The notes under the pieces are model-generated. The model ran no database searches. It had not been told where the DNA came from and saw only the letters and a list, made by a program, of their open reading frames with translations. Below, one piece after another: positions 1-64,000 of a stretch of 64,000 nt of DNA (positions within the stretch are counted from its first letter, which is position 1; each line of letters starts with the position of its first letter). This stretch comes from Inonotus obliquus (taxonomy: Eukaryota > Basidiomycota > Agaricomycetes > Hymenochaetales > Hymenochaetaceae): contig JAJHTX010000011.1 in NCBI GenBank assembly GCA_032164295.1, forward strand, positions 558,001 through 622,000. The letters are read 5' to 3'. Made by a program: the position numbers and the translations under genes.

Positions 1-1371
1 ATAGCAGGACAGGACAGAAAATTACCCTGCAGTTTCTTTGTGGAACCGATTAGAGATTTTAGTTCATCTCCGTCAAAACCCGAGGTGGAAGTCAGAGAAG
101 TAATCACGTCTAAAGAAGACCGTTGTCAAAGATGATGCCTAATAATGCCAGGGAGCATACCGATGTGCTGCTGTATGAGTGCACCCTGAAGCTCCTCCAA
201 CAGTCCCTCCTGCAGCGGGCGGTGATTTGGGAAGTAATCGATATGCTGCCAATATTCGAATTCAAACATGTACCCTGTGTTAAATTATAGGTTGGATAAT
301 CCATGTCGGAATATCGTCCAATCAACTTACGAAGCTGATCTCTGTGATCGACGCCAAATCCATCAGGCAGAACCCTATCGCCGACGAAACAGTCATCCAG
401 CCAGAACAAACGCTTTCCGTCCAAATCGACCATGTAATACCGCCAGCACTTCTCGTGCATTTCGAAAACTACCTCCACATTGACAGGCAATTTCTTAAAT
501 TTTTCGACCTTGTGTTCGAGGGCAGATATGAATCGTTCAGCTTCCCTAAGCAACGAAGTATCGGTCAGATCCTCCTCGGTGAGGTACTGGAATCTCCGAG
601 AGTCATTGCGGAAGTACGGTTGCCCCTCTGGTTGAACGAAGTGTGTCCAGTTGGGAACGTCAAGCCCACTATGTTTCACATTAGCCCTTGTATCGCTCGT
701 ATAGGCAAAGGAAGCTCACTCGTAAACAGTGATAGTTTCAAGCGGCTCGAATACCATTGGTCCAATGTCGTTTCGGCTACAAGGAAGCTAGATAAGATTC
801 GACAACAGTTGAACTACAAACGAACGTACATGATTATGTTGCGGTCATATCTCGAAGTCATAGACGGTAGAAAGCTTTGAAAACGCTTGCAAGGAGGTGA
901 AACAAACGACGCTGGTTCTGCAGTCATCACCTCTGGAGACGATAGCATCCCGCGCGTCAGGTTCTGCTCTTCTTGGTTTAAGTATGATGTGGGAGACGTG
1001 GAAGGAGGCGAATCGCGAAGCGTGGAAGTCGGTGACGTGCAAGTAGGGCCCATTTGGTACGACTCGAATGATGTATGCCTTGTATAGGAGCGAATCGGAG
1101 GCGGCCTTCTCGGTGTGGAAGAGCACGCCAGGACAACTGGACCCTTAGTTGCACTACATTGGAGATCACCTTGGTCATCCATACTTGATGACGGTTCGAT
1201 AGATCCCATTCCCTTACCCCGTTTTCCATCTCCTCCCGTTAAGCGCTCAGCTCTCTGTTGAGGAGAAAGGACTGAGAGGACGCGAAGGAGCCAGTGCAAA
1301 GATTGGCAAGCACATCTGCGACAGAGATCAAGCAGAGCCCGTAGCAAAGTCGCTAGTAGACGGAGGTTCAT
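1..1371 (-). CDS. WW-domain-like Agaricomycete membrane protein, N-terminal part (runs off left edge)
   Basis: The gene is read on the minus strand from an ATG at 1371 and is cut by the window edge, so only the N-terminal half is present. Exon 1 holds a hydrophobic/basic start, a Ser/Pro-rich stretch and the segment SRYDRN near its end. Introns then fall at about 785-834 and 664-700, giving a segment that ends in GLDVPNWTHFVQPEGQPYF. This is the WW-like core (W, then PEG.xYF), followed by a spacer with YYMVDLDGKRLFWLDD. Further introns near 271-320 and 105-160 join YWQHIDYFPNH and DVITSLTSTSGFDGDEL. The order of blocks and at least one intron (after DQLR) match the gene at 17443-19358, so the two are paralogs. 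In that paralog the missing C-terminal half carries membrane helices. Function is unknown. The first exon is the least certain part. Confidence 0.72.
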
Positions 1372-1929
1372 AGATCAAAGCAAGGCAAGACTTGCGATGC
1401 GTCCCAGGGACACAGGTAGGGAGTCAAACAGACCCCGGGGAGGACGCAACTTAAATAACTGAACTGGTAGCTGAGGCGATGCAGTAGTGCAAACACGAGG
1501 CAGCTCGAGAATTCAGTATCTTCTGAGTAGATAGAGCTAATACTCTCACGATGTATAGGTGATAATTATCGTTCCTCATGTGAAGTCCTCTCGCCTGTAA
1601 TGATCAAGAGGTATTGGTGGTGGGCAATGCACAGCAGGGGCAATATTTATAGTGAAAAATAAGAATGGATTAGCTTGTGACACATATCCCTAATTTAGAA
1701 AGGGTAATACGTGTAACGCGTTTCTACTGTACATCTCACAACTTTCCACGTCGCGTACACACAACACACGCCCAACTGCAAGCTACATCGCCGCCTTTCC
1801 TTGAGGGTCGTCTAATACCAACATCTCGACGGCGAGCTCTCACCTGCCTTCCGACGTCGTATTTCCGTAGATCTTTGCTGCTGATTTTTCGAGTCGGGCG
1901 TATAGCACGCCGCGGGACAACTTCGAATC
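1372..1929. other. Divergent intergenic region
   Basis: This stretch separates two divergent start codons, the WW-like gene (minus) and COPA (plus), so it probably holds both promoters. I see no convincing gene or structured element in it. Confidence 0.5.
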
Positions 1930-4900
1930 ATGTCGGTGATGCTCACAAAGTTTGAGTCCAAAAGCAACAGGGTTAAAGGTGAGCATAGTCTGGCAATCCT
2001 GTGCTTTACTTGCCTTACCTATCTTTGACCAGGTCTCGCTTTCCACCCGACGCGGCCATTACTGGCAGCTTCATTGCATAATGGAAGCGTGCAGCTCTGG
2101 AATTATCGAATGGGCGTGTTAGTAGATCGTTTTGAAGAACACGACGGTGAGCTCGATGCATCGTCTGCGGATTCGTCAGATTGTTGACTCTCTTTTCTAG
2201 GCCCTGTCCGTGGAGTTCATTTCCACCCATCGCGGCCTTTGCTTGTAACTGGAGGAGACGATTACAAAGTCAAAGTCTGGGGTATGCGTTAGTTTTCTTG
2301 CTCTCCTGCATTGCGAGCTTATTCGTTGAGCTTTCAGATATTAGGCCTCAGACAAGACGCTGTCTTTTTACCCTGCATGGCCACCTAGACTATGTCCGGA
2401 CGGTTATGTTCCATCATGAAATGCCTTGGATTGTATGGTCAACTTTTACTTGTCATTGATATTGCATTCATTCATGTCTATCTCTAGATTTCCTGTTCTG
2501 ATGATCAAACAATACGCATATGGAACAGCACGTCGCGCAACTGCATCGCGATTTTAACCGGCCACTCGCATTATATCATGTCTGCGCTTTTCCACCCCAA
2601 AGAAGACCTCGTCGTGTCTGCATCCATGGACCAAACAGTACGCGTTTGGGATATCTCAGGCCTACGAAAGAGTACACCGAGCTCTGCTCCTGGTGGATTT
2701 GAGACTTTCGACACATTTTCCACCGTGAAGTACGTCTTGGAGGGTCATGACCGTGGAGTAAATTGGGCAACTTTCCATCCTACCCTACCGCTCATCGTGT
2801 CGGCGGCTGACGATCGCCAAATAAAACTGTGGCGCATGAGCGACTCAAAAGCATGGGAGGTGGACACTTGTCGTGGTCATTTTAATAACGTCTCAAGTGC
2901 TCTTTTCCATCCCCGTCATGAACTTATAATTTCTTGCGGTGAAGATAAAACCATTCGTGTGTGGGATATGGCAAAGCGCTCTCCTGTACAGACGTTCAGG
3001 AGAGAGCATGATCGATTCTGGGTACTCGCGGCTCATCCCGAGCTTAACCTTTTCGCTGCCGGACACGATAATGGTCTCATTGTCTTCAAGCTGGAACGAG
3101 AACGGCCGGCATACGCACTTCATGGTGACACGCTTTACTACATACGTGATAAATATGTCCGGCAATATGACTTCAACTCTGGAGCAGACGTCGGAGCACT
3201 TAGCGTTCGCAAGTTCGGCAGCGCGTACATTCCCCCAAGGACATTGAGCTTCAACCCAGCCGAACGTGCGGTTGTAATTACCATCTCTTCGGATAACGGT
3301 CTTTTTGAGATTTCACACCTTCCAAAAGATGGTGTCGGTGAAGTACGAGACTCATCAACAGAAGGCAAGCGTGGTTCCGGTTCGAGCGCGATTTTCGTTG
3401 CGAGGAACAGGTTTGCGGTTCTTAACAAGTCCAGTCAGGTATGTCTCTCGAGCATTCTTGTGTGCTTTATGTGCTAACGAATCCTTCATCTAGCTTATTG
3501 AAATTCGCGACCTTTCTAACTCCATTGTTAAGTCGGTCAAACCGCCAGTTCAGACGAGCGAAATCTTCTACGGTGGCACTGCGAGCCTCATTCTCAGTTC
3601 TACGAGTACGGCCGTGTTGTACGACATACAGCAAGGGAAGAAGATCGCTGAAATTACTACGCCACCCGTTAAATACGTCGTATGGAGCAATGACGGTACA
3701 TTGGTCGCCTTGTTGAGCAAGCACAGTAAGTCAGTTCGTATTTATTTCAACCTCCTCTCTTATGGGCTACGTAGCTATAACAATTGCAAACAAGAACTTC
3801 AGTCAGAGTAGTCTGATTCACGAGACGATCCGAATCAAGTCCGGTGCTTGGGATGATTCTGGGGTTCTGATTTATTCAACTCTGAACCACATCAAGTATT
3901 GCTTGCCGCAAGGGTAAGTCCCCCCTATCGTCTTCTTGCAGCGTGGTTCTAAAGTTTATCAGTGACACTGGGGTGATCCGCACGCTTGACAACCCCGTAT
4001 ACCTCACTCGAGTGAAGGGACCCGTTGTGCACTGTCTCGACCGCTCTGCTCGACCGCGAACGATAAACATCGATCCGACGGAGTATCGCTTCAAACTTGC
4101 TCTGTTGCGCAACAATTATGAAGAGATGCTGCACATCATCAAGACATCAAACTTGGTCGGTCAAAGCATCATTGCGTACCTTCAACAAAAGGGCTTCCCA
4201 GAGGTTCGTCCCGTTATTCTACTCTTACGTGGGGTATCAATATCTGATCGTGCTCCAGATTGCTCTGCACTTTGTTGAAGACAAGAAAACGCGATTCGAT
4301 CTTGCCATTGAGTGCGGGAACCTAGATGCCGCATTGGAAATGGCCACTGCCATAGACAGGCCGGAGAGCTGGAGTCGACTTGCGCAACAAGCACTCAAGC
4401 AAGGCAATCACAAAGTACGAACTCATGCTTGAGCTCAGCAGGATAAGCAAAGTTCTGACTACCTGCGATACTTTCAGATCGTGGAGAAGGCATACCAAAA
4501 GACCAAGAACTTCGACCGTCTGTCCTTCCTCTACCTCGCCACGGGTAGCTCAGAGAAACTCTATAAAATGCAGAAGATCGCAGTCTCAAGAAGTGACCCT
4601 ATGTCTCGCTTCCATAATGCACTGTACGCGGGCGATGTGGAAAGCCGGATCTCAGTTCTGCGTGATGTTGGAATGTGTACGTTTGTGCTCTGCGGTTTGA
4701 ATGCAGGCCCCTGACCAACTTACAGACCCATTGGCGTACCTTACCGCGAAGACGAATGGGTTGAACGATCTCGCACAGGAAATCCTTGAGGAGGCGGGCC
4801 TTAACGAAGCAGATGTGGACGATGTACCAGACTTTGGTACCTCTACACTGAAACCACCCCCCGTCATCACCACGATCACGGACGTGTCCTGGCCGACGCT

Positions 4901-6257
4901 CAGCAAGAGTGAGAGCTTCTTCGACCGTGCGCTCGCTAACGGCCACCTTGAAGCTGACGGCGAGGTGCCTTACGTAAATGGCATCGGTGGTGCTGCTGCT
5001 TCTTCTGCTCTGGATGACTGGGCACGGGACGAAGAGCAAGTGGAGGAAGTGGAAGAAGGTGCTTGGGATCTTGACGCTGATGCTGCTGAGGCACAGCCTG
5101 AGGAAACTGAAGTGGAGGCCGAAGCAGAGGAAGCGCTTGATGCTGGAGCTGGTGCGAGCCCCGGAGTGAAAGAGCCTGAGTTGTGGGTGAGGAATTCGCC
5201 CTTCCCGGCGGATCATGTCGCTGCTGGGTCGTTCGAGACTGCTATGCAGGTACGTGCTTTTTTGTTTCGGAGAAAGCTCAGGCCTCACGCCTTATTGTGC
5301 TTCGTACAGCTGCTTAGCCGGCAACAAGGAGTTGTGAATTTTGAACCATTAAAGCCTCTCTTCCTCTCAGTGTACCGTTCCGCCCATACGTACTTCTCTC
5401 CCAACGCGTCTTTGCCTCCTCTTGCACTTCATCTTCGTCGACACGTTGAAGAGTCTTCTGCAAGCAGGGTTCTTCCGGTTTCCGTAAAGACACTGCAGTC
5501 TGTCAAAACGGAAATACAAGAAGGATACCGAGCTTTCTCTGGTAATAGGCTTCCGGATGCAAAAATTGCCTTCAAAAACGCACTATTGAGCCTGTTATTG
5601 GTATCAATCACTTCCGATGCTGAAGCTGCTGAGGTTAGTTGATTTATGTTTGACGCAGGGTCCGATCCTTATCAAATCATCTAGTGGCGTGATACGGTCA
5701 GTTCTACTCGCGAATACCTTCTCGGAGTGTCGATAGAGCTAGAACATCGTCGATTACAAGAAGCCGAACCAAACAATGTGAGGCGTGGTTTGGAGCTAGC
5801 AGCCTATTTCACGCACTGCAAGCTACAACCCCAGCATCTCCAGCTCTCACTTCGAAGTGCCATCGGCGCCTTTGCAAAGGCAAATAACCATGCGACGTCT
5901 GCGAAATTGGCAAGGAGGCTGCTGGACCTTAAGCCTGATCCCAAGATTGTGGCCCAGGTCAGTTATTAACATTGTCTAGTGTCTAACATGAACCTTACCC
6001 CGTATTGTACGCAGGCTCGACAACGTATTGCAGCGGGCGACAGGAACCCACGAAACGCAGTTGAGATCGACTATGACGAATTCACAGAGTTCGAGATCTG
6101 CGCAGCGACTTTTACTCCCATATACAAGGGCTCTCCGTCTGTGACGGACCCTTACACGGGTGCTTCCTACCTTCCCGAGTACAAGGGCAAGTTGGATGCG
6201 TTGTTGGAGCTTACGGAAATCGGTGCTGCTGCGTCGGGTTTGCCTGCACCTCGATGA
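1930..6257 (+). CDS. COPA: Coatomer subunit alpha (alpha-COP), COPI vesicle coat
   Basis: Alpha-COP is the outer-coat WD40/solenoid subunit of COPI, which moves cargo from Golgi to ER and within the Golgi; its N-terminal propeller binds dilysine retrieval signals. The start [17 protein letters not shown] is the family's usual N-terminus, split by an intron at 1979. Successive WD repeats follow: [71 protein letters not shown] and [15 protein letters not shown] second propeller and alpha-solenoid follow, then an acidic Glu/Ala-rich linker (about 5000-5170). The C-terminal domain is at 5200-6257 ([21 protein letters not shown], ending GLPAPR). About a dozen short introns keep the frame and no break is seen. 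Length (about 1,200 codons) fits the family. Identification is secure; individual exon edges are less so. Confidence 0.96.
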
Positions 6258-6513
6258 AGACAGTACTTTTTGTGGTAGCCTTGAGACATATCTTAGAGGT
6301 TTGCGCGAGGGCGATAATGTTTCTGCCTGTGTGCCTGTAAAAGCTTTCGCACTTTTCATAATAGTATATTCCCTCGTTTTTGTCCACGGTGTTTGGCGTG
6401 GGAAACTTTGCTTAGTATGGCAATAAGTTAGGGATGCGACTCATCACCAAGGTCGCTTCCGTCCCTTCAGCAATCCTTTGGTTTGGTAGTAGTAGTAAAG
6501 ACCTTTTTGCAGC

Positions 6514-7227
6514 AATGCTGAGCTCACCAATTGTGTCTCCCTCGAACATACCTCAATCCATTGACGAGCAGCGCAAGACTGCATCTGCTGAATCCGGTGG
6601 CAGACATATCGACAGCAATATAGCGATGGACGCGGCTCTTGCTGAACGCTTCCCAGCTTTCTCAGTACCAGAATTACTCAACAAGCCATTCGAAGAAGAG
6701 CTGCGCCGCGATGATGAATTCAAAGAACGTAAGATTAGCGGGCTTCTCACTCCTTACCTCTATCCCTGTAGAAGAAACTGAATTATTCTTTGCGGACATA
6801 TGCTCCACTGATATCCTAGAACTCAACCAACAACTCCTCGAATTGATACTGGAGTTCCATGCGTGGTCTACGTCAAGACCTGATTTCGAGTCATCATCTG
6901 CTGGACAAGCGTTGTTTGACGAAACTCGCGTTATACAGAGGTTGGAAGAGGAACAAGGCATGTGGTCTATTCTCTTCGGTATGCGAACTCGCATTCCCCT
7001 ATCCAATCGTGTTCCTGTCACGCAGAACGAGAAACGAGAAACGAAAGAACTGCTGTATAATATAAATGCTTTGGATCTCTCGCTCCCCTTCTCTCGGATT
7101 TCTGGGTGTCTGTCTCTGGGCTAACGTAACCACTTCATTGATTATAGAACAGAGCAGACTCCGTCTTGTCGAGTTTATATCGCGTATCAAGGCGGCTTTG
7201 GCAGCTCTTACTGGGTTCGGGCTCTAG
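6514..7227 (+). CDS. Small predicted coiled-coil protein, unrecognised
   Basis: Three exons (6514-6727, 6773-6978 and 7148-7227) join through a 45-nt intron (GTAAGA...GTAG) and a second one starting GTATGC, giving about 167 residues. The start follows the COPA stop by 256 bp on the same strand. The first exon is Ser/Pro-rich and then reads MDAALAERFPAFSVPELLNK. The rest is Leu/Glu-rich and probably helical (DILELNQQLLELILEFHAW, then RLRLVEFISRIKAALAAL), which suggests a small subunit of a larger assembly. No signal peptide or membrane segment is visible. I do not recognise the family. An in-frame ATG also lies at 6434; I prefer 6514 because the added residues look like leader sequence. Confidence 0.6.
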
Positions 7228-7652
7228 GTGCTTCTGCAGCTGTTCTATGGTTCTGTCTCCGTACATCTTCCTTCCCTGCTGTGTTTCACAAGAGTAATGT
7301 CGATTATACCTTGTAGAAGGGCTAACACCATACAATGGAATCATGTGTATAATGAATGGTCCATATTTACAATAATAAAGCAGTAGCACAAATTAGTTAT
7401 ATGCGCCTTATGTAATCAAATGCGTGTCTGTATTTGGGAGTGGCGTTGATTATGGACAACAAAATGTGCATGAACATGTGCAATGTAACGTTCCATAGAG
7501 TAAATTGACCTAATACTTCTGCTGGTTTAGTAAATATGATGATCATAGATGTAAATGAATCCAAGAAGATGAACAAAAGATGCAGGTCGAATCCATAAAT
7601 ATACGCATAAAACAAAGAGTGCTCGGAACGTTCAGAGGCATCGTACGCGTGG
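7228..7652. other. Convergent intergenic region
   Basis: Shared 3' flank of the coiled-coil gene (plus) and the first array gene (minus). It is AT-rich and holds no supportable gene. Confidence 0.5.
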
Positions 7653-8701
7653 CTAGAAAATGACGCATCCGCCACTTGACCCTCGACCACCATGTCTGGC
7701 TGTTGTCCTCTTGTGAACTCTTCCCCTCGGGATAAATGGCCTCGTTTTTTCACTGAGAAAAGGGTATGTCCAATTTTCAAGTCAGCTGTGCAATCAGATT
7801 TTGAGCTCAACGAGATCCGTAAGAGTGCACGTACGCGATATATCCTAAGGTGCTGCTTCTTCGAACTGCCTTGGTACGTTTTCCTTCTGTATCTTCTTCC
7901 CTGCTATGAGGGCGATGAAATAGGTATGTAAGCGTGTTGCAGTGCTGAAGCTAAGAAAGCAGTTAACGTATTGTTAGTACGTACTTGGATTTGGGAAGAG
8001 CCGCGTCTTCGTCTTCTTGAATGCGGATGTGTTCTGAGCCGACTGAATCGCCATTAATAACGCCATTTTTCAGTTCAGTTGCAGTCGCCAGCGGAGTTTC
8101 GCCTTGAGTTGTAGAGTCGGTATTATTGGTTTCCGTTGTAGGGGATTGGACTTCTTGCTCGGAGGTTATGACTCCTTGGGGTAGAACGAGTCCTCCATTG
8201 ACTTCACTGGCGGTAGGTTGTGGTGGAACCTGAACTATGGTGGTATCAGGATTGGGAGCTTTTCCTGGGATGGCACCGTTTTGCTCTTTAGTGGCATCGC
8301 CGTTTGTTTCTTTACTTGGGACTTGGTGGGCTTGTTCAGAGGAGACAGTTTCATCGCTGGTATCTTTGGTAAGTTCCGTCAGAGTTGGTACCCCTGCACC
8401 TTCATCTGTTTTGTTGGGTGCCTTCACGACCTCACTTTTACGAGACAGAGCATCGTCGATCCTTGACAATTCAATTTCGGAGTTTAGAAAAATAGACGAA
8501 TAGAGAAAAGTCGCAAGCTTACCCATCCTCCGATTCATGCTCTTTGTTCTCATTGGTTGTGGTTGGTGACGAAGTAGATGGAGGAGACGCGCTGGGAAGT
8601 CTGCCGTCCTTCTCAGGTTCGTTTAGCGCATTTTCTACCATGGGAACAGGTGATGCCTCCCGTGGTATCTCAGCAGCGACGGCAGCGACGGAGTTGGACA
8701 T
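7653..8701 (-). CDS. Array member A: acidic spacer protein with PRG motif and C-terminal CVIF CaaX box
   Basis: Four exons (8701-8523, 8461-7985, 7903-7835 and 7752-7653) give 274 residues. All three introns are phase 2. Exon 1 starts MSNSVAAVAAEIPREASPVP. Exon 2 is low-complexity, rich in Thr, Ser, Glu and Asn, with no membrane segment. Exon 3 is basic (EEDTEGKRTKAVRRSS). The last exon gives TRPFIPRGRVHKRTTARHGG and ends GGCVIF-stop. The final Cys-Val-Ile-Phe fits a CaaX prenylation box, and the basic stretch before it would favour membrane attachment; both points are inference. The PF.PRG block aligns with the same position in the array genes downstream. I do not recognise the family. Splice joints follow consensus and preserve frame, but cDNA would be needed to confirm exon 3. 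Confidence 0.62.
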
Positions 8702-9826
8702 TCTGCGTTCGAACAGGGTGGGGATAGCGTTTGTGGGTGGGAACCGGTGATGAAGCGGACTTGATGGGCAGCTTATAAGCGAAGTTTAGCTGCTTTGTCA
8801 GTGTCAGTGCCTCAGTGATCACACTATTTGATACTTTCCTCAACGGTATTGCAGGAGGCTGTAGGGTGGTAGGAATGTAGGAGTGTAGAAGGCTGCCAGT
8901 CTGAGGCTGAGGAGTTGGCTGTGTTGATGAGCGGTTATGCTGTGAGTGTTTTCGGATTGTATTATTTCCTTCTTTCTTTTAGAAGACTGATTTTAGTGTT
9001 TCAGTATCATCAGATGGTCAAGGTTGGTCGATCATGCCATCTTGGACCCATATGGAGATCAGCGACAATGATTACTTTATAGGAGATAAAGGAAGGACCA
9101 TTGATCTGATCTCGCCGGAGCACTTTGCGACACGGGATTTATCCCACTTGACGAAGTTATCTGTGGTCTTGAGCTTAGATCACAGGTAAGCTGGACGTCT
9201 TGGCCGACTATCTTTCGCTTGTATGCGTTATTCAGGCTCTTTCTCTAGGAATCGGTACTCTTTGACCTCCGGGAGCATACAGATACAGTCAATCTAGGTT
9301 TGCTTTAACTTTTACAGAAGCGATCAACGGGACGAAAGCATATAAAGTTCGCTCTTTGCGAGATGCCGACGTCGTGATACGATTTCCGATGAATAGGTGA
9401 CAAGACGGTCAAGATGTGTGGTAGAACAAGGCTTGATCTTTGTGCTTGGTTACCGGTGATACACCAAGACCTTTGTATTGCCTCGAGTTTAGCACGTTTT
9501 AGCTGGTCATCGTTGCAACGACTGACTTGATTTGACGGTAGCGAGTTGATAGGTCAGAGGGACGCAAAGAAATCCAATAATGAAATTGGCTCGGTGATCT
9601 AGGTGAGTTCAGAATCTTGGGGAGGCACTGGAGGACTGGAATCAAGAATGATTGCTTGATTCACATTGTGATGGTATCCGTACACGGACTCTGCTACTCC
9701 TTCATCTTGATAATTTTTTCAGGTTCAATGTTTCATCACTTTCGCGTCTATCGTCCGTCTTTGTGCATCATCACTATCTCAATTATTTCCCATTCCCTTG
9801 TTTCCCGTTTACTGCATTCATTTCAC
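8702..9826. other. Intergenic region between array members A and B
   Basis: About 1.1 kb between the start of member A and the end of member B. Open frames here are short and show no family features. I see no repeat, RNA gene or further copy of the PRG motif. Confidence 0.45.
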
Positions 9827-10453
9827 CTATTGTTTGTTTGTTGTCCTCGGTTGCGTGGTTATCGTCGTTGTTGGGGTGGTCGCCGTACCATTCGTGGTGT
9901 TCGTCTTTGGTGGCTTGGTATTGATCTGCGTAAACGCAACAGTCTTCGTCGTTCGCGCATACTCAACAGGCGGCGTCTCTAGTATTTGTCCCCTAAGTAA
10001 AAATTCTTGTTGTTCACTAACATAGAAGTGGGTTCAGTCGACCTTCGTGTTATTTATTTCAAATGACGGGCTCACTCAGCTGTATCATCCTCAAGTGGCG
10101 CCTTAGTTTCGCCATCTTGAACGACCTCATCCCTGCAATAACGAACAACCACGACGATGACGACGACGACGATTTTAGCATCCATCGAAACTAATACGAA
10201 CGACATGCGCACCGTGCAGAATCGAAAACTGTGCTTTCAGAGTCATCCAAAACCGTTTCATTGTAACCCGTCAGATCGGGGTCGACGACAACATCAGTAT
10301 TCTCAATGGCTCTTTGCTCGAAGTCATCGATAGACTGAGGTACAGCGCTAATGTTGGACACACGACCTTCAGCATTTCTCCTATCCTATGACCTCGTGGA
10401 AATTGGCTTCCAGCTTACCTAACATCATCTTCAGTAGGAACAGGATAAGACAT
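9827..10453 (-). CDS. Array member B: small acidic protein with diverged PRG-type last exon
   Basis: Four exons, all joined in phase 2, give about 150 residues. Exon 1 is only 35 nt (MSYPVPTEDDV). Exon 2 contains SIDDFEQRAIENTDVVVDP, whose EQRxI core recurs in other array members. Exon 3 is short and acidic (DEVVQDGETKAPLEDDTA). The last exon begins EQQEFLLRGQILETPP, where the PRG motif has become LRG. It ends in a Thr/Lys/Pro-rich tail, NKQ-stop, without a CaaX box. Intron 2 contains a GTC/GAC trinucleotide run near 10155-10172. Gene order, strand and exon phases tie it to its neighbours. Function unknown. Confidence 0.58.
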
Positions 10454-11216
10454 GATGATGAAGTCAGAAGTCGGGGTAAAGTAGGGGAAAGAGGAGCTGT
10501 GTGGAGTATGAAGGTAAGGGATGATAGATATCAAGAGTATCAAGAGCTAATTTCAACAAAGAGCGTTCGCTTCTGACCGGACGTTACTTTGACGCACTCG
10601 ACACTTTATTATAGACGGAACGCCAACCCTTGACCTCTGGATTTCCCAGGGAATCAAGATTCTCAAGGACAGTTTTAGGTATAGGTATAGAAGACAAAGA
10701 CGGATTGATGCTGGCAGCCTGACACGTTTGGAAGTGTTGTATATGTTTAACCGTGCTCCGGTGAATAAAGTTGGAACAGACGCTCGATGGAAGTTGATGT
10801 TGTGATATCGGGGGTGACTTGGATGTTGCGGAGATTGAGATCATGAAACACAGAAGTCGGATTCGGAATTCTGTTTGAGAATCTTTCTCTTTTCTCAGAT
10901 GCGTGTCGAGTATAACCAGGACCAGGACCAGGACCAGGACCAGGACCAAAACCGGACCTATAAGCAATGGCATGTCGACTCGAATTTATGTAACGTAAAG
11001 AGTAAAGATATATCAGGAAGTTAACGAACGCGGTTGGCAGTAGTGCGGGGACCTTGGTAAATTAGTACCTTAATCTCAACGTCTGTGGAATCCAATTCGA
11101 ATAACATGGAAGCGCAGAGGGGTTGACCCTGGGCCGATACGAATGGTCCTCACATATCCATATAGAGTCACATATACATGCAAGATAAGACTAGGACTTG
11201 GACATCAACTACTAAC
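10454..11216. other. Intergenic region between array members B and C
   Basis: Holds a hexanucleotide tandem repeat (listed separately). The only longer open frame, on the minus strand at 10584-10973, is driven by that repeat and shows no family features. Confidence 0.45.
10915..10948. repeat. Hexanucleotide microsatellite (ACCAGG)n
   Basis: The unit ACCAGG is repeated between five and six times without interruption. It lies between array members B and C. Confidence 0.9.
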
Positions 11217-11742
11217 TCACTTTGAAGTAGTGCTAGTAGCATTCTTCGTTCCACCTTTCGTTCCACCTTTCGTTCCTTTCTCGCCTTTGTCCCTCTTTAC
11301 ATTAGTCGGCAACGTAACTGGTCCTCTAGGTATGAACTCCATGTCAAGAGGATAATCATCATCACTACTGTCGCGGCATACAGTAATAATAAGCAGGTGA
11401 TTCGTTATTCGTAATTAAAGAAACAGGAGCTTACGCATCTGCATCCTGTACCTCATCAAATCTTTCTACTTCATCCAATTCATCCGATGCTCTTTGAGCG
11501 GATACATCTGTAGTCGCCTTGGAATCGTCGCCCGAGGCGACACTTATTGCAACAGCTGCGTCGGGTATCTCGATAGATCTTTGTTCGACATTGATATGAT
11601 CCGAGTTGATTTGTTCATGAGAGGTTATACTATTCGTAGTTATCGAGTAAAGATAAGCCTTTTCGTTTGAGACGTCTCACAGAGAGAGATATCCAACTTA
11701 CCTAGCGCTGGAATCATAATCAGCAGGAAAGGAGCTAGCCAT
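11217..11742 (-). CDS. Array member C: small acidic protein with FIPRG motif and Lys/Gly/Thr repeat tail
   Basis: Three exons joined by two phase-2 introns give about 130 residues. Exon 1 is MASSFPADYDSSA. Exon 2 contains HINVEQRSIEIPDAAVA, sharing EQRxI with member B, and is rich in Asp, Glu, Ser and Ala. The last exon begins SDDDYPLDMEFIPRGPVTLP and continues TNVKR, the clearest form of the shared motif. It then runs into a basic tail with the repeated unit GTKG, ending TTSK-stop. There is no CaaX box in the stop-terminated frame. A GTGAGT overlapping the stop could act as an extra donor, but I found no downstream exon that would add a CaaX box. Function unknown. Confidence 0.62.
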
Positions 11743-12509
11743 TCCGAGTTGGCAGGGAGTACGATGGAGTGTAACAAGGCGCAGACAAAGTCCCAGCGGA
11801 AGACTGAATATTGGCGGGCTTTACAAGTATACCACGAACCTCAGGCCGCAGATAGCATTTTATAGTCAAAAGAAGGTATCCCTTCCGCTTCCTTTCTCAG
11901 GAAACAAGCTCGCACAGTAACGTTTGACGCGTAGAAGACGAATTGAATTGGTAGTGCATAGTGCGGCATAGTGCGGGAGTGTGTAATAGTGCAATACTGC
12001 GGCGACCGGAGAAGCAACTTTCGAATATTTATATAGACGCCCTGCTGGGATTTGATATGGGTATCGAAGGTGATCTAGTAGCCAAATCGAGTAAATCCCG
12101 AATTATCCGTGGAGCTCGGAATACTACTTCATGCGTAGAAGAGTGATGTGCGATCACATTTGACGAAGAATAGTCACCGTTCGATCGTAGAATCTTTTGT
12201 CATATTCCGCAGTAGATGCATTTTTGATGCGCAAAGCTCCGAGAGACGCTCGAGTGTGTTTGGGAGAAGTCGGAGAAGCTGATAAGAATTCAGCGGCCAT
12301 TGGTATTGTCAGGTCCTCAATATTTGTCGGTCGATCCGGGGTTCAGAGTCCTAGATCCTGGATGAGTAGCATTCAAAGGCGAAGAAAGTCAGTAACCGTA
12401 CGGGTAGTGGACAAAAGAGAGAACACAAGCGGCGCGCCACACGGTATTCCAGAGCTCATCATCGCGTCATCACGATCCTTCATCGTCTAGCATTGATTAC
12501 TATTTCTTT
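11743..12509. other. Intergenic region between array members C and D
   Basis: No supportable gene. Two open frames on the plus strand (11961-12146 and 12197-12490) show no motif or splice structure. Confidence 0.4.
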
Positions 12510-13119
12510 GGCTTGGGTTGAGTGCCTTCTGGTGGCTGATATGGACAAGGGTCCTTAGCCACCATTGGCTTGGTGGGCTTCCCCTAGGGATAATATCGGA
12601 CGCTTCCCGTCTGAGTTGGTCTCTGGATCTCTGGATATGAAATCAGGCCTAGTTCGAAGAGTTGCTGGGGATCTCGTATGATTGCAATGAGAAAGAAAGC
12701 TACTCATCCGTGGTAGGCTCGCCTTGTTCCCCGTTTAATCTCAAATAAATATAAAGTCCAATAAAATAAACAGAATTTTATATGGTCAGCCCCCGTCCGC
12801 CTGAGAATATCTACCTGAGGAGAATACTAGATCCGATATTAATCTTTTTGATCTAGAATGAGGAAAGAGGATAGAAACAAACGTCTTGGGAGTTAAACTT
12901 GGAGTGTTATTTCCAGAGTCTTCAGAGGATGCGGCATTCTGAACGACACCACCAGACGTTAGGACACCACCGTCTGCGATGTCTTGTTGGACCTCTGCTG
13001 TTCCATCCAGAGGCGCCACTAGAAAGACTAGAGTCAGTTACAGAGAGTCTTGATATCGGATGTTGACTTGCCTTGCATTCTGCGTAAGAGGAATGGGGAC
13101 CATCGGTTGAATTCGTCAT
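12510..13119 (-). pseudogene. Array member D: frameshifted copy of the PRG-motif family
   Basis: Family traits are present but out of frame. A short first exon ends in a GC donor (AAG|GCAAGT), as in member E. Exon 2 contains AEVQQDIADGGVL and EDSGNNTP, aligning with EAQRDIV and SRDNTP of member E, but neither start ATG (13119 or 13103) reaches this frame through the visible splice sites. Near 12575-12590 the motif reads IIPRG in one frame and GKPTKPMVAKD in the next, so the G run is one base short of the expected PRGKPTKP. The last frame ends KPKK-stop at 12510. The middle exon also hits an early stop. Two independent frame breaks suggest decay. A sequencing error could explain one of them but not easily both. 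Confidence 0.55.
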
Positions 13120-13823
13120 GTGAACCTTTGAAAATTCAAATGCTATGCTCACCATTTAGACCATTTACACAAGTCAGTACATCTGTCAGCCTAGTCCTAT
13201 GCAAAACTAGCCATGTGTTGATGCCTGTCTTGTTGTCTTTAAGAAGGATCAGATTCAAGCCTATTTGCCGAACCGCATCTCGATGCACAGTGCAACATGA
13301 AGAATAAGAGACGTCCCAATCTAGAGAAGCAATAGAACTGATTGACGGTTTGTATACAGCTTAGGAGGCCATTGATGGCTTGTATTAGGTTTGAATGTAA
13401 GCTTAGATACGGTTTTTGGTGGGATGAGTAGTCAAGAAAGTGATGTGGTGTGGTGGTGTGGTGCGTAGTCTTCATACCAGTTATGGGAATTCTCATATTA
13501 GGGAGTCTTCATTTCTCACGCTTTGTGCTTCCTTCAACCTTTCGCCTTACAGAAATTTGCGTGGATCTAACCTTGCTTGTAAATTTAATTTGGCGATGCC
13601 TATTGGATTGGAATCACTATGCACTGCTTTTCTGCGTGAATGATATGTCCATCAAGTGTTAAGTGTGCAGTGCCCTCAATATATTGTGCGTGTTACATAG
13701 GTGAGACGATCAGTAGACCGTGATTATAAATTGACATAAACTCAGCAGAAAGCGATTAAAGACAAGTATCTGCTAAACTGCTACTTCTGTCTGCGAGATC
13801 CAACGTCTCGACTTCCCGACGAT
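13120..13823. other. Intergenic region between array members D and E
   Basis: About 0.7 kb with no gene I can support. The short frames near 13440-13660 lack motifs, and I see no repeat. Confidence 0.4.
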
Positions 13824-14315
13824 TCACCTCCCGCCAGTCTTAGGAGGCTTCTGAACGACCGTAGGCTTGGTTAATTTCCCTCTGGGTAGCATGAACGTAG
13901 AAATGATATCATTATGACTGCTACGATATGTTAGCAAGAGTTCTTCAAGTTGGGTGATAAAGAGCTTGAGGAAAGGAACCTACTCCGAGTCATTAACGAA
14001 ATCCTCGTCTTCATCGATAGGCCCACTTCTTATAGCTGGACTGGATTGCTTGGACCTGAATGTAAATTCACGGATGAGCGGTCGCAATAATACAACAGGG
14101 AAAGAGTGGGACGTACTCGCAGGGAGTGTTGTCCCTAGAGTTGTCCGGTGAGGTATCACCAATTATATCAGCAGATGTTGCGACGATGTCGCGCTGGGCC
14201 TCTGGCACCTCAGAAGTGTTGCTGATGAAGAAGAAAGATAGGGTCAGATACATAACGGTTCGCGTATCAGATTATTAACTTGCCTGGCATTGACGGTAGG
14301 TAGGATATCAGTCAT
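13824..14315 (-). CDS. Array member E: small acidic protein with LPRGKLTKPTVV motif
   Basis: Four exons, all joined in phase 2, give about 105 residues. Exon 1 (MTDILPTVNA) ends at a GC donor (CAG|GCAAGT). Exon 2 reads NTSEVPEAQRDIVATSADI and SRDNTPC. Exon 3 is acidic (IRSGPIDEDEDFVNDS). The last exon contains ISTFMLPRGKLTKPTVVQK and ends KTGGR-stop. The PRGKLTKPTVV string is identical to the one in the gene at 32830-33290, which is strong evidence that both are real and related. No signal peptide, membrane segment or CaaX box. Function unknown. Confidence 0.68.
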
Positions 14316-15370
14316 GATGATAAAGATGCTGAAGATGGTGTTGTAGCAGATGCTGTAGAAGATGTAGAATTAGATGTTGTTAGCTCTCCAGAATTTCGAC
14401 AAGGCCCGCTTTTATACACATCAGGCTGACAGCAGCGCCTATCCCAGACAGCATCCTCCATCCCTCATTTTCTAGCACTTACGACATTCCCGCCTTCTTG
14501 ATCCCACATGGGGAACTCGTGCAGACACTGTAGAGCTAATTCCACAATGCAGTGCCCCAACCCCGCGATTTTGCACAGGTCAAGGCTCATATGTAATTTC
14601 CGACAATGGAATCCTATGCTTATCGATCATGTACATGTCGTTTCTTCTTCTTCATCTAAAGAAGAAAGAGGAAATAGCCTTCTAGTTCCAACAGTTGAAT
14701 CGCATCCTGGTGCATCATCAAGAATCAAACACCTGAATCAGAGGCGTCCAAGTTCCAAGTAGAAAAGGAGGCAGGAACGTTTTTCTGTTTAACAGTATCC
14801 AGTGTAAGAAGCCGTTGTTGTCCGGTATTGAGTTTGAGATTGACATTGAATGCGACTTTGATATGGTTTGTATAGGATCAGCAGATTGCTAGGAGATGCG
14901 GAGATGTTCGACGAGAAGATAAAGCACAGCTTTCGAGTCACCTCGACTTTTTCGGATATTACCGAATTTGTCCTTCCTTCTTCTATGTAAATGGGTCAAA
15001 CATCCTCCATGATAAGATGATATCTTTCGAATACATTCGGCACTGGATCAAACAAGAATGACGAAAGACGCTCGTGTACAGTACCTTCCTATGAATATGC
15101 AATAATAATTAGATCAGACATAGCCTTCAATACATACTGTAATTGGAGCCATGTGGGATTAGTGGACGAGCTATTCCGAGATTTCAACAATATTCGGGGA
15201 ACCAAATGGATAAGGTATGGAAAGAAAGACGCAAATTGGTTGGTGTGAAGGGTCGTAATGAACGTGAAAGCGAATAACTTGATCAGGAATACGCCTGGGC
15301 ATCGCCACGAAAAAAGTATCCACAGGAGTCATAATGGCAGAGTGATTGCTCACTATGCAACAGGGTGGCG
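14316..15370. other. Intergenic region between array members E and F
   Basis: About 1 kb. The 14508-14762 plus-strand frame has no recognisable feature. I see no further family copy. Confidence 0.4.
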
Positions 15371-16144
15371 TTACATGATGATACAGCCAGGTTTTTTCTT
15401 CTCTTTCTGCCCTGGCCCCGGTTTGTTCTTCGAGTCCTTTTTCTTTTTTCCGTTCTTGCCTTTTGATTCTCTCTCACTTTGATTCTTGGGTTCGCGCTTT
15501 ACGTCCGTCGGTCTCGTAAGGGGACCCCTTGGAGTAAACAGAGGCGCCGCAGAACTGAGGGGATACAGTTAAAATATTACACGATGTCAGGAGCTTTTTA
15601 AAGAGGAAGTTTTGAAGAAAATTCTTACACAACGGCCGCCTCATCCGAAGCTGAAACACCATCTAGAGCTCTATTAGCATCCCTGGGAACACCGAACGTC
15701 AATAACGGAGGGTCATGTAATACAAGAGACGAGATGAGGCGTAAGGCGTACAGATGCGATTTCGGAACACCGGGCCCAGACGCAATATGATCCTCAGTTC
15801 CAGTGTTATTTGACACAGACTCGGACTCGGAGCTTGAAGTAATAATGACTCCAAGGGCCGTGCTTTCGGAGTTGCTTGTCGCCTTACCAAGGCGACCGAG
15901 GTCATCATCAACTATGACAGCCACGACAGGGCCAACGGCCGACTCGGGACCTTGGTCTTGGTTGACGACCAGACTTGGTAAATCATCGGTTCTGAACGGT
16001 GAGATCAATAAGGATCAATATCAGTCTTCGACGTGTGAACTAGATAAGGAATTAGCCTGTGCGTGCTTACCTCAGATCACTGGAGGTCAAAGAAGAATCC
16101 GCCGAGGAAGGATTAGAGCTGAGCCCAATTTCGGGAGTAGACAT
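15371..16144 (-). CDS. Array member F: PRG-motif protein with polybasic tail and C-terminal CIIM CaaX box
   Basis: Three exons joined by two phase-2 introns give about 210 residues. Exon 1 is MSTPEIGLSSNPSSADSSLT plus SSDL. Exon 2 is long and acidic/Ser-rich (IITSSSESESVSNNTGTEDH) and includes a short hydrophobic part, LYALRLISSLVLHDPPLLTF. The last exon reads SAAPLFTPRGPLTRPTDVKR, then a strongly basic run (GKNGKKKKDSKNK, KEKKKPG), and ends CIIM-stop. Cys-Ile-Ile-Met is a good CaaX box for farnesyltransferase. A lysine-rich segment just before it resembles the polybasic-plus-lipid membrane anchor of K-Ras. That comparison is inference, and the rest of the protein is not a GTPase. Function unknown. 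Confidence 0.64.
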
Positions 16145-17442
16145 TTCGGCACAGGTGCGGCGATTGCTTGTAAAGGGGAGATATGGAAGAAAGGAAAGTC
16201 AAAGGGAGTCTATAAGAAATATATAAGGGATACAAGTCTGGTAGGCGCTCATCAAAGATGATTTGGATACGCAGCATCAAGATAAGCGGGAAAGATGGAA
16301 AGTGTCGCCAGAGAACATCTACATCGTTGCGACGTTGTACGTGCCTGCCCTGCAGAAGGGAGGACAGCCTGAGGAGGATCTAAACTCCAAGATTAATGCG
16401 TGAGAAAATCCGAGGACCAGTGCAAGCGTGTAAGCTTCTCGAGCATTGCCTTCATAAATAACATTAAAATAGCAAATCCCTCCCTCCAAGAACGTCCAGC
16501 ACGGCCATGGGGCAGCGCTACTAGAAACACGAGGCCAAAGATGATCGACTGAGGGCATCGTTAGTATCGCGACAACAGATACCACGAGCACTTCGATTCT
16601 CCCATGGAATCGAGGAATTGAGGCGCGGCCTTTATTTGGCGCGGCCTTTAATAGTAGAAGCGTAGTCCCAGAGACCTATCATACCGGGCGCCGTGAGCAC
16701 TGCAATTATTATACCAAAAGGTCATCCGCCGCTGTTGTTCTGTTCGCCTGTCGGGGATTGGAAAACGGTGCGAAGGCCGATACCAGTGCTATGCTAGGTA
16801 TTTGCTTTACTGCGAGGACTCACGGTCCTGATATTCGGGGCCTTAATGTCCTACAGCACACATAGTCATACGACTAGAAAATTTCTCGCCTCTAGGTCGG
16901 GACCTATCCGTGGTATCCCGTGCAGGAGCCACAGCCCTATGTTTTGGTGTATCCTAGGCGCTGTGATGAATAGGATAGGACCAGTCGACGTCTAATCAAA
17001 GCCGCCTTTAGCACTAACACTGAATGAAGCAATAGCAAGAATGGTGAGTTGAATGAAAATGGAGTAATAGTGAATCATATCAATTGCGGATATTTGGTTT
17101 AAGCGCGGGAATAGCCGTTAGCCGGGAACTGCCACGTGGCCTATCGTGGTTCATCGTCGTGTTCGGCCTCATCGACAAGAACGACGGTCGCCTCACCAGA
17201 CCACAGTGGACATACATAAAGAAACGTATCCTGCAACTACATGTAAGCCTCGGTTGCTCTGCTCTTGTGTGCGTGGTTGCGGAGCTGAGGCCGATATAGC
17301 AACGCGTCACTGAGGCTGTGGCACTGCTTTGGCAACCCTGTGACCATCGTCGTTAGATATAAGAGGGACTCCCATAGCATCAACGAACATATTCAATTCT
17401 CTCGCTCGCGACTCCTGCGACTCAAACTCTACCGCTCCTATC
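16145..17442. other. Divergent intergenic region between array member F and the second WW-like gene
   Basis: About 1.3 kb between divergent starts. Minus frame 16319-16591 and plus frame 17084-17299 lack splice or motif support. I see nothing else in it. Confidence 0.4.
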
Positions 17443-19358
17443 ATGGACATCTCACTCAAATGTATCCTGGAATCCTTCTCAGCTGATTTTGGTGGTCTAC
17501 GCCCAATCACGCCCGCTCAGTCAAATCGGTATTCTAAGCCAGTCGGGTTGGTCTCTCTATTTTTTTAATATTTTCGCCTTGCGGCTGACGTGACATCAAC
17601 TCCAGCGTCCCTCTCGCTGGCAAGAAAATCCCTGTAGGATGCTTTTCTGGACAACGCGAGCCTGAGTGAATATTATTGATACAGTTCTTCGACTTTGCCT
17701 TACTAACGCCGCGTGATTGTAGGCCATTATACCTGGCGCACGGATGGTCGAGCCACGTTCAGGCCGAAGGGCAAGCGTACTTCTATCACAAAGAAGCACG
17801 CTTCGTCACTGAAGCTAACATCTACAATGCGGAAGTAATGATGCGCGTTGCACATTGGATGCTTGTCGTACGCAAGTTTGCAGAGGCGCAGAACGTCATA
17901 ATCTCAGACACTATGGAGATTATGCTTCAGCTCGACGAGGACGATAATTCTTGTGGATATTATTTGGCAGACCACGAGTCCAGGACGGTCTTCTGGTTAC
18001 AGGAGGTGGACTCTGAAGAACTTGGAATTCCAGATTCAGTTTCAATGGCTCAACTCCGTAAGTGAAATTCCCTTTCGCAAGACAAAAGCTTCGGCTGACG
18101 TTAAGTCATATTAGGTTGGAATTCTAATGAATTGTACTGGACTCATGTCGAATATTTCTCCGCGCATCTTGATGGACTCCGAATGTCCTGTGCACGGGAA
18201 CTTTACAGCATCTTGACTCATGCCAGAGCGGGTAAGCCACCATTAATGGATAAGTCCGCAGTAATGTTTACTCATCCGTAATTCACCAGATCACTTGACA
18301 TCCCTAGTTGGAACGTTCCCTTACGGCGCAGAGCAGTGCAAGGAATTCCAAGACTTGCTCCGGGGTCATGTTTCCGATTCTTCAGAGATTCTCTCGGATA
18401 AATACATAATCTGCGTTGTTGCCCGCCTTTGGGGACAAGTTGGTAAGCGCTCCATTTTTCGCTTCTAGCACTGCCTTTACTAAAATATTCATCTTCCAGC
18501 TCGACACAGGTTCCTTAACTTTTACGGAGAGGAATGTTCTCGTCTCTCTCGGGACCAGCGTGTAGTCAACTATGCCCCGAGGAACCTTCCCTCCCTATTC
18601 AGGCTCTTTTCGAAAATCGCCCTTTTTGATATCCCGCGAAGTTACTTTACTGAGTTAGATGGACTCTGGGTGGATAATATCGTCTATGGGGAGCCGTGGA
18701 AGAACTTCGTAAATTCATGTCTTCAAGACTGGAAGGAAACGGCAGTTTGGACATTCGGGCTGACTTCGTGAGTGGCACCGAAACGCCTTCTTGCCCCTAG
18801 ACTAATAAGCTTTTTAAGGATGCATGCTTTGATTTATCTCACGAGTCTGGGTTCCTCGACAATCAGTATCACAGCATTGGCGCTGTCGATATTTGGTTTC
18901 ATCTGTGGCTTGACTCTGACGAGCTATCATCGGATCCCAACGAATTATGAGACTCAGGATGCGGTAAGTCCAATATAGATCCCTTCATCTGAATATCTGA
19001 TTTCTGAGCGCTTGTTATCTAGGCCGAGTTCCTTGGTCGTACATATCACCCCGAATTTGGGTTCGCTCCTCTTTCGTGGTTGTACAGTATTCCGAAAGCT
19101 CTCCTTTTCTGGTCCACTGGTCTCGCGATCTTACAAGGTGCATTTGCGACATATGACTCGCTCCCGATTTCCAATCGTTACGTGGCAGCAAGCATTGCTT
19201 TCTTGACGGTCGCCGTGTTGTGCAGCGTTGCCTACGTTCTACAGTTACAGAATATCTTAACATCCTGGATGGCATTTTTTCGAAGTAGTGGTACTGTCCA
19301 TCGCGACGAAGATCTGGAGAGGAATGGGAACGAATGCACCGTTGACGAGAAGTTCTAA
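17443..19358 (+). CDS. WW-domain-like Agaricomycete membrane protein
   Basis: About seven exons. Exon 1 (from 17443) is MDISLKCILESFSADFGG and onward. Exon 2 (about 17723-18059) carries the WW-like core HGWSSHVQAEGQAYFYHKE and then GYYLADHESRTVFWLQEVD. Next come ELYWTHVEYFSAHLDGL and DHLTSLVGTFPYGAEQCKEF. A conserved middle block follows (RHRFLNFYGEECSRLSRDQ, then FRLFSKIALFDIPRSYFTEL). The C-terminal third is hydrophobic, with likely helices in 18830-18920 and 19085-19260, and the protein ends in a short charged tail. It is a paralog of the gene at 1-1371, sharing block order and the intron after AQLR/DQLR. The family is common in mushroom genomes; its role is not known to me. The domain may be a degenerate WW. 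Confidence 0.8.
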
Positions 19359-20120
19359 TAATTTTATAATACTCATGTTACTGATTTTTCACTACGACCA
19401 CGAATTCGTTACGTTGAAGGTCGGGGAAGTTCTTTTTCCTCTCATTCCTTTCCGGAACTTGTTCTTGTTCTTACTCCTACTCGCCTTACGTTCCATCCCA
19501 GCTCAAAATGCATCAGGCTCAGACTCTATCACTCTATGTTATTTGATAAGGAAAAGACACTTTCCCCAGTGTATTATCAACTGTAGGATAGTTGTAGTAT
19601 ACCATAGATCGTTGAATACGCCCAGGGGAGATGTACGAACACGAACATACCCGTCAATAAACTGTCATGAAACTCTTAGAAAAGATGTTAGACCGGAGGA
19701 GTGTGATGCCGGAGCCAAAACTGAGTAAATTATCGCTCGGCAGTGCGCCGGATGTGGGAAGCGCCCAGAGTCATAGACTCGGATTCGGATGTTTGTGATG
19801 GACAAGCTTACAGTAAGTAGTGATGGGCCTGCGATAGTGACCATGCCAGTGGAAGGCAAAGTTTTATGCATGAATATGGATAAGCAGCAGACAGATCTGT
19901 TTACAGTTACTACTGGATTCTCGGAGGTCTCTGGTAGTAGGTACATGGAGGAAAGTAGGATACGGATACTAGTACTTCGGGCCACTTGTTCCACTGGCAT
20001 AGATATTACTTCACCTCCTTTGCCTTTGTGAATCATGTTGACTGCGATAAAGGCGTCTTTGGTCTGAGTCTTCACCGCAAGCTTCCCCGCCCGGACTTTT
20101 GCCAGAACTAGTGGTACCTC
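19359..20120. other. Convergent intergenic region
   Basis: Lies between the WW-like gene (plus) and an unrecognised gene (minus). The minus frame 19665-20075 (136 codons) has no motif or plausible partner exon, so I do not call it. Confidence 0.4.
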
Positions 20121-20947
20121 CTATCTCCTATCCTTCCTCCTCTCCTTCTGGGCCTTTCCCTCCATTATAATTGCATGCAGCGTTCGTTGTTCCTCGACCT
20201 CTTGTTCGAGCTGTATAATTTCATCACGACGAGGTTTTGTTTCAATACTAAACCTCTTCGTCACCTCAAGTACCCATTCGACTTGTTTACTTGTCAAGTT
20301 TGTTCCGGAGACCTGAAGCTAAAAACAGCAAGCATGAGTGTCTAGCTCCCCAAGCAAGAAGCAAGAATGATCTAATACTTCACGTAGTACGTACCATGTA
20401 ATTCTTGAACTTGACGTACTCGCTGTCCGGTTTTATCGTTACTATCTCATGTATATCTAGCCAGCCGCCACATTCCAACTTGCGAGCACTGATGAATGGC
20501 CCGGTAAGCTCAAGGGGCTCAAACTGTTCATCGCCCTCCCGCTTCCTTGGTCTGAGAGGAAGCAGAAACTTCCAATACGTGGATTCAACGCCTGATTCAC
20601 GAAGTGTTTTTGTTTTATTCAGGACTAGCGGGACGATCGATAGAGATAAAGTATTCCCTTCTTTTCCGGTCTCCTTAGCCAGTACAAGATGAGGTAAGAC
20701 GAGCTTGTTTATATTATGTTTCTTCTTGTCCTCTATTTCATAGAAGCTGTTGAAAGTAGATAGGTCGTAAGTTGTATACATCACGATCTTGCCCGGTTCG
20801 ATGGCGCTGAAGTGCATAGATGAAAGATCCGGACCTGGATTTGATGTAGATGAGGACTGAGTTGTCCCTTGCGGCTGGGTATCACATCAGATCAGAAACG
20901 TGATATGGGACAAGCTGACTTGCCTGAGCCTGAGACGACAAATTCAT
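20121..20947 (-). CDS. Unrecognised intracellular protein, three exons
   Basis: Exon 1 codes only for MNLSSQAQ and ends at a GC donor (CAG|GCAAGT), joined in phase 0 to PQGTTQSSSTSNPGPDLSS. Exon 2 continues with MHFSAIEPGKIVMYTTYDL, a Lys-rich middle, and GGWLDIHEIVTIKPDSEYVK. A second intron (GTACGT...TTTAG, about 20324-20385) leads to LQVSGTNLTSKQVEWVLEV and a charged, helical C-terminus (IIQLEQEVEEQRTLHAIIM) ending KERRKDRR-stop. Total about 232 residues. No signal peptide or membrane segment. It may be lineage-specific. Its introns are phase 0 and it lacks the PRG motif, so it is not a member of the neighbouring array. Confidence 0.55.
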
Positions 20948-22315
20948 AGTTGTCTAGAGAAATCAAATGTACTATTTGTGTGTTGTTGAGATGGGACGAC
21001 AAAGGGGAAGGCAACGACAAAGGGGAAGGCATCATTTATTATATATCTGGTCAGTCACCAATGCAACTTGAATCCCCATACATACATTGCTATTAGTGTG
21101 AGTTCGCGCAAAGAGGAGGAGCCTAAGGTGCAACACTTCCTTTGCATATAGGAAGGTGAGCAAAGTAAAAGCTGACTTGAAGCAAGTCATCTCAGTGTCC
21201 TTGATCCGCCCTCGCGTGGGGGGGGGGGATACAGTGCCACCTGTGGACATATCATGGTCTGCAGTCCTTGCGCCGCCCTTCTACTTACTAGACCGGAACC
21301 AATACCTGAATTAGATTGCAGGAGCGTTATGAGCAGAACACCTGAACACGTGCGAACACTGAGGCATGCGGATAAATATGGAACATACGAACGAGATCGC
21401 CACGTTATCAACAGGACATCCGTGCAAATGATTTTGTGTATCCCGATTCTGAAGGTACGAAAGGACGATCAGTATCTGGGATGCACAGATATTGCACGTG
21501 ATCCAGCACACATTGAAATGAAAAAAAAATAATAAATCAGGCATTGAACAATCCAAAAATATCACCGCACTGCAAGCAAGCAGTAACCATGATCCCCAGA
21601 ACAAATCCATCCGAATCCATTCCACCCGCGAGCCCGCGACGTGCAAGCGAGAGAATGAACGACTAATGCGATACAGACGTCGTATGGGAAGCAAACGGTG
21701 CATAAAATCCGTCGCGTTCTCGCCCGACGACTACGCATCCAGATTCAAGACCCATGCGCGAAAAACAAAGATGCAGAAAAGAGACCATAACATCTACAGC
21801 GCACAGGACCCACGCGGAATAACAGTAGCTATCCCTTGCCCTCTCGGGCCTTCTGATCGATGAGACATTATCAACGAGACCGACGACGCAGCTCAGATGA
21901 GAGTACCTGGGACTTTATAAGATCAATCAGATCCCACAGCCGAGAGCACTTCAACAGTAACATACTGATGATACCAATTATCATTCGATATGGACCCTCC
22001 CACTTTTTTAGAAGCACACAACCAGCGAGCGAGAGATGGTAGGTGATGATGAGGGTAAAGGGGAGGGGACGGTGGTGTGGGACTGTGGTGTGGGACGAGA
22101 GTCGGAGTTTTAACGATGATTCGGTTATGTAAGTGTTCCTTCGTCACGGGGTAACAACGACATTCACAACCGATGAGCCATGTAATGGACAAATAGCCTC
22201 AAGATAAAATAAATTAATAGATAGCGTACACTGAAAAGAAATAAGGCAAAAGAAACGTTCTAGCCACCTGCCACAGACCAGTCCGATGCATATTGCAGGG
22301 ATGAATAGGAAGAGC
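20948..22315. other. Intergenic region
   Basis: About 1.4 kb, containing a run of ten G at 21219-21228. Open frames (for example minus 21311-21703) lack motifs or splice support. The right end is the 3' flank of the DENN-protein gene. Confidence 0.4.
21219..21228. repeat. G10 homopolymer
   Basis: Ten consecutive G on the plus strand. The length is likely variable or error-prone. Confidence 0.85.
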
Positions 22316-25300
22316 TCAACTACCGCCAAGGCTCGTCTCACTCCGATTCGATGGCGTCCATGAAGGCGCCATGTTCGGTAGGGGCGGCGACAGCATAGCG
22401 TTTGGATTTTGCTCACGTAATTGCCTGAGCTCGCGAGCATGTGCCTGTCGGACGAATGCGTACCGGTGAAAGTGATTCAGATTTTGTAAGAATTGGACAC
22501 CGATCTAACAGCAAGGAGTAAATCAGATGTAAAGGTCCTGTGATTCATTCGACTGATGGACTAGGAGTTGGATGACGACGTACGGGATATTGTCGGAGGG
22601 TCATTAGAAGATCCACAGTATGGTTGCGGACTACTTCTTGTTGGTGGAAGAGGCCAAAGGTAAGTGGTAAGAGACCACCAACGTATTGCGGTAATAAAGA
22701 CAAAAGCTGTAGCGGTTTCGGGGAGCTCATATCAATCTTGTGCACTTCCCAAGTTACACAGACAATGCAACGCACCTCGACAACCTGATCATATGTCTGC
22801 ACGCCATCAGCGAGCATTCGCATGATGAGCTCAACTTCCACGTCACCCATGTTCTTCGTTATCTTGAGCCTTACGATCTGATGATAGACGTCAAAGTTTT
22901 GTATTGGCTTCGTTTGGAGCGTATATTGGAAATCCTGTACAAGAAATAACCTTGTCAGTATTACTCCTACAGGGTAAGCACAGGACAGGGTGTGAAGGAG
23001 TGAAATACGCACCGCCAAGTAATACTCGTACATCTTCGTGCGTCTCCACCCCTCAATGCGGTACGCGTTCACCGCAAGCTCGCGCGAAGCCGACACATCA
23101 TCCGGGAATATCGATCCACTCCCAAGTTGCTGGGTGTATGTATCAAACGACACGGTCGGGTACCCAATCTTCGTCGACCCTAAGTATTCCTCTTCATACC
23201 TCGCAGCCAGCCGGACGAAACGCTGCACGTAGTCAGTGAAACGTGCACGGATGAGCGTTTCGCCAAAGTGCCACGAAATGGCATTTACAATCTAAACGGA
23301 TTATTTTCACAGTTAACTATGCATTAGCGCAGTCTAGCACAGAGGAAGACGATTGAGCTCACATCCTCCATGAAGACGTTGTCTAAACTATCCGACTTGC
23401 CAGAAAACTCGGCCTTCGCAGCAGTGAGCGGTGCATTGACCTGCGTGCTCATCCGCCCGACTTCCTCTTCGCTGCCTCCTAATCCGATGGGCGGCTCGCC
23501 ACGAAGCGTCCCCGTGCGCATTATTCCGCTTAGCCCTGGCGCAGTCGAGTTCATGGAGGTGACGGGCCACGAAGCATGGATATCTCTGTTAATGATTATG
23601 CCAACGCTGTTGACACTCAGTTCGACTAGCACGTCCCACGAACCTCCAGATTTGAAGATTGGGTTTGTTACGCCTGCGATGAAGCCTGGACTACATGCAG
23701 GGTATAACAACCATCAGAAATCATTCATACTTAGAAAAGAAAGGTCTGGTAAGGACACACGTACATCTCCTCCCAATCGTCTCGATTCATTAAGTGCGCA
23801 TAAGGGAAAGCTCGCGATATGAAACCTCGCATGACTACTCCGCATCCGCTCCCCAATGCGCAGGCAGCAAGGACCATACTTGCAACCTTTCCCGCAGGGC
23901 GCTGGTACCCGAGGAATATAATGCGTTTATTTGTGATGAGCGCGTTGAATAATAGTATGACGGGATGCGTTCGCTCTCCATTAGTGTGTAGATGCGGATG
24001 TTGCGGACCTACAATTGTTGTGGTAGGAGAGGAGAAATCTTGAATAAGGGAGATGAGGGAATACTAAGCATAGAGGCACATGTCAGTTTCCACGGCATAA
24101 GTACGCAGACCTATGGATGGCTTACGTCGCCAACCTCCTCCGGGAAAGTCGCCAGTGGCACCTTGGTGGGTAACGTATGTCCGCAATACACAATCGAAGT
24201 TGTATAAAAATGTGTATCCTTTGGGCCGCGTGAATTCAGATCCATAAGCGGGATGGTCGGCTCCTCTTTCCGAACATGGGAGCTCGTCGAAACTGAGTCA
24301 ATCGATCTTCGACCTTTCTGGAGCGGTGGCGGCGGCGCCATCTGATTCTGTGCGCGTGCATCTTTGTCTTTCAAGTCGCCGATATTCAAGCCCTCGAACG
24401 CATGCATGACATCTTCGCCAACCCAGATTGTGCTGCCACCAAGAGAGGCCGGGCCAGAACTCTCAGATGCCGCAGCACTCTTGTGACTCTTCAGGCTATC
24501 TGCTCGACTTCTACTCTGACTATGGCTCGTATTCCGCCCCGTTGCCATCGTCGTACCGGTATCAAAACTCGTTCTTGAGTCTCCTTCCCCGGCATGCATA
24601 CCCAACGCATCGCGTTCCCTATCCCTTTGTGCATGTGCACTAGCCTGAGAAGGCCGCTTTGCTTGCAAAGCATGGTTGGGTTGGATTGGTGGGCCCGGTG
24701 TGGGAGGTGTGAACTTTTCGATAAAAATGTCTTTTCGCTCGGAGACGCGCATGACGAGTCTTTCGTCTCGAGAGAGCATTGGAGCGTTCGACATGTCCAT
24801 TGCGTTGACCGCATCAAAAAGTCTTGCGAGACATTCTTGTGAGGGATCCGAGAAGTAGTCGTCAAGTGCCATGAGTAGGACAGGCTAGTTAAGGCAGTCC
24901 CGTTAAGATCTTGATACCAAGAGTGGATAGGCTATAACGGACCTTGAATATATGGATGAACGGATGTCGAGTACATATAGCCATCGCCTTCACGACAGCA
25001 CCCCTTCACATTGATCAGGTCTATCTCCTATTTGTGATGCAATAGAATCCATCATACCTTCTAACACTCTTGTCATGTTTCGTCCGTACAAGATTAAGCA
25101 CATACAGCAACTCGCTACCATCATCATCTCCACCTTCATCACCCAGCTTTGGGTCTGATTCAAGGGCTAGGACGGGGGATATGCGGTTAAAAGGTGTCTG
25201 GTTCAGGAAGAATATGGTCCAGTCGTCCAGTTGTCGCTCAGCACCGTCAGGTAACATCAAATGTGCGAGTAGACTAATCATAACGTCGCAAAGAAGTATC

Positions 25301-25457
25301 TTCCTATCAGACACTACCGCGATGAAACAGCTATGGTAACACACCTTTCATCTGTACCCAGCGGTTGCGGAAATTGGTACGTGAGCTGGGCGCCTCTGTC
25401 GATGTCGAACTCAGCAAGGAGGACGAAAGCACAGTGCTCGTCACTCCCATTGCCCAT
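22316..25457 (-). CDS. Afi1/MesA-type DENN-domain protein (polarity, vesicle traffic)
   Basis: In yeasts and filamentous fungi this family (Afi1, Arf3-interacting; MesA in Aspergillus) acts at the plasma membrane in polarised growth and trafficking. From MGNGSDEHC, the N-terminal docking domain reads CAFVLLAEFDIDRGAQLTYQ, then LAHLMLPDGAERQLDDWTIF, FFLNQTPFNRISPVL and LLYVLNLVRTKHDKSVRRG, followed by FIHIFKPVLLMALDDYFSDP. A Ser/Pro-rich linker with a phospho-site-like Arg/Ser tract follows. Then comes the polarity-axis/DENN part: HPVILLFNALITNKRIIFLG, PGFIAGVTNPIFKSGGSWDV and DFQYTLQTKPIQNFDVYHQI. The end is MAPSWTPSNRSETSLGGS. About ten introns; no break seen. The start at 25457 fits the family; the exact position could be slightly upstream. 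Confidence 0.88.
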
Positions 25458-25713
25458 CGTCTTCAAAGTAAAAGAGGCAGTCCACGGTTCCCTTCGATCG
25501 TCTTTGAATACCGCACTCTCGTGCGAAGGCAATATAGACAGGCACGTGGTGAAGAGATTCAAGAGAAGGTTGAAAGTAGAATACTGGCATTTCTGGGGGC
25601 AAGAGACGATCATGTGACCAGAATTCAAAACATTCACCAAGTCCAAGGGGAACGCAAATGTCGTACGAATATTCACGTAACATGAAAGTACAGCTAAATA
25701 TCTACAACTGCAT

Positions 25714-27460
25714 CTAGAATCCATCCAGTCCGCCATCGTCATCGTCATCGTCTTCTATGTCTCCGTCCTGAATCGCCGTGACAAGTTCCTTTTCTCGCTC
25801 TCGAGCTCCCTCTGCAGCAGTGGCGTCTTTGCGGTGTGCATTCAGCGGGTAACGCATAGCCTATTAAGAAGTCAAAATCAATTCAGTATATTAATCAGTT
25901 ACAATACGAGACTATAGATGATACGGACCTTAACACTCTCGTTGTGCAGCTGTAGACAGAATCCGATTCGACGCTGGTAAGCATCCGCAACGTCTGGACC
26001 ATACCCGCTCTTTGCACCAGCGCACTCAAGCCATCCCTTCTCATGGACAATTCTCCCATCGATGACTCCATCACGAATAGCCTTCCCAACAATATACTCT
26101 GCGTCCTCCTCTGAGTCAAGATGGAGCTTCACGCAGATGTCGCGCAACGAGATTCGACTATAAGACAACGATAGCCTTCGTACACCCGTCTTGATGACGT
26201 TCTGCCTTAGGCGCACAATCAACGTGTGTGTCTTGTCTGATGCAAATTGTGTCTGATACGAGCGAAGAGTATCTTGGAATTGCGCAAGGTTTCCTGTACG
26301 AACTGATCTTACGATCTCGAAGTAGCCTGCGAGCGCATTGACAAGGACAGGGTGTCGGAAGAGACCGCGTTCTGGGATATCACCCATCAGCAGTTCGACG
26401 ACAACGAAGAACTTATGTACAGCTTGGAAGAATCCTGGTGCGGCCTTCGCAGCGGGCGCTCGTCGAATCGCCTGCTGCAAGTTGGTATGCGCATCTGAGT
26501 AGTTTAACTGCACGGCTTTGATACGCCCCAAGTAGTAGTGATACCGTGCGAGCTGGGGATTGCCTGCAGAGGTAGGGAAAGTTGTCTTTGCTACTAATTT
26601 ATCCGCCTGGTCATATAGGTTGTAATGAAGGTAGTTGCGTAGCAAGAGATTAATGAGGACAGCCTGGCATTCGTCATCCCGGCGGAGAGAAGCAGTTTTT
26701 TGCGCAGCTAGGAGAAGTCTATACAAATCAAATTAGGGTCGCCTCCATCAAGAAAGCAAAGACAAGCACTGACGGTCGCACATCTTCCAACTCTCCCAAA
26801 AGCTCATAAGCCCGTCCAAGCGCGAACCAAATTCGTGAGGCAAGAGGATCCATACTTCGGCGATTCCACGCCTGGATCTTCTCTACGGTTTCATGGACAA
26901 GACTAAGAGCCTTTTGTCGACTCTCGGGGGTATCTAATAAATGATGCACGAGCAGTAAACGTAGGTAGACCTCGCTCTCAGGCAGAGGGTCTGGTGGTGG
27001 GGGAGCCTTTTGTTGTGGCGCTGAGGGAGGAGCGTTGTCAACTTCCATGGAACCTTGGCCTTCCACAGCTGGAGGTGGTTCCGGAAGCCATGAGAGAAGG
27101 GCAGTCTTTTCTGGAGAGTCTGGAAATATGGTCGTTTAAGCTAGAACTCCGCATGGACGTGTGTACGAACATACCTTTAGCATAAACCTCCTCAAGTGCC
27201 GCCCTGAGCACCATGTCAGTCAGTTTCTTCCTCATTGCCGTATGGTTCCTTAGGACACGATGAGTGAATCGCGGCTCGAGAGTAGACACGCCGCGTTCAA
27301 TGAGAGCTACGTTTGCCTTGATCTCTTGCTCAGGTTGTAGTGGAGGAAGGACCTTCTCCTTTCCCTCATCTTTCTTCTTGTTCTCTTCCTTATCCCCCTC
27401 TTTGCTTTTGTCCTTGTTTGAGTCTGCGGCGGGCTTCATGTTGATGTCTGCGGGGGCCAT
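25714..27460 (-). CDS. RPN3: 26S proteasome regulatory subunit RPN3 (PSMD3)
   Basis: RPN3 is a PCI-domain scaffold subunit of the 19S lid, needed for lid assembly and substrate degradation. The start is MAPADINMKPAADSNKDKSK, a Lys/Glu-rich N-terminal tract. Then come ALIERGVSTLEPRFTHRVLR, SEVYLRLLLVHHLLD and the helical repeats of the PCI fold (NPQLARYHYYLGRIKAVQLN, PGFFQAVHKFFVVVELLMGD, FRHPVLVNALAGYFEIVRSV). The winged-helix part is SLSYSRISLRDICVKLHLD and DGRIVHEKGWLECAGA. It closes with an acidic tail, DIEDDDDDDGGLDGF-stop. Four or more introns interrupt it (near 25865-25935, 26720-26775 and 27060-27180). Length of about 510 codons fits the family. Its start is followed by an intergenic gap, so its promoter is to the right. 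Confidence 0.96.
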
Positions 27461-28443
27461 GACGGTAAGGTAGGGGATGAATGCTTGGACCTCGACGCGT
27501 CACCCCGTCGCGTCATGCTAAGAATAGTTGTATTTGTGGGAAAACCTGTTTTGTTCCCACGATTACACAGAGGTGATCATGTGATTACACTGATGTGATA
27601 ATTTGGTTAATAAAAAGTACTAGCTATCTTTCTTACCTCACCTCAGCTATTCAGTGATGGTGACTATGTGTTTAGCACTTAGATGAGGCTGCTCAAAAAA
27701 TACCTATGAGGTGGAGCAAGATCGAAATTGTGTGTGGGAACTTTGTCCTAGTGGCGGGGACAAGCATAACCTCCCCTGAACTATCCACCGAGGTCAATGC
27801 TTATAGACAGGTTCGACTGTACAAGGATTGCGATTTTGGTATTTTCTTCTCCACAGTAGTAGCTTATGAGTTGTGTATATATCAGTAAATATGCAAGTAT
27901 ACCGATGCTCAAGAAATTCAGACAGACTAAGTATGCGGTTGGAAAGAAGGTACCTTACGGCACTTTCCGTCAGACTCCCACGATTACAAAGAGTCTGTTC
28001 ATTTTTCTCTCACATCACTATACCGCATTCATAAACATGTCCCTGTTCGCTCGCGTATGGAACTACATCCGTAGATCCGTAAGCTTTTTAACTCATGCAA
28101 GGAGGCCACGGACTGATGTATCTTGCTAGACAGGTTACGTAGGAAAGGACTTACAAGGTGAGCACGATCATGTTTAACCGCAACAGTCCTGACCTGGAGT
28201 TTCGCTTTCTGCCAGGCAACTACTTTTATGAATATTCCTCAAGATTAGGAGGTACAAATTCTGATCCCACTAGGCTTCCCTGAGCTTACCGGTGTGAAGG
28301 CAGGTCACGACGCGTCGTGAAATATAGAGGCCAGACGGACACCCTCGCCGTCGCGGAAAGAAGCAGGCAACTTGCAGGTGCGCGTTACCGTCTTCATCGC
28401 CACTCTCATGCACAGTCGGTCCTGATACTTTAGGCGTAGTACA
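27461..28443. other. Intergenic region upstream of RPN3
   Basis: Likely promoter of RPN3. A short frame starting at 28037 (MSLFARVWNYIRRSVSFLTH) resembles the hydrophobic/basic start seen in some Agaricomycete membrane-protein genes, but I find no matching downstream exons. Confidence 0.35.
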
Positions 28444-28914
28444 GTGGAAGGCATGGCTGACTCACACAAGACTCAACCCTCCTACACTTGCGGTACGCAA
28501 AACTCTGGTTCTTTTGGTTGTTTTCCTGTGCACACCAACCGAATATTTGTCGTCTCCGAAATACAGGAACTTCAAGCAGACAAATTAAGGCTAGAACGTC
28601 TCAGGCAAAATGTGGCTCTTATTGAGGCACGAGAACAAGGAGAGCGTCTCAGACTCTCGGCTAGTTCAGAGGGGCTCGCTAGCAGGTACGGGAACACTGA
28701 ACAAGCTGCTTTAATACCACCACCACATAGATCCGACGTCGCTAGTGCGCCCTCAAATGCTTCCGCACGCGTCGAGCCGAAGTTACAACTCGATACGAAC
28801 GTTCGCAACCAACGATGGCGGACCGAGAAGCAGTATGACCATGATCCGTGGGTTTCGCCGCCTACTTCCGAACCACAATCTTGGGCACCAAAATCAATAC
28901 ATCGCGGTGAATGA
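28444..28914 (+). CDS. Possible short gene, unrecognised
   Basis: An open frame of 156 codons without introns. The first third is Cys/Ser-rich and unremarkable. The middle is Arg/Glu/Leu-rich and likely helical (LQADKLRLERLRQNVALIEA). The end is polar with PWVSPPTSEP. No signal peptide, membrane segment or family motif is visible. Arg- and Glu-rich helices like this occur in gag-type remnants and in lineage-specific genes, and I cannot decide between them. It may also be a chance frame. Confidence 0.28.
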   Translation: MEGMADSHKTQPSYTCGTQNSGSFGCFPVHTNRIFVVSEIQELQADKLRLERLRQNVALIEAREQGERLRLSASSEGLASRYGNTEQAALIPPPHRSDVASAPSNASARVEPKLQLDTNVRNQRWRTEKQYDHDPWVSPPTSEPQSWAPKSIHRGE

Positions 28915-29994
28915 TACAAGACTCATAGTATTGTTGCTACCGATCAGTTCTCTGTGAGCGGACTTGTGTACCTTTCGTATCCCGCCACTGACGTAGTCCC
29001 GCCAGCACCATCTTTGAATACAGCAACAGTGTATACTATCGAGTAATTGCATCACGGAACGGGCCGCTCAAAAGGTACCCGTCAAGCAATAAAATACATT
29101 TGATTTGTTTATTTTTGCACTCAGACCTTTCCAGTCTCAAGTTTCCATGAACTGAAGGTTCCGAATAGATAACAGACAAAGTCATATACTCCGATCTCTA
29201 ATCTACAGCACACACACAATTACATCTTACAATCGATCAACCTTCTGAAAGTACAGAACATCGTAACAAGTGCTGAGGCCTCCGCCGCCGTGAGAAGATA
29301 CTGTGGTTCAACAAATATCTTGCGAAAAAATGATACCAAACAGTCACCACGCTTTCTTATTCCTCCGTAATCGCGGACTTCTATTTTTGCTGCGATGGTG
29401 GTTTCCTATGACTTGATGCTAGCGGGGTTTCGGATTCATAGCAAACAACGCTGACGGACTCTCGACCTTCGTATCTCCAAGCAATATGGAGCTGAACAAC
29501 AGTCCGAAGACCGATCATCAGAAGACCAAACCGTCCCGATGTGCGGACATTGGGTATGACCGATGATCTTCCATTGATTCATGTCCCGCAAAGGGTCACT
29601 ATTGCCCTGTTCCTGGACGGCATGTCGTTAGAAGGATGAATACACCCAGTGGTTGAATGGGGTCTTAGTTTCTCGGTTAGTTTATGATTGATTGCCTTGC
29701 GCATATTGCAAATTCTCACTGTCCGGCCAATCAAGGACAGAAGCAATGGATAAAATCAAGTAAGTGATTAATAATGTTGGGTATTACACCATCAGCGTGG
29801 CTAAAGGATGATCATTGATATCAGACTTTCATACAGTTGATTACTTTTTCTCCGACCAGGCGGAACAAGAGAAAACTATTTTACTCGAGGGAACGTGTAG
29901 CTCACTTCAAGGCGTCCACCTGGCTCAGCTTGCCCCCAGCCCTCTCGGTGCTCGTACGAATTCCTGTTTTCGACGTTCTGTGTGCTAGAAAATC
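28915..29994. other. Intergenic region
   Basis: About 1.1 kb upstream of the MFS transporter. I see no gene, repeat or RNA. Confidence 0.45.
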
Positions 29995-32162
29995 ATGAAC
30001 GATGACAGGGAAAATGGTGGATTGTCACTTGGTCCCTCACGAAGTGGCTCCATCACTGACGAGAAGACAACTGTATCGGAGGCGGAGTACATCCATGGTA
30101 ACCTAAAGCACCTCGACGTCGCCCTCAAATTGATCGCTGGCGAGCCTGGCACGCAGGGAGTTCCACCGGAAGAGTCGGCAAGGCTCCGTCGAAAGATTGA
30201 TTGGCACCTCTTACCTTTGCTTTGTGTTATCTATACTGGTATGCCCTTATCATCCCAAGGGGCAAAACATAGCGCTAACACAGTACTCAGTTCAGTTCAT
30301 AGACAAGTATGTTCGAAATTTTTATACTTACCCCAATCAGGATTCGCTGCTTCTTCTTTTGCTTCTAGTCGACGTCTAACTCAATCATTTGATATTCAAC
30401 TTCTCCAGGAGCACCCTCGCTTCGTCGTCGATCCTTGGATTCATCACTGATAACCATCTTACTACGGACCAGTTCAATACCCTCAGCTCGGCCTTCTACC
30501 TCGGTACGCACTCGCCATGAATTTTCCTTTTGAAACCATTCTTACTCCATCTAGGGTATTTAACGTTCTCCTGGCCACAGAATTGGGCCCTGCAAAAGCT
30601 GCCTGTTGGTAGATGGCTCACATTCAACATATTTCTATGGTGAGCAAGAAGTGATAAGATATGTTGGCGGCAGTAAATATGACGTTGTTCATGCAAGGTG
30701 TGTCTTCTTGGGATTACATGCGGTATGCCACAATTTCGGTGGACTATGTGAGCATGTTTTAGGCTTGCTTGGAACTCCTTTTGGCTTGGGATTCTGACCA
30801 TTTCCACCAGTTGCCCTTCGTTTTCTATTAGGAGCATCTGAGGGGAGTATGACCGCAGGACTCATGCTAGTCTGCGGCATGTTCTACACGCGCACGGAAA
30901 TCGGTGAACGTCTCGGATGGACCTTCCAGTGCAATGGTGTGGCTGCTATTTGCACTTCTTTCCTCCAGTTCGCTATGGTACATACGTCACCCACCTCAAA
31001 ACCCAATCAATGGCAATGGCTCATGATTTCAACCTCGCTCATCACATTCGTTCCTTTTCTCGCCTTTTTGTTATTCTTCCCGGACAACCCCACGACTGCG
31101 CGTTTTCTTACATCTGAGGAGCGTGTTCTAGCGGTACGCCGAGTCCGGGGAAATCAGAATGGAATCGAGACGAAGACGTGGAAGGCATACCAAGTCAAAG
31201 AAGCACTACTTGATCCAAAGACTTGGTTGTTCGCCCTCTTTGCTGCATTTGCAAGCTTGATAGGAGGCATTGGTGTCCAGTATAGTCTGCTCATCAAGAG
31301 CTTCGGGTTTTCGACCCTTCAAACAAGTTTGTTGAGCATACCAAATGGCGTGGCACAGATAATTGGCATTACCTCGGCGTGTTATGCTTTGCGACGATTC
31401 CCCGTAGGTTCTTCGCCTTTGTAGAGTTTCTCGGAGTAGGGCGTTAATCGACTGCGCGATCGGTTGGCATTAGAACTCTCGAGCGTGGATCGGCATTATC
31501 TCGTGGATCCCGTCAATCCTCGGGTGTCTCATTGAAATCTGCGTTCCTTTGGAGAATAAAGTCGCACATCTCGCCGGAATTTATCTCTTGTGTATGTTTC
31601 TTTTTGTCCATTCCAGGAAACGGAATATTGACACCATATTCCTGATCTTCCTCGGCACCTTCAAATATTTCAAGTCTTGGGTAGCTCACCGGCGTTCATC
31701 ATGACAATGTCCTGGGTCACCTCAGCCGTGTCGGGACATACGAAGGTGAATAATGCTTTCGCCTCCTCTTGAGTCGTTATCTGACATCGTATTATCACCC
31801 TAAAGAGAACGACCACCACAGCAATCTTTCTCAAGGGATACGCTATTGGACAGATCCTATGCACGCAATTCTGGAAAGACAGATATAAACCATCTAACCG
31901 CATTCCTTTCACAATCACGCTCATTTCCCACTTGATGTCCATCTTATTCACACTTGCGATTCGTCATTTGCTTGCCTCCGAGAACAAACGGCGAGATGAA
32001 TTGAAGGCAAAGGCTAAGCGGGCGGGTTCTGGGATGGACGAATTTGAAGATTTCCAAGTAGTAGAGGTGATGATAGACGGGAAAGTGGTAAGAGAGAGAG
32101 TAGACAAGGCTTTCTTGGATTTAACGGATAAGGAGAATCTTGCGTTTCGCTATGTATTATGA
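29995..32162 (+). CDS. MFS transporter, allantoate permease (Dal5)/anion:cation symporter family
   Basis: This family imports organic anions such as allantoate, nicotinate or pantothenate across the plasma membrane. The N-terminus is polar (MNDDRENGGLSLGPSRS); the core starts at ARLRRKIDWHLLPLLCVIYT. About seven short introns join VQFIDK, SSSILGFITDNHLTTDQFN, the first helices, LPVGRWLTFNIFLW, VFLGLHAVCHNFGGL and ALRFLLGASEGSMTAGLML. Those last blocks are typical of helices 3-5 of the family. The C-half holds PFLAFLLFFPDNPTTARFLT, LLIKSFGFSTLQTSLLSIPN and FTITLISHLMSILFTLAIRH. It ends with a charged cytosolic tail, LAFRYVL-stop. No frame break is seen. Substrate cannot be told from sequence. 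Confidence 0.87.
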
Positions 32163-32829
32163 GACCATCCGTCTCTGAGACCTTTGGTTTGCCGACCCTT
32201 TTCCACACGACTGTACTTACATCTTATTATTTCAGGTAATGGATTATTAGGTATACACGTCGCACCTCGAGTCGTAATCATACTTTGCCACTATTTCTAG
32301 TCCATTTTTTCTGGCAAGGGATACTCTTTCTTCATTTCCAGAATATTCTCTTATATTCTACTTCCTACTTACGTACCCAACTGCTGTACAACTATATTGC
32401 AGGATCAAAACCATGAAACTCGCAAAATGCCTCGCATCTTCATCTTCATGATCATCTTTCCTAGTCCTAGATGACCGTTATTCCCCGTAATGAGTTCGGA
32501 GACATTGTATGAATCCTTATAATGGAAATGAGCCCACTTGCTTTTTCGCATCGAGTTGCACGTATACACGGTATTATGCATCGACCGTATATGAATTCGC
32601 GAGTGGGAAGAGCGGAGAAATTAGCGCGAAGGCCTGGCTGGCGCTCATAAAAATCTTTGTCCTGATAATTCAAAAAAACAATGTTACAATATTTGACATT
32701 AGAAACCTAATCACTGGACCTTTCCGCTCGGAGGCCCGGATCGCTTAACCTATCGCGCAATCTCTGACTTCATCCACCCCAGTCTCTTCCTTTGTTACTA
32801 CCAACTACAGAAAAAGACAAGCCGCTATC
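32163..32829. other. Intergenic region
   Basis: 3' flank of the MFS gene and upstream region of the dispersed PRG-family gene. No gene seen. Confidence 0.45.
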
Positions 32830-33290
32830 ATGGCCGACAAAGATCCTGAACAAAGAGTTCCCGCTGACGAGTAAGTACACAAACCGAAACAATAATAATA
32901 GTTAATTATTGAGTTTGGGATGATTATGGTGACTGACTTCGATACATTTATTTGAACTTTGATAGCGAACCGCAAAGACCTCCTGTTGATGACAGAGACG
33001 AGCCAGCAAAGCAGGGGGATTCCGAAGTCGCGTGAGTTGATAGAGAAAGGTTCCGACGAAGGCTACATGTATTCATTGAAATGCTACTCGTAACCTCCGC
33101 CTAGCCAAGACCCCTTTGATGAAGGCGAAGATGCAGCTGATGAGCCCGAAGACGAAAGGCGAGCAGCTAAACCTTTTCCTTATATAGTTATGGACTATGG
33201 AAGCTAATGTGCTTCGATAGTAACAAAAGCCCCGTTCCTTCGTTCCTCCCTCGAGGCAAGTTGACCAAGCCAACCGTTGTCAAGAAGTGA
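32830..33290 (+). CDS. Dispersed PRG-motif family member (minimal form)
   Basis: Four exons joined by three phase-2 introns code for only about 75 residues, the smallest version of the family. Exon 1 is MADKDPEQRVPAD. Exon 2 is EPQRPPVDDRDEPAKQGDSE. Exon 3 is QDPFDEGEDAADEPEDE. The last exon is NKSPVPSFLPRGKLTKPTVV, then KK and the stop. The last intron appears to use a GC donor (GAAAG|GCGAGC) with an AG acceptor at 33219. Residues 1-55 are nearly all polar and acidic, and the C-terminal 15 residues are basic. PRGKLTKPTVV matches array member E exactly, 18 kb away on the other strand. It overlaps no other gene. Function unknown. Confidence 0.68.
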
Positions 33291-33617
33291 TGGATATTCG
33301 GAGTCCATTCGCGAATAACATCCATAAGTCGTTTATCTCGGAAGAATGTAATCGAATCTTGTACATAAATACGGAAAAGAGTAACGGACAAGAACTAGGT
33401 GTATCTGATCTGAGGTGGAAATAACTCGTAAATTGATTAGGTATAAATACAGTCGTCTGCATTTAAGTCTAGAAACGATTGTCTGACAGAGCAAGAACCA
33501 TACAGATATTAAGGATACATAATTAACAGTGATCAGCATACTAGAAAGCTTCTGACGTTTGAAGCGCGTCTAACGGCTTGTTTATTCTATAAGATCGAAA
33601 CTCAACGGCAGCGGCTC
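33291..33617. other. Convergent intergenic region
   Basis: Short 3' flank shared by the dispersed PRG gene and the phosphodiesterase gene. Nothing seen. Confidence 0.45.
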
Positions 33618-36396
33618 TTACGACCACCCAACTAGCCGTCGCATGATGAGCGGTAACATACTACCTTCACATGCGCTATGGGCGTCGAGGTCAGCCGTCA
33701 TGTCGAAATCACGGTTGACATATCCCTCCAAAGAATCACTCTTCTGACCTGGCGGAGCGATTATGACCTCATTCGGACTCTGCTCACGCTGAATACGCAA
33801 AATATTAGAAACTCAGAAAAGAAAGGTGCACGGTACTTACACAGCTATCTTCTGCACGCATCGCGCGTATGTCACAAATAGTTGAGTTATGGCACTTCTC
33901 TCCACATTGGATGATCCAAGCTCCACGAGTCATACGCTCCAAATACTGCTTGAAAGTTGAGTTATTAGATGCGAAGACTTCTGTAAGCCGATGCCAGAAG
34001 GGTGCGTCAAGCGGTGACGAGGATGGAAATGGCACTTTCGTGGTAGTTGGTGATCCAGAAGGGAGTGAAGCGACAAGAGACCCATAAGCATCTCGGGCGC
34101 TGTAGTATAGCCCCCATTCAGCTATGATATTGGTTCATCGATCAAGCTGGGTCTCTGGATTGGTCGAAGGTGAAACGTACGTTTATCATGATACGACGGT
34201 TTGGTCATATTCGCTGCAGTGGCTTGTTCAGTCCTCGAAAAGGCTCGAGGATGAGGTAGCTCACCAATGTAGACCTTGACATCCATGATATCGTACGTAT
34301 CAGGATCAACATCATAGACAGTAAATGCAGGATTTCCGTCTTATTTAAGCATCACCAGAGATGATCAGTATAAGCGTTCGATTCGAGGACGTAAAACATA
34401 CTGGTGGGAGTGAGAGACGGGGCAATGAGACCAAAGCTCATTGCAGTCTCCGCCTTTTGGTCTGAATAGTTGGTGTACGCGACCTGAAACTGGTCGTGAT
34501 GGGTATGGCCGTAGAACTGGGCTGCGATTGTCTCTCGATAACGATGGACGACTTGATCGTAATAGTTCGACTGTGTTCAAATAGCTTCATCTCTCACCTC
34601 AACCGTGGATAAGACGAGAACACCAACCTGGTCCCGCATGGTGTCCCCCGTGCCGGGAGGAACGTGACCGAATATCCATACCCTTTGGCCAGATTTCTCA
34701 GCGGCGTCAAGTTCGGAGACGAGGAACGACAGTATATTGTTGGGGTCTGGTCTGCAGGAAAATGAGTATCGATTTCGCCAAAGAAGTTATGGATAGTACG
34801 AACTGGAACTCATCGCTGTCGTAAATCCAGAAGCTTCAAGCTGCGTCAACAATGAAGTTCAATGACATGTTCCGGGGAAGACCTACTTGAACTTATACCA
34901 ATATTGCGTATTGATGGAAATAAGCCTGCCCCAATGTCAGCATGCTCTTGATCTTGAAAACTATGGGTCTCACTTCAAGCTCGTGCGCGGATGAACAACC
35001 GCATATGACCCAGACCTGTGTCGTACGGAAGACGAACCGGTATTACCAATCCAGCGCTAGTAATGTGATGGCGGGCAGGGTGTCAACGCAAATAACATTC
35101 AGACATCGTTCAAACGAACCTCCCAATCATGGCCTAACAAATCAAACACCCAGCTCGACGCATCCGGTTCGTCTGCCGTTGAGCGAGGGAAATCATTAGT
35201 CGGATACGCATCACTGAATGAGCGGGGTTAGATCTAAAAATGGTACTTCTGCCGCGAATCCTGACTCACTGGTTGCCTGGTACCTCAGTGTCAGCGTCAG
35301 CAAAGGAGTGCAGAAAGGTGAACACGCGTACCTATAGATCCATAGAAGACATTGCTATTGGAAAGGTTCGCGAAAAGCTGCCCGTGAAAATGATGCAGCT
35401 CATCTTCAACGGCCCTAGTAATCGTTGAGTAAACGACTCCAAACCCCTGCTTGTCACTCACTCTCGTGTTAACAACCAATTCGCATCTAGTGACAATTGA
35501 GAAATGTACATGTACATGAAGGAAGAGAGACCCACGATCGACAATGTCCCCACTTGAGATAGTAAAAAGCGCTCGTGGAGCTAGCTCATTTATAGCATGC
35601 AGCATGCTGTCCGCGAGTCTGATAGGAGAATCACAATGTCTATTACCAAATGGCTCTGCAGGATGCTTGACCTCTTCTGTCCCTTGTTCTCCCGACGAAA
35701 AATCTCGGCAACATATGTACTTCGTACAATTTGCCTCCGAACCGACCTGAATGACAACTTAACATACTCACAGCAACGTGGCGTGATGCAACTCACCAAG
35801 TACTCCCGATCAATGTGAACATCACTGACATGCACTACTTGAAACGGCTTTCGGCCAAGAGAAACGGGCGTTGGCCTCGCCGCGGGCTGTCTGTCCGGGA
35901 GGGGAACATTGTATGGTTTCACGGGTTCCATCTCACACATCCCGAAGAGAGCGTTACAAAAGAGGCGCGAAGTACGACCATTCGTGGACATGCGTCGTAA
36001 CGCGTGTGCGATGATAGGACCTTGGGCGCCGATATCACCCTCACATATGTCCGGATCCTGAAGCTGGTAACGAGGAGGAGAGTCAAAATAGACTACAGCC
36101 AGAGGTAAAAGGACACAGACCTTGCGTGCTTTGCAGATACGCACAATTGCAGACACAAAACTATCATCGCCGAGGTGCGCAAGACGCTTCAGTGGAAGTA
36201 GCATGGCCTGACACGATCTACAGCTCTTTTCTGCATTGGCATTCTGTGCAGCTAGTAATATGTCCTCCGTAATTGAACCTTCGTTCCCAGGATTCAGCAC
36301 TATTTGAGATCCAAGAACGAACTGCGCAAGTACTATGAACACAAGGAACATCAGTCCAGCGCGGTCAACATATCTCTTCGGCTGTCCTGAGCACAT
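33618..36396 (-). CDS. Acid-sphingomyelinase-like phosphodiesterase (saposin B + metallophosphoesterase), secreted
   Basis: Family members hydrolyse sphingomyelin or related phosphodiesters outside the cell or in the lumen. A hydrophobic leader (MFLVFIVLAQFVLGSQ, preceded by MCSGQPKRYVDRAG) suggests secretion; translation could start at 36396 or 36351. A saposin-B-like segment follows: CRSCQAMLLPLKRLAHLGD to FCNALFGMCEM, with conserved Cys. The calcineurin-like catalytic domain opens with FQVVHVSDVHIDREYL, in which DVH are metal ligands. NCTKYICCRDFSSGEQGTEE and ALFTISSGDIVDR (second metal site GD) follow. Many short introns interrupt the rest, down to LVGWS-stop at 33618. The intron in the saposin part is a multiple of three with no stop, so it could be read through. 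No break seen. Confidence 0.82.
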
Positions 36397-37124
36397 CTGT
36401 GGCAGCTGTATTTCGACCTCGGGGATATCACTGGGGCGTCCGTAGGCTATACCAGGACTGGGTACGTGAGCCTGCCAACCACGGTGTTGTTTCCCTGGAA
36501 GCCTTTCAACAAGCGAAGCTGCCCGACACTGCGAGAGTCCTGTACGAGTCTAGTAAGCCCCTAAGGCGTGGAATGTAAAGATACAAATGGCGTGAGATGA
36601 TGTTGACTCCTAAGTTGTGGCATCACTAACCGGCAGTGGCATTCATCGTGCCCGTTGCCAGAAAGGTGCGCCACGTGACATGAGATTGCCCATACTGAAA
36701 CTATCAGTATCACGAACAATTGTCGCTCGCAAGAATCCATACCATATGCTTGCAACCCGCAACCCGAGCCGCCATGATGGCGGGCTTTTCGAACGCGGCC
36801 ACATACTCGATCAAAGTCGCACCTCTTCCATAATAGCACCTTGACTTTGACTCCCTCACTACATTCATTACCGAGACCATCTGACCGCAAAGAACGCGCC
36901 GGTTCTCAACCTCTCACTATTCCAGGATCGAATTTCTCGCACATAGCGGGTGATCTATTGTCGAAACTCGGGACTATATATAGTAGGACTACTTACGGAG
37001 ACTAGTCTCACAGGGTACGTTTCGCAATCATCGCCTACCCCTTCCTTTGAGGCCTAACTACTACTGTAGTCGCAGACTGAGCCCGCAGCTGATCTCGAGG
37101 CTAATCGGCCCACACCTACGAGTA
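36397..37124. other. Divergent intergenic region
   Basis: Lies between divergent starts of the phosphodiesterase and epoxide-hydrolase-like genes. The minus frame 36561-36890 has no support. Confidence 0.45.
36975..36982 (+). promoter_or_regulatory. Probable TATA box of the epoxide-hydrolase-like gene
   Basis: A TATATATA tract lies about 145 bp upstream of the start codon at 37125, in the divergent intergenic region. The position is plausible for a TATA element but the transcription start is not visible. Confidence 0.4.
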
Positions 37125-38486
37125 ATGACGGATAGAGAGCCGCTTGTGGACGGAACGCACTTCCATATGTCTTTGAGACCTCTTCCTGAGGGACTCACGG
37201 ATAGGTACATCCCAGTGAACGACCTTATCGTCCACTTCCTCGATGCGCATCCTAACCAATCCTCTCTGAGTGGAACTAAACCTCCCCTCATCGCTTTAAT
37301 CCATGGCTTCCCCGAGCTCGGGTACTCCTGGCGCAAGGTAATGCGTCCTCTCTCCCAGCTTGGCTTTCGCGTCGTCGCACCAGATTTGAGGGGTTTCGGG
37401 CGGACTGTGCCTAATCCCAATGCTAGGGATAGCTCTAGTGCTTCGGCAAATACGACATATCCGTACAAATATGAAGACCCAATTGCACAATTCAGCTTCA
37501 CAAATCTCGCTCGCGACATCGTTGCGTTTGTCTATGCGCTAGGTTACGAGCGCGTTGCCTGCATCGTGGGTCACGATTCGGGATCGATCACTGCGGCCTC
37601 CTGTGCGCTAGTTCGTCCTGATTTATTCCGCAGTGTCGTTTTGATCAGCGCGCCGCTTCATGGTACACCCGACACACCTTTTGACGTACCAACATACGCC
37701 TTTGCAGATGAAGCTGCAGCAGTCCGGTCACCCAGACCGGTACATCCCGGTCTCGCATTGGATGCGATGCTTGCGCGCCTTGATCCACCGATGATGTACT
37801 ATCAGCATTACTACTCGTTGCCTTATGCGAACATTCAAATGCACAAAGAGCTCTCACTGGATGAGCTGCACGATTTTTTTCGTGCGTACTTCCACATCAA
37901 ATCGGCATGTTGGCCCGATTCGTCCTCCACACCTCAAGACGTACAGAAGTTCACTGTGCCTCGCACGCTGTCGGGTGCGGAAGATATGGCGTGCCTTCCG
38001 CCGTACTATATGATGCCTCGAGGACAAGGTATGCCCGCCGTCGTAGGTGCGCACCTTCCACGTGGTCAGGACTTGGAACGTAGCCGCGGTTGGCTAAGCG
38101 ACGAAGATGTACATGAGTATGCAACTGAATACTTCCACACCGGATTCCAAGGTGGCTTGAACCGCTACCGCATTGCTACACGCCTCGGATGTGCTACCCT
38201 TACATCTATCTCGGCGTCGGAAGAGAATCATATGTCGGAGCTCGCGCTCTTCTCGCGGAAGAAAATCGAGGTGCCAGCTTTGTTTGTGGCAGGAGAAATG
38301 GATTGGGGACCGTACCAGTATCCAGGCGCTTTTGACAAGATGAGGAGGCTGTGTCCGTTAATGAAGGAAGGAAGCGAGGGGATCGTCTTCATAAAAGATG
38401 CGGGACACTGGGTGCAACAAGAGAAGCCTGCAGATCTGCTTGCGGTCCTCGAGAGCTTCCTGAAGAGCCTCGACATCCAGCTTTGA
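37125..38486 (+). CDS. Epoxide-hydrolase-like alpha/beta hydrolase, intronless
   Basis: A single exon of 453 codons. The oxyanion motif is HGFPELGYSWRKVM (near residue 70). The nucleophile motif is VGHDSGS, where Asp sits in the place used by epoxide hydrolases. The strand-6 acid is probably the Asp in AGEMDWGPYQYPG. The catalytic His is in IKDAGHWVQQEKP near the end. Between these lies a cap domain that looks longer than usual, with a Pro-rich stretch. These residues fit hydrolysis of an epoxide or halide; the substrate is unknown. An in-frame ATG at 37047 would add 26 residues; I prefer 37125 (MTDREPLVDG) because the extension is poor in structure. Lack of introns is unusual in this window. 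Confidence 0.85.
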   Translation: MTDREPLVDGTHFHMSLRPLPEGLTDRYIPVNDLIVHFLDAHPNQSSLSGTKPPLIALIHGFPELGYSWRKVMRPLSQLGFRVVAPDLRGFGRTVPNPNARDSSSASANTTYPYKYEDPIAQFSFTNLARDIVAFVYALGYERVACIVGHDSGSITAASCALVRPDLFRSVVLISAPLHGTPDTPFDVPTYAFADEAAAVRSPRPVHPGLALDAMLARLDPPMMYYQHYYSLPYANIQMHKELSLDELHDFFRAYFHIKSACWPDSSSTPQDVQKFTVPRTLSGAEDMACLPPYYMMPRGQGMPAVVGAHLPRGQDLERSRGWLSDEDVHEYATEYFHTGFQGGLNRYRIATRLGCATLTSISASEENHMSELALFSRKKIEVPALFVAGEMDWGPYQYPGAFDKMRRLCPLMKEGSEGIVFIKDAGHWVQQEKPADLLAVLESFLKSLDIQL

Positions 38487-38779
38487 TATCTATAGATCCT
38501 CTCACTGAAGTTAGGTTTCATATGAATTCCTCACGCTCTCGAGAAGCAAAGTCTTCCTGTCCTGGTTCATTGTACAACAGAAGCTTGCAATGCGGTGGTT
38601 GGATGCAAGACTCGAATGCATCATTTTAATCGAAGTTTGTTTTGTATCACGCAGCAACTCTGCTCAAAGCACAGATGAAACCCAAAGATAATGAACGTCG
38701 CCCTGCATCCGTCGCAGCCTCACAGACACCATGATTGACCCCTGATAATCGGCGAGGACAAAGGAGCATTTCCTTCTCA

Positions 38780-39323
38780 TTAGATCCCCTCAAGAGTAAC
38801 GTTTACATCTCCCTTGGTCGCACCACCGGCGAAGGTAGCGGTGAACGGGGCATCAAGACCACAGACGGCAAACGCAGCCTTAATGCCTTCTACAAACGAG
38901 GCGATTTGTTTATGAGGGCCCTCAAGTATAATTCCAGCAACTCTACGAAAGACTTACGTTCCCAACGTCCCTTCGAGATATTAATCGTATCACCCTTCAC
39001 AACTGGCGTTATTGTAAAGCGCACGTTGCCCGACTCCCCTGCCGTGGATGTCGGGCTTCCTTGGCACTTCTGGATTGCGCCGGCTATGGACCCGCAGATC
39101 GCGAGCTGCGCGACGTTCACGGTGTGGAAATCAAGTGGCCTGGAAGAGGAACATAGAAAACTCAATGATCAAGATCCCAGTCAACCGAAGGCACTCACTC
39201 GCCGCCCGTGCAGACCACATTGGAAACCTTCTCCTGACGCTCGCTCAGGAAGCGTTCCTTGAGCGGCACGGCAGGCGCCGCGAGGCACACCGCCAGGAAG
39301 GAGAGAAAGATAGCGAAAAGCAT
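38780..39323 (-). CDS. Small secreted protein with four cysteines
   Basis: Three exons give about 135 residues. MLFAIFLSFLAVCLAAPAVP is a clear signal peptide with an AxA-like cleavage site; cleavage would remove the Cys in it. The mature part reads KVSNVVCTGGE, then HTVNVAQLAICGSIAGAIQK and VRFTITPVVKGDTINISKG. After a second intron (about 38876-38938) it reads GIKAAFAVCGLDAPFTATFA and ends VNVTLEGI-stop. Mature cysteines lie in VVCTGG, AICGS, QKCQG and AVCGL, so two disulfides are possible. It could be an effector-like or cell-wall protein; I do not recognise the family. An ATG further upstream (39419) would bury the signal peptide, so I reject it. Confidence 0.72.
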
Positions 39324-40312
39324 CTTGAAGTTGGCTCGTGATTCTAATAGATTGAACAAAAATACCACAAGGAGAGATATCAAATACGGAGTTAAGGCAA
39401 TCAGCGCGAAAGTCACCACAGGACCAGACCAGAATGAGTTGGAGAAAGGGAATCAAGAAGCGCAAGGCCACAAAGGAAAGAAAAAAAGGACTGAGCCAGT
39501 CAGCAAGTGGGGAGAAAGAGAAGGTTGAACTAATCCCTGCACTCTCTTCCGATCTTATACTTAGCTCTCCCAGTAGGAAAGATTCCGAGCCCGCATTTTA
39601 CGTGTTAGTGTCACTCCCACTGACGGCAGAAATTGTCAGGAACACTCATTTATTTTAGAAACGGGATACACGGCAGTTACAAATCGACCCGCAGAAATTG
39701 GACATCGACCGGGTACTGTTGCCAAGAGCTACCACCGCGTAAAAGATGCGTAGGCTGCGCCCATGTGTGTCTGTTTGTGAAGGCGGTAAAACACCGAATC
39801 GCCGGGCAGAGTCGGCTAGTATCGGCAAAACCAATCTCAGAGGCCGCGGAGAGCGGGTAATCCGTGATCGGATCCAATTTGTGCGAGAAAATTCGCGTAG
39901 CACGCCCGGGTTCCGTTTCGGAAGCTATCAACTCCTTAATGCTTGTGCACTGCACGAAGATCTCCAGACGAGACAGACACCGTCAGAAGTCTACTACGAA
40001 GATCTAACTTAGCTCGGAAAGAAGTACTTCGCTGTGCTGGGCCTTTAATTCTGCGTTCTATCTTTGTGTATCAGTGGCTGATTCATGTGGAGATATCATG
40101 ATGGCTTACCAGATTCCCAGCAACTTTCGGACGTTTATCAAATGTAACAGTGCATCCTGTGGGACAATGCAACTTCCATCAAACTCTCTTGCGATTCGCG
40201 TGGTGGGCCATCAGTAATACCGGGAGACAAAGATTGCATCTTGTATCTTTTAAATACCCTTCCTCTCTATCTCAGGGCATGTCTTGCCCACTTCCCAGCA
40301 AAACTCACAGCC
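39324..40312. other. Divergent intergenic region
   Basis: About 1 kb upstream of the secreted-protein gene (minus) and of the membrane-protein gene (plus). No gene I can support. Confidence 0.4.
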
Positions 40313-41640
40313 ATGGATTCTGTGGACTGTGCCAGTTTACCCAATCCAAACACCACTCTCGCATTTCTGTCTCCGGATATGGCAGATCAACTTGAGGTCT
40401 CGCGCTATATTTACGTAGCAAGTCTTGGGGTGCGTTTGTGCGCCATCTTGAAGAGTCCACCAGTTGATCTAGTTCTATGACAGGCTTTCGCCTGGGATCT
40501 GTTCACCAACGTACCAGCGGATTACAAGCTTCTGTTCGAGTACAGGATCGCTCCTGCGACTGTCGTCTATTTTGTTTCACGGTAAGCAAACGTGCATTAC
40601 GAATACACGTAACCTTTTTCTCACTTAGTGCTAGTATCATGTCGCTCGCATTTATTATCTCGAGTACCGTTTTCCAGAGTAAGCACGAGATACTTTCTCT
40701 CGTACAGTATTTGAGCTGATGGCCATCAAGTCGGGAACGTAGGAGACTGTCAAGCTCTTCAGATCGCTTTGGCGATCTGTTTTACGATTGCAGTTCCAGC
40801 GACTTCTCTCCTGTTTCTTTTCCGTATCCGGGCTGTTTTTCACAACCAACAGCCAGTCGTCTGGCTCTTTGCCTTCCTCTGGTTGGCCGTACTTGCGGGA
40901 TGCATTACTGTACCTTTCGCCCTTAATGGTGCTCACATCGGACCAACTCGGAATTGCATAAATGTCGACGTTAAGCCGTTCAGCTCTGTGGGGATAGTTA
41001 TATCCGCAGTCAACGATACATTCGTCCTGGTTGCTATCTCCCTGCGACTCATGTATAATTCGTCCGGACATGGTGGGAGAGGTGTTCAAATGAGCAATTT
41101 CTGGAGTGGGGGAGCTTTACCTCAGATCTCGAAGTCTGTTCTTCAAAGCGGGCAGCAATACTATCTGTATGTCGGTTCAAATGTCACCTCATTCACGACT
41201 CGGAATACGTTTGAACCTAATCCAACAGTATTACCGTCGGATGGAATGTCCTTGCGATGGTGATGATTCTTGCTCCATCCGTTCCGCCGGTATACCGCGC
41301 CATGTTCACTATCCCAAGCATGGCAGTAGAGAACTGCATGGCCTGCAAAGTATATCGAGACGTTCGATTCGGGGTCATCCGAGCTGTCGGAAACTCAGCG
41401 GGCCAGCATACGTCGAGCAGCGAAAGATCTAGGGTTAACTATCTTCCACGATCAAGATCACGCGGGATAGTGAAACCAAATGCGTCAACGAACGAAGGGG
41501 TAATTGTGTCTACACGGGTGTCAACCACGATAGATCCTCCTATGGAACTTCAGGTCAATTTCGGTGGCTCAACCCGAGGGCGCACTTCTTCATCGTATGA
41601 TCGCAACGCAGAATCCAAATTTGGAGATCTTGGCGTCTGA
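40313..41640 (+). CDS. Multi-pass membrane protein (DUF6533-like Agaricomycete family)
   Basis: Exons from 40313 join MDSVDCASLPNPNTTLAFLS, then VSRYIYVASLGAFAWDLFTN, RIAPATVVYFVSR, SLAFIISSTVFQ and ALQIALAICFTIAVPATSLL. These continue to WLFAFLWLAVLAGCITVPFA and VDVKPFSSVGIVISAVNDTF. At least six hydrophobic segments are visible, so it is probably a seven-helix integral membrane protein. The last exon gives MVMILAPSVPPVYRAMFTIP and a Ser/Arg-rich cytosolic tail ending KFGDLGV-stop at 41640. The family is expanded in mushrooms and its role is not known. It lacks the features of a Ste3 receptor as far as I can see. A decayed copy lies 2 kb downstream. Confidence 0.72.
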
Positions 41641-43080
41641 TGATTTCTTCTTCTGTTATATCAGGACTAAGGACTTGTACCTTCTCATGTCATGTTTTAA
41701 CTTTGTATCCCCCTCAAAATCTTCAGGGCTCAGATCTGTGTATTATGTTCATATAATATTGCGATACATGTAATAGATACACATCGCGGATAAGAGCCCT
41801 CTTGGCTATTCACAGCGGAAGGGAAAAAGATGTTCACTTACGATTCCGAATGATGACACGGTCAATTTTATATGCAATTCACTCTCTCCTGTACGGGACC
41901 TATCTTCCCATTAGGAAGATGAAACGTGTGAAGTCTTGGCCGGCCCATTGACTTGGTATGATGATACGGATAGGGTGTGCCATACTGGCAAAGACTAGAC
42001 TTTGATTGACACGGTCGACGAGGCTTGTCCTTGTGGACTTCCCCGCCCTTCATTCCGCGCATCGGGACTTTGCCTCTACGAAATGTGGCCACCATTGCTT
42101 CCGAAAATGAAGCATGCTTGCGAGAAGTGGGAGGAAAACTGTACCCTTCTTCATATATAAACTTTAGTACCAGGTTACGGCCAGTATAACCAATAATTAC
42201 CTACCTTCGTTACCAAACAACTGAGAGTTTGCTGCCCGCCCGCTACAAGCAATGTCATGTACATTGCAACTGTTACTGTACCTCATCAAGTAAAGAGATG
42301 CATTAAATTGTATTCAGCCTCCAAACTCTTCCGATCTTGATGTTTGAAGGATTGCTCCAATTAGCCCGGTCTGTGCAGAATAATAGATACATGCCAATTC
42401 CATGCGCTATGTCCCCTCAATTCATGGGGCTTGTCCTGCCTGGCTCGGAATCAGCAAACAGTTTACCATAGTCGAGCCTGGACTTACTTTAGTCCAGTGT
42501 CACAGAATCGGATATCAGAAAATCGAAAAGGCCGAGGAATTAAGAGATCGATGATTCAGTGAGCGCCTCGAGCGAAGTGATGGGTACACCGACTGGCCAG
42601 TTCTTCACTTCACACTTCATACTTTACTCTCGTTACTAGTAGTCAACTTCAGTGATGTCAACGGCACGAGTATTCCGACGGCCTCCCATTTGTCATGAAG
42701 TCTGTGTACAGGCGCTTCTTCGTAATTGAGAATGGAGATCAGGTCCCTAAAAGGATCTGTGTTGGCGTTGGTAGTAGACGACCATTTGGTCAATCATTCA
42801 CTTGGCAGTTGCAGTTGGGTGGGATCCCACGATTATAATACCATATATAGTTACGTAAATGGGTTACTTGGTCATCAACCTCTTACCTCTTACCTCAAGA
42901 AAACTCTAACACCATAACAGCGACTCACTTCCATCATATGGGGAAAGCTCAACTCTGTACTTTTGAATCTCGGATACTAACAGGAGGCTAGGGGCGGCAA
43001 TTCTTGATGGCGGAACAACTTACAAATATCCCCCGCCCACGAAACAGTCTTTGAGGCGTTGTAGCGACCATCCGAGTCGT
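41641..43080. other. Intergenic region
   Basis: About 1.4 kb between the membrane-protein gene and its decayed copy. No coding sequence or repeat noticed. Confidence 0.45.
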
Positions 43081-44480
43081 TCCAACAGTTGTTCACAGCA
43101 ATAGATCAACCAGACAAGTACAGGTGTTTTAGCCACAATTCTTCTCACCCCGCCCTTCTCGCATCTCACTCATGTCCAAAGCAAGTTCGTCAGATTTACT
43201 CAATCCAAACGAACACTATTCTCGCTTTTCTTCCTCCCAGCCCAAGCCCAAGATCGCGAAAGAGCTCGAAATCTCACGCTAAATCGACGTAGCCTGCCAG
43301 CCTGCCTCGAGGTACATACACGTTGACTTACAACCGCATCCAAATCTCCAATCTCCAAGGAAAAGCCATTGCTTGGAATCTATTTTCAACAGTACCTGCC
43401 GTGGAATACGTATAAGCTTATTTTCGACTTCGGACTTCGGAATTCGGACTTCGAAACGCAAGGTAAGTAGCTTGGGCAATTGTCATCAATCATCAATTTT
43501 TCTTTCCGCTTGCATTTGCGGTTACGAACACCGCCCACCGCCCACCATCTTGCGAGGTAGTCGACTTGGCATTCCATTCTTACTCCGATCTCAGATTTAA
43601 ATCACTAAATCACAGTCGCCTTCAAGCCTCAAGCCGGGAATGTATGGAGCTGCAAAAGCACTCTCAATAATCGCGCTAGGGATCTGCTTTACCGCCATCA
43701 CAACACCGTCGACTTCTCTCCTATACCTCTCCGACCTCCGACTCGGATTTCGTGCCATCTTGCGTAATCAAAGGAAGGATAACGATCTAGCTCTTCTCCT
43801 TCCTCTGGTTATCCGTTCTCACAGGTTGCTTAGGTTGCTTCTCTCTACCTCTCTCCCTCTCCAGCCTGAATATTCACATCGGACCGACAAGAACGTACAA
43901 AACTCCATAAACATCCGCGTCAAACCATCCAGCTCTGCAGGGATCGTCATATCCGCAATATTAATCCGCAATGAACAATACTTTGATCTCGATCGCCAGT
44001 TCCCAGCGTTCCCAGCGTTCACTCCGGCTTCTATACAACGCTGCAGCACTTACGACAAACCGCGTTCAGCTTCAAGATTTCTGAAAATGGGAAGATATTT
44101 ACAATTACCTGTGTTCTCTGTTCTCTGTAAGCTTTCCAAAGAGCGGGTAACAGTACAGTCATTATTTACACGTCCAATTTCCTTCATTAATCAAACTTTC
44201 TCAGACCGACCAAAACAAGTCCTTCATTGTTCATTTATTTATGGTATTCCTTTCGGATGAAATATCCTAGTAATGGCTATCATCCTCCGAATCACACCAT
44301 CCGTAACCTCAATATACAATGGCATGTTCACCAACCCCACTCGTCGCAATCAAGAACTGCACGACTTGTATATTTGGGTCCATCGAGTAATCATGTCGCC
44401 ACAGATGTCAGCGGAAACATTGCTTATTAGGATAATTATATCGGCTCATCTTTTGTTATTTATCGCCCACGCTAGAGACA
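43081..44480 (+). pseudogene. Decayed duplicate of the multi-pass membrane protein gene
   Basis: Fragments match the intact gene at 40313-41640 in the same order but in different frames. NPNEHYSRFSSSQPKP matches NPNTTLAFLS. ALSIIALGICFTAITTPSTS and LLYLSDLRLGFRAILRNQ match ALQIALAICFTIAVPATSLL and the following segment. INIRVKPSSSAGIVISA matches the INVDVKPFSSVGIVISA part. At 44273 MAIILRITPSVTSIYNGMFT matches MVMILAPSVPPVYRAMFT. The hydrophobic segment between them is replaced by Arg/Leu-rich out-of-frame sequence, and several stops intervene. The copy retains the whole length, so it arose by tandem duplication and then decayed. Confidence 0.72.
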
Positions 44481-45129
44481 CCTATTACATGATTCCCCAT
44501 TCGCCTGAGCAAACCAACTTCTCAACACTCAACTGCAAAACACAGAGACAGAGGCAAGAGAACGCATACGATTGTCATACACCTATATTTTATACATCTC
44601 TGTATTCCAACGACCTCGTCGGCCAAAAGTCAATGGCAGAAACTCAAACAGTGAAAAGAAGAGATAAGACACTGAGAGAAAGGAATGAGACAGAGACAGA
44701 TAGCAATGCAATCGATACACTGAGAATGAATATTGCACGACGACGACACCAGAACTACGATCGATAATTATCAAGTGAGGGGAAAACAAAGAAAGTAGCA
44801 GAAGAGACTATGAACAAGAAGTTGCAGCTATATCCAAGACGCGGAAGGAGAGGGAAAGCAAAGAGAGGGACCATAGAATAAACCTAAACTTCCTGAAGAC
44901 AAAAAAGGTGCTGGAAAAATCTAATAAAATAGCCTGAACAACTGAAGAAAAACGTATCAGGATTTCCTCAAAAAACGCTAGAGTGGAAGAAACACGAAGA
45001 AGTCGCTGATTATAGGTCGTGAAGAAGAGAATGAATGGGAGGGAAATTGGATAGATGACCAACGGAGTAAATAAGGTCGGGATGAAACAGCAGATAGAGC
45101 GAGCTGGAAAAGGTGAGGCGGTAGTGAGA
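44481..45129. other. 3' flank of the RNA-binding protein gene
   Basis: Purine-rich on the plus strand (so pyrimidine-rich in the transcript of the gene to the right), consistent with a long 3' untranslated region. The 180-codon minus frame 44808-45350 overlaps the gene's last exon in another frame and is a shadow. Confidence 0.45.
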
Positions 45130-48100
45130 CTATGGTGCTTCGGCGACGAGCCGGATCTGTGCAGCGCTTTCTGCGGAATGAGTCCTACGCGAGGCCGCAT
45201 GACACTGTACTCCATCCTGTCCGAAACTTGAATGGCGAGCACCTGGTGGGTACGCCGCTTTATCGTCGACAGAAGATGCCGATTCTGTTCTTTGCACACT
45301 ATTCTTCCTGACATCCGAAGCAGCGACAGCAGAATACGACACCTCACCATGCTTCATGCCCCGTACAGTGGACGGTGAGCCGAGGCTCACAGACGCCATG
45401 TCTTGCGCCAATCCCTTGAGCCACGAGTCGGCGTTACCCTGAGTAGTACCAACATTTTCGTCGCTCTGCCATGACGTTGCACCAGAACTCGAACTCCTCA
45501 TACGTTCCACATCGGTGTCTACCCCAGGACCATTCTCGCTACTCGTCGGAGCAGACCCAGAATCGTTCCTTACATGCGCCATCCGTTCGTCCATATCATG
45601 TCTTTCAGCGTTCATCAAGCTGCCCTCCCTCAAAATCTCATTAGCCAATCCCGAACTCCTGACCACGGACACAGGCGGAAAGTATTCCTCATGTCTAGGA
45701 GGCTGTGGAGCGGCGCCAACAGGTGGGAAATACCCGTTTGACTCTTCACTATATGGCTCGCCATTCTGGCTTTGATAATAGAATGGACTACTGGGCTGGC
45801 TTCCCGGATGTGGAAATCCATACGGCGGATGAACGAGTACAGGAGAACCGACCGCAGGGTTCAGATACGAACCCCGAGGGGGTCCGCCATTCGGCCGCCC
45901 GTAAAACGCACCTGGACTCACAACCGTTCCAGGCGTGAACGGCTGGAAGACATGGTGCGGAAGGTGCATCGGTGGGCTCATCGGCATGACACCCATCCCA
46001 CTCGCCATTGGATTCACAGAGGATTCGTTGGCCTGGCCAGATGAAGCGTACCCTTCGTATTGCGATGCAACACCCTCCGCCGGTGTAGGTGGAATTGCAC
46101 TACTACCCCCAGCAGGTACACTCGGCGACGGTTGTGGAACGAACGAGAAACTGGGCATACTCGGGGTTATGGGCGGCAGGCCGTGTGGAGTCATGTTAGC
46201 AGGATGCATGTGCGGTGGAAGTGGATGTGGATGCATCGGACTCATCGGACCATATGAAGGATAACCCGCATAAATGGGTGGCGATATCGGATGTCCAGAT
46301 GGGGACATAGGGTGATGGTGGGGAGAATAGACGGGGAAGGACGAAACAGGCAGGGGTGGCGGGAGGGATATTGGGCCTGGATGAGCGGGATGTGACGAAC
46401 GAGGTGAAGTCGAGGCCGAAGTCGCAGAGTTTGAACTTCGGCCTTGGTTGGATGTGGATGAGTCTGCCTTTTTGAGTATCGCATGAGAAGCTGGTTCGCT
46501 AGACGCGTTCAATATTGGCACTGAAGACGCTGTGGCTGGTCGCTTCGACTCTGAAGACGAAGAATCTCCAGACGATGTCAACGGTATCGCCATTGATGAC
46601 GCAGGCAAGGACTGGCCTGTTGCTCTCCTGTCTTTGGTCGGTGAAGACGGTGACCCGCCCAGAATGTTCAACACCGAAGGACCTCCCAGTAGAAATGTAT
46701 CAACACTCCTCCCTTCAGCATTTGTGACGGAAACAAGACCAGAATTAGAGCCTCGTCGACTCGTAGACGCCGACACGGTACCAATAGGAGGTGGCACCTT
46801 CTGCCGACGTTCGGCAAGACTCGGGCTCGTTCCCGGTAAGTGAAATCCGAAGGGTGAAGTAGAGGATTCGCTTGCCGTCGAACTCACGCGTGTACGCGGC
46901 TGATCAATCGTAATGCCACTGCTGGTCATGGGCCTTGACTGCGATTGCACTGGGAAAGGCTCCTGTACGCTCTGTGAACCTGGGCCGAGTAACTGCTCAG
47001 GGGAGTGTACAGATGAACCACTATTGCCACTGGTGGCGCTTTTCGTACTGAAGCTACTTAAAGTTTTGTTCACTTCGAGCGCCTGTCCACTGACAAGTCG
47101 CTGGAGCTGGGTAGCCTGCACGAGCGCAGCGTTCGTCGATGCTACGCCGGGTTGAACGGGCGTTGCGAGACTTGAAGCATGTGGGGACAGAGAAGAAGGA
47201 AGCGGCGAGGGCGTGCTATACTTATCGTAATGAACTTTTAGTATACGTCCGCTGTAGTCAAACCTGCCGTCTTTGTCAGTATCAAAGGACAGTGACAAGA
47301 TGTGAACAATGATGCCTTACCCATTGAACATGGCAACAGCCCTCTCTGCATCGATTTCGTTCGCGAAAGTAACGGTTCCAAATCCCCTCGAACGACCATC
47401 GGGGCCTAGGGAAACGTCTGCACGAAGGATTGTCCCTGCTTGCCGAAATAGGTCCTTGAGATCTTGCCACTGACAATGAAACGGAAGCTAAGAATAGAGC
47501 CGTCAGCACTAAAGCGTACCTGGTCATCTGTATGCGCACTTACGTTGCCAACAAAGAGACTTCGCAAGGCGAGATTGGACTTTGAATGCTCTCTGTCGAG
47601 ATCGGGGCTCAAATCCCGGCCCAGCGTGCCGAAGAATGAGTCTGTCCCCCCAAGGCTAGGTCGTCCAGGGGCACCCTGATTTATTAAGAACTCGTCTTTT
47701 CCTAAATCTTGATAGTTATGCCTTTGTTGTTGCTGATGCTGCGCAGCAATCAAACTTGGATTGATCGCATCAAGCGGAGTGACGAACCCGCTACCTAGAG
47801 AGGAATTTGTGGATAGTGTAGCAGGGCTAGCACCCAATCTTTGGCCATTCCCCGACAACTGCTGCGAGACAAATGAAAGGGCGGGATGTGGAGAAGGGAC
47901 GTGCAACCCATTCAGAGTTGACGACAGTCCATTCACAGCTCCCAACGCTAAAGGCGATATAGTCACGCCCGAAAGCATAGAACCAGTATTTGCGTCAAGA
48001 TCCGCGCCGGGAATGGCGCCAAGGCGATCGAGGCGCACTTCAAGGACGCGCCCCTGCCAATTATAGCCGTTGAACATGTCGACGGCGCGCCCCGCGTCTT

Positions 48101-48709
48101 CGGCCGACGCGAGAAGGACGGTGCCATAGCCACGCGATCGGTTGTCGGGAGTAAGCTCGACGTCAGCGCGAAGCACTGTGCCGGCCCGACGGAAGAGGTC
48201 CTTCAAATCCTGCCAGCGGACGCGATATGGAAGCTGAGAAATACGTCAAGAATGACGACGGATAGTAAATGCCGAGGAAAGATATGCAAAAGTCAGTCAA
48301 AGGAAATTCCTTTTTAAGATTGTAAATTTAGACAGGCGCGGCGTGGGCGGATGATCGATCTTAAGAAGCGCGACTGCGCAATTGTCCGATCCGGTGCTCC
48401 ACTCCACACTAAAATGCCCCTCCATAGAAACACCACCCTCACATCGCGCGAGTTCACTACGCGCATGGGAAAGGAGGAGATACTCACATTGCCTGCGAAC
48501 AGCTGTGTGCGCGTGTCTTTTCCAGGTCCTGGTCGCCCATCGGGGGTCGGTTTCGAGGATGTTGCTTGTTTAATCACTGCTTCAACCTCATCATCTGTCG
48601 GCATCGATGGTGGCGCCGTGGAAGTTGCAGTCGTGCTTGGGCTGCCCGGGGATGAAAGTCCGGACCTGGGACTCGGGGAGAGGGAGGCAGTATTAGGGGA
48701 CGAGGACAT
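45130..48709 (-). CDS. Gbp2-type RNA-binding protein with two RRMs and long Pro/Ser-rich tail
   Basis: Gbp2/Hrb1-like proteins bind mRNA and help its quality control and export. The start is MSSSPNTASLSPSPRSGLSS. RRM1 begins TQLFAGN, is split by an intron, and continues LPYRVRWQDLKDLFRRAG, RSRGYGTVLLASAEDAGRA and FNGYNWQGRVLEVRLDRL. A Gln/Ser/Gly-rich linker follows. RRM2 begins LRSLFVGN and continues LPFHCQWQDLKDLFRQAG, RSRGFGTVTFANEIDAERA and YSGRILKVHYDKY. Exons lie at about 48709-48488, 48236-47547, 47476-47325 and 47265-45130. The last exon is a 700-codon low-complexity tail rich in Pro, Ser and His, likely disordered, ending IRLVAEAP-stop. Both RRMs carry a phase-0 intron at the same residue. 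Confidence 0.88.
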
Positions 48710-50439
48710 TGGTGCAGTCTTTGACGTGCAGGAGTTCTACTCGACAAAGAAAGTCAGAAGTGCTTAAGACAGCAGACGGATACAATACATACCGGGCGCA
48801 GAGTTGTCATGATAGGCTAGAGGGAAATGTTGAGATAGGTGAAAAGACGGGAGACAATGAGGGAGTGGCGACAACAGAACGCGTGTTGGTGGAGTGGAGT
48901 TTCTCAATCGAGTAAAGCACCGGATACTGTGGAATGTCAACAACAACGATGACTTGAGCGCCGTCGTTGTCGACGTCGATGATGGAGGATCGGAGGCGGA
49001 GGGAAGAGTGATGGTATGTCGAAAAGGCGGGAGAGACAAAACATACAGGAGAGAGTGCCCCGGATGATTGAAGTGTGGAGCAGGTTAGCCGAGAAGAGTA
49101 AAACGTCATCAGCAGATCATCCCTTTTCTTTTTCTTTTCCATCCACTCTTTCCTGTCTATGCGGCCTCTGTACAGTCCATTTTGAGAGATTAGCCGTGAA
49201 CACGATGCTTCCTACTCGCCCTGAAGATCACGCTCTGCGTCATCCATCTCAAGACTAGGTCTAGACCTCCCAAATCACTCTTTGTACAGCCAACGCTCGT
49301 GATGTACAACTCTACAGGTTCCCAGTTCGCTTAGGTAGCCGAATGGATCCTGCCCTTTTTATATTATATCGTCAATTAGCCAGCCACTAAACATCAAGAA
49401 ATCTTGAGTGTCCCCATTGCCGGCCAGAACAGAGCTCGTTTCAGTAAAGGCTTGGATGGATGGAATTAGAGAGACTGAAGGCGTCGATAAGTTCATTGTC
49501 CAGTCGAGCGAGAGTACGGGCTTATATAAGTTATCGGAGTTTAGATTCTTGGCATTTTTCGGGACCTTCAGTTAAGGTTCCCTTCTTCCACGTATTGTAA
49601 TAATTTTCTTCGAGCCATCAAATCTCTATGCTGTAGTTGGATGATGCCTCAGCGTAACCAACGGCACGGCTGATTGACCAGAGAACATTCTGGTCCATCC
49701 CAGCTTCTACTAATCAAGAGGCTTCCTTTCTTATTGTTGCAAGGGGTAATATGATCCTTGCGTGCGCGTAGAAACTTACGAACGGTGCAAGTCGCCTTGG
49801 TTGCAAGGCTTTTGTGTCCCATTGGACTGCCAGTGGTCTTGTGCCTACGGCCCCCCTCTTTTGCCGTTTCATGAGTTGCATCAGAAGGTCCGTCGCCTCC
49901 GGACTGCAGTAGCGCCGCGAACGTGGCCATTCCCTTCCTTTAGGTGTTTTCATAAAAGGTATCTTCACCTCATTTTCTTCGAAAAAACAAGAGGTCGATA
50001 ACGCACATTTAGGACTCATTGTTTTGTTTTGCAGTGATATTTTTAGCTTGATGCACCCTTCGACGATAAACAATAACTTAATGCCAAGAATTGATTTGTG
50101 TTTCGGCCATGGTAGCGGCATCACATTTAGGAACCGAGCGAAGGGAAGCACAATGTGCTCCGTTGTCATGGGTCTGTAGACTCACAACCGGCATCGACGG
50201 CTGCTCAACAAATTTGTCTAGCCTGCCTTTTTGAGAAGTAACTGCTCTGGTATAAGAGGTCAGTCCTCTGCTTACTGTTCCTCCGGATCCGGATCCAACT
50301 CCTTCAGAGTCTCTCGCTCTTACTTTCCCTCGACTCTCCTCTTCTTTCACCTCCGAGGCCGGTCCTCCTTTGACAACTCTTCTCAATATCCAAGTTCTCA
50401 AGTCCATTACTATATATAACTTGCTATTCCCGAAGAACC
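48710..50439. other. Divergent intergenic region
   Basis: About 1.7 kb between the RNA-binding protein gene and the first Egh16-like gene. It probably contains the long 5' leader of the former. A minus frame at 49714-50169 has no motif. A TATATATAA tract lies close to the Egh16-like start (about 50409-50417). Confidence 0.4.
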
Positions 50440-51280
50440 ATGTTCTCGAATTCACTCGCAAAGCTATCTATCTTCGCTCTCGCACTCTCGCTCCCATACC
50501 GTGCTTTCGGGCACGCAATTATAGAGCCTGCACTCGGTGTCACTGGGGCAGCAGCGAGGTCCGACGTCACACGCTCGTCCAATAGTTCACCGTGTGGCAA
50601 TGGTGTTAATGTTGCGAATTCCCTCGCTGGTTCTACGTCCGTCCAGGCAAACGGGAACGCATTCACCGTAACAGTCACCAACTTCAACGCGTGAGATTCT
50701 CTACCATCCCTTCGCATTCTTCCAATACGAGACTAACAATGATGATTCAGTGGTAGAGATGGTTCAACCCAAATCGCCGACACCTCCATCGACCCAAGCG
50801 GAACAGGCAACTCATTCAACGGTGGTTCCGTAACGATCACCCAAAACGGTGATAGAGCACCCTCTTCAACAGGATCGGTCCAAGTATCTGGTACGCTACC
50901 TGCGGGAACGACGTGTACAGGCGGAAATGACGGTGCAAGCTGTCTTGTGAGCTTCTCAACAGCTGGAGGGTTCGGTAACTGCGTTCTCGTTTCTCAAGGC
51001 GGCGGGACAGGTGCGACTAATGCTGCTGCTGCTGGTGCGAACAACAATGGGGCGACGGGGAATGGGAATGGGAATGGTCGTAACCGTAACAACAACAACA
51101 ATAACGCGAGAGCCGCCGCCGCCGTATGTGCTTCCCTGTCAATTCATACCAGTGCATGATTCTGTTTTCTGACATTTGTATGATATATTTTAGGGATCCC
51201 GTCTTCCACGCTCGCTCAAACTGCGCAAAGATCTCGGAGAGGCTTTGGAGGAGAAGCGTTCTTGGGCTTGGGCAGCTTAA
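50440..51280 (+). CDS. Egh16-like secreted protein with Gly/Asn-rich tail
   Basis: Egh16/Gas1-type proteins are secreted and, in plant pathogens, linked to early host contact; in other fungi their role is unclear. A signal peptide (MFSNSLAKLSIFALALSLPY, then RAFG) precedes the mature start HAIIEPALGVTGAAARSDV. The conserved core is SSPCGNGVNVANSL, VTVTNFNAGRDGSTQIAD, SGTLPAGTTCTGGNDGAS and AGGFGNCVLVSQ, with six cysteines. An intron lies at about 50692-50750. The core is followed by a low-complexity tail of Gly, Asn and Arg, an intron at about 51126-51193, and a short basic exon (SRLPRSLKLRKDL) ending SWAWAA-stop. The tail is absent in the neighbouring paralog at 52731. Family call rests on the HAII.PALGVTG start and the Cys pattern. 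Confidence 0.82.
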
Positions 51281-52730
51281 GCTGATGTTTTCGTTGGTCT
51301 AGACTAGTACTCTAAGTTCTAAGTTCTAGCGGAGGAAGGTCACGGTGATCACGTTTCTCTGGGTTTATTGTGAAGTATCTTACTCTCTTGGTCTCTTGGT
51401 AATCATCGAAACTCCTGCGCTGGCATATATCGAATTTTGCCCGTCTTTGTTGATTCTGCGTGGTCGTAAATGTTTGAGGGTTACAAAGTATCAAACAGTA
51501 GAGCGGCGGCCGTGTGAGGTTAGAATCCACGTGATCGCGTGTAACCTCATGACTTGGCATAATTTCGGCTTTACGTCTTCGTTACTCTCGACTCTCGACT
51601 CTCGCGAATGTCAGCGAACAGCGAACTTCCTCATGCAACGTCTTCTAGACGACTAAACGGCTAGTCGGATGGTCGGCGGTTGTCAATAGTTTCTCGGCTT
51701 GATGAAACACAACTGTGGCGAACATACTGTAAGTTTACCCGCCTCCTTGAGTGACAGTCCATTGATCCATTTTACGACTCATGACTCACGACTCACGACT
51801 CTCGCGTTTTCTCGCTGCAACTAAACTAGCAATGAAGAAAAAAAACAAAGAAACTGGATTTTGAGTCTTGACTGAATTGGACTGAATTGTTGGAACTGGA
51901 ATTGGACTCGGAGTACGACTGGCGTGGACCGAGGACCGAGGACTGAGTCTTGTATTTTGTATTCTACCTTCGCTGCAGCCTGAGACTCGACGTACGCGTG
52001 TAGACCACCACCGCGTTCTAACTTCTATTTCCCCGTCCATCGTCCATCGTCCTTTTACGACTTTCGCAGATCAGCTTGAGGAAGGAGTCTTTATTTCATA
52101 CTCAACACTTCCATCCGCACTATCCGCACTTACCACATACCACATGCTGCAAACCTCAAGAGTCAACTCAGAAGCCTTCCTCGTCAATTACCCTTCATCC
52201 CAGACCCCCAGAATCCCAGGTCTGTGCGACTCGTATCTCCCGGCTCATACGCTCATACAACAACCAATGACACAGAACCTACCCGTTTCACACTTCTTCT
52301 TCTAAGTATAACCAAACGTACTCTAGTACCCTGTATTCTGTACGGAAATACTACAGAAGGCTGAAGCAGCATGGTTTATTTTTGGGAGGTTCTAAATTTA
52401 GTGGTTTGTTAGGTGGGGTTTTTGACAGGCATGGGAGTCGGGACGTGTTGTGAGCAGAAAGGACTCATTGAATGAGATGATGATTTGTGATTCGTTGAGA
52501 GAGAGGATGACTCGGAGGAATGTGGTTGATGTTGTTAGGTCTGGATTGATCACATGGTGTAATGTGTTGTCGTTTTGTTTTGAGATTTTTGGTAAGTCGT
52601 GTATAAAAGCATGAAGACTCACTGACTTATTCTTCACAAAAAGTTATCCAATCCCTCATATTCTCAAGGCAGGATCCTCCTCAACGCACATAGTCCCGTC
52701 TACCAACTCCTTCATCTATATCACATCACA
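51281..52730. other. Intergenic region between the two Egh16-like genes
   Basis: About 1.45 kb. It includes short CTCGA and ACGACTC simple repeats (51585-51605 and 51775-51800) but no gene. Confidence 0.45.
52602..52607 (+). promoter_or_regulatory. Probable TATA box of the second Egh16-like gene
   Basis: TATAAA lies 124 bp upstream of the start codon at 52731, followed by a pyrimidine-rich leader. The position fits a strong TATA-type promoter. Confidence 0.5.
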
Positions 52731-53323
52731 ATGTTCGCAAAATCGTTCTCCTCAATCTCCGTCCTCGCAATTACCCTGTCACTCTCACTCCAAGCTTTGG
52801 GTCATGCCATTATCACTCCAGCACTCGGCGTCACTGGTATCCCCGTTCGAGCTGATGTGACTCGTGTCTCCGATACTTCACCTTGTGGTAGTGGTGTCGA
52901 TATAGCTTCTGTCATTCCCGGCTCCGAAGCCGCTCAAGCTGCTGGGAATGTGTTCAATGTTACTATCACCAATTTCAACGGGTAAGTACATATATCTCAA
53001 CATTACTACCTCATTTCACTCAAAAAAACTTGAAACTGAACATATGGAAACAAAAAATGTATATGAATAGTGGAGAAGACGGATCAACCGAAATCGTCAA
53101 AACCTTGATCGACACTACCGGAACTGGTGCTTCATTCGATGGTGGTTCCGCAACGATTACAGTGAACGGCGAGGAAGCGCCAGAAACAACTGGCTCTGTC
53201 CAACTCTCTGGTATATTGCCTGACGACACGGCATGTGCGGGTGGTAATGATGGTGCAAGCTGTCTTGTGGCGTTTGCTACTGCAGGTGGATTTGGTAATT
53301 GTGTTCTTATCTCCCAGGCGTAA
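52731..53323 (+). CDS. Egh16-like secreted protein, tandem paralog
   Basis: Two exons (52731-52982 and about 53072-53323) give about 165 residues. A signal peptide (MFAKSFSSISVLAITLSLSL) is followed by ALGHAIITPALGVTG, matching the gene at 50440. The core blocks TSPCGSGVDIASVI, VTITNFNGGEDGSTEIVK, GILPDDTACAGGNDGAS and AGGFGNCVLISQA line up one for one, and all cysteines are conserved. The single intron sits at the same point, after NFNG. It ends immediately after the core, without the Gly/Asn-rich extension of its neighbour, so this is the compact form. Same strand, 1.45 kb apart: a tandem duplication. Confidence 0.85.
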
Positions 53324-53724
53324 GCCTAGGCCCTATATGCAGGTGTTTGTTTGATCGTTTTTGGTTTATGAAGTGGTGTTGAGTGGACTTTGGATTAGGT
53401 ATGGTGCTTGGGCTATCTCGCGTAGACTAGTCGGTGCTTTCTCATGGATGGTTGTGCAGTATTTGGGTTTCTCTGGATCTATGTGTTGTATAAATCGGTG
53501 AATATGGTAGCTGTAAATACTTGGAGCACTGGATTCTAGAACGTGAGAAGATAATTGAGGTCCTCTCAAGATATTCTCCAAGCGCAGATCAGCAGCTCAA
53601 TCTTCAAGCAGACGTTATTCAGTGCACTCTCCAGCCGGTCATCCTCGCCGATCACAAGAATCGGACTTTGAAACTCTGTTCTCAGACGCGTTTTCATCAC
53701 GTGCCGATTCGTCATGACATGATT
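53324..53724. other. Intergenic region before the transposon insertion
   Basis: 3' flank of the second Egh16-like gene. No gene seen. Confidence 0.45.
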
Positions 53725-53810
53725 CACGGCGGGCAAAATAGAATATCAGTGGGTGCGGTATTTAAAATTATTTTTTTGCCCGAAAATTTAAATATCGGCA
53801 AACATATCGG

Positions 53811-53866
53811 CACCTGATTTATATTTATAATACCGGCGGGATTGATATACTTACCGATATTTAAAG
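53811..53866. repeat. Direct repeat inside the outer element, left copy
   Basis: About 56 bp in the left arm, starting CACCTGATTTATATTTATAA and ending in GATATTTAAAG. It recurs in the same orientation in the right arm at 54648-54704 with about 80 percent identity by eye. Confidence 0.65.
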
Positions 53867-53902
53867 TAGATGTTTAGAATATCTTCCAGGAAGATATGCA
53901 TA

Positions 53903-54582
53903 CAGGAAAATACCGTTCCTTTAAACACCAATTACAAACTTGCCCCCAGGTCTTTCCACACACAACTTTTCTACAATTAAAGTACATTTTCATGGAGTAT
54001 ACTATAGGAGACACATGCTGATTTTTTTCTAAGCCGGAAGGTGTGCTAGAAAAATAGATATGGACCTGGAAAGAAACAAGGGCTCCTGTCACGGAAAACG
54101 ACTCCTTTGAACACCTTGTGACGTAATGTCACGCCAATATCAATTACACTAGATTACACTCCGGTTGTAATGAGTTGCCGAGATATCCTATTTTGTCAGC
54201 ACGCCGATCATTTTGACTATCACACTCTTGAGATTTTCTTACAATATTAATTGATTGAGCAGCAGTTTCTCCCTGAAACTTGGAGTGAAAGTAGAGTATG
54301 TAGCATACTTTTAGAGTATCAGGTTATCCATACAGTTAAATAACAGGGGAAATTGCAGGAGGAATTGGTTTCGACTCAGGTCTGTGAATTTCACCAAATA
54401 TCCGCACCGTATAATTTTTCTAGACTCAACAACTTGCTCAAACTTCTTGTAAGTTTGCAGACTTAGTGATACATACTATCCTTTAGTACATGCATTTTTC
54501 TGAGTTGATAAGTGAAGAATTGAGTGAGAAAAGTCATGGTGTTCAAAGGAACGGTACTGTTTAAAGGACCGGTATTTTCCTG
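53903..54582. mobile_element. Nested inverted-repeat element with TA flanks
   Basis: The left end reads CAGGAAAATACCGTTCCTTT and the right end in reverse complement reads CAGGAAAATACCGGTCCTTT; each is followed by similar AAACA and GAACACC sequence. TA flanks both ends (53901-53902 and 54583-54584), as expected for a Tc1/mariner-type insertion. It is about 680 bp, has no transposase-length frame, and lies inside the outer element, so it is the younger insertion. Confidence 0.65.
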
Positions 54583-54647
54583 TAAATACAGAAGGGAATT
54601 TAAAATATCAGCCCAATCGATATCCTTATCGATATCTAAAATATGGG

Positions 54648-54704
54648 CACGTGGTTCATATATATAATATCGGCGAGATCGATATGCTTACTGATATTTA
54701 AAAT
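54648..54704. repeat. Direct repeat inside the outer element, right copy
   Basis: Partner of 53811-53866, with the same order of CAC, TATATAATA, CGGCG, GATATGCTTAC and GATATTTAAAA blocks. Confidence 0.65.
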
Positions 54705-54828
54705 AATTGCGAGAAAAATTCTTTAAATTTAATGCCCGCTGATATCCTATTTTGCCCGCCGTGATTTTGTTTTCATCACTGTCGATTGGTACGAGCGGCC
54801 CGAACGTCTTTCGCTCGCCAGCCCACCA

Positions 54829-56228
54829 ATGTCTTCAACTGCAACTAGCATTCCATCATCCTCCGAACAGTCCTTCTCAGCAGAATCTTACTTCCAAACT
54901 CAGCCGCTTCCTCCAACACTCGACGCCGATGTGAAGAAGGTCCGAACATTCATTACTCGTCATGCTGAAGCGGGTCGGAAAGTCGTTCTTGTAACGGTGT
55001 GCTTTGTTCTTCTATCTCAAAAGTAAACATGGGAAGTCTGACGATGGGATATTATGGCTATGGTCATGAAGAGTGGAGGGACGACTGTTCCTTTAGAGCT
55101 CAATGTGTGAGTCTAAAACGCGCATTACCAAATTTTTCGGCGAATCGTAGAGCCTTAGTAGTAGTCCCGCAGGGTCCGATTCTTGGATAATTTCAGTGCC
55201 GGTACGATTGCACTTCAGCTTCCATCTGTCTATGAACTTATCGCTGTTTTTGTCAGGTACTAGAGGGGCAACTTCAGCAGAATACTTTCTACGTGCTGGT
55301 TATGCCGTTATCTTCATGCACAGACAACACAGTCTTCAACCATTCAGTCGACACTACTCCCACTCTACCAACCCATTCCTCGACTTCCTGGAGCTAGAAG
55401 ACCCTCCCGAGAACCAGGACGGCGACACAAACTCTTCAACCAACCAAGAAGCCAAAATTTCCGTTCGTTCGTCTGATCCTCAACATTTGAGGAGCGTACT
55501 TTCGGCATACAAGAAAGTACACAAAGCAGACACGCTGCATAGCTTGACGTTTGTTACGGTAAATGAGTACCTATGGCTTTTACGAGCTGTATCGAAGGAA
55601 CTTAATGTACTCGGACGAAATGCGATGTATTACCTTGCAGCAGCTGTCAGTGACTTCTTTCTACCCCGATCGAAGATGGTATGTCATTGTTTTCTCGAAT
55701 GTGGTTGAAGATATTTCCTGAGTCATATGTTTATAGAGCGAACATAAGATCCAATCTGGTAAAGGTAGTCTTATACTTGAGATGGACCAGGTACCCAAGA
55801 TTTTGAAACCGATGGTGGACGAGTGGACGCCTCAGGGTTTCATCGTCTCTTTCAAAGTAAGCCATATACTTGTGTCGGTAATGATCTGTTCTGAAGATTT
55901 TACGTAGCTTGAAACAGACTCGAATCTCCTTGTACCCAAAGCCCGTGTCGCGCTTGAACGATACGGTCATCAAGTCGTCATCGGAAACGAACTTAACAGA
56001 AGGAAATTCGAAGTTGTTTTCGTCTCGCGTTCTTCTACATCCTCTAGCACCTCGAATAACAACGATAACAACAGTAACGATAACGATAACGAAAATCATT
56101 CGGAAATCGAGGAGATGTGGCTTCGTATTGATGACAGGGCTGCGGCAGCCGGAAAGGAGATCGAAGAAGATATTGTTAATGAATTGGTGAAGAGACATCT
56201 TGCATGGATTGATTCTGGAAAGGTGTAA
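54829..56228 (+). CDS. Phosphopantothenate-cysteine ligase (coenzyme A biosynthesis)
   Basis: The enzyme (Cab2 in yeast, PPCS in animals) joins cysteine to 4'-phosphopantothenate, the second step of CoA synthesis. The N-terminus reads [20 protein letters not shown], then [20 protein letters not shown]. Short exons join [33 protein letters not shown] and [19 protein letters not shown]. The nucleotide and substrate pocket of the family is visible in SGGTTVPLE and NFSAGTRG. Later blocks are [20 protein letters not shown], then [20 protein letters not shown] and [20 protein letters not shown]. It ends WIDSGKV-stop. A Ser/Asn/Asp-rich loop of about 25 residues near 56035-56095 is an insertion of low complexity. 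About six introns. The start codon is only 65 bp from the end of a transposon. Confidence 0.93.
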
Positions 56229-56644
56229 TAATAAAAGGAACTGGTGGATTGTAATGAAAGACTGTTTCTAGATGAGGAAAACGCTTGAAAAGTAGTGAGG
56301 AACGGTCAAAGATGCTGAGTGATGTCAAGATCCTTCCTTCATGTACTTCTTATGCACACAAAACAGTCATCACTGCTTTTGAACGAAAATCATACTCTGG
56401 GTAGTGTGCCGTCTAACGTCGCAACAAGACCTTGTGTTATCATTTCAGACAGCTAAAGTTTGCATCATAAAGCATACTTTTGCTTCCTGAAACTGAATCA
56501 TACAATGAACTCCTCTCGTTTGGATACAGCACAACCAACTTATAAGTAAGTAAATAACTTCCAATCCATCATCACTCGGACTTCGTTACACGCATAGCTT
56601 CTGTTCCATACCACACAACAAACCCCCTTTCCCTCCTCTTCCCT
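56229..56644. other. Convergent intergenic region
   Basis: Shared 3' flank of the ligase and the aldo/keto reductase. Nothing seen. Confidence 0.45.
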
Positions 56645-58314
56645 TTATTTCCCAATTTGTTTCAACGCCTGTTCGGGGTACCTCGTCCCACTAACCTCAA
56701 ATCCATCAATAGCCTCACGCAATTCCTTCAACTCCTCACTAGTAAATACAACATCCTTCGCGCCCCAATTCTCATCGAGACGAGAAATGGACTTGGTTCC
56801 GGGTATGGGAATAATATCAGTTCCTTGAGCTGCGACCCATGCAAGTGCGAGTTGAGCAGGTGTTATTTTTTTCTTGGTTGCTATTGCTTCGAGTTTTTCG
56901 ACGATCTGTGGAGATACGAGTCGAATTGTTAGTGTGAGTGAGTGTGGGTTAGGTGTTATGCAATGGAAGGACTTACCCTTAGGTTTTGGAGAAAGTTTTC
57001 TTGTGAGAAACGAGGATGAGCTCGGCGTCTGTCGTTAGACTCGAAATCTTCAGGAGATTTGAAGCGACCCTACAATAGAACGCACTGTGACATAGGTATC
57101 TTTAAGCTTATGCATTAATAACTTACAGTCAAGAAACCTCGTCCCAGTGGAGAATACGCTACAACTGGGATTCCAAGCTCTCTGGCGGTCTGCAGGATAC
57201 CGTCTTACAAGCAGGAGAGAGTCAGATCAGGATAAGAGGATATCCACGAGGCTCACTTCTCTCGATTTCCGTCGTCCAAGGAGAATACTCGATCTGAAGG
57301 GCCGATATCTTCGCTATCTGCAAGGCGACTCAATCAGCCAAAGAGATCTGGAGCAGGATGAAAATACCTTGGCTGCCTTCCTCAGTGTCTCGGCATTCGG
57401 CTCTGAAATACCGATGAACTTGATTTTACCCTCCTTGCGTAATTCTTCAAGTGTTCCATACGTCTCTTCCAGACTCCTACAAGTCCAATATAAGGAAATG
57501 AGTGTCCACTGCGGACACAATCAAAATTGTTTGCTTACACATTCGGGTCGACGCGATGCTGATAGTACAAATCTGGCGTCGTTCCAAGCCTTTTTATAGA
57601 CGCCTCGATTGATTGACGGATATATGCAGCGTCGCCTTTAAGGTAGATATAATCGTCAAGACCAGTTGAACTTTGGTACGAGCAGGAGACGAACCTCGAA
57701 CTTTTCCTGTAGATTGCCTTGTCACGGGGTCAAGCTCTATTCCAAACTTTGTGGCGAGGAAGACTTTGGATCGATTGTCTCCCTCCGCGAGGACGGAGCC
57801 TTGATCCAGCGTTCACGAGCTTATCGCGTACTTCAGGATGGGGGTGACTTACCAATTAGCTCTTCGCTGTAGGATAAGAACAATCAGCACCGGCCTGATC
57901 GTACAGGTACTTGTGAACGATTACTCACTTGTGCCCGTTGCCGTAGATATCAGCTCTGAAGTCAAAAGTCTCAGTTTCCGACTCCCCCTGCATGGATATG
58001 GATCAATGGAAAATGATCTCACGTATCCCAGAAGGTCTACTTGACGTTCAGCTTTACTGGTTCACCTCAAGAGTCTGAAGAAGCATGTACCAGCCCGATT
58101 TTGATCGCATGCCTGAGGAGTTCTTTACTTTCCTCATCGTTTGCCGTGCCATAGAGGTTACTCAAGCTCATCCCTCCGAATCCTTGAAGACGCCGCTCCA
58201 CTCAGCCGAGTCCATCTTTCGATTTAAAATAACAAACGAAGACTCACCTGGAATAGGCACCTTTACACCACCGATTTCTCTAGTGTGTATATCAACGACA
58301 GTAGGAGACGCCAT
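56645..58314 (-). CDS. Aldo/keto reductase
   Basis: NADPH-dependent reductase of carbonyl compounds, in the family with fungal AKR13-type and pyridoxal-reductase-type enzymes. The start is MASPTVVDIHTREIGGVKVP. Introns break it into about nine exons. Visible blocks, in order, are the substrate segment YYQHRVDPN (catalytic His region) and SLEETYGTLEELRKEGKIKF, then FIGISEPNAETLRKAAKV. Next come ALQIEYSPWTTEIER, GIPVVAYSPLGRGFLTGRF and RRAHPRFSQENF. The NADPH pocket IIPIPGTKSISRLDEN follows, and the protein ends GTRYPEQALKQIGK-stop. The His of YYQHR and the IPIPGTK motif are as expected. No break noticed; the Asp/Tyr/Lys of the tetrad are in exons I read less securely. Confidence 0.85.
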
Positions 58315-58657
58315 TGCGATGTTGCGACTGGGACGTATCAGTTCAAAGAATGAAAGTGATGACCCGAGCTATCTGTGCGAAGGACGCAATAGACGGTGAG
58401 CATGCCGCAGTAAACCTTCTTATAATCAGGACTGTGCACAGTAATCGAGTCCTTCCACCTGACGCTCAGATTGACGAAAAATAACGCGATTGCTCCCACT
58501 GTGATATGGATCGAACGGCCTGACCAATCAGAGCCGTGTTCTTATCAGTCCTTCACGTGAACCGTGTGTAGAACATTAGTAAAAAATGCTTAGTCAAAAT
58601 ATTCATACTCAACTTCATTACCTCATTGATTGACTGGCCATCCTCGTTGCGGCCATC
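58315..58657. other. Divergent intergenic region
   Basis: Short bidirectional promoter region between the aldo/keto reductase and the F-box gene. Confidence 0.45.
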
Positions 58658-60384
58658 ATGAACAACACGTTATTGTATCTCCCTCTGGATATCCTCCTCA
58701 GGTGCATATGCGAACTGGACGTAAACGATATTTTGCGCGGAGAGGGTGAGTTTTGGCAATTTTGTACGAAGTTTTGATATTCTCGTGTTAATTGATAGTA
58801 GACATGTAGGCGCATACGCAGTGTGGTGGCAATGCGGAATCTCTGGTTCTCCAAGTTGTGTCAACTCGAACAACCTTGCGCGCCTGACCTCGCACCACAC
58901 ATCGATCCAGCTACTCTTTCAGTCTCCGAGCTTCGTTCTATCGTCGTAACAGCGTTCCGTAGGTACTGGCTAATGATGAAAGGACCTACATGTTCAGCAG
59001 GATACACACCCACCAAGACTGTCGTCGCGGGCCATCCAAACTTGCTAGGAGGAGACGATCGGCTTATCGTCTTATCCGTCAAAATTGTCCCTGGCAAGCG
59101 CTTTCTGTTCATACATTACTTTGGACAGGACTACAGCGAGTTGCGGCTCCTCGATCTTGAGCACGGGGACAGGTGCATATGGTCATTCAACCCGAGTTCG
59201 ACTTGCGGGGGCCTTCACAATAGCCGTACAATTGCCTCTTATGATTTCGAGTTCCGTCGGGACGGGAGTGCGCTTTTAGCGTTGTCACTTTTCGAGTCTC
59301 TTGCATTGCGACGATGGTAAGACCCAGCCTATGCCCCGTAATAACCGAAACCTCAATTTCTCCCTTCCTTTTCAGCCGTGCCATTGTATTGCGTCTTGAT
59401 CTATCCGGCGCACCTACCGGCGCCGTAGAGGAGTCAATAGTCGCTTCCACCGAAGTGGCAGACTTCCGACGGGATGCCTATCCCGATTTCTGCACTGTAT
59501 CCGCGAAGTTCGCAGCATTCGCATTGGCTATGAATTCCATAATCATAGTCGATTGCGAAGAGAAGAATATCGCTAGCATCAGCCTTTCCGTGGGTCCATT
59601 AGTACCGTAAAATCATTCACTAATATATGAAGTCTTTCCCCAGGAATCAAATACATGGACTCCACGAGATCTCCAGATTTGGGACGATCACCTATTTTAT
59701 GTTGACGCATCGAACGATACTAAAAGGCCACTGTGCGCTTTCTCCCTAGCACAGGTGATGTCATCACCGTCTCCTTCGACAAGTTTCGTGGTTGAAAATT
59801 CTCTCGTCAGCTGCCTTGACCCGATAACGAGGGAGGACAATGAACCTGACAACCTACCAAAGAGCATGGCATTCTCATTGTACAATCCTTTCAATGGAAA
59901 TAACGCGCAGACCGTCACTGCCACAATAATTGGTATCAGATATGTTCGCTACCTACCCCAGTTGATAGTATTACGTGCCGTACTCGACAAGACCCGACAG
60001 TGCTCTGAAAAGTGGACACGCATCAGTTTCCAGTCCGTTTTTTATCCCCTCGGTAACATTGTACCGCACCCGAAAGTTTTTTTGCACTCGAAGTTATCGA
60101 GGTCGGGACGCGTCCTTGTCCTGCTTAGCGGACCTGGCCTACCGGATGGGAAGGATTATCGTCTAGTCGCAATTGATAGGCAGGGTAGACTCGTATTCCC
60201 AAATTTCTCCGAGAGTATTTATCCCGTACCGAGAACCCGGTCGAGATCCAGAAAGAGAGAACCTAGCGACATGAGTCCACCGGATGTTCTACAGCCATAC
60301 ATGGAGCCATACAGCGGAATGGTAATCAAACTTAAGAGCCGAGAATCGAGACAGGACGCGATAGAACTGTACTGTCCAGCTTGA
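58658..60384 (+). CDS. F-box protein of unknown substrate
   Basis: F-box proteins recruit targets to SCF ubiquitin ligases through Skp1. The N-terminus MNNTLLYLPLDILLRCICEL is an F-box start (LPLDIL), continued DVNDILR before an intron at about 58744-58797. The next exon has MRIRSVVAMRNLWFSKLCQL, the rest of an F-box-like domain. The remaining 400 residues are beta-rich: RLIVLSVKIVPGKRFLFIHY, LDLEHGDRCIWSFNPSST, then NTWTPRDLQIWDDHLFYVDA, and later LVLLSGPGLPDGKDYRLVAI. It ends LYCPA-stop after a basic patch (RTRSRSRKRE). This layout is common among lineage-specific mushroom F-box genes. Introns near 59320-59376 and 59607-59643 are needed to keep frame. Target unknown. Confidence 0.77.
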
Positions 60385-61862
60385 TCCAGTCGGATTTGAA
60401 TACACAAAAACCGGTAATTGCTCGGATGGGATATAGTGACTCAAAATGCAAGTAAATATAATCCATTCTTCGAATAGCTATCCCAATCTAGGAGCTAATA
60501 AACCAGCCGTCCAAGGTGATCGAGAGAAAACAATATCGAAACGAACTTGAAGGTGGTTCAATAAGAACTTCAGAAGAAGCGCGCGAAAGAGAAGTCACAA
60601 CTGAAGGTAATTGGAGGCGGAAACAAGGGAGGTGGCACAGGCAAGAGCGGCGACTTGTATGGTCAAGGATAGCGCAGTGCTTCCTGGAGGCGAAAGATTT
60701 CTGTTGAAGGCAATCTATCGGCTAGGACCTGTCTTGTCCTATTACACTTATTCCCTTGATCTTGGTATAGCTTCGAATAAAGGTTCTTCGATATCAGGGT
60801 GCAATTAGGGAGGTATCGGCCAGAAATTTGTAATATGGGGAATAGTAAAGAAGTTCACCATGTGGACTCTTGGAAGAAGATTACGAGTCCATTCAAGTCG
60901 TTATACGTGCGCATGATGATCAAGGGGGATTCAGATTCAGCAAGGTTTGAACACAAGAGGAGCATATGGCATAAAGCGGTCGTGTGCAGATGAAGAAATG
61001 AACGTATGGTGGTTAGTCGTTAGCTTGGTTTCTCGGATTGTATAGTTGTAAGTTCATGCTTGCTGCTTACAGTCTAGCCATGCTCCAGCTCCAGTTCTCC
61101 AATCATTTAGTCTTTAATGTTCCCCTCGACATTAACAAGTGAGCAAAGTCTGCCGAGACAAAGTCTGTGGCCGGATAGACCAAAGAACGACAAGGTAAGA
61201 TATCAGTAAATCGATTGGAGTAGGAAATGAAGATGGAGGCGTCTCAGGCCTGCAGGGAAGTGGCCAAGCTAGGCCGCGGAGGATCTGTTACTTGAAACAA
61301 TGATGGAATGCGATTTCGCTTCGTGCTGAGTACTTGCCGAGATGATGGCGTCCATAGACATCACCATCTCTCGCAAGGTTGAGCAGTAGCCGTTGCTGTT
61401 GGAGGATCTCTCGACTTAAATTTTCGAGGGTACTTGGGATAAAGGGGGGGGGGGGCATCCAGCAGGCGTCGTCACATCAGTCATGTCTCAATCACAAAAA
61501 GGGGGATGATTAAAACCCGTCGTATCTCAGGCTTGCGTGGTGCCACGACTATGGCTTACAGACTGCGTGTTTCATACAATACGGTATACGTCCCAATAGC
61601 TTTCCGATATTTTAACGGTAAAAAGGAGAATACACAGAGCAATTGGTTGCAAGCGCAGATAATACAAATCATTACTCGCACCTAGCCAGAGTCATCCGAG
61701 CAGAGACTAGTCGACGATCGAGCTCGAATTGGGGAGCCAGTCGCAAAAATGCACATAAGCGAATACCATTCATAGCAAACACCAAGTGACTGGTCCGGTC
61801 TGTTGAAGACCTTCTAGTTTCTGGCGAATCCGCATTCGCATTCGCCGCAGTTGATGCCGTGC
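60385..61862. other. Intergenic region
   Basis: About 1.5 kb, containing a run of twelve G. Short plus frames (60516-60993) have no supporting features. Confidence 0.45.
61444..61455. repeat. G12 homopolymer
   Basis: Twelve G in a row on the plus strand, likely length-variable. Confidence 0.85.
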
Positions 61863-62872
61863 TCATGACATTTCTGCCGAGCTGTCGTGAATTATTCCAT
61901 CAGGCGTGGCAAGGGCATCCACTCTGCGGTCATGATCGAGCATTGGTATGTGACCCAAAGGTAGGATTTGCTCTCGTAGAGAAAGTGCAACTGTCAATAG
62001 CGCGTAATTAGTCTAAGCAAGGCAACATTGAAAGGCACCTGTCTCTCGGAAGATACTCACGTAGAGTCGGACAAGGTCGGGAACTACAATACGTGTTGAT
62101 AAAGTGGTCATAGTAACCTCTTCCATGCCCAAGTCGAGAGAAGGACATATCAAACGCCACGCCTAACGGTGAATAAACATCAGCCACCGTCGAAAGCGGA
62201 TAACCTCAGAACTATAGAGACTGTTACCTGGAACAAGGATCAAATCGAGGGGTTCTACATCTTCGTCGAGAACTGCGGTTCAACTTGAGTCTAGGCTACC
62301 AAGGATGCGTTTTTCCGCAGGTACCATACCGTTTGCTCTTCTTTTCCCTTCGAAGTCATGATCCGGTTCCTTGATACCCCAAACACCACTCGGCAGGGAG
62401 TCTAGGTCCTCCAAGCTGTATACTCGCAGGAAGTCCATCCTCCTTTCCTTTCGAGAAACAATCTTCGGCACATAGAGCGATTTACCTGAAAGTCCAAGAT
62501 AGTGGGTAACGTATGAATCATCCTCATACCGTGCGACCTCACCTAAGCGAAGCGCTTCACGAGCAATCCCAGTCGTATCAATCTCTCCTTGCATACTAAG
62601 ATAACAAGAAACATTCTTGCTTTTCCGAAAAGCTTCTGATGAAACGACATGTCTGAACACAGCTTCCGCTAACAAAAAAACGTCACTTGATTAGCTAACA
62701 TATCTTAATGAGCGGAAGTTCAAAATTGTTACTTACATTGATATCGCACCGCGGAAGCGGGGAGGGAACGGAGTGTCTGTATGAGGGTCTGCCTCAACGT
62801 CTTCTTGGAGTGATCCGCCAGATTTGCATGAGCAACCACGCGACCCACGGAATTGTGTATTGAGCGCGTCAT
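61863..62872 (-). CDS. 5-formyltetrahydrofolate cyclo-ligase
   Basis: The enzyme (MTHFS; Fau1 in yeast) converts 5-formyl-THF to 5,10-methenyl-THF with ATP. The start is MTRSIHNSVGRVVAHANLA, then KKTLRQTLIQTLRSLP, an intron, and AFRKSKNVSCYLSMQGEID. Next come GKSLYVPKIVSRKERRMDF, LPSGVWGIKEPDHD and then, across an intron, VEPLDLILVPGVAFDMSFSR. The key loop LGHGRGYYDHFI carries the ATP/folate-binding Gly-rich motif. The end is PMLDHDRRVDALATPDGI, then a short tail to EMS-stop. Introns are near 62675-62735, 62220-62310 and 61995-62070. The protein is about 250 residues, slightly longer than average because of an N-terminal extension; a later start is possible. Confidence 0.92.
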
Positions 62873-64000
62873 TATAATGACTTGCTTATTTAGCCTATGT
62901 AAGTGTCCTATACCCTTGTACCTCGAGTTGCACTTACGTTAACCCCAGAAACAGTTCCTCCTGAAAAAAAACAAGCGTTGGAAGTGATTGAAAGGGGGAA
63001 GGTGAATTGAATTGAATTGAATGACTCGATGACAAGAATTTTAATTATGAATCGTTGCACGTGAGTGAAGAATTGAACTTATGTCATCATATGCACGACT
63101 TCCGTTCCGTTGTTCCGGTTCCGGGGGATTGAGATTTCCCTTCCCTTCCCTTTGTTTTGAATCTAGGACCAAACCACAGGTTCTTCGCAATGTGCCTATT
63201 GCCAGCCAGTTAGCTTCTGTGTTTACTCATCCACTCATCAAAGAAAATTTCTTGGGTGGGAAGTTCAATTACCAATACAGTACAATTGCATGTGTAATAG
63301 TATTGTTCTGTGCGAGTTGGTGGCCCGTAGCCAGAGTCCAGGTTCAGTCCTTTCCCTATCGTGAGATTCCTATTCGTTGTGAGCTTATATTTGTATTCGC
63401 TCGGCAAAGTACGCTTGTAACTTCCAATCATATGAATCTTTGCCAGTGCACTGGCATTTGATCTCGGAGTCAAATACGGAACATAAAATCAACACTAGTA
63501 CAGTACTGTCGCATTTAGCATCATTGTATGACTCGTAGTCACCCACCGCCGATAGGAGGAGAAAAGTACTTCCATACATACTTCTCTTTGAACAAGCGCC
63601 CGTATGGAATCTTTCTACCAAATTGCTTTGGGAGAGATTAGCCATAGTACTAGTTGCCGAGCAATCATATTGGTAGTACTCGCCTGATCTCTTTTTCTTT
63701 TATTCCCCTGCTTCTCCTTTCCTCTCTTCCTCTCTTCCTTGTATCTTCTATCTTCTATCTTCTATCTTCGCTCCGCCGGATTCCGATTCGAGGGCAACAA
63801 CTAATGATGTTGGCGGCAAAAGAGAATTCCTCAAGTACATCACAAACTCGGAAAGTCCGGTATCTTCTCAGTTCACTCAATCCATTCAATCCACTCAATT
63901 CATTCCCTCCCTTCTTCTAAATCTAAGTCGGAGCGAAGTTGGGGCTTAGCCGCTAGCCGCTAAGAACAAGTTTCAGGGATGGGTTAGAATCATCAAATCT
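62873..64000. other. Intergenic region to the right edge
   Basis: About 1.1 kb. The plus frame 63081-63461 is unsupported. A TATCTTC tandem repeat lies at 63742-63769. Confidence 0.4.
63742..63769. repeat. Tandem repeat (TATCTTC)4
   Basis: Four perfect copies of a seven-base unit in a pyrimidine-rich stretch. Confidence 0.9.

Follow-up and report, generated by a model that had tools for sequence, protein, structure and literature searches.

The clustered small genes of this Inonotus obliquus DNA are best read, in our view, as a local family, restricted to its lineage, that encodes small intracellular proteins, disordered-looking, with one conserved linear motif and, in two members, a lipid anchor. 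We place the probability of this reading at roughly 45%. The existence of a core family, comprising genes C, E, F and G, is well supported.

Array layout and gene models

The window (the whole 64,000-nucleotide stretch analysed) lies on contig C11 of a 36-Mb genome, and its best protein relatives are from the Hymenochaetales. The minus strand carries six small loci in head-to-tail order, of which A, B, C, E and F are open genes and D is a frameshifted copy; a seventh copy, G, is open on the plus strand approximately 17 kb past F, outside the array. The preliminary description of this DNA proposed a six-locus minus-strand array of a single design. The head-to-tail order, acidic middle, motif early in the last exon and basic tail were all recovered, but the motif of B was not significant and that of A was weak.

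Gene A (7653..8701, minus strand) was modelled as 274 aa in exons 8701-8523, 8461-7985, 7903-7835 and 7752-7653, with three phase-2 introns and the C-terminus ...SSGGCVIF, a CaaX box. Gene B (9827..10453, minus strand; 138 aa; exons 10453-10419, 10347-10213, 10132-10076 and 10016-9827) also has three phase-2 introns, and is without a CaaX box. Gene C (11217..11742, minus strand; 128 aa; exons 11742-11702, 11629-11435 and 11367-11217) has a Lys-rich tail. Gene E (13824..14315, minus strand; 101 aa; exons 14315-14284, 14221-14117, 14055-13984 and 13920-13824) has a GC-AG first intron, and gene G (32830..33290, plus strand; 76 aa; exons 32830-32870, 32966-33031, 33105-33158 and 33221-33290) a GC-AG last intron. 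Gene F (15371..16144, minus strand; 183 aa; exons 16144-16071, 15991-15752, 15682-15629 and 15554-15371) has a polybasic tail ending KKKPGCIIM, again a CaaX box. Copy D (minus strand, approximately 12499..13103, with boundaries set by eye) is a frameshifted relative of E, for which a first exon and GC donor were located. Its first part aligns with E, the motifs of the two being out of register in that alignment, and the D motif is split over two frames, as originally described.

All six hand-built models (A, B, C, E, F and G) read open from ATG to stop, in 3-4 exons with 2-3 coding introns each, and every intron (17/17) is in phase 2. The motif begins 13-31 nt inside the last exon in each (6/6), and at 13-16 nt in A and B, as in F. 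It should be noted that automatic enumeration of models, under strict splice filters, found none for A, B or D, four for C, three for F and seven for E, the last unlike the hand-built E because a GC donor was disallowed there. The model of F is one of those three, subsequently checked separately. The hand-built models are therefore predictions that reflect the analyst's choice.

The PRG motif and its constraint

The motif strings sit at or near the positions first claimed for them. They were scored leave-one-out against the 70,969 15-mers of the window and five shuffled windows. The motifs of C (11292..11336, minus strand; FIPRGPVTLPTNVKR; 31.4 bits), E (13848..13892, minus strand; MLPRGKLTKPTVVQK; 32.5 bits), F (15494..15538, minus strand; FTPRGPLTRPTDVKR; 29.8 bits) and G (33243..33287, plus strand; FLPRGKLTKPTVVKK; 41.5 bits) span 29.8-41.5 bits, scores reached by none of the non-family 15-mers of the window (0/70,969) or of the five shuffles. 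Their consensus is (F/M)-x-P-R-G-x-(L/V)-T-x-P-T-x-V-(K/R/Q), from which A and B have diverged. The A motif (7692..7736, minus strand; FIPRGRVHKR) scored a weak 12.7 bits, equalled by no 15-mer in the window and by three in the five shuffles. The PRG-like motif of B (9959..10003, minus strand; FLLRGQILET) scored -0.8 bits, which is not significant on its own and was equalled by 100 of the 70,969 window 15-mers and 394 in the shuffles. With its motif at chance level, the membership of B rests on position and intron phase, as does that of A.

The reported recurrence of the E string in G was confirmed: E and G are identical across LPRGKLTKPTVV (12 residues) despite 10 synonymous codon differences, and across 14 codons they differ by one non-synonymous change (Q/K). 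In the six pairwise comparisons of C, E, F and G, pS in the motif block was 0.66-1.17, near saturation, and pN was 0.09-0.39, in a block picked by protein likeness, which itself depresses pN. Synonymous sites near saturation alongside low pN indicate that the motif is constrained in these four genes. The view of the C-terminal motif as the constrained unit thus stands for C, E, F and G, where pN is well under pS, but does not extend to B: pairs containing B gave pN of 0.42-0.51 vs pS of 0.51-0.93, so close that little constraint is visible.

The impression that no known family has this design agrees with our searches, at low sensitivity. Against Pfam (E<=1) the six proteins gave sub-threshold matches only, two each in B and C and zero in A, E, F and G. 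NCBIfam (E<=0.1), searched with C, E, F and G (4/6), gave a single match, in F, far under the cut-off, and PDB sequences gave none to the last-exon alignment at E<=10. In a protein database, an alignment of all six found no relative at E<=10 among the 7994 candidates richest in common words, the A motif being misplaced in register in that alignment and low-complexity words probably dominating the candidate set; residues 58-101 of gene E found zero candidates with three words in common. The adjoining hydrolase had Hymenochaetales and other Agaricomycetes among the 120 matches listed of 3085, so such proteomes are present in the database, although short genes may still be unannotated in them. 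The lack of database relatives for the six proteins is, overall, a weak, low-sensitivity result.

Closer to home, scanning 264 kb with a profile built from A, C, E, F and G recovered those five and nothing further above 11.1 bits, against top scores of 12.4-15.1 bits in three shuffles. Protein searches of the organism's own genome with G, the last exon of F, E, the end of A, and C as queries (none from B or D) returned their own exons, with a sole cross-match, E to G, at E=0.439. The E query also matched one unrelated place on contig C5 (E=0.198). Of two codon-degenerate patterns, one matched E and G only and the other F only. Comparison by eye with the flanking WW-like genes (110-715 and 17670-18065) suggested nothing convincing as an origin for the motif. 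In the literature we found no description of such a PRG family, nor the strings PRGKLTKP and PRGPLTRP. The string FIPRG does occur there, in two papers whose titles, at least, are unrelated.

CaaX ends, composition and competing readings

In all six proteins the net charge is -13 to -22 ahead of the motif and +5 to +12 from the motif onward. The acidic spacer is Ser/Thr-rich in A, B, C, E and F and not in G, which has just KK beyond the motif. Order-promoting residues make up 0.13-0.22 and Trp is absent; judged by composition, the proteins look disordered apart from the motif. The N-terminal parts, originally called almost unalignable, proved to be so: among 15 pairs no similarity beyond composition was found, the best (C/E) being matched by 62 of 2000 shuffles, and a second, N-terminal motif, EQR-x-I, was not significant.

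The preliminary description did not include the CaaX boxes of A (CVIF) and F (CIIM), which would add membrane anchoring to its design. In 264 kb translated in six frames, 8449 open segments reach 20 aa or more, and 23 of them, A and F included, terminate in C-aliphatic-aliphatic-x; this comparison set consists mostly of non-genes, and the boxes were noticed post hoc. Among the 23, the basic stretch before the box is highest in F (+9), and A (+6) is joint second with one unrelated segment. The box is absent from B, C, E and G (2/6 open copies have it), and a search for an alternative 3' exon supplying it in those four found none, so anchoring is not family-wide. CaaX substrates are cytosolic, and this, together with the charged N-termini, makes the intracellular location first suggested plausible.

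The Lys-rich stretch plus CIIM of F, and the basic stretch plus CVIF of A, recall the hypervariable tails of fungal Ras and Rho GTPases. One account describes a polybasic region with a CaaX box as a plasma-membrane signal in some fungal Ras proteins (PMC8146680). Unlike Ras-superfamily GTPases, the six proteins have no Ras-type Pfam match (E<=1), and just 2/6 combine a polybasic stretch with CaaX. The plant RIN4/NOI-type proteins offer another parallel, being disordered proteins that carry short conserved motifs and are lipid-anchored at the C-terminus. The likeness is one of analogy only (disorder, a short docking motif, a C-terminal lipid anchor): the kingdoms differ, the RIN4/NOI motif sequence is unlike PRG, and no NOI match appeared in the Pfam results at E<=1.

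The basic tails, present in all six proteins, could instead be nuclear localization or nucleic-acid-binding segments, with the acidic spacers regulatory or activation-like and the CaaX boxes of A and F incidental. The four proteins without CaaX fit this reading, which we regard as unlikely rather than far-fetched: two CaaX boxes in six proteins are improbable at the local rate, G has hardly any tail, and neither Pfam (six proteins) nor NCBIfam (four) gave a DNA-binding match.

We consider it improbable that the family comprises only C, D, E, F and G, with A and B being unrelated small genes that lie in the array by chance and resemble it in composition and intron phase. The poor motif scores of A and B and the unalignable N-terminal parts would be explained, but both genes sit head to tail within the array, each with 3/3 introns in phase 2 and the motif placed, like that of F, near the start of the last exon, and A shares CaaX with F.

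A very improbable alternative is that the genes are pheromone-like or encode diverged precursors of lipopeptide pheromones, in which case the CaaX members would yield secreted farnesylated peptides. Like mushroom precursors, A and F end in CaaX and the N-terminal, pro-like region is acidic; the Gly-rich end of A, GGRGSSGGC, also resembles the Gly-rich non-mating-type motif, given for C. cinerea as GGGSGNGAYC (PMC8305134). However, the four Agaricus precursors listed in the same source measure 44-54 aa and are predicted to mature to peptides of 11-13 aa, whereas the proteins here are 76, 101, 128, 138, 183 and 274 aa, are encoded with several coding introns and have basic tails, Lys-rich in F. 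Four of the six lack CaaX, and conservation falls on the PRG motif rather than on the last dozen residues. All STE3 matches (12/12) are on contig C9, not C11. Pheromone-like genes need not all be linked to STE3-type receptor genes, and the unlinked position alone does not exclude them. As an in-genome control, inspection by eye revealed no convincing pheromone gene among single-exon frames of 28-130 aa at C9:1054001-1066000, nor within ~1.5 kb of the remaining STE3 places.

Least credible is that a single gene was duplicated into copies that are now decaying, the motif being a chance leftover. The frameshift in D, the unrecognizable B motif and the dissimilar N-termini lend something to this reading, but six open frames count against it and, for C, E, F and G, it is already contradicted by their low non-synonymous change at near synonymous saturation in the motif and by the 12-residue identity of E and G.

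A candidate docking peptide

On the main reading, the protein plan is an acidic spacer, followed by a putative PRG docking peptide and then a basic tail. A and F would be farnesylated or geranylgeranylated and held at the membrane by lipid plus basic residues, in the manner of Ras-type tails, and the PRG peptide may bind a conserved partner there; such a docking partner, also suggested at the outset, is one that we infer. The copies with a basic tail and no CaaX would be soluble or weakly membrane-bound, and might share or compete for the partner. The spacer may fix length and charge and otherwise drift freely.

We further speculate, in a version that we hold to be doubtful, that this is a prenyl-/polybasic-anchored, disordered, lineage-specific family in which a PRG peptide of ~15 residues, the sole fixed element, docks on a conserved membrane-side partner. 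Anchored A and F against unanchored C, E and G could then form a tunable antagonist set, and the divergent spacers would suggest a role in recognition or signalling in the fungus.

Domain libraries easily miss disordered families that share a single short motif, and, because the genes are short and rich in introns, gene finders easily miss them too. In this one genome there are multiple related copies, one of them broken, together with a constraint on the motif that can be measured and lipid-anchor signals at the ends of A and F, all of which makes the docking-peptide idea testable.

The PRG motif and its gene models

The PRG motif, a short peptide at the start of the last exon that is followed by a basic tail, was scored by a leave-one-out scan over the 70,969 stop-free 15-mers of the window, with five shuffled windows as the control. 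The motifs of C, E and F, which belong to the head-to-tail minus-strand loci A-F (7653-16144), and of G, an open seventh copy on the plus strand (32830-33290), scored 31.4, 32.5, 29.8 and 41.5 bits, respectively. No non-family 15-mer in the window or in the five shuffles reached these values, and the membership of C, E, F and G is therefore secure. The motif of A (12.7 bits) was equalled by no non-family 15-mer in the window and by three in the five shuffles; adding its genomic place and its CaaX end, a C-terminal prenylation signal, A is a probable member. The motif of B scored -0.8 bits, a level reached by 100 window 15-mers and 394 in the five shuffles; B is included for its position and intron phase, together with FLLRG where the motif would be expected. 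The preliminary description had assigned the motif to all array loci, which held for C, E and F, probably holds for A, and was not supported by score for B.

The frameshift previously reported in D was borne out. The first part of D aligned with E at the DNA level, first intron included, and D therefore appears to be a disrupted copy of E. A GC start was found in the first intron of E (14222-14283, minus strand, GCAAGT), the first intron of D (from 13071 downwards, minus strand, GCAAGT) and the last intron of G (33159-33220, plus strand, GCGAGC). The GC first intron common to D and E fits a recent duplication.

Splice donors, splice acceptors and reading frame guided the manual building of the gene models; F was taken from automatic enumeration and then checked. 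All six (A, B, C, E, F and G) were open from ATG to stop, with three exons in C and four in each of the others, and 17 of 17 introns were in phase 2. Copies B, C, E and G have first exons of 32-41 nt, against 74 nt in F and 179 nt in A. The motif starts at an offset of 16 nt in the last exon of A, 13 nt in B, 31 nt in C, 28 nt in E, 16 nt in F and 22 nt in G, a range of 13-31 nt. With a strict automatic enumerator, A, B and D yielded nothing and E yielded models unlike the hand-built one, so the predicted models represent a choice; the enumerator also gave alternative models for C and F. Candidate TATA-like strings lay no more than 200 nt upstream of the start codon in A, B, C, E and F, as did CATAAAA in G; D had none.

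Genomic setting and extent of the family

The scanned neighbours were ordinary (a coatomer-type WD40 protein, PSMD3/Rpn3, an MFS transporter, a hydrolase and an RRM protein), and at E<=0.01 Pfam matched nothing in five of ten scanned stretches. Two similar proteins, which we take to be WW-like, have exons bordering the array at 110-715 (minus strand) and 17670-18065 (plus strand); these share the pattern W..(H/F)VQ.EGQ.YF, and neither matched Pfam at E<=0.01. By eye, the gene at ~17.4-19.4 kb apparently ends in transmembrane segments. The adjacent, similar open stretches at 40715-41640 and 43601-44767, with membrane-protein-like sequence (ICFT), are by eye probably a tandem pair; 40715-41263 gave no Pfam match at E<=0.01. 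Another apparent tandem pair, also by eye, comprises two copies of a small protein (50746-51159 and 52892-53323) that share DGST, TGTG, SF.GGS.TIT.NG and GGNDGASCLV.F.TAGGFGNCVL.

Over 264 kb, a profile built on A, C, E, F and G recovered those five, and the next matches (11.1 and 11.0 bits) fell under the top score of each of three shuffles. Searches of the organism's own genome (36.07 Mb, 30 contigs) found copies in the window only, save one weak unrelated place on contig C5 (E=0.198). Sensitivity was low: E to G (E=0.439) was the sole between-copy match of the protein searches, for which A, C, E, F and G served as queries, and distant copies may have escaped. No relative was found in the protein database with the family sequences, in Pfam, in NCBIfam (four proteins searched) or among PDB sequences, and our literature search found nothing on such a family. 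Among the matches listed for the hydrolase open frame at 36987-38486, the best were from Sanghuangporus vaninii (71% identity, covering 86% of the query) and Fomitiporia mediterranea (68% over 89%), both Hymenochaetales, which places the host most likely within this order or close to it. Since proteins of this order are present in the protein database, the PRG family may occur in only a few species, or its members may simply lack annotation there.

Constraint on the motif

Pairwise comparison of C, E, F and G (six pairs) over the 15 motif codons gave pS of 0.66-1.17 and pN of 0.09-0.39, for a block picked by protein likeness, a choice that favours low pN. Between E and G, 13 of 14 residues were identical and 10 codons carried a synonymous difference. 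Near-saturated synonymous divergence with retained protein likeness is a sign of constraint, and the earlier proposal that the motif is the constrained unit stood among these four copies, where pN was well under pS. Pairs containing A gave pS of 0.69-0.99 and pN of 0.38-0.47; those containing B, with pS of 0.51-0.93 and pN of 0.42-0.51, showed little sign of constraint. The N-terminal parts proved as unalignable as first described: none of 15 pairs showed similarity past composition, the best being matched by 62 of 2000 shuffles. Their divergence may reflect drift or diversification.

CaaX ends and possible function

Absent from the preliminary description were the CaaX ends of A (CVIF) and F (a Lys-rich stretch and CIIM). 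In 264 kb, 8449 six-frame open segments reach at least 20 aa, and 23 of them, A and F included, have such a C-aliphatic-aliphatic-x end. At that rate, our own arithmetic puts the chance of at least two in six proteins at about 1e-4, a figure qualified by the post hoc noticing of CaaX and by most of the 8449 segments being non-genes. The preceding stretch of F was the most basic of the 23 (+9), and that of A (+6) ranked second, tied with one unrelated segment. Alternative 3' exons checked for B, C, E and G yielded no CaaX. PMC8146680 describes a polybasic region plus CaaX as a signal that directs some fungal Ras proteins to the plasma membrane.

The observed set comprises open genes, a common exon design, a constrained motif, an acidic front (-13 to -22), a basic rear (+5 to +12) and two CaaX ends; by composition, order-promoting residues are few in the six proteins. 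We propose that A and F would be prenylated and membrane-located, that the PRG peptide would dock on a partner, and that the unanchored paralogues could act as alternatives to A and F or compete with them. The chief competing reading gives the basic tail a nuclear or nucleic-acid role.

A pheromone role for the CaaX members fits poorly: the Gly-rich end of A (GGRGSSGGC; last residues, 7653-7736) resembles the non-mating-type consensus in PMC8305134, more closely than the F tail does, but the six proteins are 76-274 aa long, against 44-54 aa for the four Agaricus precursors given there (predicted peptides 11-13 aa), and CaaX is missing in four of six. Moreover, all 12 matches to STE3, the pheromone-receptor type, lie on contig C9 and the window on C11 (558001-622000). 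They fall in three places (1057354-1060542, probably two genes; 1840469-1841565; 1969405-1970486). As a control within this genome, single-exon pheromone-like frames were sought around the STE3 genes, C9 1054001-1066000 included; none was convincing.

The small gene family is real, and one peptide in it is constrained. Judged from sequence, its members would be disordered proteins with a docking motif, partly lipid-anchored, with docking and anchoring both inferred; disordered docking-motif proteins of which some are lipid-anchored are an already known kind of protein.
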